DNA of 37,960 nt, taken from Dehalococcoidia bacterium. GTDB taxonomy: Bacteria; Chloroflexota; Dehalococcoidia; GIF9; AB-539-J10. The position numbers were made by a program, and so were the translations under genes. Positions 1 through 37,960 of this stretch are shown here, in pieces (positions within the stretch are counted from its first letter, which is position 1; every line of letters starts with the position of its first letter). The notes beneath the pieces were generated by a model. The model was not told the origin of the DNA and searched no databases. It was given only the letters and a program-made list of their open reading frames with translations. The stretch covers positions 1-37,960 of the forward strand of contig JAUWQI010000002.1 of NCBI GenBank assembly GCA_030611085.1. The letters are read 5' to 3'.

Positions 1-74
1 TCGCGTGCATGTCCATTCTCTCCATAGTCTGGCTTAACCTCCTTTATAGTGGTAGCCAGAGCATATCTTAAATA

Positions 75-135
75 CCTTCGGTTCGATTTTATGTGATTTA
101 ACAGCCTCCCCTTCGGTTTGATTTTAGATGATTCA
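75..135. repeat. Short imperfect direct repeat, two copies
   Basis: Two similar copies of about 26 bp (75-100 and 110-135) share the cores CCTTCGGTT and GATTTTA followed by GATT. They lie just upstream of the promoter-like sequence at 146-174. They could be binding sites or debris; nothing in the sequence decides this. Confidence 0.5.
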
Positions 136-145
136 ATTCGCTTCC

Positions 146-174
146 TTGACAAACCTTTGTAATTGTGCTACTTT
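146..174 (+). promoter_or_regulatory. Sigma70-type promoter for the candidate small RNA
   Basis: TTGACA (146-151), a 17-nt spacer and TACTTT (169-174). The -35 is perfect and the -10 is weak. The predicted start near 180 coincides with the first base of an 11-bp inverted repeat that closes the RNA described next, which supports both calls. Confidence 0.45.
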
Positions 175-179
175 TTAGG

Positions 180-345
180 TGTCCCAAGTAATCGGGCGGA
201 AACTTGGTGGGAGCTAAGTGCTGAGTAGGTGGAAGCTGAAAAGTGTGAGGATGTAAAAATCCCAGCACAAGGTAAGTGGAAGCTGAAAGGAAGGTGGTAG
301 GAAATCAAGGAGAGGCGAGGTTACTTGGGACAATTTTTGTTCGCA
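180..345 (+). ncRNA. Candidate structured small RNA, unrecognised family
   Basis: GTCCCAAGTAA (181-191) is exactly complementary to TTACTTGGGAC (321-331) and would close a domain of about 150 nt. Inside, GTGCTG (218-223) can pair with CAGCAC (263-268). A purine-rich 19-mer, GTAGGTGGAAGCTGAAAAG-like, occurs twice (225-243 and 272-290). A T-rich stretch follows the closing stem. There is no convincing open reading frame here. A promoter placed to start transcription at the stem supports a real transcript. I could not match it to RNase P, tmRNA, SRP RNA or a riboswitch. A divergent 6S RNA is the main named alternative, because it has a similar size and a closing stem. Confidence 0.45.
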
Positions 346-388
346 AAGCTTGCCTATCTTTGTAGTTTTTTGGTTACGTTAGCCTATC

Positions 389-427
389 CCCTTCACTATA
401 CTCTAGGGTTCTGGCTCACCGCAATGA
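389..427. repeat. Degenerate interspersed repeat
   Basis: This stretch resembles 3267-3305 inside nrdJ: CCCTTC, then CTA, a CTC/AGGG core, GGCTCAC and GCAA in the same order. It belongs to the short repeat families scattered through the window and lies just downstream of the HPRT fusion gene. The rest of the gap (332-457) shows nothing else. Confidence 0.5.
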
Positions 428-457
428 GAAACAGGGAATAGCAAGTAAAGGAAATTC

Positions 458-1900
458 TCACAACCCACCCTCCCTAATTAACTCAGGGTGGAGGATACCA
501 ATAAAGGGCAGATTACGGTATTCTCCTTTATAATCCAAGCCATAGCCAACTATAAACTCGTCGGGAATTTCAAAACCTATGTAGTCAAGAGGAATATTTA
601 CCAAACGGCGTGCTCTCTTATCGAGCAAGGTGCAGACACGAAGACTAGCAGGGTTGTGAGATGAGAGGTGCCTAAGGACATAATTTAGCGTCATGCCAGT
701 ATCTACAATATCCTCAACCATCAATACATGTTGCCCTGTTATGCTGCTATCAAGGTCTCTGGTTATTTTGACTGCCTGTCCATCACCACTGTAGTATGAG
801 ATAGCCATAAAATCCAGAGTGACTGGAAGAGAAAGATGCTGCATTAAGTCAGCCATAAAGCATACAACACCCTTTAGGATGCCCACTAATACTAGCTGCT
901 GACCGGCGTAATCGTGAGAGATACGTCTGGCCAGGGCCCTAACCCTTCGCTGAATTTGTGTGTGGCTATACAAAACCTGGTCGACTCCCTTCACTTTGGC
1001 TTCACCCAAAGGGCCATAACCATATTTGGCGAGGAGCTGAAGATAATCACCTTTGTTGAGAAGCCTAATATTAATTTCGGGGTAGAGTTCCTTGAGCTGG
1101 CGCATCTTGCGATTCTTTTCAGTTATCAGATTTTGTTTTAGAGTGGTAAGCTCAACATAGAGGTCTAACTCAGGTAAATAGAAATCAGGAGTAAACATTT
1201 CAGCTACCTCATCGCCTTTCCATTGAAGAGGAAAGGAACGAGGCTCATATAGCCATTCCATGCGATAAAAATCCAACCACTTGGCAAATTCCTCCTCACT
1301 GGGGTGAGCGAAACTAGTTGGTCTCAGCGAGGCTGTAGGCAATTGAGATGCTTGAGCTGATTTTATTCGCTTTTTGCTTACTTTATAGTCTTTCTCTACC
1401 AATTGATACAGCTCTGCTCTCTCCAAGAGGACAGCGCATATATCAGCAACGCTGAGGAGGAAACTTTTGTCAGCATCAGAAAATTGACAGGGCTCACGGG
1501 TATAAATTCTAATCTCTCCTTTAGCTTCTCCCTTGTTAAGTATAGGAACTCCTAGTATAGAAGATATTCCCTGTGCTTGTGCTACCTCAGGATGTTGAAC
1601 TCTTTCGTCTTTAGTGGCATCAGCAATAAATACCACTCTCCCCTCAAGAATGTCTGGGAGGCTTTTACGACCGTCAAGAGGACCTTTTCTTAAATAAAGG
1701 TCACTCAAACCGTGAGCACCTACAGTAATCAAATATTCTTTTTGAGTGTCGAGGAGTAAAATACGACAGCCATTTGCTGCAACAGTCTTTGCCGCACTTT
1801 TAGCGATAGAGTTACAAATCTTCCTCAAGCCAAAAGCTGAGTTGGCAAGTTTGTTTATCTGTTTAAGAGCTAAATAATAACTACCCCTCGAACCACCCAT
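458..1900 (-). CDS. GAF domain / PD-(D/E)XK-like / hypoxanthine phosphoribosyltransferase fusion protein
   Basis: The C-terminal third is a type I phosphoribosyltransferase of the HPRT kind, which salvages hypoxanthine or guanine with PRPP to make IMP or GMP. In the numbering from the upstream GTG, VEDIVDTGMT at about 405-414 is the PRPP-binding loop and LVGILKG at 348-354 the other conserved loop. Residues about 25-175 look like a GAF sensor domain. Residues about 210-300 look like a restriction-endonuclease-fold segment, FTPDFYLPE (PD at 248-249) then VELTT (E260), with Thr where the catalytic Lys is usual, so it may be inactive. HPRT alone is about 180 residues. A GTG at 1930 would overlap nrdJ by 23 bp. 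I prefer the ATG at 1900, 7 nt after the nrdJ stop and following GGATAGAG. The domain order is clear; the fusion's function is unknown. Confidence 0.85.
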   Translation of the reverse strand: MGGSRGSYYLALKQINKLANSAFGLRKICNSIAKSAAKTVAANGCRILLLDTQKEYLITVGAHGLSDLYLRKGPLDGRKSLPDILEGRVVFIADATKDERVQHPEVAQAQGISSILGVPILNKGEAKGEIRIYTREPCQFSDADKSFLLSVADICAVLLERAELYQLVEKDYKVSKKRIKSAQASQLPTASLRPTSFAHPSEEEFAKWLDFYRMEWLYEPRSFPLQWKGDEVAEMFTPDFYLPELDLYVELTTLKQNLITEKNRKMRQLKELYPEINIRLLNKGDYLQLLAKYGYGPLGEAKVKGVDQVLYSHTQIQRRVRALARRISHDYAGQQLVLVGILKGVVCFMADLMQHLSLPVTLDFMAISYYSGDGQAVKITRDLDSSITGQHVLMVEDIVDTGMTLNYVLRHLSSHNPASLRVCTLLDKRARRLVNIPLDYIGFEIPDEFIVGYGLDYKGEYRNLPFIGILHPELIREGGL

Positions 1901-1907
1901 TTTTACT

Positions 1908-4532
1908 CTATCCACATTTGGTGAAGCCACAATTGAGACAGATATTGCAGCCCTCCTGGTAAATCAAAGGACCACCGCACTCGGGACATTGCCCTGCCTG
2001 GTTGCTTCGCAGCTCCTTCACTGTGCTCAAGGCTTCAGCTTGCAATGACACTCCTTCACTTTTAGGATTTGGAATTTCGGATTTAGGATCTGCTCCAATA
2101 TATTTCTCAAGCACACTAGCAATAGCATCGGCACAGGACATAACGGCATGCCCTTGCTCCCAGGCAATGGAAGGACACCGAATGCCACGCAACTGCCTTA
2201 TAATGGAATCTAGGTCTATACCAGACCTTATAGCCAAAGATACAAGTCGGCTAATAGCCTCGAGCTGCGCTGCAGCGCAGCCGCCGGCTTTACCCAATGT
2301 GGAAAAAACCTCGCATATCCCCTGGTCATCAAAATTTACCGTTACATAGATGTAGCCGCATCCAGTGCTTACCCTCTCAGTTACGCCTGTGGTAAGTTTA
2401 GGTCTTTTTCTTGGAGCCAGTTTACCTTCAGCCTTCTTCCCTCCACCTACAGTGAGAACCTGACTTTCTCGGCTCCTATCCCGGTAAATAGTTATTCCTT
2501 TTAAGCCCTCCTCATAAGCCAGCATATATACCTTACTTACATCTTCTGGTGTTGCTTCGTAGGGGAAATTGACTGTCTTACTAACAGCACTATCAGTAAA
2601 CCTCTGAAAAGCAGCCTGTATCCTAACATGCCACTCTGGAGTTATGTCGTGGGCAGTAGCAAAGAGTTCTTTTATCTCCTCGGGAATATTTTCCATATCC
2701 TGAAGTTTTCCCCCTCCAGCTAATTCTCTCATTAGCTCAGGAGAATAGAAACCTCCCCTTTTGGCTGCCTCCTCAAAATAAGGATTTACCTCTACGAATT
2801 CCTCACCCTCGAGTATATGGCGCACATAGCTTAAGGCAAATACTGGTTCGATACCACTGGAACAATTGGCAATTATACTTAAGCTACCTGTGGGAGCAAT
2901 AGTAGTTCGAGAGGCATTTCGAAACCGAGGACCGTCAGGCACATCATAAATGCTCCCCTCGAAGGCAGGGAAAACGCCTCTCTCCTTGGCTAACTCTACT
3001 GAAGCTTTATCCGCCTCCTCAGATATGAACCTCATAACTCCTTCAGCAATACCAATTGCCTCTTCGCTATCGTAAGGAATGCCAAGCTGGATAAGCATAT
3101 CGGCAAAACCCATCACTCCCAACCCTATCTTCCTGGTGGCTTTCGTTCTTTCAGCTATTTCAGGCAAGGGATACCGATTAACATCAATAACATCATCGAG
3201 GAAGCGAACTGCTAGCTTGACTGTTTGAGCTAGCTTAGCATAGTCAATCTGAGCTTGCTTCGCTTCCCCTTCGCTACACTCAGGGCTTCGGCTCACTGCA
3301 ACGACGCTATGAGGGCAAATCATCATCTTAGCTAGATTTATAGAACCTAAGTTACAAGATTCGAAAGGAAGCAGAGGTTGTTCACCACAAGGATTGGTGC
3401 TTTCTATTCTGCCCAATTTGGGAGTAGGATTGTGTCGATTTATTTCATCCATAAAGACAATGCCCGGGTCACCGGTGTGCCAAGCCATATCAACTATTTT
3501 GTCAAATACCCCCTTGGCATTAAGCTTACTCTCCACCTCTCCAGTTCGCGGGTTCACCAGCTTATAATCTCCACCCTTCTCCACCGCTTTCATAAAGTCA
3601 TCGGTCACAGCTACTGAGAGATTAAAATTGGTTAAAGCCTCCGAGTCTCCTTTAGCTTCAATGAATTTTAAGATGTCAGGGTGGTCAATGGCTAGTATCG
3701 CCATATTAGCTCCACGGCGCATGCCACCTTGCTTTATAACATCAGTAGTGATATCAAAGGTTCGCATAAAGGAGACAGGGCCGCTAGCGACGCCGCCTGT
3801 AGAGCCAACCCTGTCCCTCTCCGGCCTGAGTCGGGAAAAAGAAAAACCAGTGCCTCCGCCACTCTTGTGAATTAAGGCAGTATATTTGACAGCATCAAAA
3901 ATGGATTCCATGGAGTCATCAATAGGGATAACAAAGCAAGCCGACAATTGCCCCAACTCGCGACCGGCATTCATCAATGTAGGGGAATTGGGTAGAAATT
4001 CCAAATTTGCCATTAGCTGATAAAATGCCTCCTCTACCGAGAGCCCGGAGTCGTTAGTCGCTAGTCCCGATTGCTGACTGCTGACTGCTGACTGCTGACT
4101 ATAGAGAGACTCGGCGGAGACAATATGCCTGGCTACACGGCGAAATAGCTCCTGTGGCGTTTCAACAACCTTTCCTTCCCCATCCTTCCCCAAATATCTC
4201 CTTTCCAGAACCCTTGAAGAGTTATCGCTAAGTTTGATTCCAGAAATAACTTGGCTACTAGCTTGGGGAGAAAATTCATCTGCAGTTAAAACTTCTTTAA
4301 CCATTGCTTGAAGTTGGGAAAGAGATATAGGCAGCCTAGGTTGTGGCGAAATAAATTCCTCCATACCGGGCAAGGGTTGAACCAGCTCCAAACGTTGGCT
4401 TACTTGCTCAGTGAATTTTTCCAACAATTTTCTGTCGCTTATACCCATGGATTCGGCAGCGGCGAAAACGGCTTGAGCTACTCCATCTCGACCAATAGAT
4501 TTTTGACTGGCTTTTTTACGAGTCTTGGGCAT
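1908..4532 (-). CDS. nrdJ: Adenosylcobalamin-dependent (class II) ribonucleoside-diphosphate reductase
   Basis: Reduces ribonucleotides to deoxyribonucleotides for DNA synthesis using a B12 radical, independent of oxygen. The body has NPCGEQPLLPFESCNLGSIN, the active-site loop with cysteines, LSACFVIPIDDSM carrying a redox cysteine, and APTGS-type loops. A TSCPD-like domain follows (GVTERVSTGCGYIYVTVNF onward). The C-terminus is a zinc-ribbon-like tail with CPECGG and CLNCGFTKCG. At 874 aa it is of ordinary length for the family, but three segments (about 144-165, 410-426 and 813-841) are translated interspersed repeats absent from the normal fold. It lies 2 bp past the nrdR stop, so it is probably cotranscribed with and controlled by nrdR. 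The identification is firm. Confidence 0.96.
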   Translation of the reverse strand: MPKTRKKASQKSIGRDGVAQAVFAAAESMGISDRKLLEKFTEQVSQRLELVQPLPGMEEFISPQPRLPISLSQLQAMVKEVLTADEFSPQASSQVISGIKLSDNSSRVLERRYLGKDGEGKVVETPQELFRRVARHIVSAESLYSQQSAVSSQQSGLATNDSGLSVEEAFYQLMANLEFLPNSPTLMNAGRELGQLSACFVIPIDDSMESIFDAVKYTALIHKSGGGTGFSFSRLRPERDRVGSTGGVASGPVSFMRTFDITTDVIKQGGMRRGANMAILAIDHPDILKFIEAKGDSEALTNFNLSVAVTDDFMKAVEKGGDYKLVNPRTGEVESKLNAKGVFDKIVDMAWHTGDPGIVFMDEINRHNPTPKLGRIESTNPCGEQPLLPFESCNLGSINLAKMMICPHSVVAVSRSPECSEGEAKQAQIDYAKLAQTVKLAVRFLDDVIDVNRYPLPEIAERTKATRKIGLGVMGFADMLIQLGIPYDSEEAIGIAEGVMRFISEEADKASVELAKERGVFPAFEGSIYDVPDGPRFRNASRTTIAPTGSLSIIANCSSGIEPVFALSYVRHILEGEEFVEVNPYFEEAAKRGGFYSPELMRELAGGGKLQDMENIPEEIKELFATAHDITPEWHVRIQAAFQRFTDSAVSKTVNFPYEATPEDVSKVYMLAYEEGLKGITIYRDRSRESQVLTVGGGKKAEGKLAPRKRPKLTTGVTERVSTGCGYIYVTVNFDDQGICEVFSTLGKAGGCAAAQLEAISRLVSLAIRSGIDLDSIIRQLRGIRCPSIAWEQGHAVMSCADAIASVLEKYIGADPKSEIPNPKSEGVSLQAEALSTVKELRSNQAGQCPECGGPLIYQEGCNICLNCGFTKCG
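2010..2092. repeat. Two interspersed repeats inside nrdJ
   Basis: One part (2010-2046) belongs to the family with CTTCACTGTGCTCAAGGCTTC and GCAATGACA. The other (about 2055-2092) belongs to the family TTAGGATTTGGAATTTCGGA, also seen at 15335-15372 and 31425-31450. Together they encode a non-conserved linker (PKSEIPNPKSEG and neighbours) before the C-terminal zinc-ribbon tail, and they preserve the frame. Confidence 0.75.
3256..3306. repeat. Interspersed repeat inside nrdJ
   Basis: The sequence resembles copies at 389-427, 2010-2046 and 7370-7396 (CTTCGCT, then CTCAGGG or CTCGCAATGAC). It encodes SVVAVSRSPECSEGEAKQAQ, breaking a normally continuous RNR segment between NLAKMM and the following helix, without changing the frame. 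Confidence 0.75.
4030..4100. repeat. GACTGCT-type tandem repeat inside nrdJ
   Basis: GACTGCT is repeated about four times next to a TCGTTAGTCGCTAGTC segment. In nrdJ it encodes a low-complexity stretch, YSQQSAVSSQQSGLATND. A related element (GCTGATGGCTGACGGCTGAC) sits inside the kinase gene at 18968-19002. The reading frame is kept in both. Confidence 0.75.
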
Positions 4533-4534
4533 TT

Positions 4535-5059
4535 TTACCTTCCTTGAGGACCGATTAAAGGATTCACCGACTCAGAAGACAACAAAGGTAATTGGTTTGC
4601 TGGAGTCACCACTCCACCCGCTGCCAAGTTATCCACCGTTTGTTTGAAATCGCCAATATCGGCGAACTCCCGATAAACACTAGCAAAGCGAATATAAGCT
4701 ATGTGGTCCAGTTCCTTTAACCCCTCCATAACCAAATCACCAATGTGAGAGCTAGAAACTTCCGTTCTGCCTTCCTTATAAAGCGCAGCTTCAATGTTAT
4801 CTATAAACTTGTCAATAGCGCCTGTAGGAAGAGGACGTTTCTCACAGGCCTTGCGGATGCCCAGGGAAAGTTTAGCTCGGTTGAATTCCTCGCGCCGCCC
4901 ATCCTTTTTAATAACAAAAATATTGTGTAGCTGTATGCGCTCATAAGTAGTAAAGCGGGCACCACAGGCAAGACATTTTCTTCTCCGCCTTATTACCTCA
5001 TCGAGGCCCCGAGAATCTATCACCCTTGATTCTAATCCACCACAATAAGGACACTTCAT
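4535..5059 (-). CDS. nrdR: Transcriptional repressor NrdR
   Basis: Zinc-ribbon and ATP-cone repressor of ribonucleotide reductase genes, which senses ATP/dATP. The N-terminal ribbon is MKCPYCGG with RRRRKCLACGARFTTYERI after it, followed by an ATP-cone (VIKKDGRREEFNRAKL onward). The 174-aa length from this start is near the usual 150-160, with a short extra C-terminal tail. I chose the ATG at 5059 because GGGGGA precedes it by about 5 nt and because the family begins exactly MxCPxC. The 22 extra codons to 5125 would run into the promoter. nrdJ follows after 2 bp, so NrdR most likely controls its own operon. Confidence 0.96.
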   Translation of the reverse strand: MKCPYCGGLESRVIDSRGLDEVIRRRRKCLACGARFTTYERIQLHNIFVIKKDGRREEFNRAKLSLGIRKACEKRPLPTGAIDKFIDNIEAALYKEGRTEVSSSHIGDLVMEGLKELDHIAYIRFASVYREFADIGDFKQTVDNLAAGGVVTPANQLPLLSSESVNPLIGPQGR

Positions 5060-5094
5060 AAATCCCCCAAGAATTGTGCTACAAGCAAATTTTA

Positions 5095-5125
5095 TCACAA
5101 TATGTAGTAAAAAAGCAACTGTCAA
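5095..5125 (-). promoter_or_regulatory. nrdR-nrdJ promoter with overlapping NrdR box
   Basis: On the minus strand TTGACA (5120-5125), a 17-nt spacer and TATTGT (5097-5102) form a strong sigma70-type promoter about 40 nt before the nrdR start. The 16-mer at 5095-5110 (plus strand TCACAATATGTAGTAA) matches the published NrdR-box consensus at about 12 of 16 positions, including the central CWATATNTWG pattern, and covers the -10. NrdR boxes usually come in pairs. A second, poorer match lies near the start codon (about 5067-5082). Confidence 0.6.
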
Positions 5126-5218
5126 CTGTCAGTTTTCTTACTCTGTATCCAAAATGAAGCAAAACTTTTTGCTAAAGTAATAAGCCGGGATACTTCTTCA
5201 ATTTGGTAAAGTTGCACT

Positions 5219-5353
5219 ATGGAAATGGGAGAGAGAGAAGGACTGTTTGAGAAATTGAAAGAACTGGACTATGCTTTGCCCCCGGAAGTTTGCTTTGTTT
5301 CCAGCGGTTATTCTGGATACTATAAGCACCGTTTGGCCATTGGAGAGTGGTAA
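5219..5353 (+). CDS. Possible 44-aa small protein
   Basis: An open frame starts at ATG 5219 and ends at TAA 5353, in the gap between nrdR and tRNA-Gly. The peptide starts MEMGEREGLFEKLKELDYAL and continues with PPEVCFVSSGYSGYYKHRL, which looks more protein-like than random sequence. There is no clear ribosome-binding site and I recognise no family. It may be a fragment of a lost gene. The remainder of 5126-5372 shows nothing else. Confidence 0.25.
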   Translation: MEMGEREGLFEKLKELDYALPPEVCFVSSGYSGYYKHRLAIGEW

Positions 5354-5372
5354 CGGCCTATTGATACAGAAA

Positions 5373-5444
5373 AGCGGGTGATGGGATTCGAACCCACGAC
5401 GTCTTACTTGGGAAGCAAGCACTCTACCGCTGAGTTACACCCGC
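5373..5444 (-). tRNA. tRNA-Gly (CCC)
   Basis: The reverse strand folds as a full cloverleaf: acceptor GCGGGTG/CACCCGC, D arm ACTC/GAGT, anticodon stem CTTGC/GTAAG with loop TTCCCAA (anticodon CCC), and T arm GTGGG-TTCGAAT-CCCAT. CCA is not encoded. It is 72 nt long. Confidence 0.93.
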
Positions 5445-5519
5445 AATTAACCATATTATCAAACTAGAAGCATACCGGTGTCAAGGTTTTGTCGGGTATC
5501 TTCCCCTCAAAAGAGACTG

Positions 5520-5645
5520 TTTACTCTGTCAGCCTGAGCGGTATGAAATTGCCTCGCAGAGTTTATCCTGGTGAGCCGAAGCTCTGACCGCAGTACAGAG
5601 GAAATTCTTCGGTCGCTTTGCCCCCTCAGAATGACACAAAGCGAA
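5520..5645. repeat. Interspersed repeats in intergenic gap
   Basis: The stretch contains TTCTTCGGTCGCTTTGCC and CCTCAGAATGACA, the reverse of the GTCATTCTGAGCGAAGCGAA family also found at 7820, 9316 and 15212. A second partial copy (GTCAGCCTGAGCGG) begins it. The rest of the 5445-5761 gap shows no gene. Confidence 0.7.
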
Positions 5646-5761
5646 GAGTCCACAACGACAAGGAAAACAAAGGACTCTCAGCCTATAGTCAAGAGTTAGT
5701 AGCCCTGGAGTGTAGCATTTGCCGATTCAGTTTACATATGGCAAAATTAAGCTTATAAAAA

Positions 5762-5853
5762 GGAGGGATCGCATAGTGGTCTAGTGCGGCCGCCTGCTAA
5801 GCGGTTATCCTGAGAAATCGGGATCGTGGGTTCAAATCCCACTCCCTCCGCCA
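5762..5853 (+). tRNA. tRNA-Ser (GCT), with encoded CCA
   Basis: Class II tRNA with acceptor GGAGGGA/TCCCTCC, anticodon stem GCCGC/GCGGT with loop CTGCTAA (anticodon GCT), a long variable arm (ATCCTGAGAAATCGGGAT), T arm GTGGG-TTCAAAT-CCCAC, discriminator G and an encoded CCA at 5851-5853. Confidence 0.94.
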
Positions 5854-5866
5854 TCGCAACCTGAAT

Positions 5867-6799
5867 ATGCCTTTTGAAAGACCTGCTATTATTCGTCCTC
5901 CCAGCGAGTGGAACAGCTACTATCTCCCTTTGACAAGCGGCTGCTCCAATAACACCTGCACTTTTTGCGATTATTATGGCTCCAAGCTCAGGGTAAGGGA
6001 AATTGATGAGGTTAAAAAAGAGGTTGATGCCTTAGCTTTATATGCTCAACATGGTATTTGCCTGCCAGATATTCCTCGCATAGCATATGCTATAGCACGA
6101 ACCTGGGATGGGGAAAAGGTATTCCTCCAGGATGGCGATGCCTTGGTTTATCCCTTCCCCAAGTTGAAAGAGTCTCTGGAGTACTTGAATGAGAAATTCC
6201 CGCACTTGGAAAGAGTTGGTATTTATGCCACAGCTCAAGATGTTTTGAGAAGAAGCGTGGAGGAACTTAGGAGCTTAAGAGAGCTTAAATTAGGCATTGC
6301 TTATATGGGTGTCGAGAGTGGCGATGATGAGGTGCTCAGGAAAGTCGGCAAAGGAGCAGATTATCACCAAATGGTTGAAGCGGGGAGGAAACTGAAGGAG
6401 GCAGGGATTACCTCTTCAATCACAGTTATTTTGGGGCTCGCTGGAGTTGAGGGAAGCGAGAAGCACGCGATTGAGACAGCCAAGATTCTCAGCGATATTG
6501 ACCCCGACTATGCGGGAGCGTTAACTTTAACTTTAGTTCCCAGTACTCCTCTCTATGAAGAATATCAAAGGGGCGATTTCCATCTTATTTCCCCATTTAA
6601 GTCTCTCGAGGAGTTAAAGATGATTATAGAAAACTCGAATTTTACTGACTGTTTTTTCAGTTCCATGCACGCCTCGAATTACTTTTCAGTTCGGGGGAGG
6701 CTACCGTATGATAAAGAAAGGATGATAAAGGAATTGAAAGACATCTTGGCGAAGGAAGACCCTTCTTTGCTTCGCCCCGAATTTTTAAGGGGATTATAA
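5867..6799 (+). CDS. Radical SAM protein
   Basis: Contains the iron-sulfur motif CSNNTCTFC (residues about 26-34) that binds the [4Fe-4S] cluster for SAM cleavage, an Elp3-like body with MGVESGDDEVLRKVGKG, and a GITSSITVILGLAG strand. The 310-aa length and the opening RPPSEWNSYYLPLTSGCSNN fit a widespread family annotated only as radical SAM, with no known reaction. It starts 13 nt after the CCA end of tRNA-Ser with no Shine-Dalgarno sequence, and no other start fits, so it may be translated from a processed tRNA transcript. The superfamily call is firm; the substrate is unknown. Confidence 0.85.
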   Translation: MPFERPAIIRPPSEWNSYYLPLTSGCSNNTCTFCDYYGSKLRVREIDEVKKEVDALALYAQHGICLPDIPRIAYAIARTWDGEKVFLQDGDALVYPFPKLKESLEYLNEKFPHLERVGIYATAQDVLRRSVEELRSLRELKLGIAYMGVESGDDEVLRKVGKGADYHQMVEAGRKLKEAGITSSITVILGLAGVEGSEKHAIETAKILSDIDPDYAGALTLTLVPSTPLYEEYQRGDFHLISPFKSLEELKMIIENSNFTDCFFSSMHASNYFSVRGRLPYDKERMIKELKDILAKEDPSLLRPEFLRGL

Positions 6800-6810
6800 A
6801 GATGGTGAGC

Positions 6811-7974
6811 CTAAGGTTCAGTCTCGCTCAATCGCCCCTTTAAATAATCAATCATCTTTACCGGCATAGGGTCAGTCTGATATAGCATGGCTAAGTAGTA
6901 GCTCACCCAGTCACCAAGGAAGATTAGGCTCATCATCTGAGTCAAGCTATTTTCGCCCTGGCTATCGATAATCTCGTGTCCTACTCCAGCCTTTTCCAGA
7001 ATTTCGCTGGTTATTTGATATCGAGCCAAGATTCTGGGTGGCAGAGAGGGTGAGCGAAGCAGAACTATATATGCCTTATTTGCCATCTCCCTGGGAAATT
7101 CATAACCGACTACGGCGTTGTGGTTGAGTTCCGAGAAGGTTTCATAAAAAGCCCAAGCCTTGCTATTTTCATTGAATTGACTTTTCCACCGTCGGGCTAC
7201 AGGAGAAAGGACGCCGGCACCATAAATGATTATTACCTTGCCCAGTAACTTTCTTGCCAATTGTTTAGCTGGATTGAGAGAAGTCGATACGGTTTCTGCT
7301 AATTCGCCTAGAAGGGCATCTAGTGTTTGAGTCATCCCTTCTACCAAGGTTGGCAAAGCTGGTGTAGTGAGATTGCTTCGCTTTGCTCGCAATGACAAGG
7401 TAGGGGCAGCCGATTTGTCCTCCAGTAAGCCAAGTTTGCCAAGCAAAGCAAGGAGAGGAATAAAGCTGTAGCCTAAAGCAGCCCGCGGCTGACCGTGGTA
7501 ATCAATAGTGAAAACAGCCACCCCATTTTCCTGTGCCAGATTTTTTAATTTGCCTCCAGTGGTGAGAACTAGTTTCTTACAGTTTATATCTAAAGCTCGA
7601 GTAAATGCGGATAGGGTTTCTTCCGTGTTTCCTGAATAGCTTGAGGCGATAACTAGAGTTTTGGAATCTACAAAAGCGGGCAAATCATAACCCCGATGGA
7701 CGAAAATAATCGGTTTGCTTAAATTAGAAGCCAAGCTACGCAGCAGATCCCCACCAATGGCTGAGCCACCCATACCACAAATAACTATTTTGTTGATGTC
7801 TACAAAGTCACTTCCCCCCGCTGTCATCCTGAGCGAAGCGAAGGATCTCGTAGTGAAGAACTCATTGACTTTTTGCCAGGCTTCCCGACACTGCTGGGGC
7901 AAATTACGAAGATGGATTAGCATCCCACTTGGGTCGTATTGCCTATATATTTCTGGTTTGTCGAGGTCTATCAT
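6811..7974 (-). CDS. Bifunctional phosphoglucose/phosphomannose isomerase (SIS family)
   Basis: Interconverts glucose-6-P or mannose-6-P with fructose-6-P. It has two SIS domains: VICGMGGSAIGGDLLRSL (about 64-81) and SSYSGNTEETLSAF (111-124) mark the first, and the FSELNHNAVVGYEFPR segment carries the conserved active-site Glu and His of this subfamily. At 387 aa it exceeds the usual 330-350. The excess is two in-frame repeat insertions, about 40-54 (TTRSFASLRMTAGG) and 188-215 (TLSLRAKRSNL and following). It is the last gene of a three-gene operon, 44 bp after the acetyltransferase. Confidence 0.88.
   Translation of the reverse strand: MIDLDKPEIYRQYDPSGMLIHLRNLPQQCREAWQKVNEFFTTRSFASLRMTAGGSDFVDINKIVICGMGGSAIGGDLLRSLASNLSKPIIFVHRGYDLPAFVDSKTLVIASSYSGNTEETLSAFTRALDINCKKLVLTTGGKLKNLAQENGVAVFTIDYHGQPRAALGYSFIPLLALLGKLGLLEDKSAAPTLSLRAKRSNLTTPALPTLVEGMTQTLDALLGELAETVSTSLNPAKQLARKLLGKVIIIYGAGVLSPVARRWKSQFNENSKAWAFYETFSELNHNAVVGYEFPREMANKAYIVLLRSPSLPPRILARYQITSEILEKAGVGHEIIDSQGENSLTQMMSLIFLGDWVSYYLAMLYQTDPMPVKMIDYLKGRLSETEP
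7330..7400. repeat. Interspersed repeat inside the isomerase gene
   Basis: GAGATTGCTTCGCTTTGCTC with CGCAATGAC, a near match to 15149-15177, is preceded by a second element with CCTTCTACCAAGGTTGGC. It is translated in frame as TLSLRAKRSNL and ALPTLVEGM. Confidence 0.75.
7820..7857. repeat. Interspersed repeat inside the isomerase gene
   Basis: GTCATCCTGAGCGAAGCGAA followed by GGATCTCGTAGTGAAG, a near match to the intergenic copy at 15212-15241. It is translated in frame as FFTTRSFASLRMTAG, N-terminal to the first SIS motif. Confidence 0.8.
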
Positions 7975-8018
7975 ATTCTAAATGCCTATTATCTCCTTAT
8001 CCTCATTCCCTAGATTTC

Positions 8019-8474
8019 TCATCTCCTCGAAGGGTGATTCTGGGATAATGAAAGGTACATAATAAACCCATCCTCATTCTGATATAACCCGGGCATAACA
8101 TACTTGGTCTTAAAAGAAAAGCTTTCATACATTTTCACTGCGGGGATATTGCTAGCTCGCACTTCCAAATACACTTTCGAAAGCCTTTGTGACTTGGCAC
8201 GATTTATAAGCCATCTCATCATTTCCTTCCCTATTCCTTGCCCTCTCATTTCTCTCTTTACTGCGATATTCATCAGGTACATCTTTCTCCAGGTACATTT
8301 AGCAAAAGCATAGCCTGTTACCTCTTCATTTTGCTTAGCAGCTAAAACATAATAATCCTGGTGGTTGCCGATGATTTTTTCTATCTCCTTCCTCGTCCAT
8401 TCTTTTATTGCTCCATTGCGTGAAACAAGAGAGTAAATAGCAGGAGCATCAACAATCTCGGCTTCCCTTATCAT
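8019..8474 (-). CDS. GNAT N-acetyltransferase, RimI-like
   Basis: Acetyl-CoA-dependent N-acetyltransferase. The acetyl-CoA pyrophosphate loop is REMRGQGIGKEMM, followed by VYLEVRASNIPAVKMYESF, the pattern typical of RimI-type enzymes that acetylate protein N-termini. Its 151 aa is the standard length. The gene begins 3 bp after the mutase stop and was probably cotranscribed with it. RimI assignment rests on the motif pattern and length only; the neighbours say nothing about the target, and another GNAT specificity is possible. Confidence 0.78.
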   Translation of the reverse strand: MIREAEIVDAPAIYSLVSRNGAIKEWTRKEIEKIIGNHQDYYVLAAKQNEEVTGYAFAKCTWRKMYLMNIAVKREMRGQGIGKEMMRWLINRAKSQRLSKVYLEVRASNIPAVKMYESFSFKTKYVMPGLYQNEDGFIMYLSLSQNHPSRR

Positions 8475-8477
8475 CTT

Positions 8478-10001
8478 CTAAACGCCTATTAGTTTTTTGC
8501 CTGCATGTAACAGCTTTGTCACTCTTCCCAGGCTTTCAGCCTCAGCGTAAAGGCGAACCAATGGCTCTGTGCCGGAAAAGCGAATGAGCAGCCAGGATTT
8601 ATCAGTAAGGAAGAAGCGGAAGCCATCAGTGGCATCTACCTTGGTCACCTTAATGCTGGCGATAGTGTCTGGAGAGCTAGAGCTGAGTTGGTCCATAATT
8701 GTCTGACGCTTGCTTGCGGAGATATGAAAATCAGTGCGGCCGTAGTAGTGAGGTCCAACTTTGCTATAAAGGTAATCCAGAAGCTGGGACGGTGTTTTAT
8801 GAGTTTTTGTCATAAAGTCGAGGAAGTAAAGTCCGGCAAGTATGGCATCCCTTTCAGGAATATGCCCCCGAAAACCATAGCCACCACTTTCCTCACCGCC
8901 GATAATTGCATCATGTTGTTCCATTAAAGGGGCGACATATTTGAAGCCCACTGGCGTTTCATATACCGGAACATCGAAAATCTCCCCTAAGCGGGAAAGC
9001 ATAGTAGTGGAAGTTAATGTTTTGATTATGGCACCTCGCTCGCCACGAACCTCAAGGAGATAGAGGCAGAGCAAGGCAAAGACCTGATGCTGATTTAGGA
9101 ACTCTCCTTTTTCATCTATAATGCCGATGCGGTCGGAATCCCCATCGGTGGCTAAACCGATGTCAGCTTTTTGCTCCACAACCAATCGGGAGAGCTTAGT
9201 CAAGTTTTTGGCAATCGGCTCTGGTTGGATTCCGGGGAATGAGGGATTTCTCTCGGCGTTGATTTCAGTAACTTTTATATTTCCCTCTACAATGTCATTG
9301 TGAGCCCTTCGCTTCCTGTCATTCTGAGGGAGAGAAGCGACCGAAGAATCTCGCTCAGGACAGGCTCCGCAAAGCAATCTCATAAAGTAGCCACTTCCAG
9401 CACCATACATAGGGTCAACTATTATATTTAATCTATGACTCCGTAATTCCTCCAGATTGATAAGCTGGTTTAGCTGTTTGAAGTAAGCAGGAGCAGGGTC
9501 TAAATAATCAACCAATCCTTTCCTTAAAGCTCTGCCTATGTCCGTAGTGCGGAGGCTAGTCCTCCGCTTTTTTGCAGTCAGTTGATAAATATTTTTTTCT
9601 ATCTGGGAGGTAATCTCATCTGAGGCACTGGTGCCTTCCTGGGATTTATACTTGAATCCGTTCCATGAGCCGGGATTATGGCTGGCTGTGATGATGATAG
9701 CGCCAGCAGCTTTGGTGACAAGTACAGCATAGCTTATTACTGGTGTTGGGGCTGGGTTAAGACACAAATGGACTTTAATATCATTGCCCGCAAGTACCTC
9801 GGCAGCGGCAACGGCAAAATCCTCAGAGGCGAAGCGGGTATCATAGCCAATAACTAAGCCGCGTTCACTGAGACCGCTTTGTTTAAGATAATCTGCCACC
9901 CCTTGAGCGCAAATACGCACATTATCAAAGGTGAAATCCTCAGCGATAATTCCTCTCCACCCATCCGTGCCAAACTTAATTGGACTGTCTATCAATCTCA
10001 C
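8478..10001 (-). CDS. Phosphoglucomutase/phosphomannomutase family protein
   Basis: Alpha-D-phosphohexomutase moving phosphate between C1 and C6 of glucose or mannose. It shows all four family loops: FGTDGWRG at the N-terminus, phosphoserine loop TASHNPGSWNGFK (Ser107), Mg-binding TDGDSDRIG (286-290), sugar loop GEESGGYGF (369-377) and phosphate-binding RFSGTEP near the C-terminus. The 507-aa length is longer than the usual 450-475. Two translated repeats explain it (about 144-157 and 208-237). Together with the downstream isomerase it would supply activated mannose and glucose for glycans. The exact sugar cannot be read from the sequence. Confidence 0.9.
   Translation of the reverse strand: MRLIDSPIKFGTDGWRGIIAEDFTFDNVRICAQGVADYLKQSGLSERGLVIGYDTRFASEDFAVAAAEVLAGNDIKVHLCLNPAPTPVISYAVLVTKAAGAIIITASHNPGSWNGFKYKSQEGTSASDEITSQIEKNIYQLTAKKRRTSLRTTDIGRALRKGLVDYLDPAPAYFKQLNQLINLEELRSHRLNIIVDPMYGAGSGYFMRLLCGACPERDSSVASLPQNDRKRRAHNDIVEGNIKVTEINAERNPSFPGIQPEPIAKNLTKLSRLVVEQKADIGLATDGDSDRIGIIDEKGEFLNQHQVFALLCLYLLEVRGERGAIIKTLTSTTMLSRLGEIFDVPVYETPVGFKYVAPLMEQHDAIIGGEESGGYGFRGHIPERDAILAGLYFLDFMTKTHKTPSQLLDYLYSKVGPHYYGRTDFHISASKRQTIMDQLSSSSPDTIASIKVTKVDATDGFRFFLTDKSWLLIRFSGTEPLVRLYAEAESLGRVTKLLHAGKKLIGV
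9300..9382. repeat. Interspersed repeat inside the mutase gene
   Basis: GTCATTCTGAGGGAGAGAAG followed by CGACCGAAGAATCTCGCTCAGG, flanked by GAGCCCTTCGCTTCC and GCAAAGCAATCTC. It is translated as CGACPERDSSVASLPQNDRK between conserved strands of the mutase. Confidence 0.75.
9535..9575. repeat. Palindromic repeat inside the mutase gene
   Basis: TAGTGCGGAGGCTAGTCCTC with CGC following: GCGGAGG and CCTCCGC arms flank a short loop. It is related in design to the palindromes at 19670-19732 and 22790-22900 and is translated in frame as KKRRTSLRTTD. Confidence 0.65.
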
Positions 10002-10179
10002 CTCCTCTACTCTCCTCTACTGTGAAGGAGAGGAGAAGGTATAGATTGTAAAGTACCCCGCCTTTTCATACTTCCCTTCACGTTCTTATTGGACAACCCC
10101 GTCCCTTCCCCACAAGAAGATAGTGAGTTCCTACTTAAAAGCCACCCATCACAAAAGAAACCCAACCGTGTGTATAAGA

Positions 10180-10620
10180 CTAATGCCTCGGTCCAGGGAT
10201 GCAAGACTCTAACAATGCCACATCATTTTCGGTCAGCTCACGAATGGTCTGGAGGTGCTGACTCAGCGGACACAGTGAAGTACCAATTGGTTTTCTAGTT
10301 TTGAATTGGAGTTGCCGCAAGACTCTTGTAATATCTACTGACCCATATTCATAGTACTGAGATTCACTAGGGTCACCTATAATCCTAAATTGTCCATACT
10401 TATAGTTGGGAGGATTGTACTCCTGTTTGGCAATGGTAATACGCCCGACGAGATAGCAACGTCCGTTCGTATATGTTACGAGATAAGCTCTTTTGCCTAG
10501 TTGGGTAGCAGAATGCAGTCTACTTTGACGCGAGTTAAAACAGGGAGGCTTCTCTAGCGTCCCTTCTTTCTTGTCCTCTAGATAATTATTGTATTTCCAC
10601 AAGCACATTATAGATGGCAT
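10180..10620 (-). CDS. Hypothetical protein
   Basis: The start is well supported: AAGGAGGTGA lies 4 nt before the ATG at 10620. The 146-aa product has a compact beta-rich middle (AYLVTYTNGRCYLVGRITIA) and an arginine-rich segment (DITRVLRQLQFKTRKPIG). The pattern recalls small PUA/EVE-like or nuclease-associated domains, but I do not recognise the family. It lies between the sugar operon and a decayed metK 3' end, so it probably adjoined metK before the accessory block arrived. Confidence 0.6.
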   Translation of the reverse strand: MPSIMCLWKYNNYLEDKKEGTLEKPPCFNSRQSRLHSATQLGKRAYLVTYTNGRCYLVGRITIAKQEYNPPNYKYGQFRIIGDPSESQYYEYGSVDITRVLRQLQFKTRKPIGTSLCPLSQHLQTIRELTENDVALLESCIPGPRH

Positions 10621-10708
10621 CCATTCACCTCCTTAAAGAGTCTGTTAGCTGGCATCTTCATTCACCGCTTACCTAATATCTCATCTCCCAATGTCTCTGC
10701 CTTGTCTG

Positions 10709-10750
10709 TCTTTTCTCAGGGGAGGTTGAGGTCTTCTCTACCGAAATGGG
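10709..10750 (-). pseudogene. Remnant of a metK 3' end
   Basis: The stretch CTGTCTTTTCTCAGGGGAGG and following bases matches the 3' end of metK (about 13930-13973) at roughly 37 of 43 positions. In the metK frame it reads HFGREDLNLP, stop, EKT, against [14 protein letters not shown] in MetK; the Trp codon has become TGA. It marks the far edge of the accessory block whose near edge is the intact metK. The rest of the 10621-10869 gap holds the VapBC promoter and nothing else I can name. Confidence 0.75.
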
Positions 10751-10814
10751 CTGACTGTTTAACTTAATTATAAAGAGTGGCAGGAGAAAAAGCAATCTCA
10801 TGGATAAGGGTTAA

Positions 10815-10858
10815 TTGATGTTTAGGAGAAATTGTTATACAATATGTTCATCGATGAT
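10815..10858 (+). promoter_or_regulatory. vapBC promoter with palindromic operator
   Basis: TTGATG (10815-10820), a 17-nt spacer and TACAAT (10838-10843) sit 27 nt upstream of the AbrB-type antitoxin start. The palindrome TCATCGATGA (10849-10858) follows the predicted start site, a normal place for autorepression by an antitoxin-toxin complex. GGAGGTG precedes the ATG. Confidence 0.5.
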
Positions 10859-10869
10859 GGAGGTGTGAG

Positions 10870-11076
10870 ATGGAAGTGACTCTTTCTCCAAAATATCAAG
10901 TGGTGATTCCGAAGGAAGCCCGAAAGCAACTTAAATTGAAGAGTGGGCAAAAGCTTCAAATCATTGTGAGAGGGGGAGCTATTACTTTGGTTCCCGATTG
11001 CCCCCTTAATGAGTTAAGAGGGCTCTTTAAGGGAATGCAGACTGAGGGGCTTCGGGAAGAGGGAGAGCGAATATGA
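10870..11076 (+). CDS. AbrB/MazE-type antitoxin (VapB)
   Basis: A 68-aa SpoVT/AbrB swapped-hairpin DNA-binding protein: VTLSPKYQVVIPKEARKQL followed by LKSGQKLQIIV is the full domain, and the acidic tail (LREEGERI) would wrap the toxin. It would neutralise the PIN toxin that follows and repress the pair's promoter. Its stop overlaps the toxin start as ATGA, showing translational coupling. It is transcribed against all surrounding genes. Confidence 0.9.
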   Translation: MEVTLSPKYQVVIPKEARKQLKLKSGQKLQIIVRGGAITLVPDCPLNELRGLFKGMQTEGLREEGERI

Positions 11077-11444
11077 TTCTGGTTGACTCTTTTGGATGGA
11101 TAGAGTATTTGGCGGAGGGTCAATTAGCAGAGCGCTATGAAGAATACCTCACCAATCTGGCAGAGGTCATTACCCCCACAATAGTTCTGTATGAAGTCTA
11201 CAAAAAGCTGAGGCGGGAGCGCAGGGAAGAAGAGGCACTCTTAGTAGTTGCTCAAATAATGAAAACCAAAATAGTGCCTTTGAGCGAGGAAATTGCCCTT
11301 TTGGCGGCTGAAATCAGCTTAAAGTACACTCTACCTATGGCAGACGCCATCGTCTATGCTACAGCAACAAAGGAAACTTGCCCAGTGGTAACCTCTGACA
11401 CTCATTTCAAAGGATTAGAAGATGTGATTTATCTGGAGGCATAG
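11073..11444 (+). CDS. PIN-domain ribonuclease toxin (VapC)
   Basis: Mg-dependent RNase toxin of about 123 aa, the standard VapC length. The acidic centre is complete: Asp5 (MILVDSFGW), Glu41 (VLYEVYKKL), Asp91 (LPMADAIVYATA) and Asp109 (VVTSDTHFKGL). It overlaps its antitoxin by 4 bp. The pair forms the plus-strand end of the block between the metK remnant and metK, in keeping with mobile accessory DNA. Confidence 0.9.
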   Translation: MILVDSFGWIEYLAEGQLAERYEEYLTNLAEVITPTIVLYEVYKKLRRERREEEALLVVAQIMKTKIVPLSEEIALLAAEISLKYTLPMADAIVYATATKETCPVVTSDTHFKGLEDVIYLEA

Positions 11445-11555
11445 GCAAATGGTCAGATAGTGAACGAAATGGCTTATTGTTACCTATGCACATGCTGAAC
11501 TGCTCTAATGTCACAAGCCACTCTATATATTGCCCTTGGCAATAATGCCCATTAT

Positions 11556-12464
11556 TCAACTCAAATTTAATTTTGGCATCGGCTGTACTTTGATATCCCA
11601 CTGTTCTTCCTTAATCTTTTGGTGGAGATGCTCAAGGGCTTGCTCAGCTAACTGTGAATAACCGCAAACAACAATTAACCCCTCTACTGTTCTCTCGTCC
11701 TTATCGATCTCTATTCTGTTTGGCAAACTAGGGTCGAAAAGCCCAAGTTCCTTCTTCTGCCGATAGTTCTCTTTGTAGCAGTCAACATAGGCTTTTATGT
11801 ACTTTCTAATGTGGTTAACGTACCCATTTAGTTGCCTCCCGACCTTCTCACGAAGTTCGGGGTTTCTTCCCAGTTTTATCTCGATCACTTGAAAGTGGAA
11901 TGGCTTGTCTGCCGAGTCCCGCCTGAGTGCCAGTAAGTCTATCTGGGCTCTGTTGACATGGTTTGCCACCTGGCGGTCAATGATGATGAACTTCTCTGAT
12001 GGTGGGTTGTCTGTCATTAATGCCTGCTCAAATGTTATTTCTTCTCCGTTGTTTACCGCCCGTATATTAGAGCTTAGGCTCTTGATATTATTCTTTTGAA
12101 AGAACTGACGAAGGTCCTCTGGCGGGATTCTGAAGATAACATATTTACTACTTCCACCGGAGTCATGGTACTTCTCTAATTTCTTGAGCAGCTTGTCTTG
12201 CCTGTCTGGACGAAGCTACTTGTGATCATCAGCGATAAACTTTTCGTGTATATCTACAAAGTAAGGTCCACTCTCGTTTGATTTGACCATAGCGAGTGAA
12301 TTGCCCTGATAGTAAATATTGAAGTAGTTTTCCCGGAGTTGCAGATTGTATTCTCCACCAGACCCATTGATAAGTTGCACCAAAGGTCGGAGGTTCTTCG
12401 CAAATTGCTTCCACCCTTCAGCACTTAGATCCAGATACCGTTTGATGATAGGGCGTCCATCCAT
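11556..12464 (-). pseudogene. PD-(D/E)XK nuclease-like gene interrupted by one in-frame TAG
   Basis: A frame of 302 codons begins at ATG 12464, with AAGGAGG 6 nt before it, and runs to 11556. One amber codon at 12216-12218 breaks it. Upstream is an 82-aa stretch (MDGRPIIKRYLDLSAEGWKQ to FIADDHK). After the TAG the same frame continues sensibly (LRPDRQDKLLKKLEKYHDSG, then SSKYVIFRIPPEDLRQFFQ). Further on, AQIDLLALRRD and FHFQVIEIKLG (D176, E195, K197) give a PD-(D/E)XK active-site pattern. The gene follows the RNase J-like gene by 23 bp. It is probably a recent point-mutation pseudogene. Reinitiation at ATG 12017 could still make the 153-aa nuclease part. Confidence 0.7.
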
Positions 12465-12487
12465 TTCTTTCCTCCTTGTAAGTTACT

Positions 12488-13789
12488 CTACAGGCAGTAA
12501 GTCTGTCCGTCATCCAACTGAACGATTTCCTTGTATATATCCCCATATTGGTCTGGGTAGAAAGTATGTATAGGTATAAGGCAGCGAGGATTCATGGCAT
12601 CGGCTAGTTTCTTGAGGTCTTCGGCGTAGGCATGTCCGCTGGTGTGGATTTCTGTCAACTCAATATCATGGGACTTGAGAAACTGTGCCAGGTTTGTTCG
12701 CTCCAGGTAGCCATGCCACATGGAGTAAATCGCCTTGGCTCCGCTGCTTGCGCCCAGTTTCGGAAGAAGTATTCTGCGAAAGTAGGAATTGTCTTTGCTA
12801 AGAATCACCATATTTTTTGGAGCTGCCTGTATTTCCTCCCACTCAATTTTGGTTTTCTTGTACTTATAAAGCAGCTTCTTGTCATATTCCGCCAACTTCT
12901 TGGCATGGGAATATGTATACAGCACGTGGATTTCCTTCCAGTTAAACTGTGGAATATGGGGCGAAATGGAGCTTAACTTATCCATGATGAAGGCAGTATA
13001 GAGGTCAATGACAAGTGTCTTGTGACTGCGCTTGATTGCGCGATAGATCGATACCAACCTGTCAAGGTTCTGAGACGAACAAAAAACGAAGGTATACGAT
13101 TGCTGACCAGCAATAATATTGCACATAGCTTGCTCCACAGCTTTCTCATCTTGGTACTGGCCCTCACCTCTGCCAAGTAATGTCCCTTCCATGATCAGGC
13201 AGTCTATGTCAGAAATGGGTTCCTTGAAAAGTCTCTCCAGTAGCACTTTCTTCCGTCCATGACCACGAAAGTCGCCGGTATAGAACAAACGCTGTCCGTC
13301 AGCCTCAATGAGAAATGCAGCAGCGTCAGGGGCCGAGTGATCCATCAAGTATGGAGTAATGGTGAACTCTCCCACTTGAAATGGCTGCCGCATCGTAAAT
13401 GTTTGTGTCTGGTTAAGGTTGACCTCTGTGTTGAGGAAGAGATTGGAAACTTCCACGAGGCTTTTTGTTCCGGGACTCATGTATATCGGGATATCTGGGT
13501 GTATGAAACGAAAAAAGCCGTAGTGGTCCTGGTGAGCATGAGATAGTATTACGGCGGAGATAGAAGGTTGTTGATAACTGTATAACCCATCAATTGCAGG
13601 AAGTAATTTCTGCTCTAGAAGCTGTTCTTGGGAGAGGTTTTTGTAGTGACGCCATTCAAATGGCAACCCGTCGGATGTTACAAGAGGCATGCCAACGTCA
13701 ATAACAATGCGTGTCTCTCCAGAATTAAGGCATAACTCAACACAGTTCCCGCCAATTTCATGTGTACCACGGTGAATTGTCAATTTCAT
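12488..13789 (-). CDS. RNase J-like MBL-fold (beta-CASP) hydrolase
   Basis: Metallo-beta-lactamase fold with SHAHQDHYGF (HxHxDH motif, zinc ligands, residues about 79-88), a second ligand region MDHSAPDAAAFLIEA, and GDFRGHGRKKV. The late HTSGHAYAEDL and PIHTFYP motifs match the beta-CASP nuclease group that includes RNase J. At 433 aa it is shorter than classical RNase J (about 550), lacking the C-terminal domain. It probably acts on RNA or on nucleic-acid ends. Its promoter lies immediately upstream, and it heads a two-gene unit with the interrupted nuclease. Confidence 0.8.
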   Translation of the reverse strand: MKLTIHRGTHEIGGNCVELCLNSGETRIVIDVGMPLVTSDGLPFEWRHYKNLSQEQLLEQKLLPAIDGLYSYQQPSISAVILSHAHQDHYGFFRFIHPDIPIYMSPGTKSLVEVSNLFLNTEVNLNQTQTFTMRQPFQVGEFTITPYLMDHSAPDAAAFLIEADGQRLFYTGDFRGHGRKKVLLERLFKEPISDIDCLIMEGTLLGRGEGQYQDEKAVEQAMCNIIAGQQSYTFVFCSSQNLDRLVSIYRAIKRSHKTLVIDLYTAFIMDKLSSISPHIPQFNWKEIHVLYTYSHAKKLAEYDKKLLYKYKKTKIEWEEIQAAPKNMVILSKDNSYFRRILLPKLGASSGAKAIYSMWHGYLERTNLAQFLKSHDIELTEIHTSGHAYAEDLKKLADAMNPRCLIPIHTFYPDQYGDIYKEIVQLDDGQTYCL

Positions 13790-13797
13790 CTGAACAA

Positions 13798-13826
13798 ATT
13801 ATATCATTAAGAAGACACAATGTCCT
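13798..13826 (-). promoter_or_regulatory. Promoter giving a near-leaderless transcript for the RNase J-like gene
   Basis: On the minus strand a perfect TATAAT (13798-13803) ends 8 nt before the ATG at 13789, with AGGACA 17 nt further upstream. Transcription would start at or within a few bases of the ATG, and no Shine-Dalgarno sequence exists. The gap 13804-13888 contains nothing else. Confidence 0.45.
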
Positions 13827-13888
13827 ACCGTTAAGCGCCTTGTTCAATTAAACGAGTATTATTCTAAATTTTTGTGAAAACGCAAATT

Positions 13889-15097
13889 TTACAACCCAGC
13901 CTCAGCCCTCAGTATTTCAGCTTTATCTGCCTTTTCCCAGGGGAGGTCGAGGTCATCTCGGCCGAAGTGTCCATAAACTGCAGTTTGGCGGTAAATGGGG
14001 CGGCGGAGGTCTAGAGTTCTCATGATAGCTTCAGGACGGAAGTCGAAATGCTTGTTGATGAGCTTCAGTATGGTTTCATCGGGAACCTTTCCTGTGCCAA
14101 ATGTTTCTACGGATAATGATAAAGGGTGAGCCTTGCCAATGGTATAGGCAACCTGAAGTTCGAGGTAATCAGCAAGCCCGGCAGCTACTATATTTTTAGC
14201 GGCATACCTAGCCATGTAGGCAGCGGAGCGGTCTACCTTAGTGGGGTCTTTACCGGAAAAGCAGCCTCCACCATGGCGGCAGGCGCTGCCATAGGTATCA
14301 GCTATGATTTTACGCCCGGTAAAGCCAGTATCGCTCACGGGACCGCCAATAACGAATTGCCCAGCGCTATTGATATAAATTTCAGTGCCGCTATCCATCA
14401 GGTTGGCGGGAATAATTTTTTTAATTACTTGTTCTGAGAGGTCGCGTTCGATATCCTGGCGTTCCACGCCGGGGTCATGATGGGCGCCAAGGACGACACA
14501 AACGACTCTTTTCGGTATGCCATGGCTATACTCAATGGTCACCTGAGATTTACCATCGGGGCGGAGATAAGATATGGTCTTGTCTTTTCTTACTTCAGCT
14601 AGACGCTGGCATAGTTTGTGTGCCAGGGAAATAGGCAAAGGCATAAGCTCAGGCGTCTCCTTGCAAGCAAAGCCAGCCATCATTCCCTGGTCACCAGCCC
14701 CGGTTTTATCTAAATCATTGCTTGTCTCTCCTGTTCTTACCTCTAAAGATTGGTCGACCCCAGCGGCAATATCCCTGGATTGCTCCTTTACAGAGACAAG
14801 AATGCCACAAGTTCGATAATCAAAGCCATATCCAGGATGGGTATAACCGGCATCTTTAATTACCTGGCGCACAATGCTAGGGATTTCCACATAGCAATCA
14901 CAGGTAATCTCGCCCAGAACTGTCACCATTCCCATGGCGACGGAAACTTCGCAGGCAACATGGGCAAAAGGGTCTTCTTCTAACATGGCATCGAGGACGG
15001 CGTCGGAAATCTGGTCGCATAATTTATCAGGATGCCCCTCAGTAACGGACTCCGAAGTGGCTAAATATGAATCTAATCGATTAAAACTGTTTGGCAT
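13889..15097 (-). CDS. metK: S-adenosylmethionine synthase
   Basis: Makes SAM from methionine and ATP. Family motifs are complete: [20 protein letters not shown] at the N-terminus (ATP and Mg binding), [12 protein letters not shown] in the middle, and the phosphate loop [19 protein letters not shown]. The 402-aa length is typical. The C-terminal end ([20 protein letters not shown]) is the segment duplicated as a remnant at 10709-10750. ahcY lies upstream on the same strand, so SAM synthesis and SAH removal are adjacent, although the repeat-rich 275-bp gap may separate their transcripts. Confidence 0.97.
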
Positions 15098-15139
15098 CTC
15101 TACCCCCTTCTGGGAAATTCTAATTTCGAATCTCTAAAC

Positions 15140-15372
15140 TCTATGACACGAGATTGCTTCACTTCGTTCGCAATGACATTATTCAAAATTCAAAGTAACT
15201 ATTCCCCCAGTGTCATTCTGAGCGTAGCGAAGAATCTCAGAGGCTCAGGGTAAACTCCGCCCACGAAGAACCTCGGAGACCCTTCGCTTTGCTCAGGGTG
15301 ACATAGGGAGTGGCTGCACAGTTACAATCCAAATTTTTAGGATTTAGAGCTTGGGATTTCGTATTTTTAATA
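15140..15372. repeat. Cluster of interspersed repeats between ahcY and metK
   Basis: Several families lie back to back: GAGATTGCTTCACTTCGTTC GCAATGAC type (15149-15177), GTCATTCTGAGCGTAGCGAA type (15212-15241), the reverse AGACCCTTCGCTTTGCTCAG type (about 15263-15304) and TTAGGATTTAGAGCTTGGGA type (15335-15372). No SAM or SAH riboswitch consensus was recognised in this upstream region of metK. Confidence 0.75.
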
Positions 15373-16675
<1,303 letters not shown>

Positions 16676-16759
16676 TAAGATATCAGTAACTCCACTCATA
16701 AAGACTATCAAAGGCTTAAGAACAACTAAATAATACACAACTGTGATTTAATGGGAGTT

Positions 16760-16787
16760 TAAAAATGAGCAAAGCCCTCGAGCTTTG
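16760..16787 (-). terminator. Probable intrinsic terminator after the crotonase gene
   Basis: On the minus strand CAAAGC, loop TCGAGG and GCTTTG (16770-16787) are followed after CTCA by TTTTT. It lies 17 bp after the crotonase stop. The stem is short but correctly placed. Confidence 0.5.
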
Positions 16788-16803
16788 GAATAATGAGCTC
16801 AAA

Positions 16804-17613
16804 TTACCTTCCTACGAAGGTAGCTTCCCTCTTCTCTAAAAAAGCTTTTACTCCTTCTTTATGATCCTCTGAAGAGCCAGCTATGCTTTCACAGGCAGCT
16901 GCCACCTCTAATGCAGTTCCTAAATCCATTTGAAGTCCCTTATACAACTGAAGCTTAGACAACCTGAGAGCTATAGGGGCATTCCTCGCTATTTTGCTAG
17001 CCAGTGCCTTCGTCTCTCGTTCTAATTCCTGGGTAGGAACAAGCCTATTTAATAGACCTATCTTTTCTGCTTCCTCTCCCTTCACAGAATCTCCAGTGAA
17101 GAGAAATTCGGCTGCTTTAGCCAATCCCATGACACGGGGCATCAACCAAGTTCCACCACAACCCGGTGGAAGCCCCACCCGCGTATAACCCACTCTAAAC
17201 TGGGCATTTTCCGACCCAATCCTTAGATCGCAAGCTAAAGCAAAATCAAAGCCTGCACCCACAGCTGGCCCATTCACCATAGCAATTGTTGGCTTGTCTA
17301 AACTTTGTAGTTTTTGAACTACCAGTTGAATCCCATGCCGAACTGCACGAACTGTCTGTCGCCATCCCTCTCCCGCAACTCCGCTGACAAGCTGTATCTC
17401 CCCCCCTTCCGTCACCTCTCCTCCAGCACAAAATGCCCGACCCGCTCCAGTCAGGATCAACACCCTCATTTCGTCATCCCTAGCCACATCATCAATCGCC
17501 GTTATTAGTTCCTCACCCAAACGAGTATTGACCGCATTTAACCTGTCTGGTTGGTTCATTATGATAGTAGCAATATGCTCTTCTTTCTTCAGGATTACTG
17601 TCTGAAAATCCAT
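16804..17613 (-). CDS. Enoyl-CoA hydratase/isomerase (crotonase) family protein
   Basis: Crotonase-fold enzyme acting on acyl-CoA thioesters. The oxyanion-hole strands are visible: LTGAGRAFCAGGEV and AMVNGPAVGAGFDFALACDL. By eye-alignment the first catalytic Glu of true enoyl-CoA hydratases (in the QPE motif) is replaced here (RVGYTRVGL), while the second is retained (LAKAAEFLFTGD). An isomerase or another crotonase reaction is therefore as likely as hydration. The ATG at 17613 is chosen because AAGGAGGGG precedes it by 5 nt; it gives 269 aa, normal for the family. The gene sits alone between the kinase and its remnant, which suggests insertion. Confidence 0.88.
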   Translation of the reverse strand: MDFQTVILKKEEHIATIIMNQPDRLNAVNTRLGEELITAIDDVARDDEMRVLILTGAGRAFCAGGEVTEGGEIQLVSGVAGEGWRQTVRAVRHGIQLVVQKLQSLDKPTIAMVNGPAVGAGFDFALACDLRIGSENAQFRVGYTRVGLPPGCGGTWLMPRVMGLAKAAEFLFTGDSVKGEEAEKIGLLNRLVPTQELERETKALASKIARNAPIALRLSKLQLYKGLQMDLGTALEVAAACESIAGSSEDHKEGVKAFLEKREATFVGR

Positions 17614-17700
17614 AGTCCCCTCCTTCCCATTAGGAGTATATGCTTTGCTAGCAACAAAATCAAGACTAAAAGTCTCGCTATAACATATCTCCAACCTGGT

Positions 17701-19269
17701 TCACAACTTGTTCCAAATTATCCCCATAATCTTATCCATTGGCTGCGAGGTGTCAAGAATAAAGTGTTGTTGAGGAGAAAATTCAGTTATAGACTCAAAG
17801 CTTTGCTTTTGCATCTCAAATATTTCCCAACGACCATCTGAGGTTGTCACTCCTTTAAGCCTTTGCCCCAGCCTCTTTTTTAGCTCTTCCTCATTCAATA
17901 CGCATTCCAGAATTGTGAAATCGGCTTCCCACTCCTCAGCTAATTTCCTGGCCTGTAGCCTATCCTCTTTTCTCCCGAAGGAGGCATCCAGTATCACCGA
18001 TTGACCTTGAGATAGAATTTTGCCTGCTTGTTTAAACATTTCATTATATGTTTTTGCGGAGAAATCGGCAGCGTAGATACCGCTTTGGAATTCTTCAAAA
18101 CGGTGCTCCGTGGGTGGGATACGGGCTAAGCTTTTTCTGATGACATCGGAGGAGATAACAGCACAGCCTAGCCTCTGCCCCAAGGCTTGAGCCACCGTTG
18201 TCTTGCCTGTGCCTACCATGCCGGCGGTGATAATAAGCAGTGGTTTTATTTTGGCATACGAATAAGCCAGGTCAAAGTATTTCTGGGCGATAGCCATGGT
18301 TGTCTTTTTCTCCTCCTTGTAGATATAGGGGTCGTCGAGCTTAAAACTTTCCACTTTGCCCCTAACATAAGCTCGGTAACATTTGTAGAAGTTGAGCAGC
18401 TTTAATAGCTCCTCATCATGGGATAGCTTCACATAGGTGTTTACTAAGTGATGAGAAAGGTCAGCCCGCTGGTAGCGGTCTAAGTCCATAGCTAGAAAGG
18501 CAATTTCTGAAGCTACATCAGAATACCTGAATCTATCATTAAATTCGATACAGTCGTAAATGCAGACACCGTCGGTAAAGCAAATATGGGCAGCATGAAG
18601 GTCACCGTGACAATCCCTTATTTTGCCTTCAGTCACTCGTTTATCAAACAGGCTGGCATTGCCCAGTATAAAATCGTTGGTATAACTTTTAATGTGGTCA
18701 TAAGATAGTCGGGGGATAGAAACGCCAATGTATTTCTCAGTTTGAGCGAAGTTCTCATCAGTATTCTGGCGAATAATATCCAATTTGCCGAAAGCGGCAA
18801 TCTCGGAGCTTGTTTTAGCTTTTTGGTGGAAGTCCGCCAACTTTTCAGCCACTTTAGCTATCATCTCCTGGGTTACTTGACCCTGGGGCAATAGAACATC
18901 CAGCATGCGGTCTTGAGGCAGTTGCCTCATTTTGACAGCATACTCTATTGGTTTGCCTTCGCCCTCAAGTTGATAGCTGATGGCTGACGGCTGACGGCTC
19001 TCGGTAATTGGCACCACGGCTAAATAAATCTCAGGGCAGAGGCGTCTATTTAACTCAAGCTCTTGGCGGCAAAAGAAACGCCGTTTCTCCAATGTAGTGT
19101 AATCAAGATATCCTAAGTTGACCGGTTTTTTTACCTTATAGACATAGTCGCCGGTAAGGAAGACAAAGGACATCTGAGTTTGAACCAGCTCTATCTTTTG
19201 TGGTTTATGGGGATAAGCCTGGGATTTAAGAAGCGCCTTAACTATAGATGGTAATTCTGATTTTATCAT
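17701..19269 (-). CDS. Aminoglycoside-phosphotransferase-like kinase fused to a P-loop ATPase
   Basis: The N-terminal half is an APH-type kinase fold: YVYKVKKPVNLGYLDY holds the ATP-binding lysine, and HGDLHAAHICF with IYDCIEFNDRF forms the catalytic and metal loops. The C-terminal third is a gluconate-kinase-like P-loop domain (GMVGTGKTTVAQALGQRLG). This two-domain arrangement is a known but poorly characterised family of about 500 aa. I prefer the ATG at 19269 (AGGG a few bases upstream) over 19323. A repeat (TESRQPSAISYQLEGEGK) is inserted in frame in the first domain. The first 18 codons after the start region (19207-19260) recur exactly at 22715-22768, and the 3' end recurs at 16631-16675. 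Confidence 0.85.
   Translation of the reverse strand: MIKSELPSIVKALLKSQAYPHKPQKIELVQTQMSFVFLTGDYVYKVKKPVNLGYLDYTTLEKRRFFCRQELELNRRLCPEIYLAVVPITESRQPSAISYQLEGEGKPIEYAVKMRQLPQDRMLDVLLPQGQVTQEMIAKVAEKLADFHQKAKTSSEIAAFGKLDIIRQNTDENFAQTEKYIGVSIPRLSYDHIKSYTNDFILGNASLFDKRVTEGKIRDCHGDLHAAHICFTDGVCIYDCIEFNDRFRYSDVASEIAFLAMDLDRYQRADLSHHLVNTYVKLSHDEELLKLLNFYKCYRAYVRGKVESFKLDDPYIYKEEKKTTMAIAQKYFDLAYSYAKIKPLLIITAGMVGTGKTTVAQALGQRLGCAVISSDVIRKSLARIPPTEHRFEEFQSGIYAADFSAKTYNEMFKQAGKILSQGQSVILDASFGRKEDRLQARKLAEEWEADFTILECVLNEEELKKRLGQRLKGVTTSDGRWEIFEMQKQSFESITEFSPQQHFILDTSQPMDKIMGIIWNKL
18968..19002. repeat. Interspersed repeat inside the kinase gene
   Basis: TAGCTGATGGCTGACGGCTG followed by ACGGCTCTC belongs to the same style as the GACTGCT repeat in nrdJ. 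It is translated as SRQPSAISYQ. Confidence 0.65.
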
Positions 19270-19348
19270 TTCCCTAACAAAATTGTAACATGCGTTCCCA
19301 ATCAAAGCTATAATTAATACCAAGCTGTTTGTGTGCTTTCGCTAATAA

Positions 19349-19374
19349 GAAGGAGGATCTGTTACTCCTCCTTC
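19349..19374. other. Hairpin upstream of the kinase gene
   Basis: GAAGGAGGA and TCCTCCTTC form a perfect 9-bp stem with an 8-nt loop, about 80 bp upstream of the kinase start. No T-run follows on either strand. It could be a leader structure or a repeat relic. Confidence 0.35.
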
Positions 19375-19468
19375 CTAACTCGCTGTTATCTATTCTTCCC
19401 TTCCATTGGTCTCAGTGTAATCACAGGCACGAGGACTGAGGGCAATAATTACTGGCCATTCAGCCGAA

Positions 19469-19603
19469 ATGAATTGGGAAGACCAGAGAAGAGCTTCCGT
19501 ATTGGGGACGAGGTTCAATCATCCAGCCGAGTGGTGGTGGATGTATGCCGTTGATAGACTGCCATTTACAGAGCGTGAATATTACCGATTTAGCAATCTC
19601 TGA
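19469..19603 (+). CDS. Possible 44-aa small protein or gene fragment
   Basis: The open frame begins at ATG 19469 and ends TGA 19603. The peptide starts MNWEDQRRASVLGTRFNHPA and goes on EWWWMYAVDRLPFTEREYYR, rich in Trp and Tyr and more protein-like than chance. It has no Shine-Dalgarno sequence and I know no family. It may be the surviving part of a gene lost when the adjacent surface-protein block arrived. Elsewhere in 19375-19832 only the repeats listed next are evident. Confidence 0.25.
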   Translation: MNWEDQRRASVLGTRFNHPAEWWWMYAVDRLPFTEREYYRFSNL

Positions 19604-19669
19604 ACTTATTCACAGCGAATTATAGTCAATTGCAAAATTCCTTATAATTTCCCTTCACCTTAATCTTCT

Positions 19670-19732
19670 GGTCGTAGGGGCGAGGCTAAAGCCTCGCCCT
19701 GTGGGTCTAAAGACCCACAGCTACGATACGAG
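19670..19732. repeat. Pair of palindromic interspersed repeats
   Basis: GGGGCGAGGCTAAAGCCTCG CCC and then GTGGGTCTAAAGACCCACAG are two adjacent palindromes with GTAGGGG and CTACGA at the outer ends. They have the same design as 9535-9575 and the array at 22790-22900. Confidence 0.7.
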
Positions 19733-19832
19733 AAAAACAAATGAAGGGAGAGGAATTTTATACGACATTATGCGGTTAACTATAAACTACATGCCGCCTA
19801 GTAGTTGGTGTAGCCGTTTCTTAACTCTATGA

Positions 19833-19864
19833 GTGAAACAAGCCCCGGCCGGGGCCTGTTTCAC
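19833..19864. terminator. 32-bp palindrome, possible terminator of the surface-protein gene
   Basis: GTGAAACAAGCCCCGG is followed directly by CCGGGGCCTGTTTCAC, its reverse complement with one wobble. It lies 49 bp beyond the stop of the PKD/FIMAH reading frame. T-rich sequence (TTTCTCATTGTT) follows only on the plus strand, so an intrinsic terminator for the minus-strand gene is possible but not proven. Confidence 0.4.
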
Positions 19865-19913
19865 TTTCTCATTGTTACACTATTGCCACCATGCTGGCGG
19901 TTCGCACCATGGA

Positions 19914-21101
19914 CTATAGCAGCGTTTCAAGATAGGCTATCAAGTCATCGATCATCAGGCATATCTCTTTTTGGACTGCGGGGGCTATTATCCAGTCGTC
20001 CTTTATCTTTCCATCCACGCCGCCGTCCGCTTTAGCCCGAATGTCATTCTGCAGCTTCTGTATGGCGCCCTTGTAGTTGCCTGCATCTAGCATGTGGTCG
20101 ACTGCTGCAAACTTGTTGCCCAGGGCATTCTTTCTTTGAGTCGCTTGGCCATCAAAGGCATCACTTGGCAGGCGCTGAATATAGTCGTTGATAGAGTGAT
20201 TGGCTTCCTCAGCACTCATAACTGCTACCGTTGTCGTGGCTTTGCCGGTGTCCCCATCATCATCTGTCACTGTCAGGGTCACGCTATAAACCCCGGGGTC
20301 TAGGTATGCATGGGCTGCCGTTGAACTCCCTGTCGAGTCTGGTTTCTCGTTTTCTTCGATTACTTCACCAATAACAATTGTACCGTCACCGAAATCCCAA
20401 GTAGCTGTGTGGGTATCCAACCAGCCGGGGTCCGTGAATGTTCCATTGAACGTTAGGGTGTGGACGACTGGAAGTATGAAATGCGGGTTTGGTTGCTCGA
20501 CTGAATCGATATGTGCTGTGGGAGCCACGTTGTTGACGGTGATGGTGGCAGTAGCGGTGTCTTCACCGTCACAGATGTCACAGATGTCCTTGACCGTAAG
20601 CGTGACAGTGTAGTTACCGTTGTCCCCATAGATGTGGGTGACGGTGACGTGGGTGACCTCGTCGCCGACAGCAGAGCCGCCATCCCCAAAGGTCCAGGAG
20701 TAGGTCAGGGGGTCACCGTCGGGGTCAAAGGAGCAAGAACCATCCATAGTAGCGACCTGGCCCTCGTCCACCTGGTCTGGCACGGCAAGGCACGCGGTGG
20801 GCGGTAACTGGGGGTCGAGCGGAAACGAATCCCCGCTCTCGGTGTTGAAACCACCTAACTGCCATGGGCCCCTGTCTTGGTCAAACGTGTATGTATCCGT
20901 TTTCGAGCAGGGGAGCTCCGGAAGCCCACCTGGTTGGTAGTGAGAGAACGGGTCCCCAGGCATACAGGGGGCCGTTTCTTGGGAGAACAGTGGGCCCAGG
21001 GTGCCTAAGTCAATCTCAGGAGAGTTCACCGCTGGAGTGCAGTAGGAGGGCGTACAAACATCACCGAATGGCGTCCACACACAAACCTCAGGGAAAAGCA
21101 C
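19914..21101 (-). CDS. C-terminal half of secreted surface protein: two PKD domains and a FIMAH-like domain
   Basis: This 395-aa frame has no signal peptide or ribosome-binding site of its own. Two PKD domains are marked by YSWTFGDGGSAVGDEVTHVT (about 127-185) and ATWDFGDGTIVIGEV onward to YSVTLTVTDDDGDTG. The C-terminus (SINDYIQRLP to DDLIAYLETL) has the helical pattern of the FIMAH domain found at the end of secreted bacterial proteins. It overlaps the upstream frame by 76 bp in a -1 register. Joining the frames around 21085-21090 gives EVIPEVCFFPEVCVWTPFGD, a smooth protein. It is therefore most likely part of one gene of about 810 codons with a missing base in TTTTCCC. Base composition is more GC-rich than the neighbours. 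Confidence 0.75.
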   Translation of the reverse strand: MLFPEVCVWTPFGDVCTPSYCTPAVNSPEIDLGTLGPLFSQETAPCMPGDPFSHYQPGGLPELPCSKTDTYTFDQDRGPWQLGGFNTESGDSFPLDPQLPPTACLAVPDQVDEGQVATMDGSCSFDPDGDPLTYSWTFGDGGSAVGDEVTHVTVTHIYGDNGNYTVTLTVKDICDICDGEDTATATITVNNVAPTAHIDSVEQPNPHFILPVVHTLTFNGTFTDPGWLDTHTATWDFGDGTIVIGEVIEENEKPDSTGSSTAAHAYLDPGVYSVTLTVTDDDGDTGKATTTVAVMSAEEANHSINDYIQRLPSDAFDGQATQRKNALGNKFAAVDHMLDAGNYKGAIQKLQNDIRAKADGGVDGKIKDDWIIAPAVQKEICLMIDDLIAYLETLL

Positions 21102-22336
21102 ACCTCGGGAATAACCTCAAAACCAGGTATCTTCAAGGTCAGCTCCAGCACATCTATGTGGGCGCCCTGCGCAAACTGGGTTACGGTGTTGTTGGAGAAG
21201 GTGTTTCGCAGCGAGAAGGTCGGGGTGACGTTGAAGATGTCTGTCGCCGTCGCCGGGTACACGATGTCAACGCTCTGCCCCGCGTCGAACTTCACCAGCG
21301 CCGAGCTACCAGAAGCTACCACAGCACCTGATTCGTTCTTAACCGTGTACTGCACTGCCCGTGGGAGCGGGAGCGACACCTCAACAGTAGGCGTGAACTT
21401 GAACTCCTGCGCCTGCGTCATCTCCACATCAACATCGACGTCAATAGTCTCATATCCAGCCTTCGCGCCGCTGATGTCAATGTGAGCGCCCAACGGTATG
21501 ACAAGCCCGATATATTTAAGCCACGCATCCAAGTCAACTTCTATGTCTATAAACTTGTGCGAGCCGCGCGCCTCCAGCGACACACCATCCGCCCACAGGG
21601 AGTCGGTGGTCTGCACATTGGGAAGACCGTAGAACCCGCTGATGCCGTGAACATACTTCTCCGCGGACGATATCTCCGTTGGCTCGGTGTCTTCGGCGGT
21701 GATGAGGGTGCCACTGGTCGAGGCATCGAACTCGGGGAAGAAGTTAAAATCTGCACAGCTAAACGCGCAGACTTTGCCGCCTGCCGCCGCCGCGAGTGCG
21801 AAATCCACGTCAACATCCACCTTTCCGGTGAAGCCAGAAGTGGTGAGGTCCCAGTCGGGCATGAGGGTAACAGCAGAGCCTATGGTTATGGTATCCCCTG
21901 GTTTGAAAGAGTTAGCCCCAGGCGTCGTCAGCTTCACCTGCACCGGGTACGTGACGCTCACCGAACCGGGTCCGACATCACGGAAGCGCCCGTCCACAGC
22001 TATGTTCCCTGATGTGCTCCCGTGCATGCCACCACCAAAGTCGTAGTCTGCCACGTCTACCACATCTTCCACTCCGCCGGACTTATCCCAAGAGGTGGAG
22101 AGGATGGAGACACTTGTGTCAGTCGGACCGGATGTAGCCCCCGGCCCCCACATGCTCTGCCCGGAGGTCCGGAAGGTAACATTGTAGATCGTCTCTACAG
22201 GGGGCATGGAGTCGCCGGAGACAAACGCCGGGCTGGACAAAGGGGCTGTAAGGATGACAGCAGTACCAAGAGCCAGAAACCAGCGCAAGTGGTACATCTT
22301 ACGATGTCCTCGATGGGAATGACGAATAATGCTCAT
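21026..22336 (-). CDS. N-terminal half of secreted surface protein
   Basis: An N-terminal signal peptide is clear: basic MSIIRHSHRGHRK, hydrophobic WFLALGTAVILTAPLSS, then a cleavable region. The rest is Thr/Ser/Asp/Val-rich beta sequence (for example GKVDVDVDFALAAAAGGKV and YETIDVDVDVEM), as in extracellular structural proteins; no catalytic motif is seen. Start 22336 has AAGGAGGTGA just upstream. The last 25 or so codons (RFVCGRHSVMFV onward) look out of frame, and the PKD frame takes over there. The GC-rich coding style differs from the flanking AT-richer genes, and a 54-bp duplication of the kinase 5' end flanks the pair, suggesting transfer. Confidence 0.7.
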   Translation of the reverse strand: MSIIRHSHRGHRKMYHLRWFLALGTAVILTAPLSSPAFVSGDSMPPVETIYNVTFRTSGQSMWGPGATSGPTDTSVSILSTSWDKSGGVEDVVDVADYDFGGGMHGSTSGNIAVDGRFRDVGPGSVSVTYPVQVKLTTPGANSFKPGDTITIGSAVTLMPDWDLTTSGFTGKVDVDVDFALAAAAGGKVCAFSCADFNFFPEFDASTSGTLITAEDTEPTEISSAEKYVHGISGFYGLPNVQTTDSLWADGVSLEARGSHKFIDIEVDLDAWLKYIGLVIPLGAHIDISGAKAGYETIDVDVDVEMTQAQEFKFTPTVEVSLPLPRAVQYTVKNESGAVVASGSSALVKFDAGQSVDIVYPATATDIFNVTPTFSLRNTFSNNTVTQFAQGAHIDVLELTLKIPGFEVIPEVCFSLRFVCGRHSVMFVRPPTALQR

Positions 22337-22365
22337 GAGTCACCTCCTTGTAGTTGTGAGACTGT

Positions 22366-22458
22366 TCAAATTTGGGTGTTTGGGAAATCCTTCACCCCAG
22401 ATTTCTGTAGTTGTGGAACTTGCTCGACCTTTGCCACTACCTCTTCAAACAGCCTCAT
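22366..22458 (-). CDS. Possible 30-aa leader peptide
   Basis: In the roughly 150-nt leader of the surface-protein transcript, ATG 22458 opens a frame starting MRLFEEVVAKVEQVPQLQKS and ending at TGA 22366. Only a weak purine-rich stretch precedes it. It may simply be chance in an untranslated leader. Confidence 0.2.
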   Translation of the reverse strand: MRLFEEVVAKVEQVPQLQKSGVKDFPNTQI

Positions 22459-22495
22459 GTTATCGTTTTCTTCCTACAACTTTAGTACTAGGACT

Positions 22496-22523
22496 ATTCT
22501 ACCATGCCCTAGTTTTGTGTCAA
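22496..22523 (-). promoter_or_regulatory. Promoter of the surface-protein gene
   Basis: On the minus strand TTGACA (22518-22523), a 16-nt spacer and TAGAAT (22496-22501). Transcription would begin near 22490, leaving a leader of about 150 nt before the start at 22336. Confidence 0.5.
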
Positions 22524-22603
22524 TTGCATTATCTTTACTTTACCTCTAAATCTTAGGAAAAAAAGTTTTTTTGGGACTTTTGGGGGATAAATGGGAAATT
22601 CAC

Positions 22604-22670
22604 CCTCATCCTTCGACAAGCTCAGGACAAGCTCTTAATCCTCTCCCTTCAAGGGAGAGGATTTTTATTC
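22604..22670. repeat. Interspersed repeats including a hairpin with T-tract
   Basis: CATCCTTCGACAAGCTCAGG is followed by CCTCTCCCTT, C, AAGGGAGAGG and ATTTTTATT (22640-22669). The hairpin with T-tract resembles an intrinsic terminator on the plus strand, but no plus-strand gene precedes it, so I treat it as part of a repeat. Confidence 0.6.
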
Positions 22671-22714
22671 GTTATTTGCTGTTGTTATCCGAGTTATTGG
22701 GGCTCAAATGCTAA

Positions 22715-22768
22715 ATGGGGATAAGCCTGGGATTTAAGAAGCGCCTTAACTATAGATGGTAATTCTGA
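22715..22768 (-). pseudogene. Exact 54-bp copy of the 5' end of the kinase gene
   Basis: Identical to 19207-19260, the codons for SELPSIVKALLKSQAYPH of the APH/P-loop kinase. The adjoining ACCAAGCT at 22770-22777 also occurs upstream of the kinase (19319-19326), as if about 58 bp had been deleted from a longer copy. The two copies are direct repeats bracketing the surface-protein genes. Confidence 0.85.
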
Positions 22769-22789
22769 CACCAAGCTTCTCTTTTCCAA

Positions 22790-22900
22790 GCCTGATAAAT
22801 CAGGCAACTACTCTAGGCTTGATAAATCAGGCAACTACCTTAAGGCCTGATAGATCGGGCAACTACACGAAACCTCTAGGTCTGGTAAATCAGCAACTGA
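22790..22900. repeat. Tandem array of four palindromic units
   Basis: Units begin at 22790, 22817, 22845 and 22880, each a variant of GCCTGATAAATCAGGC followed by AACTAC. The 7-bp arms (GCCTGAT/ATCAGGC) can form a hairpin. Unit spacing is 27, 28 and 35 bp. Unit 3 carries compensating arm changes in part (CCTGAT...ATCGGG keeps G-T pairing). It ends 24 bp beyond the thiolase stop and could help end its transcript. Confidence 0.75.
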
Positions 22901-22924
22901 GGCAGGGATGAACCCCGCCACTAC

Positions 22925-24220
22925 CTATGGCCTTTCCCATACGGCTACCATACCCTGTCCACCGCCGATACACATAGTTTCCAAGCCACGATGCAGGTTT
23001 CGATGCATCATATCATAGATGAGGGTGACTGCTATTCTTGCACCAGTGCAGCCAATCGGGTGACCCATAGATATGCCACTGCCATGCGGGTTAATGTGGT
23101 CGAAGTCCCAATCAAGCTCCTTCATGCAACCCAGCGTCTGAGAAGCAAAAGCTTCATTAAGCTCAATAACATCAAAATCTTTATTAGTAAGTCCCGTCTT
23201 TTTCATAACCTTTCTTACTGCAGGAACAGGGCCTAATCCCATGTAATTGGGGTCTATTGCACCTGAAGCCCAGGCTCTAAGAGTTGCCATAGGTTTAAGT
23301 CCTAATTCCTTAGCTTTATCTCTCGACATAAGCACTACTGCCGCTCCACAATCATTAATCCCTGAGGAGTTGCCCGCAGTAACCATGCCATCTTTTCGGA
23401 ATGCTGGAGGAAGCTTAGCCATTTTCTCCATGGAAGTATCCATAGGACGCTCATCAGTGTCAAACATAACAGGTGGACCTTTCCTCTGTGGAATGGGAAA
23501 AGGAATTATCTCCTCTTTAAATAAGCCATCCACTATAGCTTTCCGGGCTCGCACATGGCTAAGGCAGCCTATCTCATCCTGCTGTTCACGAGTGAAGCCA
23601 AATCTATTAGCGATTTCCTCTGCAGTGTTTCCCATATGATAGCCATAGAATATTTCCCACAGCCCATCAAAAACCATAAGGTCTATAAGTTCCCCTCTGG
23701 AGGTGACATCCATCCTATAGCCCCACCTAGCTTTAGGGAGAATGTAGGGACAATGACTCATAGCTTCCATGCCTCCAGCAACCACAATATCTGCTTCGCC
23801 TAGCATTATATCTTGTGCTCCTAAAGTAATAGCTTTCAGACCTGAGGCACAGACCTTGTTCACTGTAAAGGCAGGAGTTTCCTTGGGGATGCCAGCGTAG
23901 ATACATGCCTGGCGAGCTGTGTTTTGCCCTTGTCCTCCTTGAAGGACATTTCCCATAATTACTTCATCAATCTGAACGGGGCGCAAAGAAGAATCATAGT
24001 CATAGTGCTTTTTCTCTAGCTCTATTATTCCATCGGACTTAAGTATATCAGGACCGTATCCAAGTAACTCTTCGCTAGACTTTGGCCTTAGCCCGGCTCG
24101 CTTAATCGCCTCCTTAATCGCTGCAACGCCTAAATCAATAGCAGGTATATCCTTTAAAGAACCACCAAAAGCGCCGATTGCCGTTCTGGCACCACTTACA
24201 ACAACAACTTCTTTTTGCAT
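22925..24220 (-). CDS. Acetyl-CoA acetyltransferase (classical thiolase)
   Basis: Condenses or cleaves acyl-CoA units (acetoacetyl-CoA and 2 acetyl-CoA, or longer 3-ketoacyl-CoA). Motifs are complete: nucleophile loop VNKVCASGLKAI (Cys124), AGGMEAMSHCPY, NEAFASQ, GHPIGCTGAR and CIGGGQGMV with the second catalytic Cys. The nucleophile of typical thiolases is near residue 88-90. The shift comes from about 31 extra residues after AIKRAGL (SSEELLGYGPDILKSDGIIE within it). It is the first or last member of a five-gene thiolase/DUF35 cluster, 233 bp from the next gene. Confidence 0.92.
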   Translation of the reverse strand: MQKEVVVVSGARTAIGAFGGSLKDIPAIDLGVAAIKEAIKRAGLRPKSSEELLGYGPDILKSDGIIELEKKHYDYDSSLRPVQIDEVIMGNVLQGGQGQNTARQACIYAGIPKETPAFTVNKVCASGLKAITLGAQDIMLGEADIVVAGGMEAMSHCPYILPKARWGYRMDVTSRGELIDLMVFDGLWEIFYGYHMGNTAEEIANRFGFTREQQDEIGCLSHVRARKAIVDGLFKEEIIPFPIPQRKGPPVMFDTDERPMDTSMEKMAKLPPAFRKDGMVTAGNSSGINDCGAAVVLMSRDKAKELGLKPMATLRAWASGAIDPNYMGLGPVPAVRKVMKKTGLTNKDFDVIELNEAFASQTLGCMKELDWDFDHINPHGSGISMGHPIGCTGARIAVTLIYDMMHRNLHRGLETMCIGGGQGMVAVWERP

Positions 24221-24453
24221 AACCTTAACCTCCTTCTTGATATCATAGGGTTTTACAGGACCCTTTACACAGATTCCTCACTTTATAGGCATAGCCACAA
24301 ATAAGGAAAACGCAGAATATCCAAGCCGACACTAACTCTATTTCGCGATTTACGAAGATAGATTCAAGGCTCAAACTTAAAATTTAAGTAAGGCCTCGAA
24401 CCTATCAAGCAACCTCAATTCATTTAGCACCAATTCAGTAATTTGTGCCAAAA

Positions 24454-24870
24454 TCACGCAGGTTTAAATGCTAAGAGGGTTTTTGCGTTTTCTCCTTCGC
24501 CGAGATGTCGAAATGCTACCTTGAGAGGCATGCCGATTTTGGGGCTCTCCGGGTTAGTCAAATCTATCCCTTCTATTCGAGCTACTGCTCTTAGTCCTTT
24601 TTCCATTTCTACAACACCGGCGCAATAAGGATGCTCTCTATCATACCCCTCCGCTACTACAGCTGGAGGACCTACATATGTGTAATTATAAGCAGCAAGC
24701 TTCCCTTTCCCACTCATTTCAACCCATTCCATCTCCGAGCTGTAGCATTTTACACAAATAGGGCGAGGAGGAAAATAGTTCGCTCCACATTTCTTACATC
24801 TTGAACCCATGAGTTTTTCCTCATTGAGGAACTGTTTAAACGAAATATCATTAAATAGCCGTTCTTCCAT
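24454..24870 (-). CDS. DUF35 OB-fold zinc-ribbon protein (acyl-CoA associated)
   Basis: The 138-aa protein has a rubredoxin-like ribbon (CKKCGANYFPPRPICVKC, about 24-41) followed by an OB-fold (GKGKLAAYNYTYVGPPAVVA). Members bridge a thiolase and a partner enzyme in some archaea, channelling acetoacetyl-CoA. It follows the thiolase-like gene at 24875 by 4 bp, so the two proteins are probably made in equal amounts and form a complex. The gap 24221-24453 shows no gene. Confidence 0.88.
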   Translation of the reverse strand: MEERLFNDISFKQFLNEEKLMGSRCKKCGANYFPPRPICVKCYSSEMEWVEMSGKGKLAAYNYTYVGPPAVVAEGYDREHPYCAGVVEMEKGLRAVARIEGIDLTNPESPKIGMPLKVAFRHLGEGENAKTLLAFKPA

Positions 24871-24874
24871 CGTT

Positions 24875-26137
24875 TTACCTCCTTTCCAGAATAGTAAAAG
24901 TGCAGGTACCTCCTGTACCTCCTAGATTTTGAGAAGCGCCAAAACGAAGATTTTTATTAGGAATCTGTCTTGGGCCAGCCTCACCCCTTAATTGTTCCCA
25001 CACCTCATATATTTGCGCTGTTCCCGTTGCTCCTACAGGATGCCCCTTACACTTGAGTCCACCTGAGGTATTGATTGGCATTGGCCCATCCAATTTGGTC
25101 ATTCCCGCCGCAACATCCTTATATGCTTCTCCTTCCTTGGAAAAGCCGAGGTCCTCCATATGGATGAGCTCAGCCATGCTGAAGCAATCGTGTACTTCGG
25201 AAAACTGAATATCTTTGGGTGTAAGCCCTGACATTCCGTAAGCCTCTTTCGCAGCATTCTTGTTAGCTTCTAGAGAGGTAAGGGTGGGGCAATCATGTAA
25301 TGCTCTGCCACTGCCTTGTCCCATTCCTATAATGTAAATGGGGTTATCGGTAAATCTCTTAGCTATCTCTTCAGCGACCAATATTACACAAGAGCCGCCA
25401 TCACTTATGGGACAACAGTCGTAAAGATACATTGGCCACGCAACAGGAGGGTTAAATTTAGGATCCCGCAGAGCTTCTTTCTCATCTTTCCATGCCGGTA
25501 TCGGCAATCCCTTTTTCTTAGCTCGCTCAATTCTGCTATCCATAATATCGCGAATAGAGACATTGAATTGCGCCTTGGGATTCAGACGGCCATTATTATG
25601 GCTTTTAATGGTAACGTTCTCAAGATCAGCATGTGTGGCTCCGTATTTATTGAAGTATGCGGTAGATATGGCAGCAAAAACACCAGGAAAGGTAAAACCA
25701 ATTTCTGATTCATAAGGAGAACCTGCTAACGCCAGGCCTTCGGTGACTTCTGCGGTGGGACGTTTTGACATCTCCTCGACTCCTCCAACTAAGACAATGT
25801 CATACATTCCAGCAGCTATAGAGTAAGCAGCATCTTTTAGAGCCAACGTGCTTGCTGCACATGCGCCTTCTGTTCTTGTCACTGGCCTTGGTGCTAATCC
25901 AATCAAATCGGAAATTATAGGGCCCCAATGTCCTTGATGTACAAAAAAATCATTTGTAAAGTTCCCCAACCACATAGCTTGAATATCTGCTGGATCTATG
26001 CCCTTGTCTACTGATTCGAGACATTCCTTAAAACCTTCAAAAAATAAGTATTTCGAATCCTTATCCTTAAACATGCCAAACTTCGACATTCCAGCACCCA
26101 CCACTGCTACCCCCCTTCCCAACTTTCCCTTTTGCAT
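24875..26137 (-). CDS. SCP-x-type thiolase-like acyltransferase
   Basis: Thiolase-superfamily protein of 420 aa. The nucleophile is in TEGACAASTLALKDA (Cys93). The NEAF motif of classical thiolases is replaced by EVHDCFSMAEL, and the His loop is KGHPVGATG, the pattern of SCP-x/archaeal acetoacetyl-CoA thiolases that work with a DUF35 partner. Its partner gene lies 4 bp downstream. A paralogue with the same layout is at 26736-28010. The substrate cannot be told from the sequence. Confidence 0.9.
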   Translation of the reverse strand: MQKGKLGRGVAVVGAGMSKFGMFKDKDSKYLFFEGFKECLESVDKGIDPADIQAMWLGNFTNDFFVHQGHWGPIISDLIGLAPRPVTRTEGACAASTLALKDAAYSIAAGMYDIVLVGGVEEMSKRPTAEVTEGLALAGSPYESEIGFTFPGVFAAISTAYFNKYGATHADLENVTIKSHNNGRLNPKAQFNVSIRDIMDSRIERAKKKGLPIPAWKDEKEALRDPKFNPPVAWPMYLYDCCPISDGGSCVILVAEEIAKRFTDNPIYIIGMGQGSGRALHDCPTLTSLEANKNAAKEAYGMSGLTPKDIQFSEVHDCFSMAELIHMEDLGFSKEGEAYKDVAAGMTKLDGPMPINTSGGLKCKGHPVGATGTAQIYEVWEQLRGEAGPRQIPNKNLRFGASQNLGGTGGTCTFTILERR

Positions 26138-26283
26138 TTCACACCTCCTAAAGTAAAAATTACCTGATTTTAAAAAGGGGAAACCTCCAACACCTCATCC
26201 TACAGAGTCTCTAATTATTGCTACCTATGTCAATTGTTGCACCTCCGTTCATAACTAATCCATGCCTTGAGCAAAGATATTGC

Positions 26284-26730
26284 TCAGGATAAAGCCCTAA
26301 AAGCTAGAAAGGTTTTCTTTTCCCCTTCATGCATCGCCTCAACAAAATCTACGGTAACAGGTGTTCCGATTTTAATTTGTTCAGGCTTGGTAACAGCTAC
26401 GCCTAAAATACGAGCTGTAACCCTCGGACCTTCTTCCAACTCAACAACGCCGCTACAATAAGGGTGTTCTCTGTCAAATCCCTCCTCAACCATCAATGGA
26501 GCGCCAACGGATATAACAGTATAAGCAGCAATCTTCCCTTTCCCCTTTATATCCACTAGCTCCATTTCGTTTTCCTGACATTTAGGGCATGTAGGTTTTG
26601 GTGGAACACAGAGATGCCCACATTTCTTACATTTTGAACCTTTTAACTTCTTCTCACTAAGGAATCGATGATAAGCCAAGCTATAAAATTCATTTCCTGC
26701 TACCTCGGAAAGTTTATTTTCTAAAGCCAT
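26284..26730 (-). CDS. DUF35 OB-fold zinc-ribbon protein, second copy
   Basis: A 148-aa paralogue of the 24454-24870 protein: ribbon CKKCGHLCVPPKPTCPKC and OB-fold GKGKIAAYTVISVGAPLMVE, ending FVEAMHEGEKKTFLAF. It sits 5 bp after its thiolase-like partner, repeating the gene order of the first pair. The duplication is old, because the sequences differ widely. The gap 26138-26283 holds no gene. Confidence 0.88.
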   Translation of the reverse strand: MALENKLSEVAGNEFYSLAYHRFLSEKKLKGSKCKKCGHLCVPPKPTCPKCQENEMELVDIKGKGKIAAYTVISVGAPLMVEEGFDREHPYCSGVVELEEGPRVTARILGVAVTKPEQIKIGTPVTVDFVEAMHEGEKKTFLAFRALS

Positions 26731-26735
26731 TAAAA

Positions 26736-28010
26736 TTACCTCCTTTGGAAAATGTTAACTACGACGGTAGAACCATGCGCCCCAACATTATGCATTAGTC
26801 CCAAGTCAATATCCTTTTTCTTAACCTGTCTTGGCCCAGCCTCCTCCCTCATTTGCTTAAATATCTCTACTATCATTCCTACGCCAGATGCTCCTATAGG
26901 GTGCCCCTTGGATTTCAATCCACCATCCATATTGATAGGCAATTTCCCATCTAGCCTATTTTCCCCTTCTCTAATTGCCTTGACTGCCTCACCCGGTTTG
27001 TAGAGCCCAAGGTCCTCCATAGCCAGTATCTCAGCTATGGTGAAGCAATCATGGACCTCGGCTAGCTTTATATCTTGAGGACTAATACCCGCCATTTCAT
27101 AAGCCTGTTTCGCTGCCAATTTGGCGGCCTTTATCGATGTCATATCTTCTCTTTCAGCTAGGAAGTAATCGCTTGCCTGCCCCGTGCCAATAACATATAT
27201 AGGTTTGTCGGTGAAATTTTTGGCGATATCCTCAGCAACCAGAAGAACCGCAGATGCTCCATCACAAATGGTAGAGCAGTCAAATAACCTCATAGGCCAA
27301 CCTATAATAGGATTCTGTGCCGGGTCGTGCAAGAAATCCATTTCATCCGCCCAGTGGGGCTCAGGAAGCCCCTTCTTGGCTGCTGAGGCAGCTCGCCTCT
27401 TCATAAACTCTGGAATGGAAACATCAAAGTGTGCTTTCGGATTGAGCCCGCCATTATGATGATTCTTTATCCCAAGCCTCATGAAATCTTCCTCAGTGGT
27501 GCCATACTTTGCCATATGAGCTGTAGCTATAGTGGCGTAAATTCCAGGAAATGTTTCGCCACTAGGAATTTCGGTATCCGGGTCCAGTGCAGAAGCAAGA
27601 ACTTCGGTCACATGAGCAGTATCCAAGTTGGTCATTTTCTCTATGCCGCCGACCAAAACAATATCGTAGATGCCAGAAGCAATTGCTATAACTCCTTCTC
27701 TAAAAGCAACTCCACTGGCAGCACAAGCATCTTCGAATCTAACAGTTGGGATAGGAACAAGCCCGATGCGGCCAGCAGCAGTCGGTGCAACATGAACCTG
27801 CCGTTCAAAAAGGTCGCTGCTGATATCTCCTAGATAGAAAGCATCGATATCTTTGGGGGCAAATCCCTTGTCTACCGAGCCTCTCAATTCATTATATGCC
27901 TCCACAAATAAATCGTGACCTCTTACTCCTTTGGGATAAGCTCCGAATTTCGATAATCCAGCCCCTACTACAGCTACACCTCGCCCTAATTTCCGTTTCT
28001 TTTGAACCAT
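26736..28010 (-). CDS. SCP-x-type thiolase-like acyltransferase, second copy
   Basis: A 424-aa paralogue of the 24875-26137 product. Nucleophile loop FEDACAASGVAFREG (Cys96), LAEVHDCFTIAEI and the His loop KSKGHPIGASGVGM are conserved. Both proteins begin with KLGRGVAVVGAG and end with a glycine-rich GxxGxTV segment. Two thiolase/DUF35 pairs side by side suggest two substrates or hetero-complexes in acyl-CoA or isoprenoid-like condensation. Confidence 0.9.
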   Translation of the reverse strand: MVQKKRKLGRGVAVVGAGLSKFGAYPKGVRGHDLFVEAYNELRGSVDKGFAPKDIDAFYLGDISSDLFERQVHVAPTAAGRIGLVPIPTVRFEDACAASGVAFREGVIAIASGIYDIVLVGGIEKMTNLDTAHVTEVLASALDPDTEIPSGETFPGIYATIATAHMAKYGTTEEDFMRLGIKNHHNGGLNPKAHFDVSIPEFMKRRAASAAKKGLPEPHWADEMDFLHDPAQNPIIGWPMRLFDCSTICDGASAVLLVAEDIAKNFTDKPIYVIGTGQASDYFLAEREDMTSIKAAKLAAKQAYEMAGISPQDIKLAEVHDCFTIAEILAMEDLGLYKPGEAVKAIREGENRLDGKLPINMDGGLKSKGHPIGASGVGMIVEIFKQMREEAGPRQVKKKDIDLGLMHNVGAHGSTVVVNIFQRR

Positions 28011-28083
28011 AATTTAACCTCCTAAATTGCTGTTTTACATTTGAGTGCTTCCGCAGAATACCAAAACTCTGTTATTGTATCAC

Positions 28084-28602
28084 TCAGGCTAATTTCGGGC
28101 AACATTTATTACAGAAATTCACCTCCTTCCAATCAGTGTCTGCTAAGCTATTAGAGAAGTGCATGATGCATTTGGCATTAGAGCAATGTCCCAATCCAAA
28201 AGTATGTCCCAGTTCGTGAACTATTTCTTTGGTGGCTCTTTCCAGAAATAAGTTTTTGTTTGGTGGTAAGCCATAATATTCCTGTCTTAATCGGCATAAG
28301 GATACGATTGCTATCCCAGAGGCGATGTCAGCTTCGCCGAAAACAAAGTTAAGTCCTGAGGCATAAAGGTCAACATCGGCTATGCCTACAACCTTCTCAT
28401 CCTTTTCCCTTTCTAATGCTTTTAACGAAGCTATCAATTTTGAGGAGAGATATTGTTTCCTTTCGGAATTATAGGCATAAGCCAGGTCATTAAAGCCCAC
28501 TCCTATTTCCACAGGGCAATGGAAAACGCCATTAACCCTGTCCCTAAGCTCGCCCATTATCTCGTCGGCTATATCACCCACCGGTTTAAGTGTGATTTTC
28601 AT
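28084..28602 (-). CDS. Archaemetzincin-family zinc metalloprotease
   Basis: The catalytic zinc motif HELGHTFGLGHC (residues 129-140) is the archaemetzincin form of HExxHxxGxxH with the extra Cys. Further cysteines (CSNAKC at 140-145, CNKCC at 164-168) form the structural zinc site and IMHFSNS is the Met-turn. The 172-aa length and start MKITLKPVG are standard. Members are common in archaea and sporadic in anaerobic bacteria; the natural substrate is unknown. It stands alone, divergent from the aldolase-type gene. Confidence 0.93.
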   Translation of the reverse strand: MKITLKPVGDIADEIMGELRDRVNGVFHCPVEIGVGFNDLAYAYNSERKQYLSSKLIASLKALEREKDEKVVGIADVDLYASGLNFVFGEADIASGIAIVSLCRLRQEYYGLPPNKNLFLERATKEIVHELGHTFGLGHCSNAKCIMHFSNSLADTDWKEVNFCNKCCPKLA

Positions 28603-28692
28603 TTATTCCTTGTTTAAAGTTTCCTGGGGCAAGATCAATTGTTGAAATTTTATCAGAAATCGGTTTTTTCACCCATTCTAAGTGCCCTTTGT

Positions 28693-28698
28693 TATAAT
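28693..28698 (+). promoter_or_regulatory. -10 element for the aldolase-type gene
   Basis: A perfect TATAAT lies 58 bp upstream of the ATG at 28757. No good -35 is seen at 16-18 bp, so the promoter is only partly supported. Confidence 0.35.
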
Positions 28699-28756
28699 AC
28701 TTTAGAAGGCTCTAAAGCCGGTTATCCTCACCAATACAGGTTTGTGATGTAAGTCA

Positions 28757-29374
28757 ATGAATTTCACAGAGGACTCAGCAATAATGCCGACCTATCAGGG
28801 TGTAAAATTTAAAATAGAAACCCTGAGCGGAGAAATTCCCAAAGACCAGAGAATGGAAGAATTGAAATACTGGTGTAAAGAATTTCATGAGCATAATCTT
28901 GCTCCACCCTATGAGGGCGGTTCTTGCGGGAATTTAAGTTTTAGATTACGAGGTGGTGAAAGTCAGTTTATAATCACAGGCTCGAGAATCGGTTTAAAAA
29001 ATAAGTTAAGGGATAATTGTTTCGTAACAGTTTCCTCAATTGACTTAGAAAAGAGGATAGTTTATGTGCATGGAATAAGGGAGCCTTCTTCTGAAAGCAT
29101 GCTGCATCTTGAGATTTACCGCCGAAGAGAAGATGTCAATGCGATATTTCACGGTCATTCCCAGGAGATTTTATTGAGTTCAGATAAATTGAACTTGCCA
29201 CAAACAGCGAAAGAAGAGCTTTACGGAACACCAGAGTTAGCTCAGAGGGTTTTAGAAGTATTAGAGGATGAATATTTTCTGATAATGCGGAATCACGGGT
29301 TTATTTCTCTTGGTAAAACAATGGGGGAAGCTGGTGAGCTTGCTTTACAAGTCCTGGAGAGATGTCGTTCATAA
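28757..29374 (+). CDS. Class II aldolase/adducin family protein
   Basis: Zinc-dependent fold of L-fuculose-phosphate aldolase and related dehydratases. The substrate loop GGSCGNLSFRL and zinc-ligand motif FHGHSQE are present, with a further His in MRNHGFISLG. The 205-aa length fits. Residue differences from known aldolases make the reaction uncertain; methylthioribulose-phosphate dehydratase (same fold, methylthioadenosine salvage) is worth considering because mtnP is nearby. Start could be 28757 or ATG 28784, the latter with GAGGA about 10 nt upstream. Confidence 0.8.
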   Translation: MNFTEDSAIMPTYQGVKFKIETLSGEIPKDQRMEELKYWCKEFHEHNLAPPYEGGSCGNLSFRLRGGESQFIITGSRIGLKNKLRDNCFVTVSSIDLEKRIVYVHGIREPSSESMLHLEIYRRREDVNAIFHGHSQEILLSSDKLNLPQTAKEELYGTPELAQRVLEVLEDEYFLIMRNHGFISLGKTMGEAGELALQVLERCRS

Positions 29375-29387
29375 CTACGCGGTGATT

Positions 29388-29912
29388 TCAATCTATCCCC
29401 TCCTCTAGCCAGTTTAAGATTTCTCCCAAAACCACATCGTGGTTGGCTCTGGTTACCACAAGCGTCTTAACTTCGGGATGGCGCTTAATTTCATCGGCGA
29501 AAGGGTGAGGCTTAAGCATAACGGTGCCCAGGATTTTCTCCCTACTATCTATCGCTTGTGATATAGCCTCTCTAAACTGCGGTGAGAAAAGCTCCATCTT
29601 ACCAAGCTCATCAATGACGATTAAATCGCTTTCCTTTAATGCTTGGCGCAAGGCAGAAACGCCAACTCTATTCAGGCTATCAATATCAACTTTATATTTG
29701 CTTACCTGATAGGGACTGAGGATATTAACATGAGCCAGTATGGCATCTTTGCCATCGAGGGTAACAATTCTGAACCCCTGCCTTACTCCGCCGCTTCGTA
29801 TTTCCTCGGTATAAAAGCCGCTAGCTTTAACCTTTGCCTTGGTTATGGCTTCCTTGATGAGGGCAGTTTTGCCCGTGCCTGGCTTGCCAGTTAAAAGGAG
29901 AACCCTTTTCAC
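29388..29912 (-). CDS. THEP1-family nucleoside-triphosphatase
   Basis: P-loop NTPase: Walker A GKPGTGKTALI (9-19), Walker B with downstream helix LIVIDELGKMEL (about 96-107). The 174-aa length matches the archaeal and bacterial THEP1 group that hydrolyses several NTPs in vitro; the cell role is unknown. It begins with GTG at 29912, whose G is also the last base of the preceding TAG stop, so translation is coupled to the 31-aa gene upstream. Confidence 0.9.
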   Translation of the reverse strand: MKRVLLLTGKPGTGKTALIKEAITKAKVKASGFYTEEIRSGGVRQGFRIVTLDGKDAILAHVNILSPYQVSKYKVDIDSLNRVGVSALRQALKESDLIVIDELGKMELFSPQFREAISQAIDSREKILGTVMLKPHPFADEIKRHPEVKTLVVTRANHDVVLGEILNWLEEGID

Positions 29913-30007
29913 TATTCCTGTATTGAAGCCTGAGCTTTCCTCTTCCCCTTAAGCTTCTTCTGACGCCAGCGATGTTTCAAGATAGCCATTCTCTTCGCTT
30001 TATTCAT
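29912..30007 (-). CDS. 31-aa basic small protein
   Basis: Starts at ATG 30007 and ends at TAG 29912. The peptide begins [20 protein letters not shown] and ends ASIQE, with 11 Lys/Arg in 31 residues, a likely RNA or nucleic-acid binder. Both ends are shared: its ATG overlaps the stop of the DUF6485 gene (ATGA), and its stop overlaps the GTG of the NTPase gene (TAGTG). Such double coupling strongly suggests a real gene that annotation tools would miss. I recognise no family. Confidence 0.65.
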
Positions 30008-30204
30008 GCCTTTTTGCTATAGATGGAAATGAATTTTTCTAGTGAGCGGTCATAAGTCTTCTCTACTTCGGGAGGAAATAAACAACCGGGAAGCTCACCA
30101 CGCTCCCAGTGGTAGCGGATGCATTCACAGCATTTCCCTTTTCTGGAACAGGGCTCATAAGTGCAAGGACACCTGGCTTTGTTAACTTCAATCTGACATT
30201 CCAT
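30004..30204 (-). CDS. Cysteine-rich DUF6485-like small protein
   Basis: The 66-aa product has eight cysteines in a compact pattern, [20 protein letters not shown], then [13 protein letters not shown]. This matches the small proteins annotated DUF6485, probably metal-binding. It starts a coupled operon with the 31-aa protein and the NTPase, 14 bp after the methionine synthase stop. The function is unknown. Confidence 0.8.
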
Positions 30205-30218
30205 TTCCTGCGCCCTTA

Positions 30219-31247
30219 TTATACGGTATATTTCCTTCTTAGACTATCTGACAATTTAGCCGTTAATTCCAGAACCTGACTTGCTGCTTCCAGTGATAGA
30301 TTTGCTAGCCCGCATGAAGGGGTTATTAACCCTTGCCGTATAATCTGCTTAAACTTGATACCATTTCTAGTGAAGGGAGCCATAGCCTCTCCCAGGCGGT
30401 CATAAAGGCTGGACAAAGATTCTTTGGCTAATGCCTCCTCACTATTGGGAACGATTCCCCAGGCAATAGTGCCTCCTCGGGCAAGAAAAGATTTTACTTC
30501 GTTGGGATAAATGCTGAATGAGGAAGCATAGTTATAAGCATCAAAGCTAAGTATATCAATTGTGGTGTTTAGAAGAACCGGCCAATCGGTATTGCCACAG
30601 CAGTGAACCCCCTTTACCCCTTTAATCCCCTTAAACACTTCTTCCAATAAGGTGGTTACCCTTTCATTAGGAATAGCAACAAAAGCTGAGCCCAGGGAAG
30701 TCAAATACGGCTCATCTACGAAGGTGATGGTATTGGATGATATTTCCCTTAGAGCGTTTTCTTGCCACGAGGCTTTTAATCGCAAGAACTTTGCCATGAC
30801 TTCAGCCAAAGTCTCATCATAAAGGAGGGCTCGACCATCCTGGTCAGTAACTGTGAGTCCCCAGGTGATAGGACCTATTATTTGCCCTTTAACTATTTCG
30901 GGTTTCTTTGCCTTAGCCACAAAGGCGTGAAGTCCCGCAGCATATTCAGCAGAAACGCCGTATTTGCTGAAGTCGTTGGCTTCACAATCCATATAGATTT
31001 GCCCTAGCGCAGTCTCAAAATTTGCCGATGGCTCAACATGGATTTTGTCTCCACCTGTAACTATCCCAGGAAAGCCCTCACTGAATTGGATATACATGCT
31101 TTCTTTAGAGGAGCGGTTTGGTAGTTGAGGCCAGGCGGGAATGTCGGGAAGACATTTCAAAATTAAGGAGCAAGCCGCTTCTGGGTCAAAGTGAGACATG
31201 CTGCCAATAGCCGTAGGCAAACAACCAAATTCAAACTTAGCAGGCAT
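30219..31247 (-). CDS. Core MetE-type methionine synthase
   Basis: Only the C-terminal catalytic barrel of MetE is present (about 342 aa; full MetE is about 750). Zinc ligands are visible in [10 protein letters not shown] (His and Cys) and in TPSCGLANL (Cys), with FVDEPYL on the barrel. Core MetE proteins, studied in Dehalococcoides, take a methyl group from a methylated corrinoid protein rather than from folate. This setting, with metK, ahcY and mtnP, fits a methionine/SAM cycle. ATG 31247 is preferred over GTG 31262 because AAAGGTC precedes it. Confidence 0.82.
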
Positions 31248-31261
31248 CTTGACCTTTATCA

Positions 31262-31443
31262 CGGAGAAATCCTAAATTCGAATTTCTAAGTTCTAAACAA
31301 ATCTTCTTGAAATGCAAAAGGCAAAAATAAAAATGTAAAATGACGGAGTAAAAGTTAAAAGGTTTTGCATTTTGAGTTGTCATTTTGACTTTTGAACTTT
31401 GATTTTTAATTTCCTATATTGTTTAGTATTTCGGATTTCGTGC
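31262..31443. repeat. Repeat-rich gap between mtnP and the methionine synthase gene
   Basis: The AAATCCTAAATTCGAATTTC TAAG family occurs at both ends (31270-31300 and 31425-31450). The middle is AT-rich with mirrored pieces such as AAGTTAAAAG, TTTTGACTTTTGAACTTTG and GCAAAAGGCAAAAATAAAAA. There is no gene. Confidence 0.65.
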
Positions 31444-32334
31444 TTAGGATTTGTCTATATGTGGTACTTGTTTCATTAGGTATTTTCCAATGAGTAAGTC
31501 TAAATTCTCTTTTATCTTTTCTGGAATATACTTCGGCGAGGTAACAATAGCATCCTTGAGCGCAGTAGCACAGATACAATCTCGCTTCTCTGGAATGCGA
31601 GGCATCATTAGTTTTAAAATTTTCCTAACAATCTCAACACACTTCTGCAGGTTGGAGAAAATCATCTCCGTAGTCACCGACGCATAGCCAGGATACCAAC
31701 AATCAAGGTCGGTAACCATGGCAAGTACGGCATAGCATATTTCGGCTTCCCTTGCCAGTTTAGCTTCAGGCAGAGCAGTCATGCTAATAATATGAGCACC
31801 CCAGGAATGGTAGAGTTGTGACTCCGCTTTGGTAGAGAATTGCGGTCCTTCCATAGCCAGATGGGTGCCGCCTTTGTGTATATTTGCCCCTGCCTCAGTG
31901 GCTGCCTCGAACAAAATTTGACTCAAAACAGGACAGAAAGGCTCAGCAAAGGCAATGTGCGCCACTATTCCATTGGTAAAGAAGGTATTATCTCTACCCA
32001 TGGTGCGGTCAATAAGCTGGTCAGGAATGACTAAATCCAGGGGTTTTATCTCCTCTTTAAGGCTGCCCACCGCGCTCACGGAGATAATCCTTTCCACCCC
32101 AAGGGATTTCAAAGCATAGATATTAGCTTTAACTGGAAGCGCAGTGGGGCTTATTTGATGTCCTTTGCCATGTCTGGGAAGAAAGGCAACCTTTACCCCT
32201 TCAAGATTGCCCAGGATGATAACATCGCTGGGCTCACCGAAAGGCGTGGTTATCTTTACCTCCTCTACTTCAGTCATGCCTTCCATGTTATAAAGCCCGC
32301 TTCCACCAATGATGCCTACTTTCGCTTCGGGCAT
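31444..32334 (-). CDS. mtnP: S-methyl-5'-thioadenosine phosphorylase
   Basis: Phosphorolyses methylthioadenosine, a by-product of SAM use, to adenine and methylthioribose-1-phosphate. It shows GIIGGSGLYNMEG at the N-terminus, FLPRHGKGHQISP (phosphate and substrate loop), GPQFSTKAES and SMTALPEAKLAREAEI, the type II nucleoside phosphorylase pattern specific for MTA. The 296-aa length is close to the family's 270-290. AAGGAGA lies 8 nt upstream of the ATG. Confidence 0.94.
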   Translation of the reverse strand: MPEAKVGIIGGSGLYNMEGMTEVEEVKITTPFGEPSDVIILGNLEGVKVAFLPRHGKGHQISPTALPVKANIYALKSLGVERIISVSAVGSLKEEIKPLDLVIPDQLIDRTMGRDNTFFTNGIVAHIAFAEPFCPVLSQILFEAATEAGANIHKGGTHLAMEGPQFSTKAESQLYHSWGAHIISMTALPEAKLAREAEICYAVLAMVTDLDCWYPGYASVTTEMIFSNLQKCVEIVRKILKLMMPRIPEKRDCICATALKDAIVTSPKYIPEKIKENLDLLIGKYLMKQVPHIDKS

Positions 32335-32359
32335 TAGAGTTTCTCCTTATTTATCAACT

Positions 32360-32584
32360 TTAAAGCTCTAGAAACTTTTCTGTACTTAATTCAGCTTGAC
32401 GCAAGATAGCTCGCAGCGTTCCTTCGGGTAAATCTCTGGGGTGATGAGGCACTGTAGTACGGGCGCGAGTTTTAGGATTCCACCAAATTTCATGGCTCCC
32501 TTTTGCCTGGCGATCAAAGATAAAGCCTGCTTGCCTCAACTTACGAATGACTTCGTCCGCACTGAAGCTAGCCAGTCTTCCCAT
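32360..32584 (-). CDS. hicA: HicA-family mRNA interferase toxin
   Basis: A 74-aa double-stranded-RNA-binding-like toxin with the catalytic His in KGSHEIW (His31), basic segment TRARTTVPHHP and the typical EVIRKLRQAGF opening. It starts one base inside the preceding antitoxin gene. Its toxicity would be held by the HicB protein encoded just upstream. This unit is the outermost toxin-antitoxin pair of the cluster and has no gene-end stub at its far side. Confidence 0.9.
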   Translation of the reverse strand: MGRLASFSADEVIRKLRQAGFIFDRQAKGSHEIWWNPKTRARTTVPHHPRDLPEGTLRAILRQAELSTEKFLEL

Positions 32585-32829
32585 CAGGATATGCTCACTG
32601 GAATGCGAACTTGGATACTTGTTGGAGCAGCCGCTTGTAGTTTAGGCGGAAGCTCGTCACCATGCTCCAAATAAGACTCAACAAGCTTACGAGCCACATC
32701 CTGTGCAATCTCCAGGGTTTCTGCGGCAGTCCGCCCCTGAGCCACCAAGCCTGGAAGCTCTTCACTGGTAGCCAAGAATCCGCCTTCCGGTAAGGGCTCC
32801 AAGTGAACCTCCAGAAATACTTCCTTCAT
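32584..32829 (-). CDS. hicB: HicB-family antitoxin
   Basis: 81 aa: RNase H-like fold with EPLPEGGFLATSEELPGLVA and AQGRTAAETLEIAQD, the usual HicB partial-fold motifs. No separate DNA-binding domain is obvious in the short C-terminus, and the start has GAGGAGTA upstream. The toxin gene overlaps its end by one base. Confidence 0.9.
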   Translation of the reverse strand: MKEVFLEVHLEPLPEGGFLATSEELPGLVAQGRTAAETLEIAQDVARKLVESYLEHGDELPPKLQAAAPTSIQVRIPVSIS

Positions 32830-32842
32830 ACATTACTCCTCG

Positions 32843-32917
32843 CTAGGTGCCACCACTTGAGCAGTATATCACATATGCAGTGAATGGTGATATGAACACA
32901 TCTGCGAGGAATTTCAT
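32843..32917 (-). pseudogene. Truncated DUF5615 toxin
   Basis: Immediately after DUF433, coupled by ATGA, an ATG opens MKFLADVFISP followed by 13 unrelated residues and a stop. MKFLADxxIS is the usual opening of DUF5615 PIN-like toxins, the normal partner of DUF433. Only about 11 codons survive before the HicBA unit. The toxin has evidently been cut off. Confidence 0.65.
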
Positions 32918-33138
32918 GCGCGAATCTCTAGCGTTTCTTCTTCAGCAAGATAACTCGCATACCGAAGAGCCTCATCAATGTCCTCCGGTTCCAGGTAAGG
33001 ATATGCCTTCAGAATGGACTCTTTAGTTTCTCCAGCAGCTAACAGCCCGAGCACCCTTGATACAGGAAATCGTAGGTCGCGAATACAAGGTTTCCCAGTG
33101 CAAATTTTTGGATTTACAGTAATACGCTCAAATCTCAC
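32914..33138 (-). CDS. DUF433 antitoxin, orphan
   Basis: 74 aa with the DUF433 pattern: ITVNPKICTGKPCIRDLRFP, VSRVLGLLAAGETKESIL, and EPEDIDEALRYASYLAEEE. These are VapB-like antitoxins with a small winged DNA-binding fold. The expected DUF5615 toxin is reduced to a stub downstream, so this antitoxin stands alone. It could persist by neutralising related toxins. Confidence 0.88.
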   Translation of the reverse strand: MRFERITVNPKICTGKPCIRDLRFPVSRVLGLLAAGETKESILKAYPYLEPEDIDEALRYASYLAEEETLEIRA

Positions 33139-33180
33139 AGCCTAGCCTCCTCTTTATTTGCTGGAAGACTTTTATAAAAT

Positions 33181-33260
33181 TTTACCATACGCAGTTACAT
33201 TTAATCTTTTTGTAATCCATTTCTAGCTTTGGCTGTTCAGGAAGCTGCCAGCCATTCCCA
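33181..33260 (-). pseudogene. Stub A: 3' end of an SPL-like radical SAM gene
   Basis: Matches the last codons of the radical SAM gene at 34648-35613. In frame it reads LEMDYKKIKCNCVW and a stop at 33182-33184, against LGVNYKKIKCNCVW in the intact gene. Similarity stops after about 51 bp. It forms the far boundary of the PIN/Phd toxin-antitoxin segment (33275-33995). Confidence 0.8.
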
Positions 33261-33274
33261 TTTTACCTCGCGCG

Positions 33275-33709
33275 CTAGGCTCTCTCCTCTCTTTCTAATA
33301 CCTCCAGAAGCTGAGCAGGTGTGATAATCCAAATCCCCTCATATTCTTTTAGGTTCAACAGATGTACATCTCCGGAGACAATGAAATCTGCCTTTGCGTT
33401 GATGGCGCAGGATAGGTATTTACTATCTGAAGGGTCGTCCAATATTACCTCAATGTTCGGCTCTTCCTTAACCAGAGCTGTAATGCTTAACAGGTAGGAG
33501 ACGAATTCCTTCAAATCCTCCCCCTCTAACCTGTGCCTATTTACCAACTTCGGATAACTCAGAACTCGCTCTAGTTCTTCAACAATGGGCGGTGAAATAA
33601 AAAGGCGAATCCTGTTTTCAAAAACACAATCCAGGATTTGGGCTGGTTTACCATGGGGATTTATCAAGGCGCTGACGAATACATTGGCGTCTAGGACGAC
33701 TTTGAGCAT
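33275..33709 (-). CDS. PIN-domain toxin (COG1569 type)
   Basis: 144 aa PIN-fold RNase with Asp7 (VVLDANVFVSAL), Glu44 (ISPPIVEELERVL), Asp95 (DDPSDSKYLSCA) and Asp114 (IVSGDVHLLNL). The PxDSKYL form is that of the putative-toxin PIN_3 group, not classical VapC. The Phd-type antitoxin gene lies 16 bp upstream. The pair lies between stubs A and B. Confidence 0.88.
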   Translation of the reverse strand: MLKVVLDANVFVSALINPHGKPAQILDCVFENRIRLFISPPIVEELERVLSYPKLVNRHRLEGEDLKEFVSYLLSITALVKEEPNIEVILDDPSDSKYLSCAINAKADFIVSGDVHLLNLKEYEGIWIITPAQLLEVLEREERA

Positions 33710-33725
33710 AAGAAATATTCCCTGC

Positions 33726-33995
33726 TTAGACCTGCCTTGCTGCTTCTACCGCTTCCTTGATTTCGCTCTCCAGCACCTCTGAGCCTACACTTTGATTTCC
33801 TTCTCTTATTTGCTTAATCCTCTCGTAAAGCCTTTCTCTAACCTTCTCCCAAGAAAGATATTCTTCCACAGGTATCACTGCCACCATGGGTCTGTTCCCC
33901 CTCTCCACAATGTACCTGTCTCCTTTGAGGCGAACCTCATCCATCAACTCGCCAAATTTTTGCCTTGCCTTTTGTGCCGATGTCTTCTTAAGCAT
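33726..33995 (-). CDS. Phd/YefM-type antitoxin
   Basis: 89 aa. The N-terminal DNA-binding fold reads SAQKARQKFGELMDEVRLKG, then DRYIVERGNRPMVAVIPVEE, typical of Phd/YefM. The acidic C-terminal half should bind the PIN toxin. A run of nine G's occupies the usual Shine-Dalgarno position just before the ATG, which may make expression variable. Confidence 0.9.
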   Translation of the reverse strand: MLKKTSAQKARQKFGELMDEVRLKGDRYIVERGNRPMVAVIPVEEYLSWEKVRERLYERIKQIREGNQSVGSEVLESEIKEAVEAARQV

Positions 33996-34000
33996 TCTTA

Positions 34001-34021
34001 CCCCCCCCCATGGTCATTATA
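34001..34021 (-). promoter_or_regulatory. -10 element and G9 tract before the Phd-type antitoxin
   Basis: On the minus strand TATAAT (34016-34021) is followed by CCATGG-like bases and nine consecutive G's (34001-34009) ending 5 nt before the ATG. The tract lies near the likely transcription start and at the ribosome site. No clear -35 is seen. Confidence 0.45.
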
Positions 34022-34075
34022 CTCATATTGATTATAATGAATAACGGGTTGCATTACAAGCAAAAAAATTGATTC

Positions 34076-34139
34076 TTTACCATACGCAGTTACACTTAAT
34101 CTTTTTGTAATCCATTCCTAGCTTTGCCCACATTGCCAG
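34076..34139 (-). pseudogene. Stub B: 3' end of an SPL-like radical SAM gene
   Basis: About 64 bp closely resembling 34647-34711. In frame it reads AMWAKLGMDYKKIKCNCVW and a stop at 34077-34079, with V-N changed to M-D relative to the intact gene. It lies between the HicBA and PIN/Phd units and is more complete than stub A. Confidence 0.85.
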
Positions 34140-34152
34140 GGTTGAGTTGCGC

Positions 34153-34377
34153 TTACAGTAATTCGCGAAATTCATGGCGGGTTAACTGTACATCTCGTAA
34201 GATCTTAGACAAAATGCCGGAGCCTAAATCTTCACCTTTGTGCACTGGCACTACAGTAGCTCTGCCATCAGAGTGCTTCATATAAATATGGCTGCCTCGT
34301 TGACGAACTATTTCAAAATCAGCTTTTTGCAAAGCACGAACTACCTCGCTGCCAATTAGGCGAGGTAATCGGCTCAT
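34153..34377 (-). CDS. hicA: HicA-family mRNA interferase toxin
   Basis: From ATG 34377 (74 aa): MSRLPRLIGSEVVRALQKAD, catalytic His30 in RQRGSHIYMKH, and ATVVPVHKGEDLGSGILSKI. An ATG further upstream would lie inside hicB; 34377 overlaps the hicB stop by 4 bp (coupled). The standard length supports this start. It belongs to the cassette between stub B and the intact radical SAM gene. Confidence 0.9.
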   Translation of the reverse strand: MSRLPRLIGSEVVRALQKADFEIVRQRGSHIYMKHSDGRATVVPVHKGEDLGSGILSKILRDVQLTRHEFRELL

Positions 34378-34586
34378 AGAGCTACCTTTTGGACACCTAC
34401 CAGTTGTAATGGCTCGGAAGCTGTTTCCCCTCCCACTTCCAAGCAAAGGTGGATAGCCTCTTTTATGCGCTCCATAAGCTCGTCTAAGGAATGGGCTTGG
34501 GTATGGCATCCCTTAAGGGAAGGCACGGTGCCTACGAAGAAACCTTCTTCATCGCGCTCAATGATAACAGTAAACTCTTTCCACAT
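34374..34586 (-). CDS. hicB: HicB-family antitoxin
   Basis: 70-aa short HicB: FTVIIERDEEGFFVGTVPSL, KGCHTQAHSLDELMERIKEA, the canonical HicB core. It is coupled to hicA by 4 bp. It differs clearly from the HicB at 32584-32829, so the two HicBA units are separate acquisitions, not a tandem duplication. Confidence 0.9.
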   Translation of the reverse strand: MWKEFTVIIERDEEGFFVGTVPSLKGCHTQAHSLDELMERIKEAIHLCLEVGGETASEPLQLVGVQKVAL

Positions 34587-34647
34587 AATGCATCACTTTC
34601 TGACTACTATTTTAAATTAGTATATCACACGGTTTATCAAGGTGCTT

Positions 34648-35613
34648 TTACCATACGCAGTTACATTTAATCTTTTTATAATTCACCCCTAGCTTTGCCC
34701 ACATTGCCACGGTTTCCTTACAAAGGGCAACCTCTTTGTAGTTATGGGATTCCTTTAACTGGTTGATGATTGTGGCATACATTTCATAACGAGTATTAAA
34801 CTCGACCTTCTTCCCCCAGTTGGAGTTCTCCTTTAGATATTCCTGCCAACTCTTATCTGTAGCCCTGTTGATTGTGCTCTGCAATCCCCGTAGTGACCCC
34901 AGGGTAATTCGTGCTGGGGCAAAGTTTGCGAAAATCCGGTCAATAAGATTTGTATAGTGTGTCTCCCAATCTGGAACAGGCACCATAGGGTCAATCCTTA
35001 CCCTCACTTCATAGCCCGCTTGGCTAAGTTTTCGTCCAGCCTCAATCCTTCTATCAATTGAAGGGGCGCCTCTTTCCCATCTCTTGGCTACCTCATCTGC
35101 ATTAAGACTGAAACTAACGATAACTTGATTATGAGGATTAATCTCTAACAAATTCTTTATATTGTCGGACTTGGTTACAAACAATACTTTATGTCTGTTT
35201 TGTTCTTCAAGCATAGGAATAATAAATTTGGAAAATGGATTGCTTGAGCTCTCCCACATCAAAGAGTCGGCTATCTCACCTGTATTAAGTATTTCAGGTG
35301 TTGTAACTCCGCTAAGAAATCTTCTGGTATGCAATTCTATCTTCTTATAATCTTTAATTACGGGCTTTGTGCCAGTAGGTAGGAATCTGAAAGTTCCTTT
35401 TAGGTAACACCAAGCGCAATCGAAAGGACAACCATAGGCCCACTTTAACTCAAGAAAGTGAGGACATATAACATTTATCGGCTTGATAGGGAGAGGCGTT
35501 TTATCAAATCTTTTTATAATTGAGCCATCCCCGACCTGCTGAATTAATGATACTCTAGAGCCGTCCAATAATTCGTATTCTTTTTCTTTTACCGTAACTT
35601 TAGGCTTTACCAT
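34648..35613 (-). CDS. SPL-like radical SAM protein, TcmP-associated
   Basis: Cluster motif CPFDCAWCYLKG (CxxxCxxC, about residues 61-72) after FLELKWAYG identifies a radical SAM enzyme related to spore photoproduct lyase and the Gp37/Gp68 three-Cys group. The body has TGEIADSLMWE and RVRIDPMVPVPDWETHY. It precedes the toxin-antitoxin cassettes and follows TcmP by 27 bp. The C-terminal Cys pair (KCNCVW) is what the two downstream stubs repeat. The reaction is unknown; action on nucleic acid or nucleotide is a guess from relatives. Confidence 0.85.
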   Translation of the reverse strand: MVKPKVTVKEKEYELLDGSRVSLIQQVGDGSIIKRFDKTPLPIKPINVICPHFLELKWAYGCPFDCAWCYLKGTFRFLPTGTKPVIKDYKKIELHTRRFLSGVTTPEILNTGEIADSLMWESSSNPFSKFIIPMLEEQNRHKVLFVTKSDNIKNLLEINPHNQVIVSFSLNADEVAKRWERGAPSIDRRIEAGRKLSQAGYEVRVRIDPMVPVPDWETHYTNLIDRIFANFAPARITLGSLRGLQSTINRATDKSWQEYLKENSNWGKKVEFNTRYEMYATIINQLKESHNYKEVALCKETVAMWAKLGVNYKKIKCNCVW

Positions 35614-35640
35614 TATCCCAACTTAATTCTATTTCTCCAA

Positions 35641-36780
35641 TCAAGGTGCGAAGGTAATGATACAATCTTCAGCATAAGTCATCCTGCGCCGCCCTCTGCC
35701 GCTTGGCAACTCTACATTAGTAATCCTTGGCGGAGTAGACTCGTATTCAAGGATTCGTAACGCCCTAGTTAAATGACGCCCTATACAAATTGGATGCCAT
35801 GCTACATCATTTTCTATAAGCGCTGGCTTCTCAATATTTTGCCCGCGATAAGATAGATAAAGCTGGTTTGCCAGCTCTTTGCAGTATTCTTCATCATAAA
35901 GTTCCTTGTCAAATAGGTGCTGTTGCTGTGGATCAATCAAATCGAAATATTGGAAATCCCCCGTGGGTGCTGCATTCCACATGGCCTGCTTCATTGCTAA
36001 CATACCCCGCCAGCTTCGCGTGGCAAAGAAAAGGTAATACTGTGTTTGATTTTGTTTATTGACCATACGAAAGGGAAGGCCTTTCCACCCGAGGCTTTCT
36101 AACGCCTTCTGATAAGCATTCATCAGATACTCTTCTTTTTGATCAGGGTCAGCAATCTGCAGGGCGCGACGCCAAACATCACTCCCATAAAGCTCATCTA
36201 AATACTTATACTTGCGAGGGTCTTGTAGAAACCATTCATTAAGGGATTGGTAATTGAAGGTAATCAAGACCTCTGATCTAGGCTGTTGGGCAAGGCGGTT
36301 GATTAAAGACATAGGAAAACCAGTGGGGCCGAATGGGTCAATAAACACAAAGGATGGAGCCAATTGCTTATTTTGTTCCTCAATCTGGGATAGGATGCTA
36401 TCAAAAATCTCCTTGAAACTAGCATGACGTGGCTCTATTCTAAAATTGCTAGGTAGTTGAGGTTTAAACTCGGCAACTTTTCGCTCTAAATTTTGATACC
36501 TTGCCTCCTCTTTCTCGATAAAGTAGAAGACCAAATCCATGCCTTTTCGTGTAAGCTTATGCTTAAGCGCATGGCCTTGTGCTACCTTAAGGGCAATAAT
36601 GGGAGAGCCATCCTCTCCACCTTTATATTCTCCTGGCCCAGCAAAACCATCAACATAGAGTAATCTGAGGTGGATTGATGCTAAGATAGGAAACCAAGCC
36701 CCAAGGTAATATCGCAATATCTCGTGTTTGGCTTTAGTATGTGGCGGAATTTCCCAAATTGTGCCAAGTCCGTTACTCAT
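35641..36780 (-). CDS. tcmP: Three-Cys-motif partner protein TcmP
   Basis: 379 aa. The N-terminal HTKAKHEILRYYLGAWFPIL then LLYVDGFAGPGEYKGGEDGS resemble a SAM-dependent methyltransferase motif I region, and PSFVFIDPFGPTGFPMSLI gives a motif IV-like DPFG. This matches TcmP, a family defined by its regular pairing with a three-Cys radical SAM protein, as here. It lies between a methyltransferase-like gene and the radical SAM gene on one strand. No function has been shown for the pair that I know of; modification or defence is a context inference. Confidence 0.85.
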   Translation of the reverse strand: MSNGLGTIWEIPPHTKAKHEILRYYLGAWFPILASIHLRLLYVDGFAGPGEYKGGEDGSPIIALKVAQGHALKHKLTRKGMDLVFYFIEKEEARYQNLERKVAEFKPQLPSNFRIEPRHASFKEIFDSILSQIEEQNKQLAPSFVFIDPFGPTGFPMSLINRLAQQPRSEVLITFNYQSLNEWFLQDPRKYKYLDELYGSDVWRRALQIADPDQKEEYLMNAYQKALESLGWKGLPFRMVNKQNQTQYYLFFATRSWRGMLAMKQAMWNAAPTGDFQYFDLIDPQQQHLFDKELYDEEYCKELANQLYLSYRGQNIEKPALIENDVAWHPICIGRHLTRALRILEYESTPPRITNVELPSGRGRRRMTYAEDCIITFAP

Positions 36781-36873
36781 TTCACAGCTTCTTGCCAGAG
36801 TTGGTGGAGGAGATGCTGGCGGAGTCTGGAGTCGAGGATTTGTCCTGATTTATAAATTTTGTTCCTTCCTCAT
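36777..36873 (-). pseudogene. Frame-disrupted small gene between the methyltransferase-like gene and tcmP
   Basis: An ATG at 36873 overlaps the upstream stop (ATGA) and a TGA at 36777-36779 overlaps the tcmP ATG (ATGA), but the interval is 97 nt, one base more than whole codons. In the frame of the second half the peptide reads NKIYKSGQILDSRLRQHLLH followed by QLWQEAVK, which looks natural. From the ATG the frame stops after seven codons. A 31-aa coupled protein broken by one extra base, perhaps in the AAAA run, is the simplest reading. It may be an assembly error. Confidence 0.4.
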
Positions 36874-37960
36874 GAACTTAGAATTTGCTTTACTACATTA
36901 TCTATTTCCTCAAGCTCCCCTTTCAGTTCGGCTTTTATTAGGTGGCGGGTGTGACCGATGCTGCGGGATTTTGGCAGTTGTGGGAGCAGTTGCTCTACCT
37001 TTTGGGTGCATTGCTCGCCGAGCTTAGAGAGTGCTCTATGATTTTCGTCTGATGAATTGTATTGAGGGATGGGGATTTCTAAAACCTTTTTGTGAATGTC
37101 TCTGGGGCCCCACAATCCTCGGCTCTGCATCGGCTTCAGGAGTTCATCTATGGTGGGGGAATTGAGAACGGCGGCTAAATAGTAAGCCTCTTCTTTATCG
37201 TCAGTATCAAAATAATACTCCTTAGATTCAGCCACAAACTCTTGAGCTTCAATGCTTTGCCCCTCCACTTCGAAGCTGATGGGTTTGTTCTCTACCACAC
37301 AGGAGCAGAGGTAGGTAGCGGAGGTGGGATAGAGGACTTTATATTCTGCCCTTTTCTGACTTGATAACTTTCTTCTATAATCGAGCCACTCTTGAACATC
37401 CATTCTCACAGCTTTCTCTCCTCTTCGCTTCTCCCACTCAGATTGAGCCTTTTCCAGCCAGTTCGCTAGGTTTAGAAAGCCCTGGTTGCGGGCTTCGTCA
37501 GCGCTGAGAATTTTGGAATGCTTGCCTGAGGGCAGAATAGGCAAGACCACCAGCCTAAAATCCGAGTAACCAAATGGAACAATATCAGTGGAAAGCAAAG
37601 TGGCGTAAAGGAAATCACTCTCGATGTTTCCCTCAAGGCTTAAGCCCTTATACGCTGGCTTAGCTTCCTTTTGGGCTCTTTCGGCTGTCTGAACATAGGG
37701 TAAGGAAGGGGCAAAACCAAATGGAGGGTAAGATTTTATCTCCACAAACCAGAGAGAGCGAGGGACAATGGTTGCTCCTTGCTTAAAGTAAGGCCGGTAG
37801 AAGCTTCTTGCACCTGTGGTAGGTTTCATCTTCGAAGTGCTAAGAAAGCTTCGCTTTCCCATCTGGGTGACAAAGAGTTCCTCCGGAGTAACAGTGAGAG
37901 CCTGTTTTGCCTCGTCTAGAGAGGAGTTCTTACGCTCCAATTTTCCGGAGAAGCTCTGGC
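36870..37960 (-). CDS. N6-adenine methyltransferase-like protein (Eco57I/type IIG style), 3' part only
   Basis: The frame stays open through the window's end (codons before 37940 continue QSFSGKLERKNSSL), so only about 363 C-terminal codons are visible. The catalytic NPPY motif would lie outside. The visible part, with AAVLNSPTIDELLKPMQSRG and LWGPRDIHKKVLEIPIPQYN, matches the target-recognition and tail region of large adenine methyltransferase/restriction proteins. The gene would be the upstream partner of TcmP and the radical SAM protein. The call rests on that tail pattern only. Confidence 0.65.
   Translation of the reverse strand, partial: QSFSGKLERKNSSLDEAKQALTVTPEELFVTQMGKRSFLSTSKMKPTTGARSFYRPYFKQGATIVPRSLWFVEIKSYPPFGFAPSLPYVQTAERAQKEAKPAYKGLSLEGNIESDFLYATLLSTDIVPFGYSDFRLVVLPILPSGKHSKILSADEARNQGFLNLANWLEKAQSEWEKRRGEKAVRMDVQEWLDYRRKLSSQKRAEYKVLYPTSATYLCSCVVENKPISFEVEGQSIEAQEFVAESKEYYFDTDDKEEAYYLAAVLNSPTIDELLKPMQSRGLWGPRDIHKKVLEIPIPQYNSSDENHRALSKLGEQCTQKVEQLLPQLPKSRSIGHTRHLIKAELKGELEEIDNVVKQILSS

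Follow-up and report, generated by a model that had tools for sequence, protein, structure and literature searches.

The 31-aa open reading frame on the minus strand at 29912..30007 of the window, i.e. of the whole 37,960-nt stretch of DNA that was analysed, is almost certainly a real gene, under selection and part of a family of small basic proteins. As judged by profile matches, this family is spread through the phylum Chloroflexota, is nearly always single-copy where present, and is matched by sequence to no known family in the libraries searched (Pfam, NCBIfam and PDB). Our best guess, by analogy, is that its members are accessory RNA-binding proteins, probably ribosome-associated, which would work like bS22/mS38. 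Tiny basic proteins easily escape gene callers, and some were recognised as ribosome components only through cryo-EM maps. A phylum-wide family without an entry in the libraries searched thus predicts something definite that can be checked in Chloroflexota ribosomes, those of a large and mostly uncultured group.

The Small Gene and its Junctions

The frame, in which 12 of the 31 residues are K or R, starts with ATG at 30007-30005 and ends with TAG at 29914-29912. Its flanking genes had been named DUF6485 and THEP1 by the first-pass annotation, and profile matches bear out both names. Upstream lies a Cys-rich DUF6485 protein of 66 aa (30004..30204, minus strand; PF20095, E 1.1e-8, over the cut-off), and downstream a THEP1-type NTPase (29388..29912, minus strand; PF03266, E 5.8e-49; NF010248 over the cut-off). 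The stop/start overlaps reported at both ends can be read directly in the window. The TGA of DUF6485 and the ATG of the small ORF share ATGA (30004-30007 region, minus strand), and in TAGTG the last letter of the small ORF's stop codon is the first of the GTG start of THEP1, the sole start candidate listed ahead of the P-loop. No Rfam element reached the gathering threshold between 27000 and 33500, and near the small gene neither promoter-like sites (7 versus 7.9 in shuffles) nor terminator-like sites (1 versus 4.8 in shuffles) were in excess.

Selection and Conservation

The length of an ORF proves nothing by itself, since the mechanical ORF list has 71 entries of 25 aa or more that overlap positions 27500-33000. 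Comparison of synonymous and non-synonymous change, which the first-pass annotation had suggested as a check, reveals purifying selection: pN/pS is 0.218 (bootstrap 0.185-0.253; 56 pairs without shared sequences; uncorrected for saturation) for loci gathered by protein similarity, a choice that biases toward synonymous change. Changes by codon position are likewise skewed (45:41:120; 32 pairs with 85% identity or more). At a pN/pS of 0.22 over the 56 pairs, the proposal that the frame is protein-coding despite lying under the usual gene-calling size holds well. A further set was made of the 30 best-scoring THEP1 loci, picked on THEP1 alone, 14 of which also carry a MetE-like or DUF6485 gene. 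The small gene is found just upstream of THEP1 (within about 300 nt) in 12 of these 14 cluster-embedded loci, including that of the window; L155 and L167 are the two without it, and L152 and L154 were judged from L011 and L008. The loci picked by THEP1 agree with those picked by similarity. Start codons, as picked by script among 97 loci of the class, are ATG in 85, GTG in 11 and TTG in one.

Spread and Anatomy of the Family

A single-sequence search at E<=1 matched 38 of 61 genomes (the window's own and related ones) and left 23 without a match. Of 393 class genomes, a profile search at E<=0.1 matched 117, four of them with two matches each; of 301 genomes in a phylum sample, a broader profile matched 106 at E<=0.01, each genome once. 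None of 27 genomes of other groups (three titled only "bacterium") matched at E<=0.1; this outgroup set holds no known matching genome, and the phylum sample of 301 genomes is its positive counterpart. For the small protein of the window, Pfam and NCBIfam each returned no family up to E 10, and 29 scanned members gave scattered matches, none of them convincing (best E 0.041 in NCBIfam and 0.023 in Pfam). Against the PDB, no single member had a phmmer match up to E 10, and the best match of profile A2, at E 3.7, was not significant. Nor was the family found among the matches listed in the literature on DUF6485, bS22/mS38, Chloroflexi small proteins and ribosomes, and non-annotated ribosomal proteins.

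Conservation is concentrated in a helix formed by the first 25 residues, MNKxKR[VM]AxxKHRxxxKKxEEKRKA. Among 144 distinct cores (ungapped first 25 residues), K11 is conserved in 98%, A8 in 97%, H12 in 94%, K5 and K18 in 86% each and R13 in 84%; M1, N2 and K3 are near-invariant, partly by construction, the first residue having been set to M and the cores from outside the class picked by the pattern NK.[KRS]. K3, A8, K11, H12 and the basic positions are conserved across the family. AlphaFold2, run on 29 sequences, predicts a single helix at residues 3-30 with a mean pLDDT of 90.9. In the class, 70 of 97 members measure 22-41 aa and the other 27 measure 73-229 aa (one long member, L140, is cut by the contig end); the long members in the alignment have K/A/P-rich tails. 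Outside the class, 54 of 56 members are 24-49 aa long, about 42-44 of the 56 being no longer than about 40 aa, and the other two reach 107 and 210 aa. In L002, L008, L020, L132, L145 and others, the same 25-residue core is followed by a long, repetitive and variable tail, H1-like and rich in K, A and P.

Genomic Context in Dehalococcoidia

Nearest-neighbour and flank counts place the small gene regularly in a methionine/SAM-cycle cluster, where it lies mostly just before THEP1 and otherwise before an APH-like gene. In the window, the order on the minus strand is MTAP, MetE-like, DUF6485, the 31-aa ORF and THEP1, and beyond THEP1 come a gene on the plus strand whose product has a class II aldolase domain and then an archaemetzincin. 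Across the 97 class loci, some of which duplicate each other exactly or almost so (L083/L084, L027/L028), the first reference gene downstream is THEP1 in 55, an APH-like kinase in 30 and others in 4, with none in 8; upstream it is MetE-like in 38, DUF6485 in 28, OB-fold/thiolase in 18 and others in 7, with none in 6, where absence may reflect the short flanks of 1.5-3 kb. THEP1 shares the strand of the small gene in all 55 loci, and its alignment starts at or inside the stop of the small ORF in 20 of the 97; in two loci, L065 and L081, THEP1 lies upstream of the small gene. When only small-gene matches of E <= ~6e-4 and the stronger THEP1 matches are counted, THEP1 is within 3 kb of 52 of 94 small genes, on the same strand in 52 of 52 and less than 1 kb downstream in 49; the DUF6485 matches in this comparison came from a smaller sample of 294 genomes. 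At least one of MTAP, MtnA, MetE-like, SahH and MetK is in the fetched flank of 81 of the 97 class loci, and at least one of those five genes, THEP1, DUF6485 or the APH-like gene is near the small gene in 93. All neighbours found in the class are on the strand of the small gene, except for a single OB-fold match. Of the 97 loci, 25 have an archaemetzincin close to the small gene.

The first-pass annotation had read the overlaps as a sign of three proteins acting together. The part of this claim that concerns THEP1 finds backing in the close link within the class (55/97), but DUF6485 is the nearest upstream gene in only 28 of 97 loci, its overlap with the small ORF is seen in 6, and the double overlap occurs in only three, namely the window, L007 and L010. 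We read the overlap with THEP1 as a sign of co-expression in an operon rather than of a fixed complex, and the case shows how little start and stop codons that overlap at a single locus say about whether a protein complex is conserved.

Loci Outside the Class and Clusters Without the Small Gene

None of 56 loci from outside the class carries any of 14 reference neighbours in its fetched flank, as searched by tblastn with queries from the class at 1e-4, a search that could miss diverged genes. As neither THEP1 nor DUF6485 nor SAM-cycle genes were found beside these loci, the function of the small gene need not depend on them. Its neighbours there vary between families. Pfam matches place it near genes for translation, namely TilS (L258), CysS (L245) and genes of the radical-SAM tRNA methylthiotransferase type (L235, L263), near a PucR-type gene (L235 again) and, in the class locus L108, beside release factor 1; the seven neighbours compared with Pfam in this way were picked by eye, so no statistics can be drawn from them.

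Conversely, clusters without the small gene exist in the class. In L305-L307 (G153, G072 and G107), MetE-like is followed by DUF6485 and then directly by the APH-like gene, and in L155, L167 and L302, DUF6485 is followed by THEP1 with no small gene between them. All nine MetE-like loci that were read in genomes without a small-gene match, which hold MTAP and MetE-like clusters, are free of a small-family frame. A MetE-like match is also missing in 9 of 18 genomes without the small gene, 7 of these 9 being at least 93% complete; two of the 18 (G020 and G029) had weak small-gene matches, at E 0.17 and 0.70. In G234, G254, G279, G121 and others, THEP1 is located elsewhere in the genome, away from the small gene. 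The small gene is missing from some complete clusters and gives no match in 23 of 61 genomes, and is thus dispensable. The first-pass annotation had held that relatives with a disrupted frame or an altered spacer would speak against its proposal. In part of the tree the frame is indeed absent and the spacer is not preserved, which counts against the trio and not against the gene. A fixed DUF6485-small-THEP1 arrangement does not stand, given that the APH-like gene replaces THEP1 downstream in 30 of 97 loci and that the trio occurs in none of the 56 loci outside the class. An obligate unit of the three was rejected on these neighbourhood counts and on the DUF6485-THEP1 pairs that lack the small gene.

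Comparison with bS22/mS38 and Other Ribosomal Proteins

According to published descriptions, bS22/mS38 is a basic helix of the small ribosomal subunit (PMC10085706, PMC10618245; for mS38, PMC6582356), bS22 being a 33-aa helical protein between h27, h44 and h45 of the 16S rRNA (PMC10085706). The same sources describe bS22 and bL38, unannotated in the Borrelia genome, as revealed by cryo-EM density (PMC10618245), and bL37 and bL38 as lineage-specific small ribosomal proteins, the latter absent from the annotation (PMC10618245, PMC10085706). Hence bL37 and bL38 offer a precedent for small, lineage-restricted ribosomal proteins. With bS22 (NF047430), COX24_C (PF08213) and mS38, the small family shares a core of about 30 aa that is strongly basic, helical and easily left unannotated. 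The best ungapped fit aligns KR[VM]AxxKHRxxxKK of the small family with KKMAKHKHRKLLKK of bS22 in one register, [KR]-[KR]-[MV]-[AS]-x-x-K-H-[RK]-x-x-x-[KR]-[KR]. The two differ in that the core of the small family starts at the initiator Met (MNK), whereas bS22 has MGSV, and in that the small family is without the TRWQR-type end of bS22.

Column permutations reached this fit in 9/4000 and 23/4000 cases with ten Chloroflexota bS22 sequences, in 14/4000 and 80/4000 with mycobacterial bS22, and in 16/5000 and 65/5000 with a smaller set. For single bS22 sequences, 1-18 of 500 shuffles scored as high for five and 54-184 of 500 for six; the bS22 of the window's own genome is among these 6 of 11 that do not stand out from shuffles (more than 10% as high). 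In HMMER searches without composition correction, five bS22 sequences rank 3-7 once recognised members have been filtered out, behind two family members that escaped the filter, and with the bS22 model the small proteins take ranks 1-7. With the null2 correction, the best bS22 falls to rank 43 of 24649, and with the bS22 model under composition correction the small proteins are at ranks 4 and 5 (E 4.4 and 5.0). Aligning the small family to bS22 with hhalign gives a Prob of 4% and a P of 0.0096. The likeness in sequence motif is therefore only suggestive as a hint of common ancestry.

The small protein is not itself bS22. Neither NF047430 (34-bit cut-off) nor PF08213 (23-bit cut-off) matches the small protein of the window up to E 10, and a single one of 29 scanned members matched NF047430, at E 2.2. 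A scan of the whole genome with both models at E 10 found one place, which is not the small-gene locus; the true bS22 is encoded at G000:C7:22051-22140 (L179; 60.4 bits). Over the class, bS22 exceeds the NF047430 cut-off in 118 of 393 genomes. With the small gene counted at E < ~6e-4 and bS22 over its cut-off, 46 genomes have both, 47 the small gene only, 72 bS22 only and 228 neither, and mutual exclusion is thus not seen in the 393 genomes. The identity with bS22 was rejected because the genome has its own bS22 elsewhere, the models miss the small protein and both genes co-occur. The ten bS22 genes fetched from the class include seven with a TTG start, as picked by script.

Searched against the PDB, a phylum-wide profile (A4) gave as its best match chain 9fi8_HN, "mS161", over 26 residues at E 0.47, which is not significant. 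The likeness lies in the N-terminal MNKKNRLALRKRRRR of mS161, which from its name we take to be a mitoribosomal protein, and is a lead only at this E value.

Proposed Function and Rival Explanations

One basic helix, a copy number that is nearly always one and survival through changes of neighbourhood are most simply explained by an accessory nucleic-acid-binding protein. We consider the chances of an RNA- or ribosome-associated function, proposed by analogy, to be about even. The function would be seated in the strongly basic N-terminal helix of 25 residues, which would most likely run along structured RNA, at best guess rRNA, while the optional Lys/Ala/Pro-rich tails could add contacts. The protein is presumably expressed and would bind RNA and the ribosome, as an accessory and dispensable component acting like bS22/mS38. 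The stop-start overlaps would couple translation of the small gene to that of THEP1 and, in the window, also to that of DUF6485. In its boldest form, which we regard as possible yet somewhat doubtful, the proposal would make the product an overlooked ribosomal protein of Chloroflexota, i.e. a second bS22/mS38-like helix present with or without the true bS22, with lineage-specific H1-like tails and with a synthesis tied to the SAM cycle in Dehalococcoidia. What speaks against a ribosomal reading is the gene's location: a ribosomal protein would not usually be encoded so constantly among SAM-cycle genes.

DNA is another possible ligand of a basic helix, and the 27 of 97 class members of 73-229 aa, with K/A/P-rich tails in those aligned, recall a nucleoid or DNA-binding peptide of the H1 type whose tails would be chromatin-like extensions. 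This is unlikely, since 70 of 97 members in the class do not exceed 41 aa and those outside it are also mostly short, the constant spacing of the K-H-R core shows more specificity than H1-like repeats do, and Pfam and NCBIfam hold no match in support. The genomic context might instead suggest a small protein that regulates MTAP, MtnA, MetE-like, SahH and MetK or helps to assemble them: at least one of these is in the flank of 81 of 97 class loci, every match to them is on the strand of the small gene, and half of the 18 genomes without the small gene are also without a MetE-like match (7 of those 9 at least 93% complete). Such a role is nonetheless quite unlikely, because none of the five is nearby in 16 of 97 loci in the class and in 56 of 56 outside it, MTAP and MetE-like clusters do without the small gene in nine of nine loci read, and the sequence, with 12 of 31 residues K or R, is nucleic-acid-like.

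Closer to the original idea, the small protein might serve THEP1, or THEP1 together with DUF6485, as a dedicated partner whose basic helix binds and regulates the NTPase, the three forming a functional unit. In 55 of 97 loci THEP1 is the first reference gene downstream and shares the strand, in 20 its alignment begins at or in the small ORF's stop, and 12 of 14 cluster-embedded THEP1 genes are directly preceded by the small gene, all of which would fit. We nevertheless hold this to be decidedly unlikely, given the APH-like kinase that sits downstream instead in 30 of 97 loci, the absence of THEP1 and DUF6485 from the 56 flanks outside the class, the genomes with THEP1 elsewhere (G234, G254, G279, G121 and others) and the DUF6485-THEP1 neighbours without the small gene. 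Finally, overlaps at both ends might be expected if the ORF were a chance frame or a leader peptide, inert in itself and translated only to regulate THEP1; the lack of an Rfam element and of an excess of promoters or terminators is compatible with this. It is the residues that are conserved, however, and not merely the frame, and members reach 229 aa, some of them far from THEP1; this explanation is highly improbable and was rejected on residue conservation.

Other Genes of the Window and of Related Loci

The MetE-like protein of the window (347 aa; 30219..31262, minus strand) matches the methionine synthase model NF002119 weakly (E 2.3e-5, 23.7 bits against a cut-off of 258). Searches of Pfam (to E 10) and of the PDB (to E 1) found nothing for it, and in the class its gene often neighbours MTAP. 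S-methyl-5'-thioadenosine phosphorylase (MTAP) is encoded in the same cluster at 31444..32334 on the minus strand (TIGR01694 over the cut-off; PF01048). DUF6485 recurs in the methionine/SAM-cycle cluster, also between MetE-like and the APH-like gene where the small gene is missing (L305-L307). The archaemetzincin-type metalloprotease (28084..28602, minus strand; PF07998, E 5.2e-32; NF033823 over the cut-off) is a bacterial archaemetzincin, whose gene comes after THEP1 in many relatives. A gene of the HicA toxin family (PF07927, E 3.2e-21) and an adjacent 81-aa ORF, at 32360-32584 and 32584-32829, are followed by a DUF433 protein just past the HicA-type gene (32914-33138; PF04255, E 2.3e-24). 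The 81-aa ORF has no Pfam match at E 0.001 and resembles a HicB partner by eye. In L108, a 304-aa ORF at 2159-3073, just before the small gene, joins part of a PrmC/PrmA-like methyltransferase to a ChsH2-type zinc ribbon and an OB-fold, and is either a fusion or an assembly error.
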